NCBI RefSeq assembly: GCF_011300455.1
Contig: NZ_CP049869.1
Location: forward strand, 1,488,001-1,552,000
Direction: 5' to 3'
DNA length: 64,000 bases
Source: Sphingomonas piscis
GTDB taxonomy: Bacteria; Pseudomonadota; Alphaproteobacteria; Sphingomonadales; Sphingomonadaceae
Shown here: positions 1 through 64,000 of the stretch, one piece after another
Numbering within the stretch: the first letter of the stretch is position 1
Layout of the letters: each line of letters opens with the position of its first letter
The notes under the pieces: generated by a model
Seen by the model: only the letters and a program-made list of their open reading frames with translations
Databases searched by the model: none
Told to the model about the DNA's origin: nothing
Made by a program: the position numbers and the translations under genes

Positions 1-1
1 C

Positions 2-1687
2 CGCCAGGATCCGGAATGCTGCGGCACCGTGTTCGTCCGCGTCGGAACCACCCAGCGGGCGCTGAACCGTCAGTATGATGCGCTGGTCGCCGCCGTGAAC
101 GCCGCCAATCCCGGGCGGAACTATGCGGTGCCGAGCCGCAATCCGTACGACCGCCTCGCCGACCTCGATTCGCCGCTGAATGCCGGCAACAAGATCGGCG
201 GCCTGTCGGCGCGTGTGAACTGGGATCTCGGCCCGGGGCGGCTGACATCCATTACCGCCTGGCGCTTCTGGGACTGGAAGCCGGAAAACGACCGCGACTT
301 CACGGGCCTGTCGATAGTCAAGGCGTCGAACAATCCGTCTCAGCAGGACCAGTACAGCCAGGAGTTCCGCTACAGCTACGAAGGGCAGAAGATCGACTTC
401 GTCGCCGGCTTGTTCGGCTTCAAGCAGAGGATCGATACCCAGGGCCTTGAGCAGCAGGGCAGCGATGCCAGCCGCTGGAGCCTGACCGGTGCGCAGGCCA
501 GCAACCCGGCCATCCTCAACAATCTTACCGCGAACAACACGCAATTCCTGAAGAGCACCAGCGCCGCCTTGTTCGGTCAGCTGAGCTGGAAGGTCACCGA
601 CGCGCTGACGATCCAGCCGGGCGCCCGGATCAACTATGACAAGAAGACCGGTTTCTACGAACGGGTCGTCACCAACGGCGCTGGCCAAGTGATCAGCTGC
701 TCACCGGCGCCGGCCGCCGGCAGCGTGCTTGCGGCCCAGTGCGGCATCTACCAGCCGCAGCGGACGGAGCCGTCGGTCAGCGACTGGAACTTCAGCTACG
801 ATCTGAACGTCAACTACAAGGTCGCGCGCGACGTGCTCGCCTACGCAACCTACGCCAAAAGCTTCAAGACGGTCGGGATCAACCAGAACGGGTTGCCGCT
901 CAACGCCGACAACACCCCCAACCTCGACGCCAGCACCGTCGATCCTGAATCGGTCCGGCATTTCGAAGTCGGGTTGAAGACCCAGTTCCTCGACCGCCGG
1001 GCGACGTTCAACGTCGCGGCGTTCCGGACTGAGATCAAGGACTTCCAGGCGACGGTGAACGGCGGCCAGTTCGGCACCGTTCGCGGCTATCTCGCCAACG
1101 CCGAAAAGGTCCGGACGCAGGGCTTTGAAGCCGACTTCAAGATCCGCGCCAACGACCGCTTCACGGCTTATGTCAACGGTGCCTACACCGACGCCAAATA
1201 TGTGAAGTTCACCAGCGCGCCCTGCCCGCCCGAACTTTCCGGTGGGACATTTGTTGCCGCCAACGGCTCCCAGCAGCCGGGACCGGCGGGCGTTCCGGGC
1301 TCGCTGAGCCCGCGGCAGTGCGACATTTCAGGGCAGCAGTTGCCCGGCGTGTCCAAGTGGGCTGCGTCCTTCGGCGCCGAGGCGAACATCCCCGCCAACA
1401 TTCTTGCCAAACAGGGGCAGGCCTATGTCGGTGTCGACGGCAGCTATCGGTCCGACTGGAACTCCAATGCGTCGCCGTCGATCTATACGGAAGTGCAGGG
1501 CTATGCGTTGGTCAACTTCCGCGCCGGTTTCCGCTCGGGCGGCTTCGACCTGTTCGGCTGGGTCCGCAACGCACTCGACAAGGATTATATCGAAACGCTG
1601 CAGGTCGCGCCCGGCAATACCGGCCTGATTGCCGGCACCCCGGGAGACCCGCGCACCTACGGCCTGACGTTGAAGTCGCGCTTCTAG
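2..1687 (+). CDS. TonB-dependent receptor, C-terminal part (5' end outside window)
   Basis: The reading frame is open from the first bases of the window with no stop, so this is the 3' part of a longer gene; the GTG at 29 is an internal Val codon, not a convincing start. The visible 560 or so residues are an outer-membrane beta-barrel: alternating aromatic/polar strands, repeated Tyr-Ala-Thr-Tyr-type strand ends, a FEVGLKTQFLDRRATFNVA-like strand, and a terminal LKSRF ending in the C-terminal Phe expected by the BAM machinery. The plug domain and TonB box lie upstream of the window. The family imports ferric siderophores, vitamins or oligosaccharides with energy from TonB-ExbBD. The substrate cannot be read from this part. 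The chromate transporter gene follows 18 bp downstream, which may be coincidental. Confidence 0.9.
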   Translation, partial: RQDPECCGTVFVRVGTTQRALNRQYDALVAAVNAANPGRNYAVPSRNPYDRLADLDSPLNAGNKIGGLSARVNWDLGPGRLTSITAWRFWDWKPENDRDFTGLSIVKASNNPSQQDQYSQEFRYSYEGQKIDFVAGLFGFKQRIDTQGLEQQGSDASRWSLTGAQASNPAILNNLTANNTQFLKSTSAALFGQLSWKVTDALTIQPGARINYDKKTGFYERVVTNGAGQVISCSPAPAAGSVLAAQCGIYQPQRTEPSVSDWNFSYDLNVNYKVARDVLAYATYAKSFKTVGINQNGLPLNADNTPNLDASTVDPESVRHFEVGLKTQFLDRRATFNVAAFRTEIKDFQATVNGGQFGTVRGYLANAEKVRTQGFEADFKIRANDRFTAYVNGAYTDAKYVKFTSAPCPPELSGGTFVAANGSQQPGPAGVPGSLSPRQCDISGQQLPGVSKWAASFGAEANIPANILAKQGQAYVGVDGSYRSDWNSNASPSIYTEVQGYALVNFRAGFRSGGFDLFGWVRNALDKDYIETLQVAPGNTGLIAGTPGDPRTYGLTLKSRF

Positions 1688-1705
1688 GCAGCGAGGTCAA
1701 AGCGG

Positions 1706-3076
1706 ATGGGGGCAGAACCGCACGGCATTTCTTTCGGCGAGGCTAGCCGGACCTGGGCGCGAGTGGCCGCGCTCAGCTTCGGCGGCCCTGCCGGCCAGAT
1801 CGCGGTGATGCACCGCATTCTGGTCGAGGAGAAGCGCTGGATCGGGGAGGAGAGATTCCTCCATGCGCTCAATTACTGCATGCTCCTGCCGGGGCCAGAG
1901 GCGCAGCAGCTTGCAACCTACATCGGCTGGCTGCTGCACAGGACCAAGGGCGGGCTGGTTGCCGGCGCCCTGTTCGTCCTGCCGGGCTTTGTGGCGATAT
2001 TGGCCCTAAGCTTCGTCTACGCCCTGCTGGGCAGGGTGCCCTTGGTCGACGGCATCTTCTTCGGTCTGAAAGCGGCTGTGATCGCCATCGTCTTGCAAGC
2101 CGTGGTGCGAGTGTCGGCAAGGGCGCTGAAGAGCAATGCGATGCGGCTGATCGCGGTCGCCGCCTTCGTCGCCATCTTTATCTTCGACCTGCCGTTCCCA
2201 CTGATCATCATCGCCGCCGGTCTCCTGGGGTTCGCGGGGTCGAAGCTCAACCTGAGCGGCTTTGTGGGCGGTGCCGGCCATGCCGCAAGCAAGGGGCCGC
2301 GTGTCGAGGACAGTGAGACCGCACTCGGAAGTGAACTTCCGGCGCATGCCCGGCCCGACCTCGCCTGGTCGCTCAAGATTTCCCTCGCCCTGGCGTTCGC
2401 ATGGCTTGCTCCGGTTGCGGCATTGCTTGCGATCCTCGGACCCGACGATGTGTTCAGCCGGATCGCCGTCTTCTTCAGCCAGATGGCGGTGGTGACCTTT
2501 GGCGGTGCTTACGCCGTGCTCGCTTATGTTGCGCAGGAAGCCGTGCAGACCTTTGGCTGGCTTCAGCCCCACGAAATGATCGACGGCCTCGGAATGGCGG
2601 AATCCACGCCGGGCCCGCTGATCATGGTCACCCAGTTCGTCGGCTTTCTCGCCGCGTTCCGATACGCATCCGGGCTGGACCCACTGCTCGCCGCAACCCT
2701 TGGCGCGGTTCTCACGACCTGGGTCACCTTCGTGCCCTGCTTCCTCTGGATCTTTCTAGGCGCACCGTTCGTCGAGCGTCTGCGCGGCAATGCGACCCTT
2801 TCGGCAAGCCTGACCGCCATCAGCGCTGCGGTCGTAGGCGTCATCCTGAACCTCGCCGTCTGGTTCGCGCTTCACGCGCTGTTCGCCAGCGTTCGGGAAG
2901 TAAGGTTCAGCGGCGGAAGCGTGGAGGTGCCGGTTCTTGGGTCATTGAACTGGCCGGCATTGCTGCTGACCGTCCTGTCGATCGTTGCCCTATTCCGACT
3001 CAGGCTTGGCGTTCCGTTGTTGCTGACCCTCGCAGCCACGACCGGGATTGCGCTTCGCCTCTCCGGCCTTGCTTGA
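1706..3076 (+). CDS. chrA: Chromate efflux transporter (CHR family, two-domain)
   Basis: This 456-residue inner-membrane protein has the duplicated CHR architecture. Each half carries the family's FGG signature: LSFGGPAGQIA near residue 25 and TFGGAYAVLAYVAQ near residue 265. The LLPGPEAQQLATYIG segment typical of long-chain ChrA follows the first motif, and the PGPLI segment follows the second. Hydrophobic helices alternate along the chain, with a hydrophilic loop of about 45 residues between the halves (around 195-220). Family members export chromate, sometimes alongside sulfate-related anions. No chrB regulator or other metal-resistance gene is next to it, so it may be a housekeeping copy. 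The start follows the receptor stop by 18 bp, so co-transcription is possible. Confidence 0.92.
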   Translation: MGAEPHGISFGEASRTWARVAALSFGGPAGQIAVMHRILVEEKRWIGEERFLHALNYCMLLPGPEAQQLATYIGWLLHRTKGGLVAGALFVLPGFVAILALSFVYALLGRVPLVDGIFFGLKAAVIAIVLQAVVRVSARALKSNAMRLIAVAAFVAIFIFDLPFPLIIIAAGLLGFAGSKLNLSGFVGGAGHAASKGPRVEDSETALGSELPAHARPDLAWSLKISLALAFAWLAPVAALLAILGPDDVFSRIAVFFSQMAVVTFGGAYAVLAYVAQEAVQTFGWLQPHEMIDGLGMAESTPGPLIMVTQFVGFLAAFRYASGLDPLLAATLGAVLTTWVTFVPCFLWIFLGAPFVERLRGNATLSASLTAISAAVVGVILNLAVWFALHALFASVREVRFSGGSVEVPVLGSLNWPALLLTVLSIVALFRLRLGVPLLLTLAATTGIALRLSGLA

Positions 3077-3172
3077 GCAGACCCGCCAACCAGTTCGAGA
3101 AGCGCGATCAAACGCGGCTCGTGAAACCCTCGCGCCCTTTGAGTCGTCATTATGCGCGCCCATCTTTGCCGT

Positions 3173-3382
3173 ATGGCACGCACTGAACAGGACGAATATT
3201 TTCAGCGCCGCGCGATCCAGGAACGGGTCGCGGCCAAGCTGGCGAGCGACGAACGGGCGGCTCGAAGCCACAGCAGGATGGCGGAACGGTACGGCTCGAT
3301 GGCCGAGGATCCGACGCCCAGCGGCTCAGCTGACGAAGATCCAGGCCCAGTCCTAAAGTCGGAATTTCGCATCATTCCCTAG
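3173..3382 (+). CDS. Small hypothetical protein
   Basis: A 69-residue charged soluble protein starting MARTEQDEYFQRRAIQ. It contains a region rich in Arg, Glu and Ala (residues 1-45) likely to form a helix, then an acidic tail with Pro and Ser. The pattern of an N-terminal YFxRRAxQE segment and a later HSRMAERY segment resembles short sphingomonad proteins of unknown function. An upstream in-frame ATG at 3152 would add seven residues; neither start has a strong Shine-Dalgarno sequence. It stands alone between the chromate transporter and the BlaI operators. No function is proposed. Its reality rests on composition and an otherwise empty stretch, so confidence is moderate. Confidence 0.5.
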   Translation: MARTEQDEYFQRRAIQERVAAKLASDERAARSHSRMAERYGSMAEDPTPSGSADEDPGPVLKSEFRIIP

Positions 3383-3406
3383 GCGGGGAAGGCAAGAAAA
3401 AGCCAC

Positions 3407-3445
3407 TTGACGGTGCTACAAATGTAGCGCAAGCTACAAATGTAG
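3407..3445 (+). promoter_or_regulatory. Twin BlaI-type operators upstream of blaI
   Basis: Two identical copies of CTACAAATGTAG lie at 3416-3427 and 3434-3445, 18 bp apart centre to centre. Each matches the TACAnnTGTA core bound by BlaI/MecI/CopY repressors. A TTGACG hexamer at 3407-3412 is a candidate -35 element just upstream. No good -10 hexamer stands out, so the exact promoter is uncertain. The second operator ends 18 bp before the blaI start. The natural reading is autorepression of the blaI-M56 operon with side-by-side dimer binding. Confidence 0.85.
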
Positions 3446-3463
3446 CGTCAGAAAGGCTCTTGC

Positions 3464-3847
3464 GTGCTCAACAAGCTTCCTCCCCGTGAACGGCAGATTG
3501 TCGACCTGCTTTACCAGCGGAGCGACCTCAGCGTTGCCGAGATTTGCGAGTCCCTGCCGGATCAGCCGACCGGAGGCGCCGTGCGCACGATGCTGAAGCG
3601 ATTGGAGGACAAAGGCTGCGTCACCCGTAGCGAGTCTGATCGCGGCTTCGTCTACAGCCCCGCAGTGGCCGACACTGTCGCCCGCAAGACGGCGCTGACG
3701 GATGTCGTCAAAACCTTCTTCAACGGATCGCCGGCAAGCGCCGCAAGCGCGCTGCTGGGCATGTCCGACCGGCTCGAGACGAAGGAACTCGACGCACTGG
3801 AGCAGATGATCGCCGAAGCACGCAGGGCCAAGGGAGGCCAGGCATGA
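3464..3847 (+). CDS. BlaI/MecI/CopY family transcriptional repressor
   Basis: A 127-residue winged-helix repressor. Residues 1-75 hold the DNA-binding domain, with the LPPRERQIVDLLY opening and a TGGAVRTMLKRLEDKG recognition region, followed by a small dimerisation helix region. It is preceded by two perfect copies of the family's operator, so both partners of the repressor/operator pair are visible. The start is GTG at 3464; a weak AAAGG precedes it by 9 nt. The stop overlaps the ATG of the M56 peptidase by 4 bp (ATGA), the usual blaI-blaR arrangement. In the family, the partner peptidase triggers cleavage of BlaI to relieve repression. Whether the signal here is a beta-lactam is doubtful, because the partner lacks a penicillin-binding domain. 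Confidence 0.92.
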   Translation: MLNKLPPRERQIVDLLYQRSDLSVAEICESLPDQPTGGAVRTMLKRLEDKGCVTRSESDRGFVYSPAVADTVARKTALTDVVKTFFNGSPASAASALLGMSDRLETKELDALEQMIAEARRAKGGQA

Positions 3848-5646
3848 ACGCGCTGATCGCCATCGCTCTGAAGTCGCTAATCGTCGCCGGCTTCACCTTA
3901 CTGGCACTGCGTTTGACGCGCGGCCGGTCGGCGGCAGAGCGTTCGTGGGTGGCCCATGTCGGCCTGCTCGCGCTGATCGTTCTGCCATTCGCGCCGCTCG
4001 CGATCCCTGTCCTGCCGGTCGAGACCGCGGCGGTCGGGCAGGCGGCAGCGGCGCCGCAACAAAGCGCAGCGGCCGCGGCCCATGCCATCGCTCAAGCGAA
4101 GGTCCGGCAAGCGGTGGAGGCAGACGTTGCCGCCGCTGTGCCGGACGCAACGCTGGATACCGGCGTTACCGCGTTCGATCTCGCTTCCTACCTCTACTGG
4201 ATACCGACCGCGCTGCTGCTGGGCATCACCCTGCTTGCACTGGCGCGGCTGATCGCGCTGCGTGCGCGGGCCGAGGTCTTGGTCGACAGCCATTGGCTGA
4301 GCGCACTCGCTCGCGCCCAGAAGAGGATGGGCTTCAAGCATGGCACCGCCCTGCTGACCAGCGACGACCTTCCGTCGCCGATCAGCTGGGGGATGATGCG
4401 CCCCGTGATCCTGCTCAACTCGCGGGCCGTCGACGCGGCCGATGAGGCGGAGGCGATCATCGCGCATGAGCTCGCCCACGTGGCACGGCTCGACTGGATC
4501 AAGCTGCTTCTGGCCCGCGTCGCCACCGCCCTATTCTGGTTCAACCCATTGGTCTGGATGCTGGCCCGCGAAGCGCATCAGCTTCGGGAGGAAGCGGCCG
4601 ACGATACGGTACTCGCGGCCGACATCGAGGATACCGAATATGCCCAGCTGCTGGTCGGCATTGCCCGCCACGAGTGCAAGGGGCTGCTGATCGGTGCGCA
4701 CGGCGTCGCGCCTTCCAAGGGGTCGCTTGCCCGCCGGGTTGCGCGCGTGCTCGACAACAAAATCCCGCGCGGCCCGGTCGCAAAATCTTTTGCCGCGGGC
4801 ATCTTCGTCGGTGCGCTCGCCATGGCCACCCCGCTTGCCGCTTTGACGCTGGTTCCTGCGGGAACGAGCAAGAAGGTGGCCAACCTGCCCACTGCCGAGC
4901 AGGAAGGGCATTATTATCCCGCCGGCGGCGTTCCGCTGCCGACCACCGTCAGCGACAGCGTCAACCGTGCCGTTGCGTCAGCAGTGGCAGCGGTCGACCC
5001 ACGCATCACCGAGGCGCTTGGGCTGCAGCACGAAGCTGAGCAAACCCGCGCTGAGGCTCTGGCCGAAGCGCGCGCCGCCCTCGCCGAAGCGCGCTTGCAC
5101 TGGAACGGGGTTGGGCCGCGACCGGGCAGTGTCGGTCCGCAGGGTCCGGTCGGACCGCAGGTGAAGGCGGGCCGGCACGACCAGGACGACGCGATCGAGG
5201 AGGCCATCGCAATGAAGGCACTCAACGTCACGCCGGAGTATGCTTCGTCGCTCCGGAATGTGTCCCCGCACCTTGGACCTCTCACCAACGAGGATCTGAT
5301 CGAGATGAGGGCGGTCGGAGTAACCCCCGCCTACATCAAGGAGATTGCCGAGTCCGGCTATCGCAACCTCGACAAGGAAAGCCTTATCGAACTGCGCGCC
5401 TTGAACGTTCGCGGTCGTTACATTCGCGCGCTTGCCCAGGAAGGCTACGGCAATTTGTCGTCCGATACCCTGGTCGAAATGAGGGCCGTGGGAGTCACGC
5501 CAAACCTTATCCGGCGGCTGAAACGAGAAGGTTACCCGCGGCTGACGCCGGATCAGTTGGTGGGAATGGCGGCCGTCAGCGGAACGCCAACCGCACCGGA
5601 TCCACCGGAACCGCCAGACGATGATGAAAACGACGACGACCACTGA
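3844..5646 (+). CDS. M56 (BlaR1-like) membrane metallopeptidase with C-terminal 29-residue repeats
   Basis: A 600-residue integral membrane zinc protease. Hydrophobic helices occur near the N-terminus (about 5-25 and 35-60) and near 120-140. The zinc motif HELAH sits at residues 208-212, with the third-ligand region REEAADD around 248-254, and another membrane segment follows at about 315-337. The extracytoplasmic C-terminus is not a transpeptidase-like penicillin sensor. It has an Ala/Glu-rich helix (about 385-420), a short Gly-Pro stretch (GPQGPVGPQ), then roughly four copies of a 29-residue repeat from residue 457 to 580 with a consensus like RAxGVTPxYIxxLxxxGY. An acidic tail ends the protein. 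It overlaps blaI by 4 bp. The repeats recur in the next gene, suggesting a shared ligand or direct interaction; that is inference. Confidence 0.88.
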   Translation: MNALIAIALKSLIVAGFTLLALRLTRGRSAAERSWVAHVGLLALIVLPFAPLAIPVLPVETAAVGQAAAAPQQSAAAAAHAIAQAKVRQAVEADVAAAVPDATLDTGVTAFDLASYLYWIPTALLLGITLLALARLIALRARAEVLVDSHWLSALARAQKRMGFKHGTALLTSDDLPSPISWGMMRPVILLNSRAVDAADEAEAIIAHELAHVARLDWIKLLLARVATALFWFNPLVWMLAREAHQLREEAADDTVLAADIEDTEYAQLLVGIARHECKGLLIGAHGVAPSKGSLARRVARVLDNKIPRGPVAKSFAAGIFVGALAMATPLAALTLVPAGTSKKVANLPTAEQEGHYYPAGGVPLPTTVSDSVNRAVASAVAAVDPRITEALGLQHEAEQTRAEALAEARAALAEARLHWNGVGPRPGSVGPQGPVGPQVKAGRHDQDDAIEEAIAMKALNVTPEYASSLRNVSPHLGPLTNEDLIEMRAVGVTPAYIKEIAESGYRNLDKESLIELRALNVRGRYIRALAQEGYGNLSSDTLVEMRAVGVTPNLIRRLKREGYPRLTPDQLVGMAAVSGTPTAPDPPEPPDDDENDDDH

Positions 5647-5754
5647 GTCGACGCAGATCAACTGACCGACTGACACCAACCATCACGATCTTTTCGAACG
5701 CCCGCTCGCGGGTGGCCGGGTGAACTTTGCCCCCTGTTTCCAAGGAGAAATGCC

Positions 5755-6633
5755 ATGCGCCGCACCCTTGCTTTCATTGCAGCCCTGTTGCTCACCACCG
5801 TCGCGGTCGGTTCCGCCTGCGTGGCGATGCCCACCGAGAACATCCGCTTCTCACTGCAGCCCTCGTCACGCGCCGGAGGGGAAGTGCAGCTGACCCTTCG
5901 CAGCGGCAATGACCGGCACAACAACAACATGTCCTCCAGCTTCCCGACGTCGGAGCTCGCAGGGCTCAACAGCAACTGGACGTCGGGCGGCCCGGTAACC
6001 TTCGCCCTGGTTCGGGAGGCCGGCCGTGTGGATTGCAGCGGCGATGCCCGCGGTGCCCGTGCCGAGGGAGGCTGCCGCTTCACCGAAAATCGTGGCTTCT
6101 CCGACTTGCTCGTTCGCGCTGGAATGGCTCGGCCGACTTTGGAGGAGGCCTACGGCCTGACCATGGTCAAGGCGACCAGCGGACTTTTGGAGGCGCTCCG
6201 TGCGGCGCGCTACCCGATGCCGGAGGTCGAGGACTATATTGCCATGACGGCGGTTGGCGTGACGCCCCGCTACATCGCCGACCTTGCCGCCGCCGGCTAT
6301 CGCCCGGACGACACCAGCCGGCTGATCGAATTCGCGGCACTCAAGGTAACACCCGCATATCTCGGCCAGCTGTCGCGCGCCGGCTATGCCAACCTCCCGC
6401 AGGATGAGGTGGTACAATTGGCCGCCCTCAAGATCGACCCGGAGTTTATCCGCGGCTTCGAACGGATCGGCTACCACAATCTCGACGTCGACACCCTGGT
6501 TCAGCTGAAGGCGCTCGAGGTCACGCCACAGTTCGTGGAAGCCGTGCGCCGCGGCGGCATGGCCAATCCCACAGCCGAGCAATTGGTGCAGCTCAAAGCC
6601 ATCGGCTTCGGCGAGCCCGCCCGTCGGCGCTGA
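5755..6633 (+). CDS. Secreted protein with the same 29-residue repeats as the M56 C-terminus
   Basis: A 292-residue protein with a signal peptide (MRRTLAFIAALLLTTVAVGS, then an Ala/Cys region). A non-repetitive region (about 25-130) includes GGEVQLTLRS, a stretch common in secreted hypothetical proteins. From residue about 135, and clearly from 164 to 285, it consists of 29-residue helical repeats of the form ALKVTPAYLGQLSRAGY followed by an NL-xx-D-x-L-V-x-L segment. An AAGGAG ribosome-binding site at 5742-5747 lies 7 nt before the ATG. It follows the peptidase gene by 108 bp on the same strand, so it may share the BlaI-controlled transcript. No enzymatic motif is visible. It is probably periplasmic, possibly a partner or decoy for the peptidase's sensor domain. 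Confidence 0.8.
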   Translation: MRRTLAFIAALLLTTVAVGSACVAMPTENIRFSLQPSSRAGGEVQLTLRSGNDRHNNNMSSSFPTSELAGLNSNWTSGGPVTFALVREAGRVDCSGDARGARAEGGCRFTENRGFSDLLVRAGMARPTLEEAYGLTMVKATSGLLEALRAARYPMPEVEDYIAMTAVGVTPRYIADLAAAGYRPDDTSRLIEFAALKVTPAYLGQLSRAGYANLPQDEVVQLAALKIDPEFIRGFERIGYHNLDVDTLVQLKALEVTPQFVEAVRRGGMANPTAEQLVQLKAIGFGEPARRR

Positions 6634-6693
6634 ACTGCCGTTCGCCGAATCGCGGATTGAGCGCCGCAGTTCGTCGAAAAACACGTGACACAG

Positions 6694-6713
6694 TGTATTA
6701 CATCGACAATACA
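6694..6713 (+). promoter_or_regulatory. Inverted repeat upstream of TonB-dependent receptor
   Basis: TGTATT at 6694-6699 and AATACA at 6708-6713 form a perfect 6-bp inverted repeat with an 8-bp spacer, 24 bp before the receptor start. It is AT-rich in a GC-rich genome and lies where a promoter or repressor site would be expected. It does not match the BlaI operators upstream. The regulator is unknown. Confidence 0.45.
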
Positions 6714-6737
6714 GTTAGACAGACAGGGGAGTTCAAC

Positions 6738-8840
6738 ATGTTCGTAATGCGTCGCCGTCGCCTTCTCTTGGCCGGCATTGCTCTTCTGTCTCCGTTTCCG
6801 GCGCTGGCGCAAACCGCACCGGCGACGGCGGATCCCGCCGTGGTCCCACCCCCTCAGGCGACCACGGCGGGTACCAAACGGGTCTATTCGCCCGCCGACT
6901 TCGCGCGCTATGCGCCGAAAAGCGCCTACGACATCCTGGTGCAGGTGCCGAGCTTCTCCATCAAGGAGGCAGAGCAGGAGCGCGGCCTCGGCCAAGCGTC
7001 GGAAAACGTGCTGATCAACGGGCAGCGCAGCGCAAACAAGGCCGGAGGCGGTGCCATCGACGAACTTCGCAAGACACCCGTTGCAAACGTGGAGCGGATC
7101 GAGATCGTCGACGCGGCAAGCCTCGGCATCGCCGGGCTTTCCGGACAGGTCGCTAACATCATCGTCAACCGAGGCGCGAAGGGCAGCGGGCAGTTCGAGT
7201 GGAACCCCGATATCCGCGCCCACTATACGAAGGCCAACCTGCTACAGGGCAACGTCAGCTATTCCGGCAAGTCGGGTCCGGTCGACTACACCCTTGCGGT
7301 AAAGAACGACACCGGACGCGGCGGCTTTGGCGGACCCATCCGTATCTACGAGCCTGACGGAACACTCCGCGAAGCGCGGGATGAAGTTTACCACGGCGAA
7401 AGCTCGCTGGTGACTTTCTCCGGCAAGTTTGGGCTCGACGGACCGGGCTCGTCGATCGGCAACCTGCTGCTGGCCTACACGCCTTATTGGGCGCCGTCGT
7501 TCCAAGGTTACCGCCGCACCCGCGCGGACGGGAAGGACGGCCGGGTAACAAATCGCACCAAGCTGTCTGGCTGGTACTACGACGTGAACGGCGACTATGA
7601 ATTTGCGCTTGGGCCAGGACGGCTGAAGCTCATCGGAGTCCGGCACTTCGATCATGAACCGATCATCAGCCGGCAACGTATTGAGCTGGACAGTGGCGCA
7701 CCAGACCAGCTCACTCGTTTCGACCGCGACTCGCGGATCGGCGAGACCGTTGCGCGCAGTGAGTACCGCTGGAAGACCGGCCGTAACGACTGGCAGGTGT
7801 CGCTCGAACGCGCGTTTAATTCTCTCGATCAGCGCGGAGCCTATTTCCAGTCCGATGCTGGCGGCGTCTTGCAGCCTGTCGATTTGCCCGGGCTTACCGG
7901 CAACGTTCAAGAAGTCCGCTATGAAGGCATCGTGACGCTCAGCCGTCCGCTCAGCCCCAAGCTCGACCTACAGGTCGACGGCGGTGGTGAAATCTCACGG
8001 CTTGAGCGCGTGGACGGCGACCTCCCCGCCCGCAAATTCTTCCGCCCCAAGGGAAGCATCACCCTGGGATGGCGGCCTGCGGCCGGCTGGGACGCAAGCC
8101 TGAAGCTTCGCCGCCGCGTCGGCCAAATCAGCTTCTACGACTTCCTCGATCAGCCGAACCTTCAGTCCGAGCGCGAGAATAGCGGCAACCCCGATCTGGT
8201 CCCGCCGCAAAGCTGGGAGCTCGAGACGGAAGTCGGGCGTGAGCTTGGCGCCTGGGGCAAGACCCGGCTCCGCGCCTATGCGCACCGCATCGACGACATC
8301 ATCGACGTTGTCCCGATCGGCGAAGACAGCGAGGGCGTCGGCAACTTGCCGCGCGCGACGCGTTTCGGTTTCGAAAGCGTCAGCACAATCCAGTTCGACC
8401 CGATCGGCTGGACCGGCGCCAAGCTCGATGCGACCTTCGGTGCCGAACGGACCCGGGTGAAAGACCCGCTCACGGGCGAAGACCGCTCTATCAGCGGTAC
8501 CCGCGACCGGTGGATGAACCTGCAACTGCGTCACGACATTCCGCGCAGCGATTGGGCATACGGCGGCAGCGTAAATTACGATCACTACACGCCATATTTC
8601 CGGCTGACGGAGGTCTATCGCAGCTGGGAAGGACCGTGGTGGTTTGGCGCTTTCGTCGAGAACAAGGACGTCATGGGCCTGACCGTCCGTGCCGAAGTGT
8701 CCAACATCTTCAACGCACGTCACCGCCTGGAGCGAGTGAATTACAGCGGTTACCGCGACGCCTTCCCGATCTCGAGCCGGCAGAGCAACAACCAGCTGAT
8801 CGGGCCGATCTTCGAACTGCTGGTGAAGGGGACCTTCTAG
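6738..8840 (+). CDS. TonB-dependent receptor
   Basis: A complete 700-residue outer-membrane receptor. The chosen ATG at 6738 has an AGGGGAG ribosome-binding site 6 nt upstream and gives a signal peptide (MFVMRRRRLLLAGIALL, cleaved after ALAQ). The plug domain (about 45-170) carries SAYDILVQVPSF, NVLINGQRSANK and VERIEIVDAAS; the last two are the classic plug core. The rest is a 22-strand-type barrel ending LLVKGTF with the terminal Phe. The sequence type is a sphingomonad-rich subgroup of unknown substrate. The stop overlaps the convergent GGDEF/EAL gene by 4 bp. It lies 104 bp downstream of the secreted repeat protein, with its own candidate control region in between. Confidence 0.93.
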   Translation: MFVMRRRRLLLAGIALLSPFPALAQTAPATADPAVVPPPQATTAGTKRVYSPADFARYAPKSAYDILVQVPSFSIKEAEQERGLGQASENVLINGQRSANKAGGGAIDELRKTPVANVERIEIVDAASLGIAGLSGQVANIIVNRGAKGSGQFEWNPDIRAHYTKANLLQGNVSYSGKSGPVDYTLAVKNDTGRGGFGGPIRIYEPDGTLREARDEVYHGESSLVTFSGKFGLDGPGSSIGNLLLAYTPYWAPSFQGYRRTRADGKDGRVTNRTKLSGWYYDVNGDYEFALGPGRLKLIGVRHFDHEPIISRQRIELDSGAPDQLTRFDRDSRIGETVARSEYRWKTGRNDWQVSLERAFNSLDQRGAYFQSDAGGVLQPVDLPGLTGNVQEVRYEGIVTLSRPLSPKLDLQVDGGGEISRLERVDGDLPARKFFRPKGSITLGWRPAAGWDASLKLRRRVGQISFYDFLDQPNLQSERENSGNPDLVPPQSWELETEVGRELGAWGKTRLRAYAHRIDDIIDVVPIGEDSEGVGNLPRATRFGFESVSTIQFDPIGWTGAKLDATFGAERTRVKDPLTGEDRSISGTRDRWMNLQLRHDIPRSDWAYGGSVNYDHYTPYFRLTEVYRSWEGPWWFGAFVENKDVMGLTVRAEVSNIFNARHRLERVNYSGYRDAFPISSRQSNNQLIGPIFELLVKGTF

Positions 8841-11170
8841 GCGATCATCCGCCGGGCGGAGAGGCCGAGCACCATTTCGTTGGCGCGCTCGAAGGAGAGC
8901 GGACGGCCGAAGAGATAGCCCTGGATGACGTCGCAGCCGAGTTCGCGCATGCGTTCGAAATCCTCGGCTGTTTCGACACCCTCGGCGGTGACCGTCATCC
9001 GGAAGCTCTTGGCGAGCTGGACGATCGACTGGATGATGGCGAGGTTTTCCGGACGCGTACCGGCCTCGCGAACGAAGCTGCCGTCGATCTTCAGCTTGTG
9101 GAACACGGCCTTGTTCAAATAGCCGATCGACGAATAGCCGGTGCCGAAATCGTCGAGCGCGATGCCGACACCGAGCTGCCGCAGGCGCTTGAGGACGTCG
9201 AGCGTGCTGCCCTTGTCGCCGAGGAAAATGCCTTCCGTGACCTCCAGCTCCAGGCGGTTGCCGGGAAGCTTGTAGCGCGCGAGGCATTGGCTGACGGTGT
9301 TGGGCAGCGCCGGCATGACGATCTGTTTGGGGCTGACGTTCAGGGCGACGGTGATAGGCTCCGGCCAGGACGCGGCAACGCGGCATGATTCTTCGATGAC
9401 CCACTCGCCGATCGAGGTCATCAGCCCGATTTCCTCGGCCACCGGGATGAAAACGTTGGGCGGGACGAAGCCGCGCTGCGGGTGGTTCCAGCGGATGAGC
9501 GCCTCGAAGCCGACGAGCTTCTGGTCCTTGGCTGCGACCAGCGGCTGAAAGACCAGGTGGAACTGCTTGGCGGCGACGGCCTGCCGCAGGTCGTTCTCGA
9601 ACCGGACGCGATCTTCCTGCTCCGACTGAAGCTCGGAGGAGAAATAGCGGGCAATGCCGCGGCCGGCGCCCTTGGCTTCGTAGAGCGCCAGATCGGCCTT
9701 GAGGATCAGGTCATCGACCGTCGCCCCATCGATCGGGCCGAAGGCACAACCGATCGACACGCCGATCCGGATTTCCGTCTGGTCGATGAGATAAGGTTCC
9801 TTGATCGCCACGATGATCCGGTCCGCAAGCTGCTCGACCTTGCGGCGGCTCTGCGCGTCGGTGATGACGATGGCGAACTCGTCGCCGCCCATTCGGCCGA
9901 CGTGGCCGTCGCCGGCGACTTCGTCGACCAGGCGCTTGGCGACCGCCTGCAGCACGGCATCGCCCTTGGGATGACCGAAGGTGTCGTTGACCGGCTTGAA
10001 GCCGTCCAGGTCGAGAAACATGATCGCACAGGGCACATTGCTGGTCGTCGCAGTGCGCAAGGATTCGCCGAGGAGTTGCCGCACCCGGCCCCGGTTCGGC
10101 AGTCCCGAGAGCACGTCGACATTGGCGAGGTGGCGGAGCCGTTCCTGGCTTTGACGGACCTCGGTAATGTCCGTGCCGACGCCGCGGAAGCCGTCGAACC
10201 GGCCCGCGGTATCGATAATCGGATCGCCGGCCATGGAGATCCATCGCGCGCCGCGGGCGGTCTGCACCTCCATCTCGAGTGAGGCGAACGGCACCTTTTC
10301 GAGCAGGCGGCGGCCAAGCTCGGCATTTCCGCCGAGCAGGGAGGGAAGGGAATGGCCGACCAGCTGACTCGCGGGACGGCCAAGCAGCGCCACCATCCGC
10401 GACGAGATGTAGGTCAGGCGATTGTCGGCATCGACCTGCCACAGCCAACCGACGCCGCGTTGCTCATATTCCTGGAGCAACAGGCTGGCGCTTTCGCTCT
10501 GGGTGCCGGCTTCGGCATTGGTCTTGAGCTGGTGAAAAGCCCAGCGCGCAACGGTGAGCACACCAAAGATCGCGACGCCCATGGTGAAGAGGATCGAGAG
10601 CATGTTCGGAACAGGAACGGCGGTGCCGCCGAGCAGCAGTGCACCGCACAGACCGACGGTAAAGGCGCTCATCCAGGCGATCGCGCAGGGCGGAACCACG
10701 ACCAATCCAAGACCGCCAATGGCAAGGCCGGCAATGATGGAGGCGGCAATCACCTGCGTGTCCGCGTCGACGGAGGTGAACAGGTAGATCGGCAGCGACA
10801 GCCACACTACCGCCCGAAGCAGGACTTCGCCGATCAGCTGCCATTGCGGTAGCTTTCTCCCCGAGCGGCCGACATGGGTGACGGCCTGCGTACGGGCGAT
10901 CTGCATCGCGAGGAGGTTGAGCCCGCCTACCGCGGCGAGCCAGCCGCCGATCCATGCGACGGGCGCCTTGTCCCACAGGGCCGCGGCGAGCATCGCGGAG
11001 GCGACTATGTTGGCGGCGGCGAAGAAGGGGGCGAGCTGGGCGCGCGAGATCAGCTGAACGTCGCGCAGCGGGGAGGCATCGTCCTTGCTTTCCGACGTGA
11101 CCGCCATCGACTCACCGTCGGGCAGCCGCGCCGCAATCATTCTCTTGTACCGATCCGGTGCCTCGTACAT
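8837..11170 (-). CDS. Membrane PAS-GGDEF-EAL cyclic-di-GMP enzyme
   Basis: A 777-residue bifunctional-type protein. An N-terminal membrane region with five or six helices (about 45-215) is followed by a PAS domain (about 238-340), a GGDEF domain and an EAL domain. The cyclase signature GGDEF is intact at 428-432. The inhibitory RxxD site is missing from its usual position just upstream. The phosphodiesterase domain keeps EAL at 556-558, a DDFGTGYSS loop, the KID motif and an AEGVET segment, so hydrolysis of c-di-GMP is plausible. The membrane region is probably a sensory input, and PAS may tune the output. The net activity cannot be predicted. Its 3' end overlaps the receptor gene tail to tail by 4 bp. 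Confidence 0.93.
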   Translation of the reverse strand: MYEAPDRYKRMIAARLPDGESMAVTSESKDDASPLRDVQLISRAQLAPFFAAANIVASAMLAAALWDKAPVAWIGGWLAAVGGLNLLAMQIARTQAVTHVGRSGRKLPQWQLIGEVLLRAVVWLSLPIYLFTSVDADTQVIAASIIAGLAIGGLGLVVVPPCAIAWMSAFTVGLCGALLLGGTAVPVPNMLSILFTMGVAIFGVLTVARWAFHQLKTNAEAGTQSESASLLLQEYEQRGVGWLWQVDADNRLTYISSRMVALLGRPASQLVGHSLPSLLGGNAELGRRLLEKVPFASLEMEVQTARGARWISMAGDPIIDTAGRFDGFRGVGTDITEVRQSQERLRHLANVDVLSGLPNRGRVRQLLGESLRTATTSNVPCAIMFLDLDGFKPVNDTFGHPKGDAVLQAVAKRLVDEVAGDGHVGRMGGDEFAIVITDAQSRRKVEQLADRIIVAIKEPYLIDQTEIRIGVSIGCAFGPIDGATVDDLILKADLALYEAKGAGRGIARYFSSELQSEQEDRVRFENDLRQAVAAKQFHLVFQPLVAAKDQKLVGFEALIRWNHPQRGFVPPNVFIPVAEEIGLMTSIGEWVIEESCRVAASWPEPITVALNVSPKQIVMPALPNTVSQCLARYKLPGNRLELEVTEGIFLGDKGSTLDVLKRLRQLGVGIALDDFGTGYSSIGYLNKAVFHKLKIDGSFVREAGTRPENLAIIQSIVQLAKSFRMTVTAEGVETAEDFERMRELGCDVIQGYLFGRPLSFERANEMVLGLSARRMIA

Positions 11171-11226
11171 CCGCGTCCCGCTCTCTGCTCCGGCTACCCG
11201 CTAGACCAGAGAGGGTTGAGACGGGG

Positions 11227-13176
11227 TTAAGGCTTTTGCGGCGCCGCCGCTGCTGCCGAGGAATTCAGCGCAAGCTTGTCCAGGTCGCGGGTGGTGATCG
11301 GATGGTAGCCCGCGCGTGCCGCTGCGTAGATTCGCGCCGCAATGGGCCGTCCCCATGAAGCGTCCTTCGCAAGCGCCTCGATCAGCGGCCGAACGAACTT
11401 CCGCCGCCCCTGTACTGTCAGGAACTGCTGCAGGCTCGGAACTGCCGGATCGTAGCGGTTGGCGACGGCAAGTTCGAGCCAGGCGAAGCGCACTTCCATG
11501 TTTCCGACCCGGTTGAGGCCGAGTCCCTGCTCAAGTGCATCGAGGCTGCTTGTCGGAAGCTTGCGGGGGAGCTTGTTAAGGAACCTCAGCCGCTCATCGG
11601 TGGTCCACCGTCCCCATGCAGCCGCGTCTGGCTTGCCGGAGAAGGATGCCACCGCTCGGTCGACCTCGGCAAAGGTTTGCGGATCGGGCTTGACCATATT
11701 GGCCGGAATGCCCGGCTCGGTCACCCAGCGATCGAGCTGCAGTTTACCCTCCAGCGACTTGTCGCCCTTGATCAGGTTTGCGCGCAGGTCGGCAAGGAAC
11801 ATCGCCGATGTAACCGGCTGGAAGCGATGCCGGTCGAACCAGCCCCGCATGAAGCTGTCGAACTTGTCGCGCCCGACTGTCGCCTCGATAGTGCGAAGAA
11901 ACTGCGCCCCTTTCTCATAGGCGATGTCGGTCAGTCCCTCGTCGGGATGCCGGCCTTTCAGGTCGATGTGGAGACGCGTGTCGGCACCTGCCGGGCCGCC
12001 CGCATCGGTAATCGCCTTGTTCATTCCGTCGACGCCCAGCGCGATCTGCTGCTTGGCGACCCGCGGCCCGTACAATGACTCGATGATTCGGGTCGTGGCG
12101 TAGGTCGTCGTCCCTTCGTTGAGCCAGAAATCCGCCCAAGTCGCATTGGTCGCAAGATTACCCGACCAGCTGTGGGCAAGTTCGTGCGCAACCAGGCTGA
12201 CCAGGCTCTTGTCGCCGGCAATGAAGGTTGGGGTCAGAAAGGTGAGGGTCGGGTTCTCCATGCCGCCAAACGGGAAGGAAGGCGGCAGGACCAGCATGTC
12301 GTAGCGTCCCCAGGCGTAGGGGCCGAACAGGCTTTCGGCGGCCGAGACCATCTTTTCGGTGTCGGCAAGTTCGCGTGCGGCGTTGTCCAGCATCGACGGC
12401 TCCGTCCAGACGCCGGTGCGCGGACCAAGCTCACGGAACGCCAAGTCGCCGACTGCAATCGCGATCATGTAGGGCGCCACCGAATGGTCCATCCGGAACT
12501 TGAAGATGCTTTCGCCGCCCTGGGTCATCGGCTGCTCGGCACGAGGCGCGCTCATCACCGCCGTCAGGCCCGCGGGCACGCGAACCGTCGCGTCCCACGT
12601 CTGGCGAATACCGGGTGAATCCTGGGTCGGGATCCAGGTTCGGTTCTCGATCGCCTGACCCTGGCTGAACAGGTAAGGCTGTTTCTTTCCGGCAGTCTGC
12701 GCCGGGGTCAGCCATTGCAGCGCGCCTGCGTCCGGGGCGCTGCGGTATTTGATGACGAGCCGGTCGGTGTCGGATCTCAGCGCGATTGCAAGCGGAGCGC
12801 CCAGGTTTGCATCGGACGCACCAACCTTGAACGGCAGGGGCTTGCCGTCCGCGTCGCTGATGCTTTCGATTTCCAGGCCTTTGTCGTCCAGGATGATCTT
12901 GCCGGCTTGCGGCGCCTTTTCGATGTCCAGGGTCGCCGTTCCCCCGACGCGCTTGGCCTGGAAATCGACATTGAGGTCCAGCGACACATGGGTGACCCGC
13001 GCCTCCAGCGGCCTGGCAAAGCTGTGGATGTCCACGGCGTCGGGGGTGGCCAGGACGGGCGCCACCGCATCGCGCTCCCCTGCGGCAGCCGCATTGTTCT
13101 GCTCATTGCCGCCCTGGTTGCAGGACATCAGCAATAGGCAAGCGGTCGCGGCGAGCGCATGGGAAATCTTGATCAT
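11227..13176 (-). CDS. M1 family aminopeptidase, lipoprotein
   Basis: A 649-residue zinc aminopeptidase of the M1 (LTA4 hydrolase-like) family. The N-terminus is a lipoprotein signal with a LLMSC lipobox, so it is probably anchored in the cell envelope. The exopeptidase motif GGMEN (about 304-308) and the zinc motif HELAHSW (about 331-337) with the downstream WLNEG glutamate give the HExxH-18-E arrangement. A C-terminal helical domain of LTA4-hydrolase type follows (about 500-630). It likely trims N-terminal residues from periplasmic peptides for nutrition. It is transcribed on its own, divergently from the sensor kinase gene; 111 bp separate the two starts and should contain both promoters. 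Confidence 0.92.
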   Translation of the reverse strand: MIKISHALAATACLLLMSCNQGGNEQNNAAAAGERDAVAPVLATPDAVDIHSFARPLEARVTHVSLDLNVDFQAKRVGGTATLDIEKAPQAGKIILDDKGLEIESISDADGKPLPFKVGASDANLGAPLAIALRSDTDRLVIKYRSAPDAGALQWLTPAQTAGKKQPYLFSQGQAIENRTWIPTQDSPGIRQTWDATVRVPAGLTAVMSAPRAEQPMTQGGESIFKFRMDHSVAPYMIAIAVGDLAFRELGPRTGVWTEPSMLDNAARELADTEKMVSAAESLFGPYAWGRYDMLVLPPSFPFGGMENPTLTFLTPTFIAGDKSLVSLVAHELAHSWSGNLATNATWADFWLNEGTTTYATTRIIESLYGPRVAKQQIALGVDGMNKAITDAGGPAGADTRLHIDLKGRHPDEGLTDIAYEKGAQFLRTIEATVGRDKFDSFMRGWFDRHRFQPVTSAMFLADLRANLIKGDKSLEGKLQLDRWVTEPGIPANMVKPDPQTFAEVDRAVASFSGKPDAAAWGRWTTDERLRFLNKLPRKLPTSSLDALEQGLGLNRVGNMEVRFAWLELAVANRYDPAVPSLQQFLTVQGRRKFVRPLIEALAKDASWGRPIAARIYAAARAGYHPITTRDLDKLALNSSAAAAAPQKP

Positions 13177-13287
13177 CGAGCATCCTCGTGCTGGCCTCGG
13201 TCACGATTGAGCAAAGTCGCCTCGCAATGAACGGAGCCTGTCTCTATATGACCCCAATGCATCAGTGGCGGCACCGAGGCTAGACGC

Positions 13288-14456
<1,169 letters not shown>

Positions 14457-14460
<4 letters not shown>

Positions 14461-15260
14461 GCATTCGGACCATCCTGGTCGATGACGAGCCGCTTGCCAC
14501 GCAAGGCCTGCAGCTTCGGCTGGAGGCGCACGACGACGTCGAGATCGTCGCAACCGCGTCCAACGGGCGCGAGGCGATCCGTGCCATCAAGACTCACAAG
14601 CCGGACCTCGTTTTTCTCGACATCCAGATGCCCGGCTTCGATGGGTTTTCCGTCATTCAGGGACTGATGGACGTGGAGCCGCCCTTGTTCGTGTTCGTTA
14701 CGGCCTACGGCGACCATGCGCTTCGTGCGTTCGAGGCCCAGGCGGTGGATTACCTCATGAAACCGGTGGAGGAGGACCGCCTCGCCGCCACTCTCGACCG
14801 GGTTCGCCAGCGCCTCAGCGAGCGCAAAGGTGCGGAGGAAGCGGAACGGCTCAAGGAGGCCCTGGTCGAACATGCGCCCGAGGCGGCGGAAGATTTCGCC
14901 GACGGGTCAAGCGACGCGCCTTCGGCCAACCGCTTCGAGAAGATGATCAACATCAAGGATCAAGGACAGATCTTCCGCGTCGACGTCGACACGATCGAAC
15001 GGATCGATGCCGCGGGCGATTACATGTGCATCCAAACCGGAGACAATACGCTGATCCTTCGCGAAACCATGAAGGATCTGGAAAAGCGCCTCGATCCCCG
15101 GCGCTTCCAGCGGGTCCACCGGTCGACCATCGTCAACCTGGATCTGGTCCGGCAGGTGAAGCCACACACCAATGGCGAATGCTTTCTGGTCCTGGACTCG
15201 GGGGCGCAGGTAAAGGTCAGCCGTTCCTACCGCGACGTGGTTGCGCGGTTCGTTCACTAG
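14457..15260 (+). CDS. LytTR-family response regulator
   Basis: A 267-residue regulator. The receiver domain (about 3-120) has the acidic pair in LVDDEP, the phospho-acceptor Asp in VFLDIQMPG and the conserved Lys in YLMKPV. A linker rich in Glu and Ala follows, then a LytTR DNA-binding domain (about 160-265) with INIKDQGQIFRV, GDYMCI, RVHRSTIVNL and KVSRSY. LytTR proteins bind direct repeats upstream of their targets. It overlaps the kinase gene by 4 bp, making a textbook LytS/LytTR pair. Targets are not evident from the window. Confidence 0.94.
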
Positions 15261-15355
15261 AATGCATCCCTGAAGGCCAAGATTTCACGCCGTCCATCGC
15301 CCGTGGACATGCGTTCAACCCGCTAAGAACGCGCCAGCAGACTGAAGGACACAAG

Positions 15356-15637
15356 GTGCCCCGACGCGTCAAAGATTATATCGAAATCAGCGAGTTCACT
15401 TCGCTGGATAAGCTTATCGCCTACCTCCAGACCATTCGCGACACCCTGCCGCCGGAGGCGGAGCCAGAGATGAAGGTGCGCGGCGACGAGGTGTTCGGAC
15501 GGAGGCTGACCATCTCCTACTTCCGTGAGCTGACGCCCGAAGAAGAGGAATGCGAGGCGCGTTATTCGCCGGCTGCACTGCCGGCCGACGATGACAAGAT
15601 CGATGAGCTGACCCGCAAGCTCGACCAGATCGGCTAG
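15356..15637 (+). CDS. Small conserved hypothetical protein
   Basis: A 93-residue soluble, acidic protein. GTG at 15356 is chosen because GAAGGA at 15344-15349 sits 6 nt upstream; the frame continues further upstream but only in antisense-like shadow of the LytTR gene. The protein opens with VKDYIEISEFTSLDKLIAYLQ, has a central MKVRGDEVFGRRLTISYFREL and ends with a helix (DDKIDELTRKLDQI). No known domain is recognised. It follows the response-regulator gene by 95 bp on the same strand and may be co-transcribed. Confidence 0.7.
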   Translation: MPRRVKDYIEISEFTSLDKLIAYLQTIRDTLPPEAEPEMKVRGDEVFGRRLTISYFRELTPEEEECEARYSPAALPADDDKIDELTRKLDQIG

Positions 15638-15679
15638 CTCTCGCCCGGTTGCAAGGCGCTTTCGGCGCCTGCTATCGCG

Positions 15680-16444
15680 GTGGCCATGGACAAGCAGACT
15701 CAAGCCAAACGGTTCGAGACCTTCCGTGCCTTGCATGTGCCGGGGTCGCCCGTCGTGCTTTACAACATTTGGGACGTCGGCAGCGCGCAGGCCGTTGCCC
15801 GTGCTGGCGCCAGGGCGCTTGCAACGGGCAGCCACCCGGTGGCGGACGCCCACGGCTTTGCCGATGGGCAAGGCGTGCCGACCGACTTCGCATTCGCCAA
15901 TGCCGCCCGGATCGTGCAGGCGGTCGACCTGCCGCTCAGCGTCGACTTCGAGGGCGCTTACTCCGACGATCCGGAGAAGGGCGCTCACAATGTCGCTTTG
16001 CTTGCGCAAACCGGGGCGGTCGGCTGCAATTTCGAAGACCAGGTGATCGGCGGCGAGGGCGTTCACCCGTTGAAAGCACAGGCGAAGCGGATTGAGGCGA
16101 TCCGCCGCGCTGTTGGCGACCAATTCTTCATCAACGCGCGCACGGACCTGTTCCTGAAGACCTCCACGCATGACGAGGCTTTGGTCGACGAGGTGATCGA
16201 GCGGGGACGGGCGTTCGCCGACGCCGGCGCAAGCGGCTTCTTCGTCCCGCGGCTGGCGGACCTTCGGCAGGTCGAACGCGTCGTTAAGGCCGTGCCCCTA
16301 CCTTTGAACCTGATCGCCTTCCCGGGCGCTCCAGCCAAATCGGACTGGGCGAATTCAGGTGTCGCCCGGATCAGTCATGGGCCGTTTCCTCACCGCGCGC
16401 TGATGGCCAAGTTGGAAGAAGCCGCGCGGGACGCGATCAGCTGA
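15680..16444 (+). CDS. Isocitrate lyase/PEP mutase family protein
   Basis: A 254-residue TIM-barrel enzyme of the PEP mutase/isocitrate lyase superfamily. VVLYNIWDVGSAQ near residue 28, SVDFEGAYSDDP near 90 (metal-binding acidic residues), VGCNFEDQV near 115 and FINARTDLF near 152 are the family's conserved barrel motifs. The catalytic Cys loop of true isocitrate lyases is not seen, so it is more likely a short carboxy-phosphonoenolpyruvate mutase or oxaloacetate decarboxylase-like enzyme. The substrate is unknown. Start options are GTG 15680 or ATG 15686. The 3' end overlaps the convergent ABC permease gene by 8 bp. Confidence 0.88.
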   Translation: MAMDKQTQAKRFETFRALHVPGSPVVLYNIWDVGSAQAVARAGARALATGSHPVADAHGFADGQGVPTDFAFANAARIVQAVDLPLSVDFEGAYSDDPEKGAHNVALLAQTGAVGCNFEDQVIGGEGVHPLKAQAKRIEAIRRAVGDQFFINARTDLFLKTSTHDEALVDEVIERGRAFADAGASGFFVPRLADLRQVERVVKAVPLPLNLIAFPGAPAKSDWANSGVARISHGPFPHRALMAKLEEAARDAIS

Positions 16445-17639
16445 CGGCCGCGCGCCGCCGCCGCCCCGGCTTCGGGCCGGATTTCAGCACCCTGCTGCGG
16501 AAGAAACCGGCGCCCCAGCGAAGGATCAGCGCCACCCACACCGTCTGCCAGGCCAGCGCCAACAGATGCGGCCACAGCTCCGGCAGCTCCGCCGCACGGG
16601 CGAGCATCACCAGCGGCGAGGAGAAAGGGAAGATCGCGGCGCCAATGCCGAGCGCACTGCCATAATTGCCGATCGTGGCGGTCGCCAGGCCGAAGATCAG
16701 CACCTGAAGGATGGTGACCGGCATGGAAATGGTCTGCACCTCCCGCGGCGTGCTCGCCTGAGCGCCAATGCTGAGGAACAGGGCGCCGAGGAGCAGATAG
16801 TTCATTGCGAAATACAGCACGCCAAGCAGACCGAACAGCGCCCAGCCCACTGCCGGGTCGGGCAGGGCCTCGAGACCTCGTTGCGTACCCACGGAGACGA
16901 TCGCCACCCCAAGACCGGTCCAGACCATGATGCCGATCACCGACGCGGCGAGCATCGCGAACAATTTCCCCAAGAACATTGCGTCTATGGGAATGGCGGC
17001 GGCGATCACCTCGATGATCTTGTTCGATTTCTCCTCGATCACTTGGGACAGCAGCATGCCGGCGAGCAGGATCGTCAGGAAGAAGAGAATGAACTGACCG
17101 GCATGCGCCGTGGCCGAGCGGGCGCTGGCGAGCTTGCCCGACGAATCGCCTGTCTCCACCACTTGGATGGCCGGTAGTGGGTCAACGGGGACGCGCCGAG
17201 CCGCCTGTAGGACGAGTTGAAGCTTTCGCGATATGCTTCCGTCGGCGGAAACCGCACCGGTCAGGGTAGGCCGTTCGTTGGTGGTTGAGAGCACTGCCAA
17301 AATCGGCGGGTTGCCCGAGGTCAGGAGCTTGGCCGACTGCTGCGCCGGTTCCCCTTGCGGATCGAATCGGATCAGCTTCGGGAGATCATTTTCGCCGAGA
17401 GCCTGTTCGAGGCGGCGATGAGCCTCATTGATGGGCGCGAAGTCTGACGGCGTCGCAATGACGCCCACCGTTGGGCGCCCCTCCCGCTCGGCGGTTGAAG
17501 CGCCAATCCCGGCGAACACGCCACTGATCAAAAGCGGCAAGAGCGGACCGATTAGAAAGAAGATGAACGCCTTGGACAACACCGTCGCGGCGAAGTCACG
17601 GCGGAAGATGACCAGTGCGGCGCGGACAGTTCGGATCAT
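16437..17639 (-). CDS. ABC-2 type transporter permease (NatB-like)
   Basis: A 400-residue permease. One transmembrane helix lies near the N-terminus (after IFRRDFAATVLSKAFIFFLIG), a large extracytoplasmic domain follows (about 50-175), then about five helices to the C-terminus, with the EEKSNKIIEVI motif typical of NatB/ABC-2 exporters near 195. The start at 17639 gives an ATGA overlap with the ATPase gene; a longer reading upstream is only the shadow of the ATPase. With the partner it should form an exporter of sodium, a drug or a polypeptide, but the substrate cannot be told. The C-terminus is very basic (KPGRRRRAA). Confidence 0.9.
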   Translation of the reverse strand: MIRTVRAALVIFRRDFAATVLSKAFIFFLIGPLLPLLISGVFAGIGASTAEREGRPTVGVIATPSDFAPINEAHRRLEQALGENDLPKLIRFDPQGEPAQQSAKLLTSGNPPILAVLSTTNERPTLTGAVSADGSISRKLQLVLQAARRVPVDPLPAIQVVETGDSSGKLASARSATAHAGQFILFFLTILLAGMLLSQVIEEKSNKIIEVIAAAIPIDAMFLGKLFAMLAASVIGIMVWTGLGVAIVSVGTQRGLEALPDPAVGWALFGLLGVLYFAMNYLLLGALFLSIGAQASTPREVQTISMPVTILQVLIFGLATATIGNYGSALGIGAAIFPFSSPLVMLARAAELPELWPHLLALAWQTVWVALILRWGAGFFRSRVLKSGPKPGRRRRAAVS

Positions 17640-18574
17640 GCCGCTTGCTCCACCACGCCCATGGACGAGGCGGCTTCGCTGCCCGCAATGGCAACGAAGG
17701 CATCGTGCAGCCCCGGTCGCTCGATTGCGAGTGTCTCGATTCCTGCGTCGCCGTCGATCAGCGCCTTGAGCAGAGGCTCCGGACCGCTCTCCGGAAGCTC
17801 GAACAGCCATTCTTCGCCTTGGCGCTGGGCTTCAGCCGGGATCGCGGCGCGCCAGCCACCGTCCTGTTCCCTCGTGCGCAGCCGAACCATCGGCCGCAAA
17901 CGTCCGCGCGCGTCGTTCACCGACCCTTCGAACGCCACACGTCCCTTGGCGATGATGGCGATCCGCTCGCACAAACGCTCCGCATGGGCGATGACGTGGG
18001 TCGAAAAGATAATCGTTGCGCCGCCCTCCGCCTGGGCGCGGATCAATTGCTCCAGCCGCCCCTGATTGATCGCGTCCAGACCGGAAAATGGCTCGTCGAG
18101 GACGATCAGCCGGGGGCGATGAACCAGGGTGCCGAGCAATTGCACGGTCTGCGCCATGCCTTTGGAGAGGCTCCGGATCGGCTTTCGCGCCCAGTCGCCG
18201 AGGCCATGCGCCCCAAGCAGTTCGTCCGCCCGGGTTCGCCCTTCCTTGAGCGGCAGGCCACGAAGCGCGCCCATGAAGGCGATCGCCTCCCGCGCGTGCA
18301 TCGATGGGTAGAGCCCGCGTTCCTCGGGAAGGTAACCAACAAGGGGCGCGGCTTCGAGGGGGCGTTCGTGGCCAAGGACCGAGCGGCGCCCGGACGAGGG
18401 GTCGATGATGCCGAGCAGCATGCGCAAGGTGGTCGTCTTGCCCGCGCCGTTCGGGCCCAGCAGTCCGAAGATACTGCCCGCTGGAACGGCCAGGCTGACA
18501 CCGTGCACCGCCCGCGTCTCGCCAAAATCCTTGACGAGATCGACCGCTTCTACCGCAGAACCGCTGACCCCCAT
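17636..18574 (-). CDS. ABC transporter ATP-binding protein (NatA-like)
   Basis: A 312-residue ATPase. Walker A LLGPNGAGKTTT lies near residue 38, the Q-loop region YLPEERGLYP near 80, an ABC signature of the degenerate form RSLSKGMAQ near 133, Walker B LIVLDEPFSGLD near 155 and the switch His in FSTHV near 190. The DUF4162-like C-terminal part (about 215-310) is usual in exporters of this class. ATG 18574 is preferred; ATG 18610 would run into the divergent queG start at 18604. It overlaps the permease gene by 4 bp. The divergent start is only 29 bp from queG, so the two promoters must overlap. Confidence 0.92.
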   Translation of the reverse strand: MGVSGSAVEAVDLVKDFGETRAVHGVSLAVPAGSIFGLLGPNGAGKTTTLRMLLGIIDPSSGRRSVLGHERPLEAAPLVGYLPEERGLYPSMHAREAIAFMGALRGLPLKEGRTRADELLGAHGLGDWARKPIRSLSKGMAQTVQLLGTLVHRPRLIVLDEPFSGLDAINQGRLEQLIRAQAEGGATIIFSTHVIAHAERLCERIAIIAKGRVAFEGSVNDARGRLRPMVRLRTREQDGGWRAAIPAEAQRQGEEWLFELPESGPEPLLKALIDGDAGIETLAIERPGLHDAFVAIAGSEAASSMGVVEQAA

Positions 18575-18603
18575 GGCCCGGCGTGGTAAGCGCCTAGAGG
18601 TAA

Positions 18604-19671
18604 ATGACAAGTTTGAAGCAACAGATTCGGGAAGAAGCGGAGCGACTGGGCTTTGTCGCCTGCGGTTTCACGCATGCCGATGCGACCGGCGATGCGGGAC
18701 TGGAGCTCGAACGCTGGCTGGAAGCCGGGCACCACGGCAACATGGGCTGGATGGAGGAGCGGGCGCATCATCGCGTTTCGCCGCTGGCGCTCTGGCCCGA
18801 AGCTCGGTCCGCCATCGCCTTGGGCATGAGCTACGCGCCCGCCGCCGATCCGCGCGCCTTGGGCGACCGTCCGGAAGTCGGCCGTATCTCGGTTTATGCG
18901 CAGGGCGGCGATTACCACAAGACGGTGAAAAAGGCGCTGAAGGCGCTCGCCCGCTTCATCGTCGATCGGGCGCCGTCGGAGCTGAAGGTGTTCGTCGATA
19001 CGGCGCCGGTAATGGAAAAGCCGCTGGCGATGGCGGCGGGGCTGGGCTGGCAGGGCAAGCATACCAATCTCGTCAGCCACGATCACGGAAGCTGGCTCTT
19101 CCTTGGCGTTATCCTCACCAGTCTCGAGCTTGAACCCGACGTGGCAGCGCGAAGCGGCATGCATTGCGGCAGCTGCACCGCCTGCCTGACGGCATGTCCG
19201 ACCCAAGCCTTCCTTGGGCCTCACCGAATGGATGCGCGGCGCTGCATTTCCTATCTCACCATCGAACATACAGGTCCGATACCGCACGAGTTTCGCCGCT
19301 CGATGGGCAATCGGATCTATGGCTGCGACGATTGTCTTTCCGCATGTCCGTGGAACCGATTCGCGGAGGCGGCGCATGCAAACCGCGCCTTTCTGCCACG
19401 CGCGGAGCTGGCGGCACCGGCCCTGACGGACCTTCTTCAGCTCGACGAGCGTGGTTTTCGCGAGATGTTCTCGGGCTCTCCGATCAAGCGGATTGGCCGC
19501 AACCGCTTCATCCGCAATTGCCTGATCGCCGCCGGCAACAGCGACGACCCAGCCTTGATCTCCGTCGTCCAGCAGCACCTGACCGACGCCGACGAGGTGG
19601 TCGTCGAAGCGGCCACCTGGGCGCTTGCCGAGCTTCAGCGCGCCTCGAGCGCGGCGATGCAGGCGGCCTGA
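18604..19671 (+). CDS. queG: Epoxyqueuosine reductase
   Basis: A 355-residue cobalamin-dependent iron-sulfur enzyme that performs the last step of queuosine synthesis in tRNA. Two 4Fe-4S clusters are encoded by CGSCTACLTACP and CDDCLSACPWN in the ferredoxin-like region (about 185-250). The preceding domain (1-175) is the DUF1730-type cofactor domain, with GHHGNMGWM near residue 40. A C-terminal HEAT-like segment (about 290-345) matches the family. The length agrees with typical QueG. No other queuosine genes are in the window. The 3' end overlaps the convergent lipoprotein gene by 37 bp. Confidence 0.95.
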   Translation: MTSLKQQIREEAERLGFVACGFTHADATGDAGLELERWLEAGHHGNMGWMEERAHHRVSPLALWPEARSAIALGMSYAPAADPRALGDRPEVGRISVYAQGGDYHKTVKKALKALARFIVDRAPSELKVFVDTAPVMEKPLAMAAGLGWQGKHTNLVSHDHGSWLFLGVILTSLELEPDVAARSGMHCGSCTACLTACPTQAFLGPHRMDARRCISYLTIEHTGPIPHEFRRSMGNRIYGCDDCLSACPWNRFAEAAHANRAFLPRAELAAPALTDLLQLDERGFREMFSGSPIKRIGRNRFIRNCLIAAGNSDDPALISVVQQHLTDADEVVVEAATWALAELQRASSAAMQAA

Positions 19672-19985
19672 GACGCCTCAGCGCCCGAACGAAGGCGCGT
19701 GTCGACATGGGTGACTCGTTCGGCATTGCCGGTCGACGGATAAAGGTAGGCGTCCAAAACGCAGGCGACGCCCCGCCACTGCATCTTCAGGCCAGTGCCC
19801 TCGCGGACCTGCAAGGCGGGAGAGCCGAAGCGGCGGATCAACTCGCCGGATGTGAAGCCGAGAACGTCCGTCAGCACGTGGGTCGAGGGCGTGACCGGCG
19901 CTGGTGTGGTGGTAGCGGGTGGAGGAACATTGTCGGGGGTACAGGCCGCCAGCAGGAGGGCGGCAATGATGATAATGCGGCGCAT
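19635..19985 (-). CDS. Small lipoprotein, hypothetical
   Basis: A 116-residue protein starting MRRIIIIAALLLAACTP, a clear lipoprotein signal with a LAAC lipobox. A Thr/Pro-rich linker (about 18-36) leads to a small domain with DVLGFTSGELIRRFGSPALQVREG, a SmpA/OmlA-like feature (a GxSxxxLxxxFGxP pattern), followed by WRGVACVLDAYLYP and two further Cys residues. ATG 19985 is chosen over one 12 codons upstream because only it gives a clean signal peptide. It is probably envelope-anchored. The function is unknown. Confidence 0.75.
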   Translation of the reverse strand: MRRIIIIAALLLAACTPDNVPPPATTTPAPVTPSTHVLTDVLGFTSGELIRRFGSPALQVREGTGLKMQWRGVACVLDAYLYPSTGNAERVTHVDTRLRSGAEASQAACIAALEAR

Positions 19986-20082
19986 GGGGCCGATGATGGC
20001 CGCGCGCGCGCACGGTGGCAAGGTTGCGCCGCGCGGGTGGCCCCGCTACCGGCGCGCCTTTCCGATCAGCCGAAGGACCGAC

Positions 20083-21078
20083 ATGACCGACCGCCGCCTC
20101 GATGTGCTCGCCATTGGAAACGCCATCGTCGACGTGATCGCCGACGCGAACGATGCCTTCCTGTCTCAGCAGGGGCTCGACAAGGGCTCGATGCGGCTGA
20201 TCGATGAGGCGGAGGCCGAGCGCCTGTACGGAGTCATGGGATCCGGGCGCGAGCTGTCGGGCGGATCGGCGGGCAACACCGCGGCGGGTCTTGCAGCACT
20301 GGGCTGCCGTGCCGGCTTCATCGGCCAGGTCGCCGAAGACCAGCTCGGTGACATCTTCCGCCACGACATCCGCAGCCTCGGCGTGGAGTTCAACACGCCG
20401 GCGCGCGGCGATGTGGGCGCCACCGCCCGCTCGCTGATCCTCGTCACGCCCGACGCCCAACGGACCATGAACACCTTCCTGGGCGCGGCGCAGAACCTGA
20501 CGTCGGACGCCATCGACCCTGCCGAGATCGCATCGGCAAAGATCCTCTATCTCGAAGGATATCTGTGGGACCCGCTGGCGCCTCGCGCGGCGATGGAGGT
20601 CGCGATCGATGCGGCTCGCGCGGCGGGCACCAAGGTCGCCTTCACCCTCTCCGACAGCTTCTGCATCAGCCGCCATCGCGGCGACTTCCTGCGCCTGATC
20701 GAGGAAGGCAAGCTCGACATCCTATTCGCCAACGAAGCGGAGATCACCGAACTGGCCGGCGAGGAGGACTTCGACGCAGCGGTGACCCAGGTTGCCGCCA
20801 AGGTCCCGGTACTCGTGGTCACCCGCAGCGAGCAAGGCGCCGTCGCCCGGTCGGGTGGTGAGTCGGCCAGCGTCCCTGCCGAGCCGATCGACCGCCTTGT
20901 GGACACTACCGGCGCGGGCGACCTGTTCGCCGCCGGCTTTCTCGCGGGACAGGCAAAAGGCCTTGGCCTCGAACGATCGCTGAGGCTCGGCGCCATCGCC
21001 GCCGCCGAGGTAATCCAGCACTACGGCGCCCGGCCAGAAGCGGACCTCAGGGTCCTTGCCGGCGATCTCCTCGCCTGA
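20083..21078 (+). CDS. PfkB-family carbohydrate/nucleoside kinase (adenosine kinase-like)
   Basis: A 331-residue ribokinase-fold enzyme. The N-terminal AIGNAIVDVIADAND, the GGSAGNTAAGLAALG substrate-binding signature near residue 62 and the C-terminal DTTGAGDLFAAGFLAG motif near 275 (anion hole and catalytic Asp) are intact. The sequence type is the alphaproteobacterial group annotated as adenosine kinase; a sugar substrate cannot be excluded. The start at 20083 has GAAGGA upstream. An intrinsic terminator follows the stop within 10 bp, so the gene probably ends its transcript. Confidence 0.9.
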   Translation: MTDRRLDVLAIGNAIVDVIADANDAFLSQQGLDKGSMRLIDEAEAERLYGVMGSGRELSGGSAGNTAAGLAALGCRAGFIGQVAEDQLGDIFRHDIRSLGVEFNTPARGDVGATARSLILVTPDAQRTMNTFLGAAQNLTSDAIDPAEIASAKILYLEGYLWDPLAPRAAMEVAIDAARAAGTKVAFTLSDSFCISRHRGDFLRLIEEGKLDILFANEAEITELAGEEDFDAAVTQVAAKVPVLVVTRSEQGAVARSGGESASVPAEPIDRLVDTTGAGDLFAAGFLAGQAKGLGLERSLRLGAIAAAEVIQHYGARPEADLRVLAGDLLA

Positions 21079-21084
21079 ACGAAA

Positions 21085-21112
21085 AACGGGAGGCCGAAGC
21101 CTCCCGTTCTCT
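21085..21112 (+). terminator. Intrinsic terminator after PfkB kinase gene
   Basis: A perfect 10-bp stem, AACGGGAGGC (21085-21094) and GCCTCCCGTT (21099-21108), closes a CGAA tetraloop. A short CTCTTT pyrimidine tail follows. It lies 7 bp after the kinase stop, between convergent genes, so it may also serve the amino-acid permease on the other strand, where an A-rich flank becomes the U tract. Confidence 0.85.
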
Positions 21113-21129
21113 TTCGGAATTTTGGGCCC

Positions 21130-22722
21130 TTAGCGGCCGGGCTCGTCCACTCCGGGTACCGGCGGTTCGAGGTCCGAGACTTCGGTCTCGTGCACTTCGA
21201 CCAGCCCCCGGCCGACGTGGCTCTTCCGGTATCCGTACAGGAAGTAGAAGAGCAGCCCGACAAAGCCCCAGATCGGAAGCACCAGCTTCGCCTCGACCGG
21301 CAGGTTCCAGAACAGGAACACGCAGCCTGCAGCAGCGACCGGTCCGATGACCCACACCAGAGGAGTACGGAACGGACGCACGCGGTTCGGATCACGTACC
21401 CGAAGGATCATCACGGCGATTGCCACCATAAAAAATGCGAACAGGGTGCCGGAGTTGGATATGTCCGCAAGCTGCCCGACCGGAAGCAACGCCGCCGCAA
21501 TGGCGACGAAGATGCCGGTGACGAGAGTTACAATGTGCGGGGTCTTCCACTTCGGGTGAACCGCCGAGAGTTTCTCGGGCAGCAGTCCGTCGCGTGCCAT
21601 CACGAAGAAGATGCGCGTTTGGCCGAACATCATCATCAGAATGACGGAGGGCAGCGCGAGGTTCGCGGCAAGGCCGATGAGATCGCCCGCCCAGGTGTAG
21701 TTGACCGACCGGAGCACGTGCGCAAGCGCCTCGTTCGAACAGACGAGCGGCTCGTTGCCCTGCGCGACGAGCGCGGCGCACTGGCGGGTGAACTCTGCGG
21801 AGCCGGGCTGAACGCCCAAAGCCGTGGGCTGTGCGCCCATTGCACCCACCGCGCCGGCCGCGACCAGCAGGTAGAAGACGGTGCAGATGGCAAGGCTACC
21901 GATCAGGCCGATGGGCACGTTCCGCTGCGGGTTCTTGGTCTCTTCTGCCGCCGTCGAAACCGCGTCGAAGCCGACATAGGCGAAGAAGATCGACGCAGCA
22001 GCGCCAACGATGCCCAGCCCGCTGGTGCCCGGAGGCCCAAACCAGCCGTTCGGCGAGAATGGCGCGAAATGCTCGCCTTGCATGACTGGCAGCGTCAGGA
22101 TGACGAACATGGTCAGTGCCGCGACTTTGACCGCCACCAGCGCGGCGTTGAATGCGGCGCTCTCCTTGGTGCCGATCATCAGCAGCCATGTCACCGCCAG
22201 TGCCACGACGATTGCCGGAACGTTAATCAGGCCGTGGCTGATGTCTGCATTTGGGATGAGACCGTTCATCGTCCAGGTCGGCCCGGCGGTCAGAAGTTCG
22301 GGCAATCGGAAACCCGTCCAACTTTCCAGCAAGCCCATGAAATAGCCGGACCAGCCAGCCGACACGGCGGAGGCGGCAACGGCATATTCCAGGATCAGCG
22401 CCCAGCCGACCATCCAGGCCAGCAGTTCGCCGACCACCGCGTAGCTGTAGGTGTAGGCGGAGCCGGAGACCGGCACCATCGATGCCAGTTCCGAATAACA
22501 AAGCGCGGCAACGGCGCACACGACACCGGCGATGATGAAGCTGTACATCATGCCCGGGCCGGCCTTTTGCGCCGCGGCGGCGGTGAGCACGAAAATACCG
22601 GTGCCGATGATTGCGCCGACGCCCAGAAGCGTCAGCTGGATCGGACCGAGCGTACGGTGAAGCGATTTCTTCTCGGCGGTCGCCAGGATCGCGTCCAGCG
22701 GCTTTACGCGGCCAAAGATCAT
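21130..22722 (-). CDS. APC-family amino acid permease (CAT-like)
   Basis: A 530-residue inner-membrane transporter with about 12-14 helices. The N-terminal half holds the APC signature LGVGAIIGTGIFVLT near residue 35 and SGSAYTYSY near 85; GFDAVSTAAEETKNPQRNVP near 250 is the conserved loop of cationic amino acid transporters. A loop (about 300-335) with two Cys residues and a hydrophilic C-terminal tail after about 490 are visible. It probably imports a cationic or other amino acid. Two hairpins (22738-22754 and 22762-22779) lie between it and the upstream HIT gene and may separate the transcripts. Confidence 0.92.
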   Translation of the reverse strand: MIFGRVKPLDAILATAEKKSLHRTLGPIQLTLLGVGAIIGTGIFVLTAAAAQKAGPGMMYSFIIAGVVCAVAALCYSELASMVPVSGSAYTYSYAVVGELLAWMVGWALILEYAVAASAVSAGWSGYFMGLLESWTGFRLPELLTAGPTWTMNGLIPNADISHGLINVPAIVVALAVTWLLMIGTKESAAFNAALVAVKVAALTMFVILTLPVMQGEHFAPFSPNGWFGPPGTSGLGIVGAAASIFFAYVGFDAVSTAAEETKNPQRNVPIGLIGSLAICTVFYLLVAAGAVGAMGAQPTALGVQPGSAEFTRQCAALVAQGNEPLVCSNEALAHVLRSVNYTWAGDLIGLAANLALPSVILMMMFGQTRIFFVMARDGLLPEKLSAVHPKWKTPHIVTLVTGIFVAIAAALLPVGQLADISNSGTLFAFFMVAIAVMILRVRDPNRVRPFRTPLVWVIGPVAAAGCVFLFWNLPVEAKLVLPIWGFVGLLFYFLYGYRKSHVGRGLVEVHETEVSDLEPPVPGVDEPGR

Positions 22723-22814
22723 GTCTGTCCCCTAATGGGAGCCGAAGCGGCTCCTCCCTATGCCGCTGAGCGTAGCGGCTGCGCGCCCAAGGGCAAGACC
22801 GTTGGTCGAAAGCC

Positions 22815-23192
22815 TTACTTGGCGAGCATCGGGCCGAGCGGCTGCCCCCCAAAAATGTGGACGTGAAGGTGCCCGACTTCCTGGCCCGCGCGCTTACCGA
22901 TGTTGGCGAGCAATCGATATCCTTGAGTCACCATTGCCCCATCGCGAGCAACCTTGCCGACGGCGCGGGTGAAGCCGGCGATCTCCGCGTCGGACGCCCG
23001 CTCCGAAAAATCGTCCCAAGAGACGTAGCCGCCCTTGGGGATGACAAGGATATGCACCGGCGCCATCGGGTTGATGTCGTGAAAGGCGAGCGCATGCTCA
23101 TCCTCGTAGACCTTGTTGCACGGCAGCTCTCCGCGGAGGATTTTCGCGAAGATGTTGCTGTCGTCGTAAGGCTGCGTCGCGTCGATCGGCAT
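22815..23192 (-). CDS. HIT-family nucleotide hydrolase (HINT-like)
   Basis: A 125-residue histidine-triad protein. NIFAKILRGELPCNKVYED opens the fold, HDINPMAPVHILVIPK is the conserved core and GHLHVHIFGG near residue 105 is the histidine triad, completed by the C-terminal GQPLGPM. It hydrolyses phosphoramidates of purine nucleotides. ATG 23192 gives the family length; a reading beginning at 23354 would add unrelated residues overlapping the sspB gene. It is transcribed divergently from sspB, with 53 bp between starts. Confidence 0.94.
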   Translation of the reverse strand: MPIDATQPYDDSNIFAKILRGELPCNKVYEDEHALAFHDINPMAPVHILVIPKGGYVSWDDFSERASDAEIAGFTRAVGKVARDGAMVTQGYRLLANIGKRAGQEVGHLHVHIFGGQPLGPMLAK

Positions 23193-23245
23193 TTTGTCAC
23201 CCGCTGTTCTTGACCAGTGTCCCGACCTCGCTACCACGAGAGGCG

Positions 23246-23728
23246 ATGAACGACGAAGCCCCCGAAAGCCTGATTCCCTACGACGAGATCGTCCAGGAGG
23301 CACTACGGGCCGTGGTCGGGCGCGTGCTTCGCCAGGTGGAAGAAACCGGGGCACTGCCCGGCGGGCACCACTTCTACATTACCTTCCGGACCAAGATGCC
23401 GGGCGTGATCATTCCCAAGCATCTGTCCGAACGCTTTCCCGAAGAGATGACCATCGTCATCCAGCACCGCTTCTGGGACCTCAAGGTCGAGGACGAACTG
23501 TTCAGCGTCGGCCTGTCGTTCGGCGGTGTTCCGTCGACCTTGGTGGTACCATTCGCCGCCGTGACCCAGTTCCACGATCCCGCGGTCGAATTTGCGCTGA
23601 CCTTTCACGCCAATGCCGACGACGCGCCGGCGGAGGATCATGAGGAAGCGGAGAATGACGCGCCGCGCGCAGAGCCGGTGGAAGACGGCTCAAACGTCGT
23701 CAGCGTGGACTTTACGCGCAAGAAATAG
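23246..23728 (+). CDS. sspB: SspB-type ClpXP adaptor protein
   Basis: A 160-residue protein of the alphaproteobacterial SspB group. IPYDEIVQEALRAVVGRVL begins the fold, then HHFYITFRTKMPGV and LVVPFAAVTQFHDP mark the SsrA-peptide-binding barrel. After it comes a long acidic linker (about 125-150) and a C-terminal VVSVDFTRKK segment, which resembles the ClpX-binding tail. It delivers ssrA-tagged proteins to ClpXP. ATG 23246 follows an AGAGG; an upstream ATG at 23210 would add twelve residues. An intergenic palindrome follows the stop and may end the transcript. Confidence 0.9.
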   Translation: MNDEAPESLIPYDEIVQEALRAVVGRVLRQVEETGALPGGHHFYITFRTKMPGVIIPKHLSERFPEEMTIVIQHRFWDLKVEDELFSVGLSFGGVPSTLVVPFAAVTQFHDPAVEFALTFHANADDAPAEDHEEAENDAPRAEPVEDGSNVVSVDFTRKK

Positions 23729-23739
23729 ACGGCTTCCTC

Positions 23740-23820
23740 ACCCCGAACTTGTTTCAGGGTCTATTTTCGAGCAGGTGGCCGTCCGTCTCAGCAATGGATG
23801 CTGAAACAAGTTCAGCATGA
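23740..23820. repeat. Sphingomonad-type intergenic palindromic repeat
   Basis: Two copies of a 13-bp sequence in inverted orientation: GAACTTGTTTCAG at 23745-23757 and CTGAAACAAGTTC at 23801-23813. Each sits in its own small palindrome; the right one pairs ATGCTGAA (23798-23805) with TTCAGCAT (23811-23818). The whole 80-bp element fills the sspB-fumC gap. Elements with this TGAAACAAGTTCAG core are common between sphingomonad genes. It ends 11 bp before the fumC start and probably acts as a terminator or mRNA stabiliser. Confidence 0.75.
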
Positions 23821-23830
23821 CGGAACGACC

Positions 23831-25222
23831 ATGACCAACACCCGCACCGAAACCGACAGCTTTGGCCCGATCGAGGTTCCCGGCGACAGCTATTGGGGCG
23901 CGCAGACCGAGCGCTCCATCGGCAACTTCCCGTTTGGCCCGCGCGAGCAGATGCCGATCGAGATCGTCCATGCGCTCGGCTATGTTAAGCAGGCGGCGGC
24001 GCGGGTGAATGCGCGGCTCGGCAATCTTGACCCGGCGATCGCCGAGGCGGTGCAGCAAGCGGCCGGCGAAGTGGCGCGGGGCGATCTCGACAGCCAGTTC
24101 CCGCTGGTCATTTGGCAGACCGGCTCGGGCACTCAGTCGAACATGAACGCCAATGAGGTGATTGCCGGCCGTGCCAACGAGCGGTTGACCGGAACCCGTG
24201 GCGGCAAGTCGCCGGTCCACCCGAACGACCATGTCAACAAAGGCCAGTCGTCTAACGACAGCTTTCCGACGGCCATGCACATAGCGGCGGGCATAGGGGT
24301 TCACCGGCGCCTTCTGCCCGCCTTGAGGATCATCCATGCGCGGCTTGCGGACCAGGCCCAGCGCTGGGATACAATCGTCAAAATCGGTCGCACCCACCTG
24401 CAGGATGCGACTCCTTTGACGCTGGGTCAGGAATTCTCCGGCTACGCAGCCCAGATCGAAGACAATATCGCTCGCGTCGAGGCGGTCCTGCCGCGCGTAA
24501 TGCGGCTTGCGCAGGGCGGAACGGCGGTCGGCACCGGCCTGAATGCGCCCAAGGGCTTCGCCGACGAGTTCGCCAAGGAGGTCGCGAACCTCACGCAGCT
24601 GCCCTTCACTTCCGCGCCCAACAAGTTCGCCGAACTGGCAGCGCACGACAGCCTCGTGGAATTGTCGGGCGTGCTCAACACCATCGCCGTCAGTCTCAGC
24701 AAGATCGCCAACGACATTCGCCTCCTGGGCTCCGGCCCGCGCTGCGGTTTCGGAGAGCTCAAGCTCCCGGAAAACGAGCCCGGCAGCTCGATCATGCCGG
24801 GCAAGGTCAACCCGACCCAGGCGGAGATGCTGACCATGGTGGCGGCGCAGGTGATGGGCAATCACGTCGCCGTGACCGTCGGCGGTCTTCAGGGCCACAT
24901 GGAACTGAACGTCTTCAAGCCGCTGATCGGCGCGAATGTCGTGCGCTCGATCAACCTGCTCAGCGTCGGGATGGAAAGCTTCACGGAGCGGATGCTCGAC
25001 GGCGCCGAGCCGGACGAGCAGCGTATCGCCGACCTCATGAACCGGTCGCTGATGCTGGTCACCGCACTGGCGCCGGAAATCGGCTACGACAATGCCGCGA
25101 ACATCGCCAAGCATGCCCACAAGAAGGGCCTAACGCTGAAGGAAGCGGGGCTGGAGCTTGGATTGGTCGACGAGGAGACGTTCGAGCGCGTGGTCAAGCC
25201 GGAGATGATGCTGGGACGATAG
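23831..25222 (+). CDS. fumC: Class II fumarate hydratase
   Basis: A 463-residue iron-independent fumarase that interconverts fumarate and malate in the TCA cycle. It has the superfamily signature [13 protein letters not shown] near residue 317, the substrate region [14 protein letters not shown] near 98 and [14 protein letters not shown] near 187. The catalytic Ser and the partner His regions are in place, and the length is normal. ATG 23831 directly follows the palindromic repeat; a start inside the repeat at 23798 would add eleven residues encoded by repeat DNA and is rejected. It is convergent with the DUF2585 gene; a small GGCGC/GCGCC hairpin lies in the 10-bp gap. Confidence 0.96.
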
Positions 25223-25232
25223 GGTCTCGGCG

Positions 25233-25826
25233 CTAAGCGCCAGCCTGCCAGGCGCGGATGGCGTCGCTGGGGGCAAGCAGCATCAGCACGTTCAGCGTCA
25301 GATTGTCGCGGATCACGATCAGCGGCATGACTTCGAGCGCGATGACGACCAGCAAGGCTGCCCAGAGCGGCAGCTTTCGGGCGGCGAGAAAGCCGACGCC
25401 CATCATGGCGATGTCGGACATGGAATTGAGCACGCTATCGCCCGTATACCCCAACGCAACAGTGGCTTCACGGTAGCGGTCGATGATCAGCGGCGTGTTC
25501 TCGACGATCTCCCAGGCCGCTTCGACCAGCGAGGCCGCCACAAAGCGAATCTGCACCGGAACGCGCCGCGCCACGAGCCACAGCAAGCCGTAGAACAGGA
25601 AGCCGTGAACCATGTGGCTGGCGCTGTACCAGTCGCTCAGCATCTGGCTGGTCTTGGCGCTGGTGGTGCTGGACACCCACAGGTCGATTTCGCCGCAGGT
25701 GCAGATCGGGGGCCGACCCATGGAAAACAGCACCATGGCCGCGATAGCAGGCACGGCAAGCGCGGCCAGCCACCAGACCTGCAAGTTCCTCCGCCGCCGC
25801 CTGCGGCCGATGCTCAATGCTTGCAA
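25233..25826 (-). CDS. DUF2585 (UPF0314) family membrane protein
   Basis: A 197-residue predicted membrane protein with about five hydrophobic helices. The diagnostic features of the family are GRPPICTCGEIDLWV near residue 37, the SDWYSASHMVHGFLFYG segment near 64 and SLVEAAWEIVENTP near 98, which contains conserved His and Glu residues. The function of the family is unknown. The start is 29 bp from the CorA start on the opposite strand, so the two genes have overlapping divergent control regions. Confidence 0.88.
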   Translation of the reverse strand: MQALSIGRRRRRRNLQVWWLAALAVPAIAAMVLFSMGRPPICTCGEIDLWVSSTTSAKTSQMLSDWYSASHMVHGFLFYGLLWLVARRVPVQIRFVAASLVEAAWEIVENTPLIIDRYREATVALGYTGDSVLNSMSDIAMMGVGFLAARKLPLWAALLVVIALEVMPLIVIRDNLTLNVLMLLAPSDAIRAWQAGA

Positions 25827-25855
25827 ACCCCCACCTTTCGGCGGATCACCGCCGC

Positions 25856-26833
25856 ATGCTCAGAACCTACGGTCCCGATTGTGACGGCAGCCTAGTGGAA
25901 GCCAAGGCAGGCGTCATCCCCGACGGTGCGACCTGGATAGACCTTGAGGAGCCGACCAAGGAGGAGGAGAAACTGGTCGAGCGCTGCATCGGCCTCAACA
26001 TCCCTACGCATGAGGAGTTGGCGGAGATCGAGCCGTCGAGCCGCCTCTACGAGCGAGGCGACGCCCTTTACATGACGATGAGCGTGCTTCACGGCCTGTC
26101 CGAAGGTCAGCCGACCAGCAGCCCGATCGGCTTCGTGCTCGCCAGGAATCGGCTGGTGACTATCCGCTATGCGACGCCCAAGCCCGTCCTAGCCTTCATC
26201 GACCATGTCCGGCGTGAGCCGGAGTTGGCGCGCGACGCGCCAACGGTTCTTGCCCGCTTGCTGGACGCGATCATCGACAGGCTTGCCGACGAACTGGAGG
26301 ATCTGGGTAGCGAGATCGAGCGGATGTCGGGCCATATCTTCAGCAAGCAGACCGACGAGCGGCGGATTCCCGCGGCGCGGCTGACGGCCCTGCTGACCCG
26401 TATCGGCCGGGCGCAGATCCTGCTGACGAAGATCCGCTACACCGCGGTCAGCACCAGCCGGCTGCTCAGCTTCCTGCGCGGCTCCGAGCAGATGAACCAG
26501 CCGAGCGCCAACGGAGAGGTGCGGCACATCGAAAGCCTGCTCACCGACGCGACGTCGCTGAACGAGCATTCCAACTTTCTTGCGGACAATCTGACCTTCC
26601 TGCTCGACGCCTCGCTTGGCCTGATCAGCGTCGAACAGAATGCGGCGATGAAGCTCTTCTCCTGGGCTGCACTGGTGTTCCTGCCGCCGACCTTGGTCGC
26701 CGGCATCTACGGGATGAATTTCCACCATATGCCCGAGTTGTCTTGGCTGTGGGGTTACCCATGGGCGCTGGGGCTGATGCTCGCCAGCGCCGTTCTGCCG
26801 CTCTGGGTGCTGAAGAGGCGGGGTTGGATCTAG
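25856..26833 (+). CDS. corA: CorA-family divalent cation transporter
   Basis: A 325-residue magnesium/cobalt channel. A long cytoplasmic domain (about 1-255) with alternating helices precedes two C-terminal transmembrane helices. Between them sits GMNF (in GIYGMNFHHMPEL), the selectivity motif of CorA channels. The final KRRGWI is the short basic C-terminus typical of CorA. ATG 25856 (MLRTYGPDCDG) is preferred; one at 25817 would overlap the divergent DUF2585 start. Homopentameric assembly is known for the family. Confidence 0.93.
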   Translation: MLRTYGPDCDGSLVEAKAGVIPDGATWIDLEEPTKEEEKLVERCIGLNIPTHEELAEIEPSSRLYERGDALYMTMSVLHGLSEGQPTSSPIGFVLARNRLVTIRYATPKPVLAFIDHVRREPELARDAPTVLARLLDAIIDRLADELEDLGSEIERMSGHIFSKQTDERRIPAARLTALLTRIGRAQILLTKIRYTAVSTSRLLSFLRGSEQMNQPSANGEVRHIESLLTDATSLNEHSNFLADNLTFLLDASLGLISVEQNAAMKLFSWAALVFLPPTLVAGIYGMNFHHMPELSWLWGYPWALGLMLASAVLPLWVLKRRGWI

Positions 26834-26870
26834 CAACTTAATCAAGGTTAGCTTCGTTACCTGTGCCGTC

Positions 26871-27404
26871 ATGGCGAATGGTCATAAGCCTGTATCTTCA
26901 TCGTCGAAGCAGAGCCTCTTCGACCGGGTCGGCTGCGCCATATCCTCCTTTGTCGCCGACATCGCAGCCACTCCTCTGGCTCAAATCGCCGTTATCCTGG
27001 TCTGCGCCGCCTGGTTCCTCGGCGGCTTCGAAACGGATATCCTCACCGCCATCCTGTCCATTCTTGCTATCACACTGACGCAGATGGTGCTCAACCAGCA
27101 AAAGGCGCGGGAAACGGAGGCGCACCGGCGTGACGTCGCGATGCACGCCAAGCTCGACGAACTGCTGATCGCCAGCCGCGAGGCTCGGAGCGAAATGGCC
27201 GGCATCGAGGATCTGGAAGAAGCGGAAATTCAGGAACTCAAGGAAGAAGCCGTCGAATCGATCGACAAGGCGGGCGACGTTGCAGGCGATCCGCGCGAAC
27301 GTGAGGCCGCCAAGGCCGCGGTTGTCCGCGCAGTCGACGATTTGAAGCAGGAAAAGAAGCGCCGCCCTGCTCGCAGGCCGGCCAGGAAGACCGCGAAGAA
27401 CTGA
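26871..27404 (+). CDS. Low-affinity iron permease family protein
   Basis: A 177-residue protein with a short cytoplasmic N-terminus, two transmembrane helices (about 37-58 and 60-78), then MVLNQQKARETEAHRRDVAMHAKLDELL as a conserved amphipathic region. The tail is acidic, then strongly basic (KKRRPARRPARK). The helix pair and HAKLDELLIASREAR match proteins annotated as bacterial low-affinity iron permease or Fet4-like. The actual transport role is not proven for this family. It follows corA by 37 bp and may be in the same transcript. Confidence 0.8.
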   Translation: MANGHKPVSSSSKQSLFDRVGCAISSFVADIAATPLAQIAVILVCAAWFLGGFETDILTAILSILAITLTQMVLNQQKARETEAHRRDVAMHAKLDELLIASREARSEMAGIEDLEEAEIQELKEEAVESIDKAGDVAGDPREREAAKAAVVRAVDDLKQEKKRRPARRPARKTAKN

Positions 27405-27488
27405 CGCGTTTGCGAGGGCAGGCGCTGCTTGCTAAGGGCGCGGCGCGGCTCCCTTTTCGGGAGCATTCCATCGATCCAAGGACTCGCC

Positions 27489-30162
<2,674 letters not shown>

Positions 30163-30166
<4 letters not shown>

Positions 30167-30864
30167 GCAGCAAGTCCTTCTGCAAGCCAGTCCGGCATCA
30201 GAGCACCGGCGAGGTCGTCGACCCGCCGGTGCTCCACGGCAAGGCCGAGCTCGGGATAGTGGACTCGGGCTCGCGGGCCAGGTTCATCCGCTTCCACCAC
30301 GACCAAGCGGCGGTTGACCTTCTGCCGCCAGTTCATGCGGGCTGTATTTTCCTGTCCAACGAAGCATCCCTTGGTGAAGCTCACCCCGTTCAGCTCCGCT
30401 GCATTGCACTCGAGCCAGAGCAGATCGCCAAGCTCGGCGCGACCTTCGCAGACGCCAATCCGGAGGCGATGTTCCAGCCAGCCTCCTGCGCCGTCGGCGG
30501 GTGGAGCAAGCCAGCGGCGGCCGAGAGACGCAAGGCGCGGATCGGGAACTCCGTCGTTACCCTCCGCTTGCCAGTGAACGGCAAGTTCATCCTCGCGTGC
30601 AATCGTGATTGCGCGCCGCAGTCGGTAGATGGTCAGGCGCTTGGCAAGCTCATCGGCGGCAGCTGCCTCGCAATCGAGCAAAAAGTCGCCGCCATCCTCC
30701 CACACCAGAAAGTCGAACAGGCACTTGCCCTGTGGCGTCAGCAGCCCCGTCCACACGGGCAGCGGCCCGGCAAGGTCGCTTGTCACCAGCCCATTGAGGA
30801 AGCCTCGCACATCCTCTCCGGACAGGCGGATCACGGCGCGGTCGGATAGGGTGGTCGCTGGCAT
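30163..30864 (-). CDS. ygfZ: YgfZ/GcvT-like folate-binding protein
   Basis: A 233-residue protein of the YgfZ family, which supports iron-sulfur enzyme maturation through a tetrahydrofolate-dependent step. The hallmark [13 protein letters not shown], with its conserved Cys, lies near residue 170. The N-terminal [18 protein letters not shown] and [13 protein letters not shown] segments are the GcvT-like folate-binding region. The length is shorter than E. coli YgfZ but normal for alphaproteobacteria. It overlaps the acnA stop by 4 bp on the opposite strand and is divergent from pyrC, with 23 bp between starts. Placing it next to aconitase, an Fe-S enzyme, is suggestive. Confidence 0.92.
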
Positions 30865-30887
30865 GGCCTTCAGGTAGGGAGCGCGCC

Positions 30888-31910
30888 GTGACTGCGCAAA
30901 CTCTGACCATCAGACGACCCGACGACTGGCACGTCCACCTCCGCGACGGCGAGATGCTGACGCGGGTGGCGCCGTACACCGCACGTCAGTTCGGGCGCGC
31001 GATCATCATGCCCAATCTGACACCGCCGGTCATGACGGTGGAGGCTGCTCAAACCTACCGTGAGCGCATCCTTGCTGCGGTCGGGGAGGGCTTCACCCCG
31101 CTGATGACCTGCTACCTGACGGACGGTGCCGACCCCGACGAGATGGAGCGAGGTTTCGCCGAAAAGGTGTGGGTCGCAGCCAAGCTATACCCGGCGCATG
31201 CGACCACCAACAGCGCGCACGGCGTCACTGACATCCGCAACGTCTATCCGGTGCTGGAGCGCATGCAGCGTATCGGCATGGTGTTGTGCGTCCACGGCGA
31301 GGTGACCGATTCTTCAGTCGACATCTTCGACCGCGAGGCCGTGTTTATTGATCGCGTGCTGACCGGCGTCGTCGCGGACTTTCCCGAGCTCAAGATCGTG
31401 CTCGAACACATCACGACTTCTGAAGCCGCTGCCTTCGTCGGAAGCGCTGGGCCCAACATCGCGGCGACGGTCACGCCCCAGCACCTGATCATCAACCGCA
31501 ATGCGATCTTCGCCGGTGGCTTGCGCCCTCACGCCTACTGCCTCCCGGTCGCGAAGCGGGAACAGCACCGGCTTGCGGTCCGCCAGGCCGCAACCTCTGG
31601 CTCCGCCAAATTTTTCCTTGGTACCGACAGCGCGCCGCACGAGCGGGCGGCCAAGGAATCGTCGTGCGGCTGCGCGGGCATCTTCAACGCGCCGTTTGCG
31701 CTCGAAAGCTATGCGACCGTGTTCGACGAAGAAGGGGCGCTCGACCGCTTCGAAGCCTTCGCGTCCGAAAACGGCCCGCGCTTTTACGGCTTGCCGCTCA
31801 ACGACAGCTTCGTGACCCTTGAGCGGATCAACCATGTCGTGCCCGACACCGTCGCCGGGCTGGTGCCCTTCCACGCCGGCGAGACGCTCGGCTGGCGTTT
31901 GGCGGCCTAA
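30888..31910 (+). CDS. pyrC: Dihydroorotase (class II)
   Basis: A 340-residue zinc enzyme of pyrimidine synthesis that cyclises carbamoyl aspartate to dihydroorotate. The metal-binding [10 protein letters not shown] is near residue 12, the carboxylated Lys is in [11 protein letters not shown] near 102, the other metal His residues are in VHGEV and LEHITT, and the catalytic Asp is in FLGTDSAPH near 250. The length and motifs match the E. coli-type PyrC. The start is GTG. The stop overlaps the Crp/Fnr gene tail to tail by 4 bp. Confidence 0.95.
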
Positions 31911-32665
31911 TCGGCGGCCGTGCCGCTTCCGGTCAAGCCAATGACATTGCTGAAGTGCGTCTCAATCGACTGGTAGCAGGAGCAGGCGCGGCGGACGAGC
32001 CCGGCCCTGTCGACGACCTGGATCACGCCGCGGCGATTGCTGATCAACCCTTCGTCCTGCAGCCCGCGAACGATCGCGTTGACGGTGGTGCGCTGGACGC
32101 CAAGCAGGGAGGCGAACATTTCCTGCGTCAGTTCAATGCGGTCGCCGCCGCGGTCCTGCGCAGTCAGCAGCCAGCGTGCAGCGCGCGCGGGAATAGGATG
32201 AAAAGCGTTGCACGCGACGGCCTGCATCACGGTGGAGAGCAGATAGTCCGAGTAGCGGCAGAAGATGTTGCCGATGAACGAACTGCGTGACTTGGCTTCC
32301 TGCAGGGCTTGCAGGGGAATGCGCAGGGCCGGTCCCGCGATCAGCACCGCGGCCTTGGTGAAGGCGGGCGCATGACCACAGCTGATGATCCCGCCGACGG
32401 CGCCCTCGCGGCCGACCGAGGTTACCTCGATCGATCGGTCGAGATCGAGATCGACGGTGAGGCAGATCATCGTCTGATTGATCGGGAAAATGCTGTGCTT
32501 GAGCGATTCACCCGGTGTGAAGACGATGTCGCCCTGAACCAGTTCCACCACCTCGCAGTCGGGTTCCAGGATCGCGCGCGCATCGTTGGGAAAGGTGGAA
32601 AGCAAGCGGTTGCCGGCGAAGGCCCCGTCAAGCTGACTCAACTCGTCGGTGATCACCTCACTCAT
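31907..32665 (-). CDS. Crp/Fnr family transcriptional regulator
   Basis: A 252-residue regulator. A cyclic-nucleotide-binding-type sensor domain (about 20-145) has [18 protein letters not shown], and a C-terminal helix-turn-helix has [29 protein letters not shown] near 180-208. No N-terminal Cys cluster like that of Fnr is present; the C-terminal CSCYQ is not the Fnr pattern. The cAMP-contact arginine-serine motif is not evident, so the ligand is unclear. ATG 32665 has GGGGGTGA 6 nt upstream. The gene is downstream of the galactose operon on the same strand, with a 92-bp gap. It may have its own promoter, and a regulatory link to the operon is unproven. Confidence 0.9.
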
Positions 32666-32757
32666 ACGCACTCACCCCCGGAGCAGACTCGGGCAGTCCC
32701 GCGCTCCGAAGGGGTCATTACGCTCGGGAAGCGAAACTCCACAAGTAGGCAGTTGGC

Positions 32758-33687
32758 CTACATGAAGATCGGGTCGGCCTGCGTCCGCCGTGCAACCAGC
32801 AAGCAGTCGGCAACCAGGCGCAAGGGAGCGACATCGACGCTACTCCGGCGTTCGTCGAGAAGGTCGGCGAACTCGCGGTAGATTCCGGGATATTCGCCGG
32901 GGCTGTCGATGTCCTGCCGTTCGCCATTCAGGAACAGGTCGCTGCCGCCCCGTTCCAGCCGCACGTTCAGGCCGTCCGTTGTGGTGATCTCGATCGTCCA
33001 GTCCTCACCTTCCTTGCGCAGGAAGTCGAGATGGCAGGTCATCGGGCCATCGGCAGCGGGGCTGGTAAAGGCGATCTCACCCGCGACCGGCGTATGGGCA
33101 TTGCTTGGAAATGCGAGGTCCGCCGACTTTACGAAGATGCCGTCGGGGATGATGCGGGTCAGGATTGAAAAGGCGTTGATCGCGGGATCGAAGACGCCAA
33201 AGCCGCCTGGTTCCCAGATCCACTGTTGGCCGGGGTGCCACTTGTGCACATCCTCCTGCCAGCGAACCTCCATCTTCGCGACGCGCTTGCCCGCGAGCGC
33301 GCGGCCCGCCGCCTCGGCGCCGGCGCTGTGCTGGCTGTGCCAGGTGGTGTAAAGCGTCAGCCCCTTGGCCTCCGCAAGGCAGGCGAGGTCGTGGATATCG
33401 GCCAGGCCGACGCTCGGCGGCTTTTCCAGCAAGCAGTGAAGCCCGGCTTCGAGGCACTCACGGGCAATGTCGTAGCGGACCGACGGCGGCGTGGTGATCG
33501 CCACCGCATCAAGGCCGTCCACACTCCGGATCAGTTCGCGCCAATCGGTGAAGTTGGGCTGCGGGCCCTTGCCCTCACGGCTGGAGGTGCCGGCAAGCTG
33601 GAACCGCGGATTGCTCTCGATCGACGGCACATGCTGGTCGGCGGCGATCTTGCCGAACCCGATGATTGCAACGCGAAGTGGCTTCAT
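32758..33687 (-). CDS. Gfo/Idh/MocA oxidoreductase, D-galactose 1-dehydrogenase-like
   Basis: A 309-residue NAD(P)-dependent dehydrogenase. The Rossmann motif IIGFGKIAADQHVPSI opens the protein, and LLEKPPSVGLADI near 88 carries the conserved EKP lysine. The C-terminal domain (about 125-300) has WQEDVHKWHPGQQWIWEPGGFGVFDP, characteristic of the D-galactose 1-dehydrogenase group. It should oxidise galactose to galactonolactone as the first step of the De Ley-Doudoroff route. It is the last gene of the operon and overlaps dgoA by 4 bp. The context with DgoA and DgoK supports galactose as the substrate; L-arabinose is often also accepted in this family. Confidence 0.85.
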   Translation of the reverse strand: MKPLRVAIIGFGKIAADQHVPSIESNPRFQLAGTSSREGKGPQPNFTDWRELIRSVDGLDAVAITTPPSVRYDIARECLEAGLHCLLEKPPSVGLADIHDLACLAEAKGLTLYTTWHSQHSAGAEAAGRALAGKRVAKMEVRWQEDVHKWHPGQQWIWEPGGFGVFDPAINAFSILTRIIPDGIFVKSADLAFPSNAHTPVAGEIAFTSPAADGPMTCHLDFLRKEGEDWTIEITTTDGLNVRLERGGSDLFLNGERQDIDSPGEYPGIYREFADLLDERRSSVDVAPLRLVADCLLVARRTQADPIFM

Positions 33688-34316
33688 TGACGCTTTACCC
33701 CATGGACGTAGGCGGCCGCCTTAGCGGCAGTTTCCGCCGCTGTCTGTCCCGGTTTGTAGAGGCCTGAGCCAAGGCCGAAACCGTTGGCCCCTACCTCAAG
33801 CCACGGTTGCATATTGTCCGGCGAGACGCCTCCGACGACGAGGAGTGGGACCTGCTTGGGCAGAACCGCGCGCTGCGCCTTCACCACCTGCGGCGTGGCT
33901 CCCTCGGCAGGGAACAGCTTCAGCGCGTCCGCCCCAGCTTCGAGCGCTGCAAAGGCTTCGGAGGGCGTGAAGTAACCTGGCGCAGAGGCCATTCCGGCTG
34001 CGGCCGTTGCGGCGATCACTTGCGTGTTGGTGTTTGGGGACACGATCAGCTCGCCGCCGGCGGCTTGCACCTTTGTGACGTCTTCAGTCGTCAGCACCGT
34101 ACCGGCGCCGATCAGGGCGTCATTGCCGAGCGCCGACGACAAGATGCGGATGCTTTCGAGCGGCTCGGGCGAGTTGAGCGGAACTTCGATGATCCGGATG
34201 CCCGCATCGAACAAGGCCCGGCCGATCCCATCCGCCTCGCCGGGCGTAACGCCGCGGATGATGGCCACGAGCGGGCATTGCGCGAGATAAAGGTTCAGCC
34301 TTTCCTTGGGGATCAT
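33684..34316 (-). CDS. dgoA: 2-dehydro-3-deoxy-6-phosphogalactonate aldolase
   Basis: A 210-residue class I aldolase of the KDPG/KDPGal family. VAIIRGVTPGEADGIGRAL near residue 17 and IIEVPLNSPEPLESIR near 42 give the catalytic Glu region. LIGAGTVLTTEDV is near 68, and the Schiff-base Lys lies in ALKLFPAE near 125. VPLNSP, in place of the VTLRT of Eda, favours the DgoA side of the family. It cleaves KDPGal to pyruvate and glyceraldehyde-3-phosphate. The stop of dgoK and its start overlap by one base, and its stop overlaps the dehydrogenase by 4 bp, so translation is coupled across the operon. Confidence 0.93.
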   Translation of the reverse strand: MIPKERLNLYLAQCPLVAIIRGVTPGEADGIGRALFDAGIRIIEVPLNSPEPLESIRILSSALGNDALIGAGTVLTTEDVTKVQAAGGELIVSPNTNTQVIAATAAAGMASAPGYFTPSEAFAALEAGADALKLFPAEGATPQVVKAQRAVLPKQVPLLVVGGVSPDNMQPWLEVGANGFGLGSGLYKPGQTAAETAAKAAAYVHGVKRQ

Positions 34317-35197
34317 CAGACCAGCTCCTTGATGCGTGCCATTCCCGCGAGGAAAACACGTTCACCGTCCAGTTCGGTGGCCCCACGGCCGGCGGCGCGG
34401 ATCGCCGCCGCATAGAGACGGGTAAGTTCCGGGCGGGCCATCACGATTACCGGTCCTTCCCCGGCTTCCTTGAGGCCGATTCGGACGTCGCTGCCGATCA
34501 GCAGGCCGCTCGTGTAGGAGGCGGCGTCCGCGCGCTGCGCTTCGCCGAGAAGGACGCGGGCGCGGACCGCGAACAGTTCGGACTGCAGATCATCGCTGGT
34601 GAGGCCCGTGCGCACGCCCGCGTCGAACGCCTCGCCTTCGAGGGCGTCCTGCGACAGCAGATCTGACAGGATGCTGTGCTGCTTCAGGAGGTTGAACAGC
34701 TCCCCCGTCATCACGCTTCGGAAGTGCTGAATGCCGCCGTCGCGCAGGCTGACCCATTTGTTGTGAGTGCCGGGATGGCAAACGGTGCAGTCGGGCGGGA
34801 TCAAGCCGGCGGCAACGGCGCCGAGCACCTGAACCTCCTCGCCGCGCATCACGTCGGCGCGGCCGTTGCCCACATAAGACATGCCCGGGACGATGCCGGC
34901 ACCTTCCTCGACCCAGACGATCCCGTCGGCGAGTTCGCGAAGACCACCGGGGCAGGGCACGTAGGGCGCCTCCGCCCAGCCGCGGTTAGATCCGACCATT
35001 CCTGCCAACAGCAGCGGACGGTCGCCAAGGTGCGCCTTGATCTCGCCCACTGCGGAGTGGAAGCCGTCCTTCGGAACGGAGAGGACGCCCTTGCCATCCT
35101 CAAACTCACGGACACACTCGCCACCGGCATCGATCAGATAAGCGCGACGGTTGGTGGTGCCCCAATCGACCGCGATATAGCCGTCGTCCCAGGCCAT
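34316..35197 (-). CDS. dgoK: 2-dehydro-3-deoxygalactonokinase
   Basis: A 293-residue kinase of the DgoK family that phosphorylates 2-keto-3-deoxygalactonate. The ATPase-fold start YIAVDWGTTNRRAYLID, the LAGMVGSNRGWAEAPYV substrate region near 67 and the CHPGTHNKWVSLRDGGI motif near 143 are diagnostic. It sits between the GH1 gene (3-bp gap) and dgoA (1-bp overlap). Its presence shows that the galactose route goes through 2-keto-3-deoxygalactonate and KDPGal. Confidence 0.94.
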   Translation of the reverse strand: MAWDDGYIAVDWGTTNRRAYLIDAGGECVREFEDGKGVLSVPKDGFHSAVGEIKAHLGDRPLLLAGMVGSNRGWAEAPYVPCPGGLRELADGIVWVEEGAGIVPGMSYVGNGRADVMRGEEVQVLGAVAAGLIPPDCTVCHPGTHNKWVSLRDGGIQHFRSVMTGELFNLLKQHSILSDLLSQDALEGEAFDAGVRTGLTSDDLQSELFAVRARVLLGEAQRADAASYTSGLLIGSDVRIGLKEAGEGPVIVMARPELTRLYAAAIRAAGRGATELDGERVFLAGMARIKELV

Positions 35198-35200
35198 CCT

Positions 35201-36472
35201 CTATTCGGCGGCCATCGTCTGATTTGCTGCCGATCGCCCGGCAGCATCGTCGTCGTCATATTCGCCCTGCTCGCCGAGCTTCTTGATCGGCACCACCAGG
35301 CAGACGCTCTGGGCCGGCAACACGTCCCGCCAGTCGGCGATCAGCTGCTTGTAGGCGCGGCCAACGTTGCGGATGTTGCGGTCGAGATCGAAGAGGCCGA
35401 GCGGATTGACGTTGCCGTTCTTCTCGCGAAGCGCAGTGTCCCAGTCGATCTGGTCGATCAGCGAGTACCAGGTGAAGCCGACGGTCGGGATGCCGACGTT
35501 GCGAAGGCGGAGCACATTGGCCCATTCCTTCCACAGCCACTTCACCGCTTCGTCGCCGTGCGGGCCTTCCCACAGGTTGGTCTCGGTGTGCATCACCGGC
35601 AGGCGGTAGCGGTTGTAGTACTGCCGCGTGATCTCGCAGTAGCCGAACGTCTCGCCCGCCGCGACGGTGTGCCCGTCGGCAAACACGCGATGCTCGTTGA
35701 GCATGTAATAATCGTTGCCGAAGATGCAGTTCTGCTTCAGCCGGTGATTGAGGAACCAATCATATTCCTCCTTGGTCATTCCGTTGCCGAGGAGGTATTC
35801 GTACATGTCGCTGTTGACCCGCCGGCCGTAGTTCAGGTCCAGCGACAGGAAGCGCATCTGGTTGAGGATTTCCGCCCGGCCGATCGCCGCGGGTGAGTCC
35901 GCGTGGTAATATTCCGACGATTCCGACTGGATGAAGATGGCGTCGTGCCGGCGCTTGAGGATCTCGATCATCCCCATGACGTTCGCGCGAACGATATGCT
36001 TGAGCGCGGTGACGAACGAGCGGTCGTCCTGCAGCTGCTCATTCCACCAGCCGTACTTGGCCGAGAAGACCGCGCAGATGAACATCTCGTTGATCGGCGT
36101 GTAGAGTTGGACCCACGGGTAGCGTTCGGCAAAGGCGCCGGCATATTGCGCGAACAGCTGCGGGAAATCCGGGTTCTGGAAATTGCCGATCCAGTCGGGA
36201 ACGCCGAAGTGGCAAAGGTCGACGATCGGCGTGATGTCGCGGCGCTTCAGCTCGGCGAAGGTTACGTCCGAGAAGCTCCAGTCGTAGCGACCCGGCCCGA
36301 GGTAGGTCTTGTAGATGGGCGGGCCGTAGCGGAGATAGTTGATCCCGATTTCCTGAATGCAATCGAAATCCTCGCGCCAGCGCCGGTAATGGTCGCAGGC
36401 CTCCATCTGGTCGACGCGCGTTTTGCCGTTGTTGATCGTCGGGATGCTGTTTTCGATCCCGGTCGCGAACAT
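35201..36472 (-). CDS. Glycoside hydrolase family 1 protein
   Basis: A 423-residue GH1 enzyme. The acid/base Glu lies at 129 in YTPINEM and the nucleophile Glu at 297 in MHTETN. DLCHFGVPDWIGNFQNPDF near 85 is also typical, and TWYSLIDQIDWD near 334 replaces the usual aglycone-side WSL-N-E block. No signal peptide is seen, so it acts in the cytoplasm on an imported oligosaccharide. With dgoK, dgoA and a galactose dehydrogenase after it, beta-galactoside release is the natural guess, but GH1 members with an HTETN nucleophile motif have mixed specificities. A poorly conserved acidic C-terminus (about 400-423) ends the protein. It is the first gene of the operon. Confidence 0.88.
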   Translation of the reverse strand: MFATGIENSIPTINNGKTRVDQMEACDHYRRWREDFDCIQEIGINYLRYGPPIYKTYLGPGRYDWSFSDVTFAELKRRDITPIVDLCHFGVPDWIGNFQNPDFPQLFAQYAGAFAERYPWVQLYTPINEMFICAVFSAKYGWWNEQLQDDRSFVTALKHIVRANVMGMIEILKRRHDAIFIQSESSEYYHADSPAAIGRAEILNQMRFLSLDLNYGRRVNSDMYEYLLGNGMTKEEYDWFLNHRLKQNCIFGNDYYMLNEHRVFADGHTVAAGETFGYCEITRQYYNRYRLPVMHTETNLWEGPHGDEAVKWLWKEWANVLRLRNVGIPTVGFTWYSLIDQIDWDTALREKNGNVNPLGLFDLDRNIRNVGRAYKQLIADWRDVLPAQSVCLVVPIKKLGEQGEYDDDDAAGRSAANQTMAAE

Positions 36473-36556
36473 GAAGTTGGCGATTGGTCGTCTCCTGGCC
36501 GCGCTTGAATTGATCCCCGCCCGCGTAGGAGCGGACGGGGACTAAAAGAGGCGGGT

Positions 36557-36576
36557 CGCATTTGGTTGCAAGTGCG
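36557..36576. promoter_or_regulatory. Candidate operator upstream of the galactose operon
   Basis: A 20-bp imperfect palindrome: CGCATTTG and CAAGTGCG around GTTG, with seven of eight arm positions pairing. It lies between the hppD stop and the GH1 start, 85 bp from the latter. The GCA-TTTG/CAA-style symmetry resembles operators of LacI/GalR-type repressors, but no such gene is in the window. A GC-rich hairpin at about 36515-36540 lies between it and the GH1 gene. Confidence 0.4.
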
Positions 36577-36593
36577 AAACGCTCAAACCGCGA

Positions 36594-37682
36594 TTAAATA
36601 ACTCCGCGGCGCATCTGGTCGAGCTCGATGGACTCGAACAGGGCCCTGAAGTTGCCTTCGCCGAAACCCTCGTTGCCCTTTCGCTGAATGAGCTCGAAGA
36701 AGATCGGGCCGATGACATTCTGAGTGAAGATCTGGAGTAGCAGGCCCTGACCTTCGGTTGGCGCACCGTCCACCAGGATGCGGCGCTTCTTCAACTCGTC
36801 GTTCGGTTCGCCATGACCCTGCACGCGCTCGTCGAGCAGGTCGTAATAGGTCTCAGGCGTGTCCTGGAAGGGAATGCCGCGGCCGGAGAGCACGTCGACC
36901 GAGGAGTAGATGTCGCTCGATCCGAGCGCGATGTGCTGGATTCCCTCGCCCTTATATTCGCGCAGGAATTCCTCGATCTGGCTCTTGTCGTCCTGGCTTT
37001 CGTTCAGGGGAATGCGGATCTGGCCGCAGGGCGAGGTCATCGCCTTCGAAAAGAGGCCGGTCTGCTTGCCCTCGATGTCGAAATAGCGGATCTCGCGGAA
37101 GTTGAAGAGCCGCTCGTAAAACTCCGCCCAGTGGCTCATGCGGCCGCGGTTCACATTGTGGGTCAAGTGGTCGATGTAGGTCAGGCGGCTGTCCAGCTTC
37201 GCCATTTCCTCCTGCCAACCATCCTCGAAACGGAAGTCGACGTCGTAGATTGAGCCTTCGGCCCCATAGCGGTCGACCAGGTAGAGGCGCGATCCGCCAA
37301 TGCCCTCGATGACCGGAATGTTGAGCTCCATAGGCCCGACATCGTTGTCCAGCCCCTTGGCGCCGAGCTCGATCGCGCGTTTGTAGGCGGCGGCGGCATC
37401 CTTGACCCGGAACGCCATGGCGCAGGCTGATGGGCCGTGGTCGCGGGCGAACTGCTGGGCGAAGCTGTCTGCTTCAGCATTGATAATGAAGTTGATCTCA
37501 CCCTGCCGGTGCAGCGTCACGTCCTTGCGGCGGTGGCGGGCGATCGCGGGAAAGCCCATTTTGGTGAAGAGAGAGCGAAGCAGTTCGGGATCGGGTGCGG
37601 CATATTCGACGAATTCGAAACCGTCGGTGCCCATCGGGTTTTCGAGGCCGAGCGGACCCACGTCCAAGGTGGCCGTAGCCAT
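36594..37682 (-). CDS. hppD: 4-hydroxyphenylpyruvate dioxygenase
   Basis: A 362-residue non-heme iron dioxygenase that converts 4-hydroxyphenylpyruvate to homogentisate in tyrosine breakdown. The iron ligands are His in YIDHLTHNV near 170, His in IQHIALGSSDI near 250 and Glu in IFFELIQRKG near 330. ATG 37682 has AAGGAG 7 nt upstream. The homogentisate branch genes (hmgA, fahA) are not in the window. It is monocistronic here. A palindrome at 37727-37745 is a candidate regulator site. Confidence 0.95.
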   Translation of the reverse strand: MATATLDVGPLGLENPMGTDGFEFVEYAAPDPELLRSLFTKMGFPAIARHRRKDVTLHRQGEINFIINAEADSFAQQFARDHGPSACAMAFRVKDAAAAYKRAIELGAKGLDNDVGPMELNIPVIEGIGGSRLYLVDRYGAEGSIYDVDFRFEDGWQEEMAKLDSRLTYIDHLTHNVNRGRMSHWAEFYERLFNFREIRYFDIEGKQTGLFSKAMTSPCGQIRIPLNESQDDKSQIEEFLREYKGEGIQHIALGSSDIYSSVDVLSGRGIPFQDTPETYYDLLDERVQGHGEPNDELKKRRILVDGAPTEGQGLLLQIFTQNVIGPIFFELIQRKGNEGFGEGNFRALFESIELDQMRRGVI

Positions 37683-37726
37683 AATAGTCTCCTTTCGGCT
37701 GCCCTTAGTTCGCAATAGTCACGGGC

Positions 37727-37745
37727 TTTGCACATGAAGTGCGAA
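37727..37745. promoter_or_regulatory. Candidate operator upstream of hppD
   Basis: TTTGCAC and GTGCGAA flank ATGAA, pairing at six of seven positions, 45 bp upstream of the hppD start. The 9-mer AAGTGCGAA in it also occurs in the palindrome downstream of hppD at 36570-36578. AsnC/Lrp-type regulators commonly control hppD, but no regulator gene is nearby. Confidence 0.35.
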
Positions 37746-37845
37746 CTTAAGCCTGGTATTGCAGCCTTGTTCCAGTTGTCGGCGGCAGAGTCGCCACTCA
37801 TGCCCAAGGTCTAGCCCGAAACGGCCTACCTAGGACAGGGGGGCC

Positions 37846-39309
37846 TCAGCCGCCCGCGATCTTGCGCTGGCGGCGGCGCTGGATGGAGGAGCCGATCCCC
37901 ATCGCCTCACGATATTTCACGACGGTTCGGCGCGCGACGTCGTAGCCGCGGTCCTTGAGCATTGCAGCGATGGCATCGTCGCTGAGTATGTCGTCTTCCT
38001 TGGCGATGACGTCGGCGATGGCAGCCTTAACGGCGCTTGCCGACGCCGCGTCGCCGCCATCCTCGCCGCCCCCGACGCCCGACATGAAGAAATATTTCAG
38101 TTCGAACAGGCCACGGTCGCACATCAGATACTTATTGGATGTTACCCGGCTGACGGTGGATTCGTGCATTTCGATCGCTTCGGCGACCTCGCGGAGGGTG
38201 AGCGGCTTGAGGCCGGAAACGCCACGCTCGAAGAAACCCTGCTGCCGCTTCACGATCTCACCGACGACCTTGACGATGGTGCGGGCGCGCTGGTCGAGTG
38301 CCTTCACCAGCCAGCCGGCGCTGGCGAGGCAGTCGCTCAGCCAGGCGCGCGACGCCTTATCTTGCGGGCCGGTCTTGAGCTCCTGATAATAGCGCCGGTT
38401 GACCAGCAGGCGCGGTAAGGTGGCGCCGTTTAGTTCGACCGCATAGCCACCGCCGGTGCGCCGAACGAACACATCGGGCGTGACCCCCTCGGCTGCAGCT
38501 TGCGAGAATTGGCAGCCGGGCTTCGGATCGTACGCTCGAAGCTCGCGGATCATGTCGGCAAGATCCTCGTCATCGACCCCGCAGATGCGCTTGAGGTCGT
38601 TCAGGCGGCCCTTGGACAGGAGTTCGAGATTGTCGATCAGCCGCGCCATAGCCGGATCGTAGCGGTCGGCCGCCTTCGCCTGCAGCGCCAGGCATTCGGC
38701 GAGGCTGCGGGCGCCGACGCCTGCGGGCTCAAGCCCCTGCACCAAAGCGAGCGCCGCCTCGACGGTGGCGAGCGGGGCACCGGTGCGTTCGGCGACGTCG
38801 GCCAGCGGAATGTCGAGATAGCCGGTGTCTTCCAGCGCTTCGCAGATCAGGCGCGCTAGGTCTCCGACCGGGCCGGAGGCGCCGTGAAGCTGGTCCTGGA
38901 GATGTTCGGCGAGCGAACCGGCAGCATATTCGAGCCGGTCGAAGTCGAACGCCTCCTCGCCGCCGCCCGAGGTTGCGACATCGGAGAAGCTGTCGGTTTC
39001 CAGCGCTTCCCGCTCCCAGTCCATGTCGAGCGGCTGGTCGCCTTGAGCGGCACCGGAAATGAGGTCGTCGGCGCCGGGATCGTCGGGCGCGTCGAAGTCG
39101 TCTCCTTCGATTTCGGGCGCGGGCGCTTCGCCACCTGGCTCGTCGTCGTCGGAGCGGCTTTCCAACAGTGGGTTCTTCGACAACTCCTCGGCGATGAAGG
39201 CTTCAAGCTCCAGATTGCTGAGCTGGAGCAGCTTGATCGCTTGGGTCAGCTGCGGAGTGAGGACCAGCGACTGGGAGACGCGGATGTCGAGGCGCGGGCC
39301 GAGCCCCAT
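37846..39309 (-). CDS. rpoN: RNA polymerase sigma-54 factor
   Basis: A 487-residue sigma-54. The activator-interacting region I is at the N-terminus (SQSLVLTPQLTQAIKLLQLSN). An acidic region II follows (about 55-120), then the core-binding domain, and the RpoN box ARRTVVKYREAMGI at the C-terminus contacts the -24 element. Region II has many Asp and Glu, as usual. The neighbours rnd-lptC-lptA-lptB-rpoN form the widespread alphaproteobacterial order. It lies 9 bp from lptB. Any sigma-54 promoter in the window would be of interest, but none was convincingly found. Confidence 0.95.
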   Translation of the reverse strand: MGLGPRLDIRVSQSLVLTPQLTQAIKLLQLSNLELEAFIAEELSKNPLLESRSDDDEPGGEAPAPEIEGDDFDAPDDPGADDLISGAAQGDQPLDMDWEREALETDSFSDVATSGGGEEAFDFDRLEYAAGSLAEHLQDQLHGASGPVGDLARLICEALEDTGYLDIPLADVAERTGAPLATVEAALALVQGLEPAGVGARSLAECLALQAKAADRYDPAMARLIDNLELLSKGRLNDLKRICGVDDEDLADMIRELRAYDPKPGCQFSQAAAEGVTPDVFVRRTGGGYAVELNGATLPRLLVNRRYYQELKTGPQDKASRAWLSDCLASAGWLVKALDQRARTIVKVVGEIVKRQQGFFERGVSGLKPLTLREVAEAIEMHESTVSRVTSNKYLMCDRGLFELKYFFMSGVGGGEDGGDAASASAVKAAIADVIAKEDDILSDDAIAAMLKDRGYDVARRTVVKYREAMGIGSSIQRRRQRKIAGG

Positions 39310-39318
39310 GGCAAACCC

Positions 39319-40089
<771 letters not shown>

Positions 40090-40102
40090 CGGGCTTCGTT
40101 CG

Positions 40103-40636
40103 CTAGCTGCGTTTCGGAACGGTGAAGTGACCGGTCACCCGGCCGCCGCTCTGGCCGATCCCGGGACCGCCGCCGTCAATCACCGCGCGGCCCGTGTTGA
40201 GGTCGATCACCAATCGGGAACCGTTCACCTGGCTGCCCTGACGGTTCAGCTGGACGCCGCCGACCAGGGTGATCAGTTTGCGCTGCAGATCGTAGATACC
40301 GAAATCGCCCCGTGCCGTTTCGGACGGGCTGGTGACGACCACGCCGCCGGCTGCATCGAGCCGCTGAATCTGGACTCCGCCCTGGCTGGAATAAGCGACG
40401 GTCAGCCTTTCCGTATCCATGGTGAGGTCAGCCTGCTTCACATGGACGTTGCCCACGAACAGCGCGCGGTCCGCCCGTTCCTGAACCTCGATCCGGTCCG
40501 CGGCGACATCAACCGGGGCGTCGCTGTCGTGCCCTTTGAGCGCGGACACAGGGCCACCGTTCTGGGCTAACGCGGCCGCGCCGACGCCCAGCAGGAGCGA
40601 TGCAAGGATGGTGCCGGTCCGCCGCATAACCCTCAT
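40103..40636 (-). CDS. lptA: LptA/OstA family LPS transport protein
   Basis: A 177-residue periplasmic protein. A signal peptide (TGTILASLLLGVGAAALAQ) is followed by an OstA-like jellyroll with DAPVDVAADRIEVQERADRAL near residue 40 and GNVHVKQADLTMDTERLTV near 62, the conserved beta strands that bind LPS. It overlaps lptC by 4 bp at its 5' end. It bridges the inner-membrane LptB2FGC and the outer-membrane LptDE. The short length is normal for this group. Confidence 0.92.
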   Translation of the reverse strand: MRVMRRTGTILASLLLGVGAAALAQNGGPVSALKGHDSDAPVDVAADRIEVQERADRALFVGNVHVKQADLTMDTERLTVAYSSQGGVQIQRLDAAGGVVVTSPSETARGDFGIYDLQRKLITLVGGVQLNRQGSQVNGSRLVIDLNTGRAVIDGGGPGIGQSGGRVTGHFTVPKRS

Positions 40637-41271
40637 CTGACCGCCCCTTGCACGATTTTCAAGCGAGCGCGGCCATCAAGCACAACCTTGCGCTCCCCAA
40701 GGTCAGCGCGAAGCCGGTCGGCGCGGAACTGCCCGAGAGTCATGCTGCCTTCGACCGGACCGTCGCTGACCGCCGTCCGTTCCTTCATGCTGACATGGAG
40801 ATCGCGGGTCTGGATCCGGTAATCGTCCGGCCCGATCACGCGGACGGGACCGTCGACTGCAACCGTCTGCTGCTCGATATTGTAGCGGCCCTTGTTGGCG
40901 CCGATCAGCACCGGGCCTTGGGTCAGGCCCAGCCGCGCAAGCATCCCCGTGATGTCGACGATGGGCACGTTGGAACTGGGCTGAACCGCGCGATTGGCGC
41001 TGATCAGGAATTTCTGTCCCCTATTGTCCTCACCGACGTAGCGCGCCGATTCCACGCGCATCCGCTCCGGCGCATTCTCGACCTTTTTCTTGTCGAGGAT
41101 GAAGCTGACGTCTCCGCTCCGGTCGAGCGGTGCAAGCGCCAGGAAAGCGACCAGTACGCCCACCGCACTCGGCAAGCCGATCTTGGCAAAGCGGACCAGC
41201 TTGTCGTGCCGGCTGCCCGGCACCGCCCAATCCTGCCGCTGCCGCCGTTCGCGGGTCGCAGCCTCAGACAT
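40633..41271 (-). CDS. lptC: LPS export protein LptC
   Basis: A 212-residue bitopic inner-membrane protein. A basic cytoplasmic N-terminus (about 1-30) is followed by one transmembrane helix (about 33-52) and a periplasmic beta-jellyroll with NAPERMRVESARYVGEDNRG near 65. It hands LPS from LptFG to LptA. Sequence similarity is low across the family, so the call rests on domain shape plus the lptA-lptB neighbours. It lies 5 bp after rnd and overlaps lptA by 4 bp. Confidence 0.9.
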   Translation of the reverse strand: MSEAATRERRQRQDWAVPGSRHDKLVRFAKIGLPSAVGVLVAFLALAPLDRSGDVSFILDKKKVENAPERMRVESARYVGEDNRGQKFLISANRAVQPSSNVPIVDITGMLARLGLTQGPVLIGANKGRYNIEQQTVAVDGPVRVIGPDDYRIQTRDLHVSMKERTAVSDGPVEGSMTLGQFRADRLRADLGERKVVLDGRARLKIVQGAVR

Positions 41272-41276
41272 AAGGG

Positions 41277-41900
41277 TCAGCCATCATGAGCAAAAATGTC
41301 CTGCTCGGGCCAGCCGGCAAGGTCGAGCATTGCCCGCGCCGGCAGGAAGTCGAAACAGGCCTGGGCAAGCTCCGTCCGCTCTTCGCGCTGCAGGCGCTCA
41401 TCGAGCCGTTCCTTCAGCGCATGGAGGAATCGGACGTCGCTTGCCGCATATTCCTTTTGCGCGTCGCTGAGCTCGGGCGCGCCCCAGTCGCTGGTCTGCT
41501 GCTGCTTGGAGATTTCGTGGCCGAGCAATTCCTTGACCAGATCCTTGAGGCCGTGGCGGTCCGTGTAGGTGCGAACCAGGCGGCTGGCCGTGCGCGTGCA
41601 GTAAAGAGGCGCTGCCATGAAGCCGAGGTAGGCGCGCATGATCCCGATATCGAAGCGGGCGAAATGGTAGAGCTTGAGCCGGTTGGGATCCTCAAGCAGG
41701 GCGCGCAGCCGCGGCGCCGCATAAGTGCTTCCGCGGGCGAAGCGGACGAGATGCTCGTCGCCGTGGCCGTCGGACAGTTGGACGAGGCACAAGCGGTCGC
41801 GGCCGGGGATCAGGCCCATGGCCTCCGTATCGACCGCAATCGGCCCATCGGCGAACGTCACCTCCGGCCCAAGATCTTCTTCGTGCAAGTAAACTGCCAT
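41277..41900 (-). CDS. rnd: Ribonuclease D-like 3'-5' exonuclease
   Basis: A 207-residue DEDD exonuclease without the HRDC domains of E. coli RNase D, as usual for this short alphaproteobacterial form. The catalytic acids sit in AVDTEAMGL near residue 25, HFARFDIGIM near 85 and YAASDVRFL near 155, giving the DEDDy set. ATG 41900 is preferred because a longer reading to 42536 is only the complement of the glycine-rich cold-shock gene. It starts the rnd-lptC-lptA-lptB-rpoN cluster and is divergent from the cold-shock gene. RNase D forms act in tRNA 3'-end processing. Confidence 0.93.
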   Translation of the reverse strand: MAVYLHEEDLGPEVTFADGPIAVDTEAMGLIPGRDRLCLVQLSDGHGDEHLVRFARGSTYAAPRLRALLEDPNRLKLYHFARFDIGIMRAYLGFMAAPLYCTRTASRLVRTYTDRHGLKDLVKELLGHEISKQQQTSDWGAPELSDAQKEYAASDVRFLHALKERLDERLQREERTELAQACFDFLPARAMLDLAGWPEQDIFAHDG

Positions 41901-42116
41901 TCGCCAATACCAACCTTGTTCGGCCACCTTGATTGCGGCGCTTCTAGCCGCCGGAGCGGCGCTCCTGCCAGCCTTAGACGATGAATCACTAGAGCAGGCC
42001 CACTTTTTGCTGTAAGCGGTGAACAGTGCGTGAGCAGAATCGCGCACGACCGATTGCGCTTTCGGGCCCGGCGCGGTGGTTGTTTCGAATACGGGCACAA
42101 GGAAGTTTATACCGGC

Positions 42117-42950
42117 ATGGGTTTCGATAGAGGGCGCAAAGGCGATCGTGGCGGTCGCGGCAGGGACAAGCGCGACGGTTTTGGCGGCGATGAGTTCGGT
42201 GGTGGTGGTTTCGGCGGCGACCGCGGCGGATTCGGCGGCGGCGGTGATCGCTTCGGCGGTGGTGGCGGCGGCTATGGCGGCGGTGGCGGCGGTGGCTTCG
42301 GCGCACCGCGCGGCGGCGGCTTTGGTGGCGGCGGCGATCGTGGCGGCTTCGGCGGCGGCGGCGGCGGTGGTTTCCGCGGCGGCGGCGGTGGCGGCGGCGG
42401 CTTTCGTGGCGGCGGCGGTGGCGGCATGCCCCCGCAGGTGGTCGGCGAAGGCAAGGGCACCGTTAAGTTCTTCAACCCGCAAAAGGGCTTCGGCTTCATC
42501 GTCCGTGAGGACGGCGGCGAAGACGTGTTCGTGCACATCTCGGCCGTCGAGCAGGCGGGTCTCACCGACCTTGCCGACGGTCAGCCGCTGGAGTTCACGC
42601 TAGTGGACCGCGGCGGCCGCATCTCGGCGACCAACCTCAAGATCGACGGCGAGCCGATGGCGGTTGAGCGCAGCGGCGGCGGCGCGGCTCCGGGTGGCCC
42701 CGGTGGTGATCGCGGCCCGCAGCGTCAGCTGACCGGTGAAAAGGCGAGCGGAACGGTTAAGTTCTTCAACGCGATGAAGGGCTTCGGCTTCATTCAGCGC
42801 GACGATGGACAGCCGGATGCATTCGTTCACATCTCGGCGGTCGAGCGTGCAGGCATGCCGACGCTCAACGAGGGCGATCGCCTGGAGTTCGAGATCGAGG
42901 TCGATCGCCGTGGCAAATATGCGGCGGTGAACCTGTCGCCGGCGCAGTAA
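42117..42950 (+). CDS. Glycine-rich protein with two cold-shock domains
   Basis: A 277-residue nucleic-acid-binding protein. Residues 1-105 are low-complexity, mostly Gly with Phe, Arg and Asp in FGGGG, DRGG and FRGG units. Two cold-shock domains follow, about 110-177 and 207-277, each with the RNP1 motif (KGFGFI) and RNP2 region (VFVHISAVE and AFVHISAVE). The start at 42117 has GGAAG 11 nt upstream; a 29-residue upstream extension has no glycine character and is rejected. The order, with the disordered RGG-like tail before the domains, is unusual. An intrinsic terminator follows. The 216-bp region between it and rnd presumably holds both promoters; no clear hexamers were identified there. 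Confidence 0.9.
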   Translation: MGFDRGRKGDRGGRGRDKRDGFGGDEFGGGGFGGDRGGFGGGGDRFGGGGGGYGGGGGGGFGAPRGGGFGGGGDRGGFGGGGGGGFRGGGGGGGGFRGGGGGGMPPQVVGEGKGTVKFFNPQKGFGFIVREDGGEDVFVHISAVEQAGLTDLADGQPLEFTLVDRGGRISATNLKIDGEPMAVERSGGGAAPGGPGGDRGPQRQLTGEKASGTVKFFNAMKGFGFIQRDDGQPDAFVHISAVERAGMPTLNEGDRLEFEIEVDRRGKYAAVNLSPAQ

Positions 42951-42971
42951 GCTTTCGGCATTTCGGATAAG

Positions 42972-43004
42972 AGGCCCGCTGGAGCGATCCGGCGGGCCTT
43001 TTTT
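42972..43004 (+). terminator. Intrinsic terminator after cold-shock gene
   Basis: AGGCCCGCTGG at 42972-42982 pairs with CCGGCGGGCCT at 42989-42999 (11 bp, one G-T wobble), with an AGCGAT loop and a run of six T from 42999 to 43004. This is a textbook rho-independent terminator 21 bp after the stop. Confidence 0.92.
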
Positions 43005-43033
43005 GTTGCGCTGAGTTGGTGCAGGCGGGGGGT

Positions 43034-43572
43034 ATGAAGCTCGACCTTGCCACGCCCGCCGACATCCCCGTCCTGCACAGCCTTATCGAAAGTGCCTACC
43101 GCGGCGAAAGTGCGCGTCACGGCTGGACGCACGAAGCCGACCTGCTCGACGGGCAGCGGACGGACGAGGATGAGCTTCGAGACATGATCGGGGATCCCGC
43201 CCAGCATATCCTCATCCATCGCGGCGGCGCGGGAGCCGATGCCTGTATCGCGATTGCCGAAAAGAGCGATGGATTGGTCTACCTCGGCATGATCACGGTG
43301 GATCCGGACCGGCAGGGTGGCGGGCTTGGCAAGGCGCTGCTTCAAGGGCGGAAGATTTCGCGGTGCAGTCGCTTGGAGCATCCCGGGCGGAAATGAGCGT
43401 AATCGAGCGGCGCACCGAACTCGTGGCGTGGTACGAACGGCGGGGCTACCGTCTTACCGGCGAACGGCGGCCGTTTCCGGTCGAGGATCCGAGAGCGGGA
43501 CTGCCGAGGGCGGACGACCTCGATTTCGTGGTGATGGAGAAGGCGCTCAGGTCGCCAGCTTCTGCAGGTTAG
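43034..43572 (+). pseudogene. GNAT N-acetyltransferase, interrupted by a one-base frameshift
   Basis: ATG 43034 (MKLDLATPADIPVLHSL, RBS GGGGGG) opens a GNAT domain with YLGMITVDPDRQGGGLGKALL, the acetyl-CoA motif A, at about 43279-43344. The frame then continues wrongly and stops at 43396. From about 43350 the next frame continues as AEDFAVQSLGASRAEM, then ELVAWYERRGY and FVVMEKAL, which is the normal GNAT C-terminus, ending at 43572. Restoring one G to the GGG run at 43346-43348 gives one protein of about 179 residues. Either the gene is a recent pseudogene or one G was missed. The last 26 bp overlap the DNA ligase gene on the other strand. The substrate is unknown. Confidence 0.8.
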
Positions 43573-45157
43573 CTAGGAGATCGGCTTCGTTCGCCGGCTT
43601 GTCGTTGCGAATTCGGCTGACCCGGGGGAAGCGCATTGCCAAGCCGGATTTGTGGCGCTTGCTGGCGTGAATGGAATCGAATGCGACCTCCAGAACGAGC
43701 GACTTTTCGACCTCGCGGACGGGACCGAACCTCTTCTCCGTGTGGCTGCGGATCCAGCGATCGAGCCATTTCAGTTCCTCGTCGGTAAAACCGAAATAGG
43801 CCTTGCCGACCGGCGACAGCTCGCCGCCTTCTTCGGGCGGCGCGGTCCAGCAGCCGAAGGTGAAATCGCTGTAATAGCTCGAGCGTTTGCCGTTGCCGCG
43901 CTGGGCATACATCAGCACGCAGTCGGCGGTCAGCGGATCGCGCTTCCACTTGTACCAGAGGTTCGCCTTGCGCCCCGTGACATAGGGACTGTCGCGGCGC
44001 TTCAGCATCATGCCTTCGATGCTTTCGTCGCGGGCCTGGGCGCGGATGTCGGCGAGCTGGTCGAAGCTGTCGGCCTGGATCAGCTGCGAGAGATCGAAGC
44101 GGGCGGGGTCGAGGCGCGGCATGAAGGCTTCGAGCCGCGCGCGCCGCTCCGACCAGGGCAGCGGGCGCAGGTCGTCGTCGCCGTCGAGCAGGATGTCGTA
44201 TAGGCGGACGAAGGCGGGATAATCCTGCCGCATCTTGGCGCTGACCGTCTTTCGGCCAAGCCGTTGCTGAAGCGCGTTGAAGCTCGCCGCCTCGCCGCCG
44301 TGCGACTCCATACCCTGGCCGGAGCCGCGCACCAGCAGCTCGCCATCGAGCACCGCATGCTCGTGGAAGGCCTCGGCTATGTCGGGAAAGCTTCGGGAGA
44401 TGTCGTCGCCGGTGCGGCTGTAGAGGCGGGTCTCGCCGCCGGCATGGACAAGCTGGACTCGGATACCGTCCCACTTCCACTCGGCGGCATAATCGTCGAG
44501 CGAGAGCTGCGCATCCTCCAATGGGTGCGCAAGCATGAAAGGGCGGAAAACCGGCAGGTCCTTTGCGGAGGGCTGCTCGCTGCGCCCCTCCGCCCAGTCG
44601 AATAATTCCGTGTAGGGCGGCGGAATGCCGTGCCACACCTCTTCCACCGCCTCGACCTCCAAGCCGAAGGCATCGGCAAGAGCCTGCTTGGCGAGGCGGG
44701 CGTTGATGCCGACGCGAAGCTCCCCGGTGGCCAGCTTCAGCAGGGCATAACGGCCGGAAGCGTCGAGATGGTCGAGCATGCCGGCGAGAATGGCTGGGGC
44801 ATCCATTCGGCCGGCGGACCGAAGCCGCTCCACCGCGGCGCTGATGGTGATGGTGCCGTCGTCGAGGTCAGGCGGCTCGCCCTCCGGCACCGGCCACAGC
44901 AAGGACACAGTCTCCGCCATGTCGCCGACGTAATCGCGGCTCATGTACAAAAGGACGGGGTCGACGCGCTGTTCGGCGATAGTACGGACGGCGACATGCT
45001 TCACCGCCGGAATGTCGATCTCGCCAGTCAGCGCGGCGAGACCATAGCCACGGTCGGGATCGGGAGTGGCGCGGAGATAGTCGCCGATGAGCTTCAGCTT
45101 GCCGTTACGCGACCGCGTGTAGACGAGCTTGTCCAGCAGCTGTGAAAAGGCGCGCAT
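43547..45157 (-). CDS. ATP-dependent DNA ligase
   Basis: A 536-residue ligase. An N-terminal helical domain (about 1-200) is followed by the nucleotidyltransferase domain with the adenylated lysine at 228 in EWKWDGIR (KxDG), ARCRG-like RLYSRTGDD near 245, LDGELLV near 272 and YKWKRDPL near 425, then an OB domain to the end. This size and layout match bacterial ligases that usually sit with an exonuclease, a DEXH helicase and a metallophosphoesterase in a DNA-repair cassette. Those partners are absent here, as both neighbours are unrelated. The role is probably repair, alongside NAD-dependent LigA elsewhere. Confidence 0.92.
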   Translation of the reverse strand: MRAFSQLLDKLVYTRSRNGKLKLIGDYLRATPDPDRGYGLAALTGEIDIPAVKHVAVRTIAEQRVDPVLLYMSRDYVGDMAETVSLLWPVPEGEPPDLDDGTITISAAVERLRSAGRMDAPAILAGMLDHLDASGRYALLKLATGELRVGINARLAKQALADAFGLEVEAVEEVWHGIPPPYTELFDWAEGRSEQPSAKDLPVFRPFMLAHPLEDAQLSLDDYAAEWKWDGIRVQLVHAGGETRLYSRTGDDISRSFPDIAEAFHEHAVLDGELLVRGSGQGMESHGGEAASFNALQQRLGRKTVSAKMRQDYPAFVRLYDILLDGDDDLRPLPWSERRARLEAFMPRLDPARFDLSQLIQADSFDQLADIRAQARDESIEGMMLKRRDSPYVTGRKANLWYKWKRDPLTADCVLMYAQRGNGKRSSYYSDFTFGCWTAPPEEGGELSPVGKAYFGFTDEELKWLDRWIRSHTEKRFGPVREVEKSLVLEVAFDSIHASKRHKSGLAMRFPRVSRIRNDKPANEADLLANLQKLAT

Positions 45158-45199
45158 CGCTCACGATAATGCGCGAGCGGCATAACGGTGCCGAAACGC

Positions 45200-45508
45200 T
45201 TAGCGGAGGCGCAACGCCAGCGCCGCCAGCATGGCGGTCGTGTCGGCAGGGGAGCGACAGGCAATTGCCTCGTCGACATGCTCAAGGCAGCTGCGTACGG
45301 CCACGCGATGTCCCGGGAGCAGGGCCATCTGCGCCGAGCAACGGGCGAGCTGTTCAAGCGCGCTCATGCCGTTCACCGAGGCGATCTTTCGGATTTCATC
45401 CATTCGGGCATGAAGGTCCAAGGGGGACAGACGCGGCCCACGTTCCTGGACTTCGGCGACGCAGCGCCCGATCCGTGTCCGCGCTGCATCCAGCGATTCG
45501 CTTGTCAT
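45200..45508 (-). CDS. Hypothetical protein
   Basis: A 102-residue, mostly helical soluble protein. The sequence starts [16 protein letters not shown], has a central [17 protein letters not shown] and ends with repeated Ala/Leu. Four Cys residues are spread along it with no zinc-finger pattern. A GAGGGG lies 9 nt upstream of the ATG. It is 42 bp upstream of the DNA ligase gene on the same strand and could be co-transcribed. No family is recognised. It is probably a real gene because composition and codon use match the neighbours. Confidence 0.6.
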
Positions 45509-45616
45509 GCCTTTGCCCCTCTCGGTACCGATGGTGGCCCAACTAGGTTAAGGGGCTGTTACAGCTTCGCGTCGCTTGACTTTTGGAGTGGGCAGCGCCA
45601 GAGAGCGCCCGACGTG

Positions 45617-45643
45617 AGCGGCGCAGAGCCGCTCTTTCTTTTT
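45617..45643 (+). promoter_or_regulatory. Terminator-like hairpin in the rpmG leader
   Basis: AGCGGC (45617-45622) and GCCGCT (45628-45633) form a 6-bp stem with a GCAGA loop, followed by the pyrimidine tract CTTTCTTTTT. It ends 22 bp before the L33 start. No plus-strand gene lies upstream for over 2 kb, so it is more likely a leader attenuator than a read-through terminator. A TTGACT at 45576-45581 upstream is a possible -35 element; the -10 is not clear. Confidence 0.5.
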
Positions 45644-45664
45644 GCGAATCTCAGGACTCGAACG

Positions 45665-45832
45665 ATGGCCAAGCCGGCAACCGTCAAGATCAAGCTCGTC
45701 AGCACCGCCGACACCGGCTTCTTCTACGTGACCAAGAAGAACCCGCGCAACCAGACCGAGAAGATGTCGTTCCGCAAGTACGACCCGGTCGCGCGCAAGC
45801 ACGTCGAGTTCAAGGAAGCCAAGATCAAGTAA
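45665..45832 (+). CDS. rpmG: 50S ribosomal protein L33
   Basis: A 55-residue ribosomal protein with the typical [22 protein letters not shown] opening split by the family's GxFY turn, and [18 protein letters not shown] at the end. There is no Cys at all, so this is the zinc-independent form. The start ATG at 45665 gives the exact family length. It is monocistronic. A CGGCCG/CGGCCG hairpin at 45841-45857 just after the stop may end the transcript, although it lacks a T run. Confidence 0.95.
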
Positions 45833-46032
45833 GCTTCCAGCGGCCGCTCCACGGCCGTCTGTCAGTCTTCCCGCCGCCGACTATGGCAGCCAGTGCGCTG
45901 CGCGCCCGGTTGTGCAGTCCATCTTTGAATTGCGCGCCCCGCGCGTCGGTGCGCTGAGCGCCTTCGGGAACCAACCGCCCCTCGATCCATTTCCTGTTTA
46001 ACGGCGATTAGTCGCTGAACAGGGAACAAAAA

Positions 46033-46715
46033 ATGAAGCTGAAAATGCTTTCGGCTGCGGTGGCGCTTGCCTGCGCGGCCCCGGTCCACGCGCAAGTGCT
46101 GAGCCAGACCGTGACGTCGGACATCACCGGCGTCGCCAATCAATTTTCTGGTTTTGACAGTGCGTTGGGATCGTTAAACTCGGTTCGGTTCACGGGCACC
46201 ATCAGCGATCATCGTTTTCTTGAGATTTTCTCCCCGAAGGGCCATTCGGGAGCACGAGCCAGCCGGTGACGATCACCTCGTCGGGGCTCGGCTCGATCGT
46301 CTTCCCCGATGGTACTGCCTTGGCGACGGCTCAATTATTCGGAGAAACGGTCAGCACGGCGCCAATGGCGAACGTGATGGCGGCAGGCGCTTTCGACATC
46401 TTGTTCACCAGCGGGCTTGAACGGTTTCTTGCAGGCTCTTGGGGACTGCCCTTGAACGCGATTGCTGACGTCAGCCATGCCGCAGTCTCCCCAGGCGCAC
46501 AGTCCCTGTCCCTCGTCCAGCCGGGTTGTTCAGGGGGACGAGGCTGCTTGTCGTCCGGGCCAGCCTTCGAGGGGACCTTCACCTTCAACTATAATCCGGC
46601 GGTTTCATCGGTTCCCGAGCCGTCGAGCTGGGCGATGATGATCTTCGGTTTCGGCGCCGTCGGCTGGGTAGCGCGGCGTCGGCGGCGGACGGGTCCGCAG
46701 GTCCGCGTTGCCTAA
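46033..46715 (+). pseudogene. PEP-CTERM sorted secreted protein, interrupted by a one-base frameshift
   Basis: The first frame (46033 to 46269) gives a signal peptide (MKLKMLSAAVALACAAPVHAQ) and SDITGVANQFSGFDSALGSLNSVRF, of the choice-of-anchor type. It stops after KGHSGARASR. The next frame restores a plausible continuation (PFGSTSQPVTITSSGLGSIVF) from about 46242 to 46715 if one G is added to GGG at 46239-46241. The C-terminus has the sorting signal VPEPSSWAMMIFGFGAVGW followed by a basic end (RRRRR), as recognised by exosortase. No exosortase gene is in the window. Probably an intact gene with one missed base. The function is unknown, perhaps an extracellular matrix or surface protein. 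Confidence 0.82.
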
Positions 46716-46732
46716 ACCTGGCGCGCGGGTCG

Positions 46733-47128
46733 TCAGACGGAAGCGGGGACCTCCGCGACGGGCACCGGATTCAACAGGGCGTCGACCTGGGACACGAACT
46801 TTACCACGGAAATCGGTTTGGACACGTAGGATTGCGCCCCGGCTTCCCGTGCGCGCTCTTCGTCGCCGACTGCCGAATAAGCGGTGACCGCCATGACGGG
46901 CACCTCTCGAAGACCCTCGTCGCTCCTGACCATCCGGATCAGTTCCAGTCCGTTGACGTGGGGAAGCTGGATGTCGGTGATGATGAGGTCGGGCAGGAAT
47001 TCCCGGGCGAGGTCCAGTGCCTGTCGGCTGTCCGTCACTGCCTTGGGTTCATGTCCATGGGCGGCAAGCAGGTCGCAGAACAGCTTGATGTTCAGCGCAT
47101 TGTCTTCGACAATCAGGATCTTGGCCAA
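46733..47128 (-). CDS. divK: DivK-like single-domain response regulator
   Basis: A 131-residue receiver with no output domain. The acidic pocket is in KILIVEDNALN, the phospho-acceptor in LIITDIQLPHVNG near residue 52, Thr in VMAVTAYSA near 82, and the conserved Lys in YVSKPIS near 104. The ENALNIKLF and QLPHVNGLEL stretches match DivK, which controls DivJ/PleC signalling and the CtrA pathway in alphaproteobacteria. The divergent DUF3572 gene starts 39 bp away, a common neighbour. A short Ala/Val/Pro tail (VPVAEVPASV) extends beyond the usual end. Confidence 0.9.
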   Translation of the reverse strand: MAKILIVEDNALNIKLFCDLLAAHGHEPKAVTDSRQALDLAREFLPDLIITDIQLPHVNGLELIRMVRSDEGLREVPVMAVTAYSAVGDEERAREAGAQSYVSKPISVVKFVSQVDALLNPVPVAEVPASV

Positions 47129-47167
47129 TCCGCGTCCTCGATCTCACCTGTTCCGCGAGCCTAAGCG

Positions 47168-47434
47168 ATGCCGCTTGAATCACCAAATGACCCGACGACA
47201 CTTGCACTCGCCGCGCTCACGGCAACGTTGAAGGACGAACGCCGAGCGCAACGGTTCCTTGAGCTGACCGGAATTGGGACGGACGAGTTGCGCTCCGGCC
47301 TCGGCAATCCGCGGCTACTGGCGGCGGTCCTGTCCTTTCTGGAGGCGCATGAGCCCGATCTGGTCGCGGTTGCGGAGGAGGTCGGGGTGAAGCCGGAAGC
47401 GTTGGTCCGCGCGCGACAGGAGCTGGAGGCATGA
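47168..47434 (+). CDS. DUF3572 family protein
   Basis: An 88-residue helical protein with ALAALTATLKDERRAQRFLELTGI and a tail of AVLSFLEAHEPDLVAVAEEV. This is the DUF3572 family, of unknown function, found almost only in alphaproteobacteria and often beside divK. It overlaps the HAD gene by 4 bp, so it is probably translated with it. Confidence 0.88.
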   Translation: MPLESPNDPTTLALAALTATLKDERRAQRFLELTGIGTDELRSGLGNPRLLAAVLSFLEAHEPDLVAVAEEVGVKPEALVRARQELEA

Positions 47435-48048
47435 CGCGCCCGCTCCTGATCACCGATTGCGATGAAGTGCTGCTGCACATGGTTAGCCATTTCGCGGAAT
47501 GGCTGGACGAAGATCATGCGATCGACTTCGACCTGTCGAGGTCGGACTTTGCCGGGGCACTGAGCGACCGCGCCACCGGCGAGACGTTGACGACCGAGCG
47601 GGTGTGGCCTTTGCTCGACCTGTTCTTCCGCGAGGAAATGGGCCGGCAAACGGTGGTGCCGGGCGCGATCGATGCGCTGGAGCGGATCGGCGCGGTCGCA
47701 GATATCGTCATCCTCACCAACCTGATCGACGAGGCGCATCCATGGCGCGTGGAGCAACTCGCCGGTCACGGCATCGCGCACGAGGTGGTCTGCAACCAGG
47801 GCGGGAAAGGCCCGCCGGTGCGGGCGCTGGCGCGGCGTCATGACGCCGATGTGGTGGTGTTCGTTGACGATCTGCCGGTGCACCACAAATCAGTGGCCGA
47901 GCATGCGCCGGAGGTGTGGCGCCTGCACATGATCGCGGAGCCTAAGCTTGCGGTCACGACACCGCCGTCGCCGCATGCGCATGCGCGGATCGACGACTGG
48001 CCGAGCGCGTGTGAGTGGATCTTGAGCAAGTTTGAGGAAGTAAGATGA
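47431..48048 (+). CDS. HAD-superfamily hydrolase
   Basis: A 205-residue HAD phosphatase. Motif I is DCDEVLL near residue 9 (the nucleophile and acid/base Asp), motif II is ILTNL near 97, the Lys region is NQGGKGPPV near 124 and motif III is VVFVDDLPVHHKS near 142. The second Asp of motif III and HHKS are unusual details. The substrate cannot be predicted. It is coupled by 4-bp overlaps to DUF3572 upstream and to the SDR downstream, giving a three-gene operon. Confidence 0.87.
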   Translation: MTRPLLITDCDEVLLHMVSHFAEWLDEDHAIDFDLSRSDFAGALSDRATGETLTTERVWPLLDLFFREEMGRQTVVPGAIDALERIGAVADIVILTNLIDEAHPWRVEQLAGHGIAHEVVCNQGGKGPPVRALARRHDADVVVFVDDLPVHHKSVAEHAPEVWRLHMIAEPKLAVTTPPSPHAHARIDDWPSACEWILSKFEEVR

Positions 48049-48788
48049 GCAAGACCATCCTGATCACCGGGGTCACCGCCGGCATCGGCCTGGCCGCCGC
48101 GCGCCGCTTCGCAGGCGAGGGGTGGCGGGTGATCGGCACCGGGAGGCGCGGGGACCGGTTGCGGGCGCTCGCCGAAGAGCTTGGCGATGTTTTCTTGCCG
48201 CTGGAGATCGACATGCGCGATCTTGATGCTCTAGGCCAGCTTGGACAGCTGAAGGCGCCGTGGGGCGAGGTCGACCTGTTGCTCAACAATGCCGGCTTTG
48301 CGCCGCCGCAAAGTGCAATGCCCGAAGGCGACTGGGGCGTGATGGGATCGGCGATCGCGACCAACATCACCGGCCTGGTGGCATTGACCAAGGCGGTGCT
48401 GCCCAAGTTGATCGAGCGCCGCGGCCACGTGGTAAACCTGGCGTCAATCGCGGCGACCTACCCCTACAAGGGCGGGGCGGTGTATGGGGGGACCAAGGCC
48501 TTCGTCCGACAGTTCTCGCTCGACCTGCGTTGCGACCTGGAAGGCACCGGCGTTCGCGTGACGTCGATCGAACCGGGCATGGTCGAGACGGAGTTCACGG
48601 TCGTGCGCACCGGCAGCCAGGAGGCGTCGGACAAGCTTTATGCGAACATGAACCCGCTGACCGCCGAGGACATCGCCGAGCAGGTGTGGTGGGTGGCAAA
48701 CCTGCCGCCTCACGTGAACATCAATGCGCTTGAGATCATGCCGGTGAACCAGACCTGGGCTGGGTTTGCCGTTCATCGGGAGGGTTGA
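48045..48788 (+). CDS. SDR family oxidoreductase (YdfG-like)
   Basis: A 247-residue short-chain dehydrogenase. The nucleotide motif TGVTAGIG is near residue 8, NNAG near 83, the catalytic Ser in NLASIAATYPYKG and the YGGTK motif near 146. EPGMVETEF near 180 and the C-terminal NINALEIMPVNQ resemble the NADP-dependent 3-hydroxy acid dehydrogenase YdfG. It probably reduces or oxidises small hydroxy acids such as serine or malonate semialdehyde. It is the last gene of the DUF3572-HAD-SDR operon. Confidence 0.9.
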   Translation: MSKTILITGVTAGIGLAAARRFAGEGWRVIGTGRRGDRLRALAEELGDVFLPLEIDMRDLDALGQLGQLKAPWGEVDLLLNNAGFAPPQSAMPEGDWGVMGSAIATNITGLVALTKAVLPKLIERRGHVVNLASIAATYPYKGGAVYGGTKAFVRQFSLDLRCDLEGTGVRVTSIEPGMVETEFTVVRTGSQEASDKLYANMNPLTAEDIAEQVWWVANLPPHVNINALEIMPVNQTWAGFAVHREG

Positions 48789-48819
48789 TTCAAGGCTGCG
48801 CGAGTGCTTGGAGCCGCCG

Positions 48820-49281
48820 ATGAGCATCGATCAGCGCCTTGCCGAGCTTGGCATCACCCTTCCCCAACCCGCAGCTCCGGTCGCGGCCTACGTGCCCGCT
48901 GTGGAGCATGACGGAATGCTCCACATCTCCGGTCAGATCAGCTTTGCCGAGGACGGCAGCCTGATCAAAGGACGGCTTGGCGATGACGTTGACATCGAGG
49001 CGGGGATCGCAGCGGCGCGGCGGTGCGGAATTATGCTGCTGGCGCAGATCAAGCTGGCGCTGGGTTCGCTCGACCGGGTCGAGCGTGTGGTGAAACTGGC
49101 CGTGTTCGTGAACAGCACACCCGACTTCGTCGACCAGCCCAAGGTGGCGAACGGCGCGTCCGAGCTGATGCAGGACGTATTCGGCGACGCCGGCAAGCAC
49201 GCGCGCTCCGCGGTGGGTGTAGCGGTGCTTCCGCTTGGCGTCGCGGTCGAGGTGGATGCCGTGATTGCGGTGAAGCGCTGA
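48820..49281 (+). CDS. RidA family protein
   Basis: A 153-residue protein of the YjgF/YER057c/UK114 superfamily, the larger type resembling atypical RidA members (Rid6-like groups). It has MSIDQRLAELGITLPQP, then GMLHISGQISFAED and VVKLAVFVNSTPDFVDQPKVANGAS. The C-terminal RSAVGVAVLPLGVAVEVDAV contains the conserved L-P-x-VEVD segment. The Arg of active RidA in RxAV-type motifs is seen as HARSAVG. It likely hydrolyses reactive enamine/imine intermediates, but non-archetypal Rids lack proof. ATG 48820 follows GGAG. Confidence 0.88.
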   Translation: MSIDQRLAELGITLPQPAAPVAAYVPAVEHDGMLHISGQISFAEDGSLIKGRLGDDVDIEAGIAAARRCGIMLLAQIKLALGSLDRVERVVKLAVFVNSTPDFVDQPKVANGASELMQDVFGDAGKHARSAVGVAVLPLGVAVEVDAVIAVKR

Positions 49282-49314
49282 CGCCACTTCACTACGGAGC
49301 GCGTTGAGCCGACC

Positions 49315-50451
49315 ATGGCCGACCGCGACGCCGATATCATCGTTCGAGTGGACACGGGCGTCGGTGCGGTCGACGCCGCCGACTGGGATCGGCTTGCGGG
49401 CGGGGATCCCTTCCTGCGCCATTCCTTCCTGAGCGCGCTTGAGACGTCGGGCAGTGTCGGGGGGCAGAGCGGCTGGTCGCCGGCGCCTTTACTGGTCGAG
49501 CGCGATGGCCAGCTGATCGGGGCGGCGCCGGCCTATCTCAAGAGCCACAGCCAGGGCGAATATGTGTTTGACCATGGTTGGGCCGACGCTTGGGCCCGGG
49601 CGGGCGGGCGCTACTATCCCAAGCTTCAGATTGCGGTGCCGTTCACGCCGGTACCGGGTTCGCGGTTGCTGGGCGACGCGCCGCAGCAGCTCCTTGCCGG
49701 CGCCGAGGCGCTGACGGAGCAGAACGGGCTGTCATCGGCGCACATCACCTTTATCGACGAGGATGACGCCACCCAGGCAGCGTATCGCGAATGGCTGATC
49801 CGCCACGGCATCCAGTATCATTGGTTCAATCGCGGCTACGGCAGCTTTGACGATTTCCTGGGAGCGCTGAGCAGCCGCAAGCGCAAGGTCATTCGCAAGG
49901 AGCGGCGCGAGGCGGTGACGGGGCTCGAGGTCGTGACCCTGCGCGGTGCCGAGATCAGGCCGGAACATTGGGCGGCGATGTGGGCCTTCTACCAGGACAC
50001 CGGAAGCCGGAAGTGGGGCTCGCCCTACCTGACGCGGCGCTTCTTCGACCTGGCGGGCGCGGCGATGGGCGAGTCGGCGTTGCTGTTCCTGGCGCGTCGT
50101 GACGGCGAGCCGATCGCCGGTGCGCTCAACCTGATCGGTCCGGACGCGCTGTATGGGCGCTATTGGGGAACGCTTGCCGAACTGCCCTTCCTCCACTTCG
50201 AGCTCAGTTATTACCGCGCCATCGAATGGGCGATCGCAAACGGGCTGAAGACGGTGCAGGCCGGCGCGCAGGGCGAGCATAAAGTAGCGCGCGGCTATGA
50301 GCCGGTGATCACGCGATCGGCGCACTTCATCCCGAACCCGAGCTTTCGCGCGGCGGTGGCGGACTTCATCGAGCGGGAGAAGGAGGGGGTGGCGCAGGAG
50401 AGGGAGTGGATCGGGCAGAGCCTGCCCTACCGCTCCTCCGACTCCGAGTAG
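49315..50451 (+). CDS. GNAT-type acyltransferase, DUF482/COG3146 family
   Basis: A 378-residue protein with the diagnostic N-terminus WDRLAGGDPFLRHSFLSALETSGSVG and the motif LSSRKRKVIRKERREAVTGL near 185. YWGTLAELPFLHFELSYYRAIEWAI near 280 and GAQGEHKVARGYEP near 315 are family hallmarks. It is distantly related to FemAB peptidyltransferases, so a role in aminoacyl transfer to peptidoglycan or proteins is likely but unproven. The 3' end overlaps the isoaspartyl peptidase gene on the opposite strand by 25 bp. Confidence 0.88.
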   Translation: MADRDADIIVRVDTGVGAVDAADWDRLAGGDPFLRHSFLSALETSGSVGGQSGWSPAPLLVERDGQLIGAAPAYLKSHSQGEYVFDHGWADAWARAGGRYYPKLQIAVPFTPVPGSRLLGDAPQQLLAGAEALTEQNGLSSAHITFIDEDDATQAAYREWLIRHGIQYHWFNRGYGSFDDFLGALSSRKRKVIRKERREAVTGLEVVTLRGAEIRPEHWAAMWAFYQDTGSRKWGSPYLTRRFFDLAGAAMGESALLFLARRDGEPIAGALNLIGPDALYGRYWGTLAELPFLHFELSYYRAIEWAIANGLKTVQAGAQGEHKVARGYEPVITRSAHFIPNPSFRAAVADFIEREKEGVAQEREWIGQSLPYRSSDSE

Positions 50452-51413
50452 AGCGCCACTTTACGCCCAGTGGCGTCAGCCATCCCCCGGTACATGCCCT
50501 TCGTGTTGAAGGAGAAGACGCGCTCTCCCTTGGGTGTGACCACGATCACCCCGCCATCGCCGCCGAGGGATTTCACCTCGGCAAGCACAGCGTCGGCCGC
50601 CGTCTGCGCATCTTCGCCCTTGTGGCGGATACGGGCGCAAATCTCATGTGCGACGCCAGCGCGGATGAAATACTCGCCCCAGCCTGTGGCCGACACGGCG
50701 CAGGCACGGTCGTCGGCATAAGTGCCGGCGCCGATCACCGGACTGTCGCCGACGCGGCCCCATTTCTTGCCCATCATCCCGCCCGTCGAGGTTCCCGCAG
50801 CGACATGTCCGTGGCTGTCGAGCGCGACGGCGCCCACCGTGCCATATTTATACTCGACCGTCAGCGCGCTGAGCCTCTTTGCCTTCATCTCTTCCAGCTG
50901 CTTCTTGCGTTCGGGCAGGATGAAATAATCTTGTTCGGCCTGTTCCAGCCCCTGTTCGCGGGAGAAGCGGTCGGCGCCGGCGGCCGCGAGCATCACGTGC
51001 GGGCTCTTCTCCATCACCGCGCGAGCAAGGCGAATCGGATTCTTGGTCCCCGTCACGCCCGCGACCGCACCCGCGGCGCGTGTGCTGCCGTCCATGATCG
51101 ACGCATCGAGCTCCGCCCGGCCGTCGTCCGTGATCACCGCGCCCTTGCCAGCGTTGAAATTGGGATCGTCCTCAAGCACGCGGATGGCCGCTTCGATCGC
51201 ATCCAGCGCCTTGCCGCCGGACGACAGCACTTGCTCCCCCGCGGCGAGCGCCCGGTCGAGACCGGCGCGGACTGCGGCCTCCTTCTCCGGCTTGTGCCTG
51301 GCCCGCTCGATGGCGCCGGCGCCGCCATGGACCACAAGCTTCCATTCGCTCGGCGCGGCATTCGCCTGACTGCTCATCAAGAAGGCTCCAACCAATAACC
51401 ATGACGTTCGCAT
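50427..51413 (-). CDS. Isoaspartyl peptidase/L-asparaginase (Ntn-hydrolase)
   Basis: A 328-residue plant-type asparaginase with a signal peptide (MRTSWLLVGAFLMSSQANA), so it is periplasmic. VVHGGAGAIERA near residue 30 and the self-cleaving Thr in YGTVGAVALDSHGHVAAGTSTGG, seen at about residue 192, define the autoproteolytic site. GAGTYADDRACAVSATGWGEYF near 226 follows in the beta subunit. It cleaves isoaspartyl dipeptides and asparagine after self-processing. It is divergent from the SPFH gene, with a promoter in the 98-bp gap. Confidence 0.93.
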   Translation of the reverse strand: MRTSWLLVGAFLMSSQANAAPSEWKLVVHGGAGAIERARHKPEKEAAVRAGLDRALAAGEQVLSSGGKALDAIEAAIRVLEDDPNFNAGKGAVITDDGRAELDASIMDGSTRAAGAVAGVTGTKNPIRLARAVMEKSPHVMLAAAGADRFSREQGLEQAEQDYFILPERKKQLEEMKAKRLSALTVEYKYGTVGAVALDSHGHVAAGTSTGGMMGKKWGRVGDSPVIGAGTYADDRACAVSATGWGEYFIRAGVAHEICARIRHKGEDAQTAADAVLAEVKSLGGDGGVIVVTPKGERVFSFNTKGMYRGMADATGRKVALYSESEER

Positions 51414-51456
51414 AAGCGTCCTCCGCCCAACGCTCTAGCAGATCGTCCGGACATTC

Positions 51457-51485
51457 TTGACCTCCCTCTGAGTCGATATTAAAAT
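51457..51485 (+). promoter_or_regulatory. Sigma-70-type promoter for the SPFH gene
   Basis: TTGACC at 51457-51462 and TAAAAT at 51480-51485 are separated by 17 bp, close to the sigma-70 consensus. The region is AT-rich (including ATGATATCA) and lies 26 bp upstream of the SPFH start, giving a short leader with GGGAGAGA as ribosome-binding site. Confidence 0.65.
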
Positions 51486-51511
51486 GATATCACTTAAACA
51501 GGGAGAGAGAC

Positions 51512-52414
51512 GTGAACGCACCTCATGTGATTGGGCTGAACCCCAGCCGCGAACGGCCGGCAAGCACGTTCAGCGGGTATGTCATGTTGATTCTTCTGCT
51601 TGGCACAGCTGGCCTCGCGGCCTTCGGCTTCTCGCAATTGGTCCAGGACCAGGCAGGTCCGGTCGCTTTTCTGGCTCTAGGAACCGGTGCGGTCCTTTCC
51701 ATCCTGATCCTGTGCGGCTTCTACATGCTCCAGCCGAACCAGGCGGCGGCGATTACCTTATTCGGCGATTATCGGGGCAGCGACCGGGTCACGGGGCTGC
51801 GCTGGACCTGGCCGTGGATGATGCGGAAGAAGGTGTCCGTCCGCGCCAACAACTTCATCTCGGACCGAATCAAGGTCAACGATCTGCGCGGCAACCCGAT
51901 TGAAATGGCGGCGCAGATCGTCTGGCGGGTGGTCGACACGGCGCAGGCGTTGTTCGATGTCGACGATTACCGTGCTTTCGTGAATGTGCAGGTGGAGGCG
52001 GCGATCCGCACCATCGGATCGCGCTATCCCTATGACGATTTCGAGCATCAGGAGGTGACCCTGCGCGGCAATCACGATCAGGTCGGAAGCGAGCTTCGGG
52101 CCGAATTGATCGAGCGGCTGGCCGTTGCCGGCATCACGGTCGACGAATGCGGCTTCACCCACCTCGCTTACGCGCAGGAGATTGCCGGCGCGATGCTTCG
52201 CAGGCAGCAGGCGCAGGCAGTTGTCGCCGCGCGCCAGACCTTGGTCGAAGGCGCGGTTGGGATGGTCGAAATGGCGCTGGACCAATTGTCCGCCAAGAAC
52301 GTGGTCGAACTGGACGACGAGCGCCGAGCGGCGATGGTCTCCAACCTGATGGTGGTGCTGTGCGGTGAGCGCGACACCCAGCCCGTGGTCAACACCGGCA
52401 CGCTTTATCAGTAA
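51512..52414 (+). CDS. SPFH/Band 7 domain membrane protein
   Basis: A 300-residue protein. Two hydrophobic helices (about 22-42 and 48-70) anchor it, followed by the SPFH domain (about 75-240) with [38 protein letters not shown] and [15 protein letters not shown] helical segment (about 220-260) rich in Ala and Gln is likely coiled coil for oligomerisation. SPFH proteins build membrane microdomains or act with proteases. GTG 51512 has GGGAGAGA upstream. The stop overlaps the start of the ribbon-helix-helix gene by 1 bp. Confidence 0.9.
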
Positions 52415-52608
52415 TGCCGGATCGCAAGGCCTTTCCGCTGCGCGTCGACCCCGCCTTGTGGGCGGCGGTCGAACGCGCGGCGGCCTGCGACCTCCGAAGC
52501 GTCAATGCTGAGGTGGAATGCCTGCTTCGTGAGGCTTTGAAGTCGCGCGGGATCAAACTTGAGCCTCCCCAGGCGGTTAAGCGGGGTCGCCCGCCGAAAG
52601 TCGACTAA
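52414..52608 (+). CDS. Arc-like ribbon-helix-helix protein with AT-hook-like tail
   Basis: A 64-residue protein. AFPLRVDPALWAAVERAAACDLRSVNAEVECLLREAL is a ribbon-helix-helix of the Arc/HicB-like type (strand FPLRV, helix WAAVERAAA, turn RSVNAE). The tail (KRGRPPK) resembles an AT-hook core. The TAATG overlap with the SPFH gene indicates translational coupling. It may regulate the SPFH gene or bind DNA near the membrane. No toxin gene is beside it, so a toxin-antitoxin role is unlikely. Confidence 0.8.
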   Translation: MPDRKAFPLRVDPALWAAVERAAACDLRSVNAEVECLLREALKSRGIKLEPPQAVKRGRPPKVD

Positions 52609-52643
52609 AGCCTTGCTTTGATTGAGTCGGCGGGAGCGACTAT

Positions 52644-53780
52644 ATGGCGCCCATGTCCTCCATCCGTCCGTGGCGAACCATCGATCGCCGTCTTTCGCGC
52701 CAGATCATGGTCGGCAACGTGCCGGTCGGCGGCGACGCCCCGGTCACCGTCCAGACGATGACCAACACGCCGACGGCCGATGCCAATGCGACCATCAGCC
52801 AGATCCGGCGCTGCGAGGAAGCGGGCGCCGACATCATCCGCGTGTCCTGCCCCGACGTCGAGAGCACGACGGCGCTGCGCGAGATCGTTCGGGCGGCGAA
52901 CGTGCCGATCGTTGCCGACATCCACTTCCACTATAAGCGTGCACTGGAGGCGGCCGACGCAGGCGCCGCGTGCCTGCGGATCAATCCTGGCAACATCGGC
53001 TCGGCCGACCGGGTGCGCGAAGTGGTGACGGCCGCAAAGGCGAACGGCTGCGCGATTAGGATCGGGGTCAATGCCGGTAGCTTGGAGAAGGACCTGCTCG
53101 AGAAGTATGGCGAGCCTTGTCCCGAAGCGCTGGTGGAAAGCGCGCTCGACCATATCCGCATTCTCGAGGACCACGACTTCCGCAACTACAAGGTCGCGGT
53201 GAAGGCGTCGGACGTGTTCCTTGCAGTCGCCGCCTATCAGGCGCTGGCCGAAGCGGTTGACTGTCCCCTGCACCTCGGCATCACCGAAGCGGGCGGGTTG
53301 CTCGGCGGCACGGTCAAGTCGTCCATCGGTATCGGCTCGCTCCTGTGGTTCGGCATCGGGGACACCATCCGCGTTTCTCTGTCGGCAGAGCCGGAAGAGG
53401 AAGTGCGGGTCGGGTTCGAAATCCTGAAGTCGCTGGGCATCCGCAACCGCGGGGTGCGAGTCGTGTCCTGCCCAAGCTGCGCGCGGCAAGGCTTCGACGT
53501 CATCCGCACGGTGGAGGCGCTGGAAAGCAGGCTTCAGCACATCCGCACGCCCATGTCGCTGTCGGTGCTCGGCTGTGTCGTCAATGGACCGGGCGAGGCG
53601 CGCGAGACGGACATCGGCATTACCGGCGGGGGAAATGGCAAGCATATGGTTTATCTGTCGGGCGTCACCGACCACCATGTGCAGGACGCCGACATGATCG
53701 ACCACATCGTCCGGCTGGTCGAGGCAAAGGCAGCGGAGATCGAGGCCGCCAACGCAAGTGCAGCGTCCGTCGCCGCCTGA
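52644..53780 (+). CDS. ispG: 4-hydroxy-3-methylbut-2-enyl-diphosphate synthase
   Basis: A 378-residue iron-sulfur enzyme, the penultimate step of the MEP isoprenoid pathway. The TIM-barrel part has [19 protein letters not shown] near residue 35, [12 protein letters not shown] near 92 and [12 protein letters not shown] near 188. The cluster Cys lie in [11 protein letters not shown] near 273 and [17 protein letters not shown] near 308. The start at 52644 has GGGAG 7 nt upstream. It follows the RHH gene by 35 bp. Confidence 0.95.
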
Positions 53781-53868
53781 CGCCGCTTTTAAATCAGACA
53801 AATTGCTGTAGCGTTCGCCTCCGTACCGAACCGGGGAACGGCGACGCTTGGAGTGTGAGACGGCGGAC

Positions 53869-55386
53869 ATGAGTGCGACGGATAACAAGCTGGCCGAGCC
53901 GCGCGCGCTGAAGCTTCACCCGGACGACGACGTGCTCGTGCTGTTGTCGCCGCTCGAGCAGGGCGACGAGGTCGACGGGGTCCGCGCCGCACAAGCCATT
54001 CCTCAAGGCCACAAGCTGGCAGTGAGAGACATCGCCGCCGGCGACAAGGTGCACAAGTTCGGTCAGGTCATCGGCACGGCAACGCGGCCGATCGCCCGGG
54101 GCGAACAGGTGCACGATCATAATCTGACGGTGGGAAGCTTTGAGCGGGTGGTCGACCGTGTGCCGCCGCCAAACGATCTGCCGTCAGCGACCGGCGCCAC
54201 CTTCAAGGGCTTCGTGCGCGCTGACGGCCGGGTGGGAACCCGCAATTTCATCGGCGTGCTGACCAGCGTTAACTGCTCGGCGACCGTCGCCCGGCGGATC
54301 GCCGACAGCTTTGCCGATCAAAGGTTCGGAAGCGTGGACGGGGTTGCCGCCTTCACCCATTCGAGCGGCTGCGGCATGTCGGGAACCGGCGAAGGCATCG
54401 ACACTCTGGAGCGAACGCTTGCGGGCTATGCCACGCACCCGAACTTTGGGGGCATCCTCCTGATCGGACTTGGCTGCGAGGTCGCCCAGATCGGGACCTT
54501 GCTCGATCGCTTCGGCCTGGCGCCCGGACCGCGCCTGCGTACCATGACCATCCAGGAAGCCGGCGGCACGGCAAAGGCGATCGATCGCGGCCGGCAGCTG
54601 GTTCGCGAGCTTATCGAGGAAGCTCAGGCCGATACCCGCGTGGATGTATCGGCATCGCACCTGACGCTTGGTCTGCAATGCGGCGGCTCCGACAGCTGGT
54701 CGGGGGTCACGGCGAACCCTGCCCTTGGCGTTGCGGCGGACCTGCTGATCGCCGATGGCGGGACGGCAATCCTGTCCGAAACCCCGGAAATCTCGGGTGC
54801 GGAAAATTTGCTCCTCCGCCGCGCCGTCTCGCAAGACGTAGCTGAAAAACTCCTGCAGCGGCTCGCCTGGTGGGACGATTACGCGGCGAAGAACGGCGCC
54901 CAACTCAACAACAATCCCTCACCCGGCAACAAGGCCGGCGGGCTGACGACCATCTACGAAAAATCGCTCGGCGCCATTGCCAAGGCGGGGCGGTCGCCGC
55001 TGGTCGACGTCGCGCTTTATGCCGAACGGGTTCGCGCCAAGGGATTGGTTTTTATGGACTCGCCGGGCTTTGACCCCTGCTCTGCGACCGGGCAGATCGC
55101 CTCGGGCGCCAACATCCTTGCGTTTACGACCGGCCGCGGCTCCGTGTTCGGCTCCAAGCCCACGCCCTGCATCAAGCTTGCCTCCAATGCGGCACTCGCC
55201 GCTAACATGGACGACGACATGGATGTGGATTGCTCGCCCATCCTCGACGGCGCGTCCATCGAGGAAGCGGGGCGTCAGATCTACGAGCGCCTGCTCGATC
55301 TCGCGTCGGGGCAGCAGAGCAAATCGGAGGCGCTGGGCTTTGGCGACAGCGAGTTCGTGCCGTGGAACATCGGGGCGTGGATGTGA
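53869..55386 (+). CDS. UxaA-family altronate/sugar-acid dehydratase
   Basis: A 505-residue enzyme with an N-terminal SAF domain (about 10-95; LAVRDIAAGDKVHKFGQVIG) and the C-terminal iron-dependent dehydratase domain (GYVRADGRVGTRNF-like FVRADGRVGTRNFIGVL near 115, THSSGCGMSG near 165, CGGSDSWSGVTANPALG near 267, GKPTPCIKLASN-like segment near 430). The family includes altronate, galactarate and, in the Campylobacter L-fucose locus, a probable fuconate dehydratase. ATG 53869 is chosen; 53848 would add seven residues. Its stop overlaps the mutarotase start by 4 bp (GTGA). With UxaC and a hexuronate-type reductase downstream, altronate is one candidate; the fucose-like neighbours support a deoxy-sugar acid. 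Confidence 0.85.
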   Translation: MSATDNKLAEPRALKLHPDDDVLVLLSPLEQGDEVDGVRAAQAIPQGHKLAVRDIAAGDKVHKFGQVIGTATRPIARGEQVHDHNLTVGSFERVVDRVPPPNDLPSATGATFKGFVRADGRVGTRNFIGVLTSVNCSATVARRIADSFADQRFGSVDGVAAFTHSSGCGMSGTGEGIDTLERTLAGYATHPNFGGILLIGLGCEVAQIGTLLDRFGLAPGPRLRTMTIQEAGGTAKAIDRGRQLVRELIEEAQADTRVDVSASHLTLGLQCGGSDSWSGVTANPALGVAADLLIADGGTAILSETPEISGAENLLLRRAVSQDVAEKLLQRLAWWDDYAAKNGAQLNNNPSPGNKAGGLTTIYEKSLGAIAKAGRSPLVDVALYAERVRAKGLVFMDSPGFDPCSATGQIASGANILAFTTGRGSVFGSKPTPCIKLASNAALAANMDDDMDVDCSPILDGASIEEAGRQIYERLLDLASGQQSKSEALGFGDSEFVPWNIGAWM

Positions 55387-55742
55387 GCGGGCGAAGGTTG
55401 TGCTTCGCCCTTGACCTCGACGAGGATCCTGATCTGATCGCGCAATATCGCCGCTGGCATCGAGCGGGCGGCGTTCCCGAGGGTGTCATTCGGGCAATCC
55501 GGCAGGCGGGGATCGACGCCATGGAGATTTGGCTGACCGGCAACCGGCTTTTCATGGTCATGGAAGTTGCGGAGGGGTTCGACCTGGCAGCCAAAACCCA
55601 AGCCGACGCCAGCGACCCGGACGTGCGTGCCTGGGAGGAACTGATGTGGCGCTTCCAGCGGCCGCTGCCCTGGGCCGAGCCCGGGGAGAAATGGGTGGCG
55701 GCGGAACGCATTTTCGATCTGGGCCAGCAGCCGGGCAAGTGA
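55383..55742 (+). CDS. L-rhamnose/L-fucose mutarotase family protein
   Basis: A 119-residue protein of the RhaM/DUF718 mutarotase family. RLCFALDLDEDPDLIAQYRRWHR near residue 5, AGIDAMEIWLTGNRLFMVME near 43 and MWRFQRPLPWAEPGEKWVAAERIFDL near 88 are the conserved blocks, including a likely catalytic His in RRWHR. It interconverts alpha and beta anomers of a deoxyhexose. GTG 55383 overlaps the dehydratase stop. It is followed by the FucP-type transporter, in the same family context as L-fucose loci. Confidence 0.88.
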   Translation: MSGRRLCFALDLDEDPDLIAQYRRWHRAGGVPEGVIRAIRQAGIDAMEIWLTGNRLFMVMEVAEGFDLAAKTQADASDPDVRAWEELMWRFQRPLPWAEPGEKWVAAERIFDLGQQPGK

Positions 55743-55782
55743 ACGATCGTGCCGGAAAGGTGCGGCGGAGAGGGGAAGAGGG

Positions 55783-57054
55783 ATGGAAGAGGACGGAATG
55801 AAGCGGACGGCGCTTGCGCCTTTGGTGCTGATCGTCAGTCTGTTCTTTCTGTGGGGCGTGGCGAACAACCTTAACGACGTCCTCATCAAGCAATTCACCA
55901 AGGCATTCGTCCTCACCGACCTTCAGGCGGGCTTGATCCAGTTCGCCTTCTACCTCGGCTACTTTTTGATGGCGCTGCCCGCCGGCCTGTTCATGCGGCG
56001 CTTCGGCTACAAAGCGGCGGTCGTCGTGGGCCTCAGCCTGTACGGGCTCGGCGCCTTGCTCTTCTACCCGGCGGCGCAGATTGCGACTTATGGGATGTTC
56101 CTTGTTGCCCTGTTCGTGATCGCGAGCGGGCTCGGCTTCCTTGAGACGGCTGCGAACCCGCTCATCACCGTGCTAGGGGACAGCCGCAAGTCGGAGCAAA
56201 GGCTGAACATCGCCCAGTCGTTCAACCCGCCGGGCGCAATCGCCGGCTTGCTGATCGGAAAATATTGGATCCTCTCCGGCATCGAGCATTCAGAAGCGAC
56301 GCTGGCCGGGATGCCGGCGGCGGAGAAAGCGGCGTTCTATGCTCGCGAAACGCAGGCCGCGACGGGCCCTTATGTCGCGCTCGGCCTCTTTGTGCTCGCC
56401 TGGGCGGCATTGGTGGCACTGACGCGTTTTCCCGCAGCGGCAACGGCCCAGCCGCGCAACGAGGGAGAAGCGCTGCCGTGGAGTGAGGCGCTCGTCGGCC
56501 TGGCCAGGAACAAGCGCCTGATCTTCGCCGTGCTGGCGCAATTCTTCTACGTCGGCGCACAAGTCGGGGTGTGGAGCTTCACGATCCGCTATGCCCAGGA
56601 AGCCACCGGCATGGGCGAGCGCGATGCCGCCGATTGGGTGATCGCGGCACTAATCCTGTTCATGATCGGCCGCTTCATCGGTTCGGCCTTGATGTCGAGG
56701 GTCAATCCGGCGCGGCTAATGGCGATGTTCGCACTCGCCTGTTTGGCGCTGGCGGTCGTCGCTGCCTTCGCGCAGGGCTACGCGGGGCTGGTCGCGCTGA
56801 CGGGTATCAGCTTCTTCATGTCGATCATGTTCCCGACCATCTTCGCAATCGGCGTCAAGGATCTCGGCCCCTACACCCAGACCGGATCCTCGCTGATCAT
56901 CATGGCAATCGTCGGTGGCGCGCTGATGCCGTTGGCCATGGGCTGGGTATCCACGGTCTACGGATCGATGCACCTGGCGATCCTGGTCCCTGCCGTCTGC
57001 TTCGGCGTCATTCTCGCCTTTTCGCTTTCCAACGCGAGGGCTGAGGAGGCGTGA
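55783..57054 (+). CDS. FucP-like MFS sugar:proton symporter
   Basis: A 423-residue MFS transporter with about 12 helices. LFFLWGVANNLNDVLIKQF near residue 20, GLGFLETAANPLITVLGD near 108 and LNIAQSFNPPGAIAGLLIG near 140 are FucP-family hallmarks (the NxxN-D and Glu/Asn sites). It should import a monosaccharide such as L-fucose or a hexuronate by proton symport. ATG 55783 has AGAGGG upstream; 55798 is an alternative. Its stop overlaps the amidohydrolase start (GTGA). Confidence 0.9.
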   Translation: MEEDGMKRTALAPLVLIVSLFFLWGVANNLNDVLIKQFTKAFVLTDLQAGLIQFAFYLGYFLMALPAGLFMRRFGYKAAVVVGLSLYGLGALLFYPAAQIATYGMFLVALFVIASGLGFLETAANPLITVLGDSRKSEQRLNIAQSFNPPGAIAGLLIGKYWILSGIEHSEATLAGMPAAEKAAFYARETQAATGPYVALGLFVLAWAALVALTRFPAAATAQPRNEGEALPWSEALVGLARNKRLIFAVLAQFFYVGAQVGVWSFTIRYAQEATGMGERDAADWVIAALILFMIGRFIGSALMSRVNPARLMAMFALACLALAVVAAFAQGYAGLVALTGISFFMSIMFPTIFAIGVKDLGPYTQTGSSLIIMAIVGGALMPLAMGWVSTVYGSMHLAILVPAVCFGVILAFSLSNARAEEA

Positions 57055-57881
57055 TCGACGCACATCAACATTATTGGCAAATCGGTAAGAATGGACATGA
57101 GTGGCCGACCGCGGACATGGCGACGATTCATCGTGACTACCTGCCCGATGACTGGGCGGCCGTCGCAGCGCCGTTGGGGATAGGCGGCTCGATTGCGGTT
57201 CAGTCGCAAGCAAACGACGCTGATACCGACTGGCTGTTGACCTTGGCGCAAGGGACGCCGTCAATTCTCGGCGTCGTGGGCTGGACCGAACTCAAGGCGC
57301 CAGATGCGGCGGCCGCCGTCCGGGCGTTGGCGGCTCGTCCCAAGCTCAAGGGCTTGCGCCCGATGCTGCAGAACCTTGCCGACGACAACTGGATCGCCGA
57401 CCCGGCGCTCGATCCGGCGATTGCGGCAATGGTGGAGTGCCGCTTGCGGTTCGACGCCCTGGTATTCACCCGCCATCTCCCGCCCCTGCGCCGGTTCGCC
57501 GAGCGCTGGTCCGACCTGCCGATCGTCGTCGATCATGGCGCCAAGCCGCCCATCGCGGCCCGAGAGATCGACGAGTGGCGGCGGGAAATGACGTCATTGG
57601 CAGCCCTTCCGAACGTATGCTGCAAGCTGTCGGGCTTGTTTACGGAAATGAGCGCCGGGCAGCCCCGCTTCGATGTTCAACCATACATTCACTTCCTCTT
57701 AGGGACCTTCGGGCCGAACCGACTGATGTGGGGCAGTGACTGGCCTGTGCTGCTGCTGGCCGGCGAATATCGCGAATGGTTCGATACCGCAGCGGCGATG
57801 ACAGGCCTTGATCGGGCAGGCCAAGCCATGCTGTTCGGCGGCACTGCTGCGCGCTTCTATGGCGTTGCAGACTCTGATTAG
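57051..57881 (+). CDS. Amidohydrolase-family lactonase (COG3618)
   Basis: A 276-residue TIM-barrel hydrolase. MIDAHQHYWQIGKNGHEWP gives the first metal-binding HxH-like site. IAVQSQANDADTDWLLTLA near 47, LPIVVDHGAKPPI near 159 and LMWGSDWPVL near 223 follow; the last Asp is catalytic in the family. Close relatives hydrolyse L-fuconolactone, rhamnonolactone or galactarolactone. GTG 57051 overlaps the transporter stop by 4 bp. The specificity is inferred from the neighbours only. Confidence 0.88.
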   Translation: MIDAHQHYWQIGKNGHEWPTADMATIHRDYLPDDWAAVAAPLGIGGSIAVQSQANDADTDWLLTLAQGTPSILGVVGWTELKAPDAAAAVRALAARPKLKGLRPMLQNLADDNWIADPALDPAIAAMVECRLRFDALVFTRHLPPLRRFAERWSDLPIVVDHGAKPPIAAREIDEWRREMTSLAALPNVCCKLSGLFTEMSAGQPRFDVQPYIHFLLGTFGPNRLMWGSDWPVLLLAGEYREWFDTAAAMTGLDRAGQAMLFGGTAARFYGVADSD

Positions 57882-57895
57882 AACGAGGACCACGC

Positions 57896-59287
57896 TTGAC
57901 CCCTCCAGCCTATCGCGCGCGGCTGACCACCGGCATCGTTCATTTCGGGCCGGGCGCATTCCACCGGGCGCACCAGGCCCACTACGTCGATCGCTTGCTG
58001 GAGCATGATCCGCGGTGGGGTATCGCGGCGGTGTCGCTGCGGTCGGCGGGAACGGTCGAGGGACTGCGCCGTCAGGACGGCCTCTACACGCTTGCCGTGC
58101 TCGATGCGGAGACCAGCTACCGAACGATCGGTGCGCACAACCGTTTTCTCGGGCCGGGCGAGGGCGCTGCGGTGCGGCAGTTGCTCGGTGATCCGGCAAT
58201 CCGCATCGTTTCCAGCACGGTCACCGAGAAAGGCTATTGCCTGGCCGGTGACGGAACGCTCGACCGGTCTCACCCGGACATCGTCCACGATCTTGCCACC
58301 CCCGACGACCCCGTCAGCATCGTCTCATGGATTGCGCTTGGACTGGGCGATCGCCGTCGCGCCGGGACACCGGCATTCAGCACCCTGTGCTGCGACAATA
58401 TGGTTGCGAACGGCAGCAAGCTGGGCCGCGCCGTTGAAGACTTTGCGCGCGAGATCGACCCGGACCTGGCCCGCTGGATCGAAGGCGAGGCGCGCTTCCC
58501 CAACACGATGGTGGATTCGATCACGCCGGCGACGGACGACCGTTTGCGGGCGATGGTTCGCGAGGCGAGCGGTAGTGATGATGCCATCCCGGTTGCGCGC
58601 GAGGCGTTCACGCAGTGGGTAATCGAAGATTCGCTGCAGCAGGGCGCGGAGCAACTTCGCGGCGCCGGTGTGACCTTCGCGGGCGACGTGGCGGCGTGGG
58701 AGAAAGCGAAACTGCGCATCCTCAACGGCGCACATTCGACGCTGGCCTATGTCGGTTCGCTGATCGGCCACGCGACCGTGTACGACGCGATGTGCGATGC
58801 CCCGCTGGCGAGTTTCGTCGAGCGGCTGATCAACGATGACATCATCCCCGGCCTCCAACCCTCGCCCATCGACCTTCGCGCCTACGCCGGCGAGATTCTG
58901 CAGCGATTCCGCAATCCTGCGATCGAGCACAAATTGTCGCAGATCGCCTGGGATGGATCGCAGAAGCTGCCTTATCGTTTGCTGGACACGACGGCCGCCG
59001 CGCTGAACAGCGGGCGCAGCGTCAAGGGGCTGGCAATCCCTGTGGCAGCATGGATGCACTTCATACGCCGCCGTGCCGACGAGGGCCAGGAGATCGTCGA
59101 TCCGCTCCGCGACCTGTTGGTGGCGGCGGCACGGTCGGAGGATCCGGTGACGGCTTTCCTCTCATTGCGGCAGATTTTTCCCGCCAGGCTCACGGACGAT
59201 GCGCTCTACGCCGTGGAGGTTCGCTCGGCTTGGAACGCGATCGGCCAACGGGGACCGGAGGCGGCGATCGCGCTTGCGCAGGCCTAG
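57896..59287 (+). CDS. Mannitol dehydrogenase-family reductase (fructuronate reductase-like)
   Basis: A 463-residue polyol-specific long-chain dehydrogenase. IVHFGPGAFHRAHQAHYVDRL near residue 12 is the nucleotide-binding start, TLCCDNMVANG near 160 and FPNTMVDSITPAT near 200 carry the conserved acidic and Lys region, and KLRILNGAHSTLAYVGSL near 274 the catalytic Lys. The closest types are UxuB (fructuronate/mannonate) and UxaB-like enzymes. It follows uxaC chemistry: UxaC makes fructuronate or tagaturonate, which this enzyme would reduce. The start is TTG 57896 with GAGGA 6 nt upstream. Confidence 0.88.
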   Translation: MTPPAYRARLTTGIVHFGPGAFHRAHQAHYVDRLLEHDPRWGIAAVSLRSAGTVEGLRRQDGLYTLAVLDAETSYRTIGAHNRFLGPGEGAAVRQLLGDPAIRIVSSTVTEKGYCLAGDGTLDRSHPDIVHDLATPDDPVSIVSWIALGLGDRRRAGTPAFSTLCCDNMVANGSKLGRAVEDFAREIDPDLARWIEGEARFPNTMVDSITPATDDRLRAMVREASGSDDAIPVAREAFTQWVIEDSLQQGAEQLRGAGVTFAGDVAAWEKAKLRILNGAHSTLAYVGSLIGHATVYDAMCDAPLASFVERLINDDIIPGLQPSPIDLRAYAGEILQRFRNPAIEHKLSQIAWDGSQKLPYRLLDTTAAALNSGRSVKGLAIPVAAWMHFIRRRADEGQEIVDPLRDLLVAAARSEDPVTAFLSLRQIFPARLTDDALYAVEVRSAWNAIGQRGPEAAIALAQA

Positions 59288-59308
59288 AGCCAGCGATAGC
59301 CGTGCGGC

Positions 59309-60760
59309 ATGACGCGGCGCTTATCACTCGATCCCGAACGACTCTTTCCCTCCGATCCAGTTACCCGCGGGATCGCGCGCAGCTTGTATGCCCAGGTAGC
59401 GGGGCTTCCGATCGTCAGCCCCCACGGGCACACGGACCCGGCATGGTTCGCGACCAATGCGAACTGGAATAATGCAACCGAACTGCTGCTGGCACCGGAC
59501 CATTATGTATTCCGGATGCTTTACAGCCAGGGTGTTCCTCTCGATGCGCTCGGCGTTCCGAGCCGGGAAGGGCCTTCGCGGGCTGAGCCGCTGGCCGCGT
59601 GGCGCCTGCTTGCAGATCATTATCATCTGTTTCGCGGAACGCCGTCGCGCATGTGGCTCGACCATGTGTTCGCCGAGGTCTTCAAGATCCCGGTGCGGCT
59701 GGAGCCAGACACGGCCGAATATTATTACGAGACGATCAACGCCGCGCTGGCCACGCCAGAGTTCAAGCCGCGCGCACTGATGGAACGCTTCAACATCGAG
59801 TTCCTGGCGACCACGGAGGGCGCCGACGATCCGCTGACGCACCATGCCGCCATTCGCTCGTCCGGCTGGAAGGGCAGGGTTGTCACGACGTATCGTCCGG
59901 ACAGCGTCATCGACGTGGAGCATGAAGCGTTCACCGGCGCGATGCAGCGGTTCGCCGAGCTGACCGGTGAGGATGTTCATAGCTGGGCCGGCTATCTCAA
60001 CGCGCACCGCAAGCGCCGGTCGGACTTCCGCGCGGCGGGGGCGACGGCGACCGATCATGGCTTTGCCACAGCCCAGACAGCCAACCTGTCTCACGTCGAG
60101 GCAGAGGCCTTGTTCGGCCGCATCGTGGGCGGCACTTGGTCACCACAGGACGCCGAACTGTTCCGCGCGCAGATGCTGACCGAAATGGCGATGATGTCGG
60201 TCGAGGACGGGATGACGATGCAGATCCATCCCGGCTCCTTCCGCAACCACAATCAGGGATTGTTCGACCGGTTCGGCCGCGACAAGGGCGCCGACATCCC
60301 GATGCGGGTGGACTATGTCCACGCGTTGAAGCCGATGCTGGACGTGGTCGGCAACGAGCCCGACCTTACCATCATCCTCTTCACGCTCGATGAAAGCACC
60401 TATGCGCGGGAGCTTGCGCCGCTGGCGGGGCATTATCCCTGCCTTCGCCTGGGGCCGGCCTGGTGGTTCCATGACTCGCCGGAGGGCATGCGCCGCTTCC
60501 GCGAGATGACGACGGAAACGGCGGGCTTCTACAACACCGTCGGCTTCAACGACGACACCCGCGCCTTTCTGTCGATCCCCGCACGGCACGATGTCGCTCG
60601 TCGGGTCGACTGCGCGTTCCTCGCACGGTTGGTCGCGGAAGGACGTGTGGAAGACTGGGAGGCGGCGGAGCTTGCGGTCGATCTAACCTACAATCTCGTT
60701 CGCCGCGCGTACCGCATCGACGAAGCGCCAGGTTCGGCGGCGAAAGGAGTCACGTCATGA
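59309..60760 (+). CDS. uxaC: Glucuronate isomerase
   Basis: A 483-residue uronate isomerase. It converts glucuronate to fructuronate, or galacturonate to tagaturonate. The metal motif SPHGHTDPAWFATN is near residue 37, WLDHVFAEVFKI near 115, QIHPGSFRNHNQGLFDRFG near 306 and AWWFHDSPEGMRRFREM near 388. The length is typical. It overlaps the serine hydrolase start by 4 bp. With the reductase upstream, two steps of the Ashwell uronate pathway are present. No mannonate dehydratase (uxuA) is seen in the window. Confidence 0.95.
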   Translation: MTRRLSLDPERLFPSDPVTRGIARSLYAQVAGLPIVSPHGHTDPAWFATNANWNNATELLLAPDHYVFRMLYSQGVPLDALGVPSREGPSRAEPLAAWRLLADHYHLFRGTPSRMWLDHVFAEVFKIPVRLEPDTAEYYYETINAALATPEFKPRALMERFNIEFLATTEGADDPLTHHAAIRSSGWKGRVVTTYRPDSVIDVEHEAFTGAMQRFAELTGEDVHSWAGYLNAHRKRRSDFRAAGATATDHGFATAQTANLSHVEAEALFGRIVGGTWSPQDAELFRAQMLTEMAMMSVEDGMTMQIHPGSFRNHNQGLFDRFGRDKGADIPMRVDYVHALKPMLDVVGNEPDLTIILFTLDESTYARELAPLAGHYPCLRLGPAWWFHDSPEGMRRFREMTTETAGFYNTVGFNDDTRAFLSIPARHDVARRVDCAFLARLVAEGRVEDWEAAELAVDLTYNLVRRAYRIDEAPGSAAKGVTS

Positions 60761-62064
60761 CCCGCAGCATCCTGCTTCTGCTATCAGCGATCGGCCTTGC
60801 TATGCCAGCGTCGGCGCACGACGCGCCAGTGGTCCGCTACACACCTTATTCGCTGACCACGGCAGCGGCGCCTGAAGAAGCCGGCTTCGACTCGCAGAGA
60901 TTGCGACGGCTGCGTGACTATGTTGGGGCAATGGTCGACAAGGGCGTGTTCGCCGGCGCGACCACCCTGCTGGCGCGCCGCGGCAAGATCGTCACCTTCG
61001 ACACGTTCGGGCGGCAGGAAGTGGGCGGGACGCCGATGCGGCGCGACACCATCTTCCGCATCTATTCGATGACGAAACCGATCACCGGCGTCGCGCTGAT
61101 GATGCTGTTCGAGGAAGGCAAGTTCCGCCTCGACGATCCGATCAGCATGCACCTGCCGGAATTCAAGGATCTGAAGGTCATCACCGGCTTCGATGGTGCA
61201 GGTCGGCCGATCCTGGAAGATGCCAAGCGGCCGCCGACGATCCGCGAGCTGATGGATCATAACGCCGGCTACGGTTACGGGCTTTCCGCCGACAGTCCGA
61301 CCGACAAATTGTACCGCGCCAATGCCGCGCTGGTGGCGCCAAGCATGGATGAGTTCGTCCGCCGCGCGTCACGGCTGCCGCTGATCTTCCAACCGGGAAG
61401 CGACTACAGCTACTCTCTGTCGGTTGACATCCAGGGCGCGTTGGTCGCCAAACTGTCGGGCAGGCGCTTCGGTGACTTCCTGGAGCAGCGGCTGTTCCGG
61501 CCGCTCAAGATGACGGACACCGCTTTCTTCGTGCCGCGCGACAAACTTGGCCGGCTGGCGGGCTTCTACAATGGGGTGAAGGACGGGAAGATCCAGCCGG
61601 CAGCGACCGTGTTCGGCTGGCCCAAGCCCGATTCGACGGTGCGTCCCGGCTTCGAGTCCGGCGGCGCCGGGCTCTATTCGACGACGATGGATTATGCCCG
61701 CTTCTGCCAGATGCTGCTGAACGGCGGCGAGCTGGACGGGGTTCGCATCCTGTCGCCCGCTACCGTTGCGCTGATGAGCCGCAATCACCTCCCGGACGCG
61801 GTGCTTGCCAAGGGCTCGGGCGGGTTCAGCCGGGCGCAGGGCTTCGGGCTCGACGTTCAGGTAGTCGCGGATCCCGTTCGCCAGGGCGGACTGATGGGCG
61901 AGGGGACCTACAGCTGGGGCGGCGCGGCGGGCACCTGGTTCTGGGTCGATCCGACCAACGAGGTGATCTTTGTCGGCATGGTCCAGCGCTTCGATTATTG
62001 GCAGCCCGACCACCCGAACCGTATGGCGTCGCCGCTCGTTTATCAGGCATTGGTCAGACCTTAA
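60757..62064 (+). CDS. Serine hydrolase of the beta-lactamase (class C-like) family
   Basis: A 435-residue secreted enzyme with a signal peptide (MTRSILLLLSAIGLAMPASA). The nucleophile is S104 in YSMTKPITG (SxxK), with a Tyr motif near YSYSLSVD at about 220 and WGGAAGTWFWVDP in the HxG position near 388. This WGG variant is typical of EstB-like carboxylesterases rather than true beta-lactamases. Inside a uronate operon it may remove ester groups from a sugar polymer or ester-linked glucuronate. It overlaps uxaC by 4 bp. Antibiotic resistance is not indicated. Confidence 0.88.
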   Translation: MTRSILLLLSAIGLAMPASAHDAPVVRYTPYSLTTAAAPEEAGFDSQRLRRLRDYVGAMVDKGVFAGATTLLARRGKIVTFDTFGRQEVGGTPMRRDTIFRIYSMTKPITGVALMMLFEEGKFRLDDPISMHLPEFKDLKVITGFDGAGRPILEDAKRPPTIRELMDHNAGYGYGLSADSPTDKLYRANAALVAPSMDEFVRRASRLPLIFQPGSDYSYSLSVDIQGALVAKLSGRRFGDFLEQRLFRPLKMTDTAFFVPRDKLGRLAGFYNGVKDGKIQPAATVFGWPKPDSTVRPGFESGGAGLYSTTMDYARFCQMLLNGGELDGVRILSPATVALMSRNHLPDAVLAKGSGGFSRAQGFGLDVQVVADPVRQGGLMGEGTYSWGGAAGTWFWVDPTNEVIFVGMVQRFDYWQPDHPNRMASPLVYQALVRP

Positions 62065-62105
62065 GCGTTGCATGGCGGCGGCTTTGGGAATAGCCGAGCA
62101 GGCCT

Positions 62106-63896
62106 ATGACCGACACGCCCAAGCTCCGCAGCCGCGCCTGGTTCGACAACCCGGACAATATCGACATGACCGCGCTCTACCTGGAGCGCTACCTGAACTA
62201 CGGACTGTCTCTCGAGGAGCTTCGAAGCGGCAAGCCGATCATCGGCATAGCGCAAACCGGAAGCGACCTCAGCCCGTGTAACCGGCATCACCTGGTGCTG
62301 TCGCAGCGGGTGCGCGAGGGCATCCGCGAAGCGGGCGGGATCGCGATCGAATTTCCGATCCACAACATTCAGGAAACGGGCAAGCGCCCGACGCCTGGGC
62401 TGGACCGTAATCTTACCTATCTGACGTTGGTCGAAACTGTGTTCGGTTACCCGATCGACGGCGTGGTGCTGACGATCGGCTGCGACAAGACGACGCCCGC
62501 CTGCCTGATGGGCGCGGCGACCGTGAACATCCCCGCGATCGCCTTGTCGGTCGGGCCGATGCTGAACGGCTGGCACAAGGGCGAGCGGACCGGGTCGGGC
62601 ACCATCGTCTGGAAAGCGCGGCAGATGCTTGCGGCCGGCGAGATCGACGACATGGAATTCATCCGCCTGGTGGCTTCGTCGGCACCGTCGACCGGCTGGT
62701 GCAACACGATGGGCACTGCGACGACCATGAACAGCCTGGCGGAAGCGCTAGGCATGTCGTTGCCCGGGTCGGCCGCGATCCCCGCGCCTTACCGCGACCG
62801 CCAGGAAAATGCGTATCGTACCGGCCTTCGGATCGTCGAGATGGTCAAGGAGGATTTGCGTCCCGACAAGATCATGACCCGCGATGCGTTCATCAACGCG
62901 ATCGTGGTCAATTCGGCGATCGGCGGGTCCACCAACGCGCCCATCCACTTGCAAGCGATCGCGCGCCACATGGGCGTCGAGCTTGATGTCACCGACTGGC
63001 AGAAGTTCGGGCTGGACGTGCCACTGCTCGTGAACCTGCAGCCGGCGGGCGAATATCTCGGGGAAGATTACTACCGCGCCGGTGGCGTCCCGGCAGTGGT
63101 CGCGGAACTGATGCGCAACGGGCTGATCCGTGAGGATGCGCTGACGGTGAACGGCAAGTCGATCGGCGACAACTGCCGTGACGTCGAGATCGAGGATCCC
63201 AAGGTCATCAAGACCTTCGCCGATCCGCTGCAGAACAAGGCCGGCTTCCTGGTGCTGACCGGCAACCTGTTCAATTCGGCGGTGATGAAGACCAGCGTGA
63301 TCTCCGAGGAGTTCCGCGACCGCTACCTCAACAATCCCGACGATCCCGATGCATTCGAAGGTCCCGTGGTCGTGTTCGACGGACCCGAGGATTACCACCA
63401 CAAGATCGACGATCCGTCGCTCGAAATTACCGACCGCACCTTGCTGGTGATGCGCGGGGCCGGCGCGGTCGGCTATCCGGGCGCGGCTGAAGTCGTGAAC
63501 ATGCGGGCGCCGGACTACCTCATCAAGGCAGGCGTGACCTCGTTGCCCTGCATTGGCGACGGGCGGCAGTCGGGAACGTCTGGGTCGCCCTCGATCCTCA
63601 ACGCCTCGCCGGAAGCGGCGGTCGGCGGCGGGCTGGCCCTGTTGAGGACGGGCGACATCGTCCGCATCGACCTTCGCCAGGGACGCGCCGACATCAAGAT
63701 CTCCGACGAGGAGCTGGCGCAGCGTCGCCGCGATCTCGAGGCGGCGGGCGGCTACAAATATCCTGCTTCGCAGACCCCGTGGCAGGAAATCCAGCGCTCG
63801 CTGGTTGGCCAGCTGGAAAGCGGCGCAATTCTGGAAGGCGCGGAAAAATATCAGCGCATCGACCAGACCATGGGCCTGCCGCGCGACAGCCATTAG
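62106..63896 (+). CDS. IlvD/Edd-family sugar-acid dehydratase
   Basis: A 596-residue Fe-S dehydratase. The cluster Cys are in [11 protein letters not shown] near 60, [15 protein letters not shown] near 128 and [19 protein letters not shown] near 197. [21 protein letters not shown] near 277 and [25 protein letters not shown] near 485, which carries the catalytic Ser, match pentonate/hexonate dehydratases (arabonate, xylonate, galactonate types), not valine-pathway IlvD. It yields 2-keto-3-deoxy acids. It is the last gene of the operon and may also serve the galactose route encoded at 32.8-36.5 kb, which lacks a galactonate dehydratase. Confidence 0.9.
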
Positions 63897-63927
63897 CGAG
63901 ATCACCAAGGGCTTAGCAAAGGATTCA

Positions 63928-63948
63928 CCTCGCCGCGCTACGGCGAGG
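63928..63948 (+). promoter_or_regulatory. Hairpin over the ribosome-binding site of the last gene
   Basis: CCTCGCCG (63928-63935) and CGGCGAGG (63941-63948) form a perfect 8-bp stem around CGCTA. The right arm covers the GAGG that serves as ribosome-binding site for the ATG at 63951. It may end the dehydratase transcript or regulate translation of the next gene; there is no T run. Confidence 0.4.
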
Positions 63949-63950
63949 CG

Positions 63951-64000
63951 ATGCAGAAGCTCGTTCTCCTGATCCTCGGCGGCAGCGTTGCCGTTGGTGC
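63951..64000 (+). CDS. Start of an unidentified secreted-protein gene (3' end outside window)
   Basis: The last 50 bp begin MQKLVLLILGGSVAVG, a hydrophobic stretch after a single Lys that looks like a signal peptide or lipoprotein start. GAGGCG lies just upstream. The identity cannot be determined. It starts 54 bp after the dehydratase stop on the same strand. Confidence 0.5.
   Translation, partial: MQKLVLLILGGSVAVG

Follow-up and report, generated by a model that had tools for sequence, protein, structure and literature searches.

The window, a stretch of 64,000 nucleotides from Sphingomonas piscis, contains a four-gene cassette at 3464-8840, in which blaI is followed by genes for an M56 membrane metalloprotease, a secreted protein and a TonB-dependent receptor (TBDR). 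The features are as follows.

3415-3428, no strand: operator half O1, exact match to the palindrome GCTACAAATGTAGC, TACAnnTGTA-type
3433-3446, no strand: operator half O2, exact match to the same palindrome GCTACAAATGTAGC, TACAnnTGTA-type
3464-3847, + strand: blaI, BlaI/MecI-type winged-helix repressor, 127 aa (PF03965, E 1e-20; PDB 1sd4)
3844-5646, + strand: M56 membrane metalloprotease, 600 aa (PF05569, E 2e-32; Foldseek 8exq)
4465-4479, + strand: HELAH zinc motif, M56 residues 208-212 (conservation in 62 sequences)
5209-5562, + strand: M56 repeat region, residues 456-573 (repeat HMM and AlphaFold)
5755-6633, + strand: secreted protein, 292 aa, with signal peptide, beta (REAG) domain and solenoid
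5836-6138, + strand: REAG beta domain, secreted-protein residues 28-128 (homologue alignment, AlphaFold)
6241-6588, + strand: secreted-protein repeat region, residues 163-278 (repeat HMM and AlphaFold)
6738-8840, + strand: TBDR (PF07715 Plug, E 5e-6); the ORF opens at 6657, with 6738 as the likely ATG

Genes were called as greedy open reading frames and checked with our own HMMs, and signal peptides, such as that of the secreted protein (about residues 1-24), were judged by eye. The blaI and M56 genes overlap by 4 bp, and blaI is preceded by the tandem palindromes. Neither this operator (3415-3446) nor the TBDR gene (ORF 6657-8840) figured in the first-pass annotation of this DNA.

The first two genes encode recognizable members of their families. 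In the Pfam search BlaI scored 74.3 bits with Penicillinase_R (cut-off 22.6), and it matches the BlaI structure 1sd4 (E 0.0017). The M56 protein scored 112.9 bits with Peptidase_M56 (cut-off 31). The best Foldseek match of its model is S. aureus BlaR1 (8exq, E 8e-6), with a whole-model TM-score of only about 0.3. In the AlphaFold model, helices 2-24, 30-53, 110-142 and 314-333 would be compatible with a cytoplasmic protease set among four helices that cross the membrane. Residues H208, E209, H212, E249, D253 and Y266 are invariant in 62 sequences and D217 is conserved in at least 90%; HELAH together with E249xxxD253, D217 and Y266 matches the gluzincin signature of BlaR1, as given in PMC9834060. 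The locus resembles BlaI/BlaR1 and MecI/MecR1 of Staphylococcus in having a BlaI-family repressor, an adjacent M56 gene and the HExxH plus ExxxD signature. In a tree of 73 M56 domains, which leaves out L042, 19 repeat-bearing proteins from the loci described below group in one clade (100/99) with P0211 and the repeat-less L022; L014, L015, L020 and L033 fall outside the main repeat-bearing clade, with a long-branch warning.

Unlike BlaR1 and MecR1, which have a class-D-like penicillin-binding sensor, the window protein ends in a predicted helical-repeat solenoid. As the first-pass annotation had stated, the sensor end lacks a recognizable penicillin-binding domain: no such family or transpeptidase family (a sensor with SxxK) was found in the C-terminus at E<=1 in Pfam or NCBIfam, and the NCBIfam model blaR1_generic scored 72 bits against a cut-off of 400, only over residues 11-302. 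Because of this absence, we rejected a beta-lactam receptor as the identity of the window M56 protein. Sequence searches and the structural model both indicate a helical-hairpin solenoid, and not a penicillin-binding domain, on the periplasmic side of the protein; the BlaR1 topology suggests that the repeat region faces the periplasm.

The same annotation had proposed that M56 and its secreted neighbour share a 29-residue repeat, and this is borne out. With a profile HMM of the three clean M56 repeats, the secreted protein is recovered at E 1e-22 (76 bits), and with one of the four secreted-protein repeats, M56 is recovered at E 4e-27 (90 bits), while the best of 2000 shuffled sequences reached 10.6 and 9.7 bits, respectively; chance repeats were rejected on these controls. 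The count of about four copies in each protein also holds, with new limits. In M56, where residues 457-580 had been given, one degenerate copy (about 456-484, 6/29 identical to each other copy) precedes three clean ones (487-573); in the secreted protein, the range moves from 164-285 to 163-278, and in the AlphaFold model degenerate hairpins precede these copies, starting at about residue 113. AlphaFold predicts the two repeat regions as helical-hairpin solenoids (mean pLDDT of 90.1 for the secreted protein; 95-97 in the 10-residue blocks of M56 461-570). The repeat region occurs in at least 120 M56-type proteins from several phyla, and the module itself is therefore not rare.

The secreted protein matches no Pfam family at E<=1 and no known fold among the solved structures searched. 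Its REAG domain carries two cysteines, C94 and C107, which do not vary among 20 homologues and are conserved in at least 90% of 66. The domain lies inside an M56 protein with repeats in 45 database proteins (6 among the 120 M56-type proteins listed, 39 from further searches); those named belong to Bacteroidota (Puia, Flavitalea, Mucilaginibacter, Arcticibacter), and this fusion favours a functional couple. The fusions have the same elements, in the order M56 protease, REAG beta domain and 29-residue repeats; the window differs from this single polypeptide in that M56 keeps repeats of its own and a separate secreted protein has the REAG domain and repeats. Carriage on plasmids was rejected: in a tblastn search of a plasmid set, neither the secreted protein nor M56 found a match, and the matches of the fused protein P0214 to 6 Bacteroidota plasmids span 18-21% of that protein, outside the sensor.

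We compared 24 related loci, which a profile of the secreted protein had picked out; the set therefore favours loci carrying its gene. An intact secreted gene lies next after M56 in 19 and a broken one in 1 more, and a TBDR is the first or second gene downstream of M56 in 17. L042, which is broken, was scored as a miss, as was L020 for the TBDR (less than 700 bp after the secreted gene); L005, L010 and L075, cut by contig ends, are outside the 24. Without the six loci found by direct search with the secreted protein (L003, L004, L006-L009), the intact secreted gene is present in 13/18 and the TBDR in 13/18. Among 26 repeat-less blaI-M56 control pairs, the secreted gene is found in 0 and the TBDR in 0. 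Close relatives inflate the 24-locus counts (L019 and L034, for example, have 97% M56 identity). The first-pass annotation had named loss of the secreted gene beside blaI-M56 in relatives as grounds for refutation; its conservation in 19/24 is the opposite outcome. The signalling couple proposed from the common repeat is partly supported, by this adjacency and by the 45 fusions, while a role of the secreted protein as ligand or competitor of M56 is conjectural. An obligate pairing is opposed by the finding that 4/24 repeat-bearing M56 genes have no adjacent secreted gene (L014, L015, L016, L033) and seven secreted homologues have no nearby M56 (L011-L013, L032, L035, L036, L041). Across 16 loci, pairwise identity in M56 correlates with that in the secreted protein at a rho of 0.84, the best of six gene pairs (uncorrected for the species tree).

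Caulobacterales and Xanthomonadales had also been named as groups to search; two wider samples yielded no credible relative outside the family. A class-level sample of 337 genomes gave a match in the window genome (G000) only, and a phylum-level sample of 398 gave seven matching genomes, namely G000, G042, G155 and four whose loci lack M56 and REAG and were taken as chance matches. A spread outside the family was rejected on these two samples. Within the family, cassette (A1) matches occur in 24/397 genomes; few candidates were scored per genome in the large searches, so these tallies are lower bounds.

The position of the secreted gene between M56 and the TBDR raises another explanation, that its product is a TBDR accessory for ligand capture or periplasmic hand-over and no signalling partner of M56, with the solenoid common to both proteins only through the same ligand. 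In L018 and L019 the end of the secreted gene and the beginning of the TBDR gene share 4 bp, and homologues occur without M56, as such a role would allow. However, the seven orphan genes have no TBDR among the neighbours listed either, and the REAG domain is part of M56 itself in the 45 fusions; we consider this role unlikely. The window TBDR has a Plug domain (27.4 bits, cut-off 23.9), the barrel model PF14905 being found only in some of its relatives. It shows no Pfam signalling domain at E<=1 (none before the Plug), no sequence in the PDB that matches it at E<=0.1 and only a weak match to NCBIfam TonB-B12 (36.5 bits, cut-off 599.7). That this TBDR is exclusive to the cassette was rejected, as 168/397 family genomes carry a member of its family at E<=1e-100.

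BlaI-type operators and the TBDR say more about the output of the system than the repeats do. The staphylococcal BlaI/MecI operator is a TACAnnTGTA-type inverted repeat, and so is that of the window, with two exact copies at 3416-3427 and 3434-3445. Such dyads lie 5' of blaI in 22/24 cassettes and 9/26 repeat-less control loci. The 2.7-Mb window genome has two tandem sites, in the window and at G000:C1:505590-505617 (reversed-pattern control, 0). Across 31 genomes the tandem pattern gave 29 sites in 23, 22 of them at blaI promoters, whereas the reversed pattern gave 2 sites and, in a stricter form, 0 across 30 genomes. Each of the other 7 sites lies just 5' of a gene whose product appears to be exported (a TBDR in 3 cases, a DUF2807 protein in 2 and a PF00144 hydrolase in 2); several lie between divergent genes (G000, G1079, G1080, G1082), and their target was thus assigned by the nearest start. 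The neighbourhoods of L006 and L008 have no window-type TBDR, and one is encoded elsewhere in each genome (62% and 59% identical to that of the window), with a tandem operator 12 and 36 bp in front of it, respectively. At the repeat-less M56 locus L022, a tandem operator precedes a different TBDR by 27 bp; control of a TBDR thus does not depend on M56 repeats. The tandem operator is absent from 5/5 genomes with orphan secreted homologues, and 12 window-family TBDR loci (10 from genomes without an A1 match, 2 from cassette genomes) have no operator-like dyad within the stretch examined.

These operators bear on two further explanations. A common helical repeat might have been gained independently by M56 and its neighbour in a hitch-hiking cluster without joint function, as the wide occurrence of the repeat and the counts inflated by L019 and L034 would permit; this appears very improbable, given that control loci score 0/26, dispersed TBDRs keep the operator and fusion proteins unite the same two domains. 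Alternatively, the system could still be a BlaR1-like sensor of wall damage, its solenoid answering peptidoglycan fragments or wall-bound proteins and its output including a penicillin-recognising enzyme. In G1077 and G1079, tandem operators lie 22 and 15 bp upstream of PF00144 genes whose products match AmpH best among NCBIfam models (89 and 95 bits, below the 266-bit cut-off), with weaker matches to PBP4B and class C beta-lactamase models. Nevertheless, PF00144 targets are seen in just 2/31 genomes, the main conserved output is the TBDR and a penicillin-binding sensor domain was not found, which makes a wall-damage sensor rather unlikely. The PF00144 genes behind these two operators still leave room for a link to the cell wall.

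We propose, with a probability of roughly 0.6, that the four genes make up one proteolytic BlaI/M56 switch whose task has changed from beta-lactam resistance to the control of the outer-membrane TBDR and a few other envelope proteins. BlaI would sit on the conserved tandem palindromes and repress its own operon. With a BlaR1-type zinc protease that is complete and four helices predicted to cross the membrane, M56 probably cleaves BlaI once its periplasmic domain is engaged, by extension from BlaR1. Most likely, the secreted protein represents a half of the sensor that has split off, a second solenoid copy behind a beta domain; it would bind a periplasmic or envelope ligand, or report the state of the TBDR or envelope, and might act on the M56 solenoid as a co-inducer or in negative feedback. 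As the operators suggest, the TBDR and the secreted protein would be derepressed, together in some genomes with a DUF2807 protein or a PF00144 serine hydrolase. This switch is supported by the cassette set against 26 controls, the operators, the fusions, the distant operator-bearing TBDRs, the active site and the identity correlation; on the other side stand TBDRs common without the cassette, dyad-free TBDR loci, orphan secreted genes, solo repeat-M56 and L022.

Other systems offer partial parallels. In TonB-dependent cell-surface signalling, of which FecA-FecR-FecI is an example, a TBDR works with an anti-sigma factor and an ECF sigma factor; TBDR transcription there depends, as proposed for the window, on a signal at the envelope, a regulator in the membrane and a proteolytic step (PMC7593790). 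The window differs in having a repressor and M56 in place of the sigma/anti-sigma pair, and a signalling domain was not found in its TBDR. In Caulobacter crescentus YjbI/PerA, another alphaproteobacterial case, a secreted repeat protein governs TBDR expression, much as we propose, but this is a pentapeptide-repeat beta-helix acting via two-component systems; BlaI/M56 was not found in the accessible part of that account (PMC12864828). No link of BlaI/M56 to a TBDR cassette or to the 29-residue repeat turned up in the literature searched, which included few subscription papers and some texts in part. Tentatively, the cassette may represent a third trans-envelope route to TBDRs, in which, in place of a sigma/anti-sigma pair, a secreted solenoid protein informs a matching M56 solenoid of the condition of the receptor or envelope and M56 destroys BlaI, the sensor being split out of the protease or fused back into it in different phyla.

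BlaI-partnered M56 proteases are common, Peptidase_M56 (PF05569) being found in 142/199 sampled genomes of the organism's family, yet their well-studied signal is beta-lactams. The conserved targets here, unlike those of BlaI/BlaR1 and MecI/MecR1, are a TBDR and a secreted repeat protein; the penicillin sensor seems to have been swapped for helical repeats, and the system seems to control an outer-membrane receptor, not a classical beta-lactamase. The cassette brings together a defined sensor of another kind, a candidate for its partner, a searchable palindromic operator and a conserved output, the TBDR, and the role of non-penicillin M56 sensors becomes directly testable in culturable, non-pathogenic sphingomonads, among them the carriers Sphingobium nicotianae H33 and Sphingomonas hankyongi SE220. 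If our proposal is true, a repressor-protease route would be added to the mechanisms known to regulate TonB-dependent uptake.

The cassette lies in a genome of 2.72 Mb held on a single contig, and the gene positions given by the first-pass annotation were confirmed. The features of the locus are, in coordinates of the window's forward strand:

2-1687, gene with the look, by eye, of a partial second TonB-dependent receptor (TBDR), upstream of the cassette
1706-3076, chromate-transporter-family protein (PF02417), also upstream
3415-3446, tandem operator (two palindromes in a row), candidate BlaI binding site
3464-3847, blaI
3844-5646, M56, repeat-bearing membrane metalloprotease
5755-6633, secreted protein with a beta domain (REAG) and repeats
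8837-11170, convergent gene overlapping the TBDR end by 4 bp, resembling by eye a GGDEF/EAL protein

The claim that M56 and its secreted neighbour share a 29-residue repeat also held, since the two sets are homologous: an HMM of the M56 repeats gave 76 bits with the secreted protein, the reciprocal HMM gave 90 bits with M56, and none of 2000 shuffled sequences scored above 10.6 bits. After iteration, the repeat HMM (1153 segments, consensus ELKAVGVTPEYIRALRRAGYRNLSVDDLV) found 3 to 11 copies in every one of at least 120 M56 matches and 4 to 8 in every one of at least 120 secreted homologues. The model of the secreted protein (mean pLDDT 90.1) comprises a signal helix, a six-stranded beta domain (30-111) and helical hairpins (113-282), and had no Foldseek match at E<=0.001. 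Its C94 and C107 do not vary among 20 homologues; the predicted strands 90-99 and 102-111 form a hairpin that places the two face to face, which makes a disulphide plausible. In the M56 model, helices 2-24, 30-53, 110-142 and 314-333 are predicted, with the protease between them, and residues 444-579 form a hairpin solenoid of the same kind as in the secreted protein; the top Foldseek match was S. aureus BlaR1 (E 8e-6). The sequence has every active-site residue: H208, E209, H212, E249, D253 and Y266 do not vary across 62 sequences, D217 is kept in at least 90% of them, and these residues match the H201EXXH, E242XXXD, Asp210 and Tyr261 of BlaR1 described in excerpts of PMC9834060.

The beta domain, by sequence comparison, ties the two proteins together as well. 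An HMM of REAG, trained on secreted homologues, matched six of 120 M56 proteins (from at least 120 M56 matches) at about 1e-11 or better, in each case after the protease and before the repeats. Searching with the REAG region of the database protein P0214 returned 40 proteins, P0214 and 39 new ones, all 39 carrying at least two repeats, PF05569 and REAG, the last being selected for by the query. The fusion proteins named to genus (Puia, Flavitalea, Mucilaginibacter, Arcticibacter) are all from Bacteroidota. The secreted protein therefore looks like a stand-alone version of a sensor that elsewhere belongs to M56 itself. The protein database assigns PF27122 to the repeat-bearing M56 proteins P0158, P0171, P0181 and P0219; the Pfam copy used for our domain search did not return it for P0158 and P0171. 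REAG-repeat proteins also stand without M56, TBDR or tandem operator at seven loci (L011, L012, L013, L032, L035, L036, L041), six of them in one genus (g81), and the tandem operator was found in 0/5 genomes with such M56-less homologues (G081, G149, G884, G924, G978). In these proteins the secreted module is used independently.

We then asked how the neighbourhood is conserved, using 24 loci in which blaI accompanies a repeat-bearing M56 (the window locus, L003, L004, L006-L009, L014-L021, L033, L034, L037-L040, L042-L044) and 26 control loci whose M56 lacks repeats (L022-L027, L045-L064). An intact REAG-repeat gene directly follows M56 in 19/24 (missing in L014, L015, L016 and L033, broken in L042), and a TBDR comes within the first two downstream genes in 17/24; because the loci were collected with the secreted gene, these counts favour it, and a trimmed set gives 13/18 for each. 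No TBDR occupies that position in L006, L008, L015, L020, L033, L038 or L042; that of L014 is of a different kind (PF00593) and that of L007 belongs to a second subfamily (25.7% identity to the window TBDR). Neither the secreted gene nor a downstream TBDR occurs in any of the 26 controls, L022 having a TBDR upstream on the opposite strand. In the M56 tree, one clade unites 19 repeat-bearing locus proteins with L022, and 18 of these 20 have an intact secreted neighbour (exceptions L016 and L022). Pairwise-identity correlations (rho 0.62 to 0.84; 16 loci, no species-tree control) fit co-inheritance only. L014 and L015 represent a second lineage of repeat-bearing M56; in both, the gene before blaI is similar and looks like that of a membrane protein (334-337 aa).

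The window blaI is preceded by two exact copies of the palindrome GCTACAAATGTAGC, spaced 18 bp apart. A TACAnnTGTA dyad is present in the searched upstream stretch of 22/24 cassettes and 9/26 controls. The pattern CTACANNNGTAG-N2-8-CTACNNNTGTAG was found in 21/30 genomes, and its reversed control in none of the 30; the looser CTACNNNNGTAG-N2-8-CTACNNNNGTAG gave 29 sites in 23 of 31 genomes, with 2 control sites. The tandem pattern had no match in the repeat-bearing M56 genomes G101, G163 and G895. Twenty-two of the 29 sites are blaI promoters, including that of L027, whose M56 is repeat-less. Several of the sites away from blaI have divergent genes beside them, as in the window genome (G000), where the site is 55 bp upstream of a divergent M20 hydrolase as well; targets were therefore assigned by nearest start.

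Tandem operators away from blaI (genome, nearest-start target, position)
G1080, TBDR, 12 bp before ORF start
G1082, TBDR, 36 bp upstream
G012, TBDR of the second subfamily, 27 bp upstream
G000, DUF2807, 4 bp before ORF start, 28 before next ATG
G191, DUF2807, 26 bp before likely ATG
G1077, PF00144 hydrolase, 22 bp upstream
G1079, PF00144 hydrolase, 15 bp upstream

The products at all seven sites seem to be exported or to reside in the outer membrane (signal peptides by eye). The G000 site, the second tandem operator of that genome (L071, G000:C1:497000-514000, 8591-8618), lies between the DUF2807 gene and the M20 hydrolase; downstream of the latter are genes resembling, by eye, arginine-succinylation enzymes, which may also be under BlaI control.

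Most telling are the genomes of L006 and L008 (G1080 and G1082), whose cassettes lack an adjoining window-type TBDR: TBDRs with 62% and 59% identity to the window TBDR lie elsewhere in these genomes, behind a tandem operator. These pairs do not depend on gene adjacency and point to a TBDR that BlaI really targets. Several results count against this picture, among them the M56-less secreted homologues and the repeat-bearing M56 genomes with no tandem match described above. In L022 a TBDR lies behind a tandem operator and the M56 of the locus has no repeats even at E<=10. The receptor family is widespread, with a match at E<=1e-100 in 168/397 sampled family genomes. Of 12 such loci inspected (10 in genomes lacking a match to search profile A1, 2 in the cassette genomes G946 and G950), none contained a CTACn4GTAG dyad within the stretch retrieved or an annotated BlaI, M56 or REAG neighbour; the cassette is therefore an addition to a receptor family that is itself common. 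In the window, an imperfect palindrome (TGTATT...AATACA, 6684-6706) between the secreted gene and the TBDR has a different sequence from the BlaI operator and may control the TBDR separately.

Every part of the system is of a known kind; the combination of solenoid sensor, secreted partner, TBDR output and dispersed BlaI-type operators did not turn up in searches of open-licence PMC papers. We propose a BlaR1-like switch in which M56, engaged at its periplasmic solenoid, would cleave BlaI, and this cleavage would free the operon and the satellite genes. The secreted REAG-solenoid protein is most likely part of the sensor: in Bacteroidota its REAG domain is found within the protease, and making the protein under BlaI control would supply feedback. 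The protein may either activate or dampen the switch. The PF00144/AmpH-like and DUF2807 satellites suggest a system concerned with the envelope rather than with any one nutrient.
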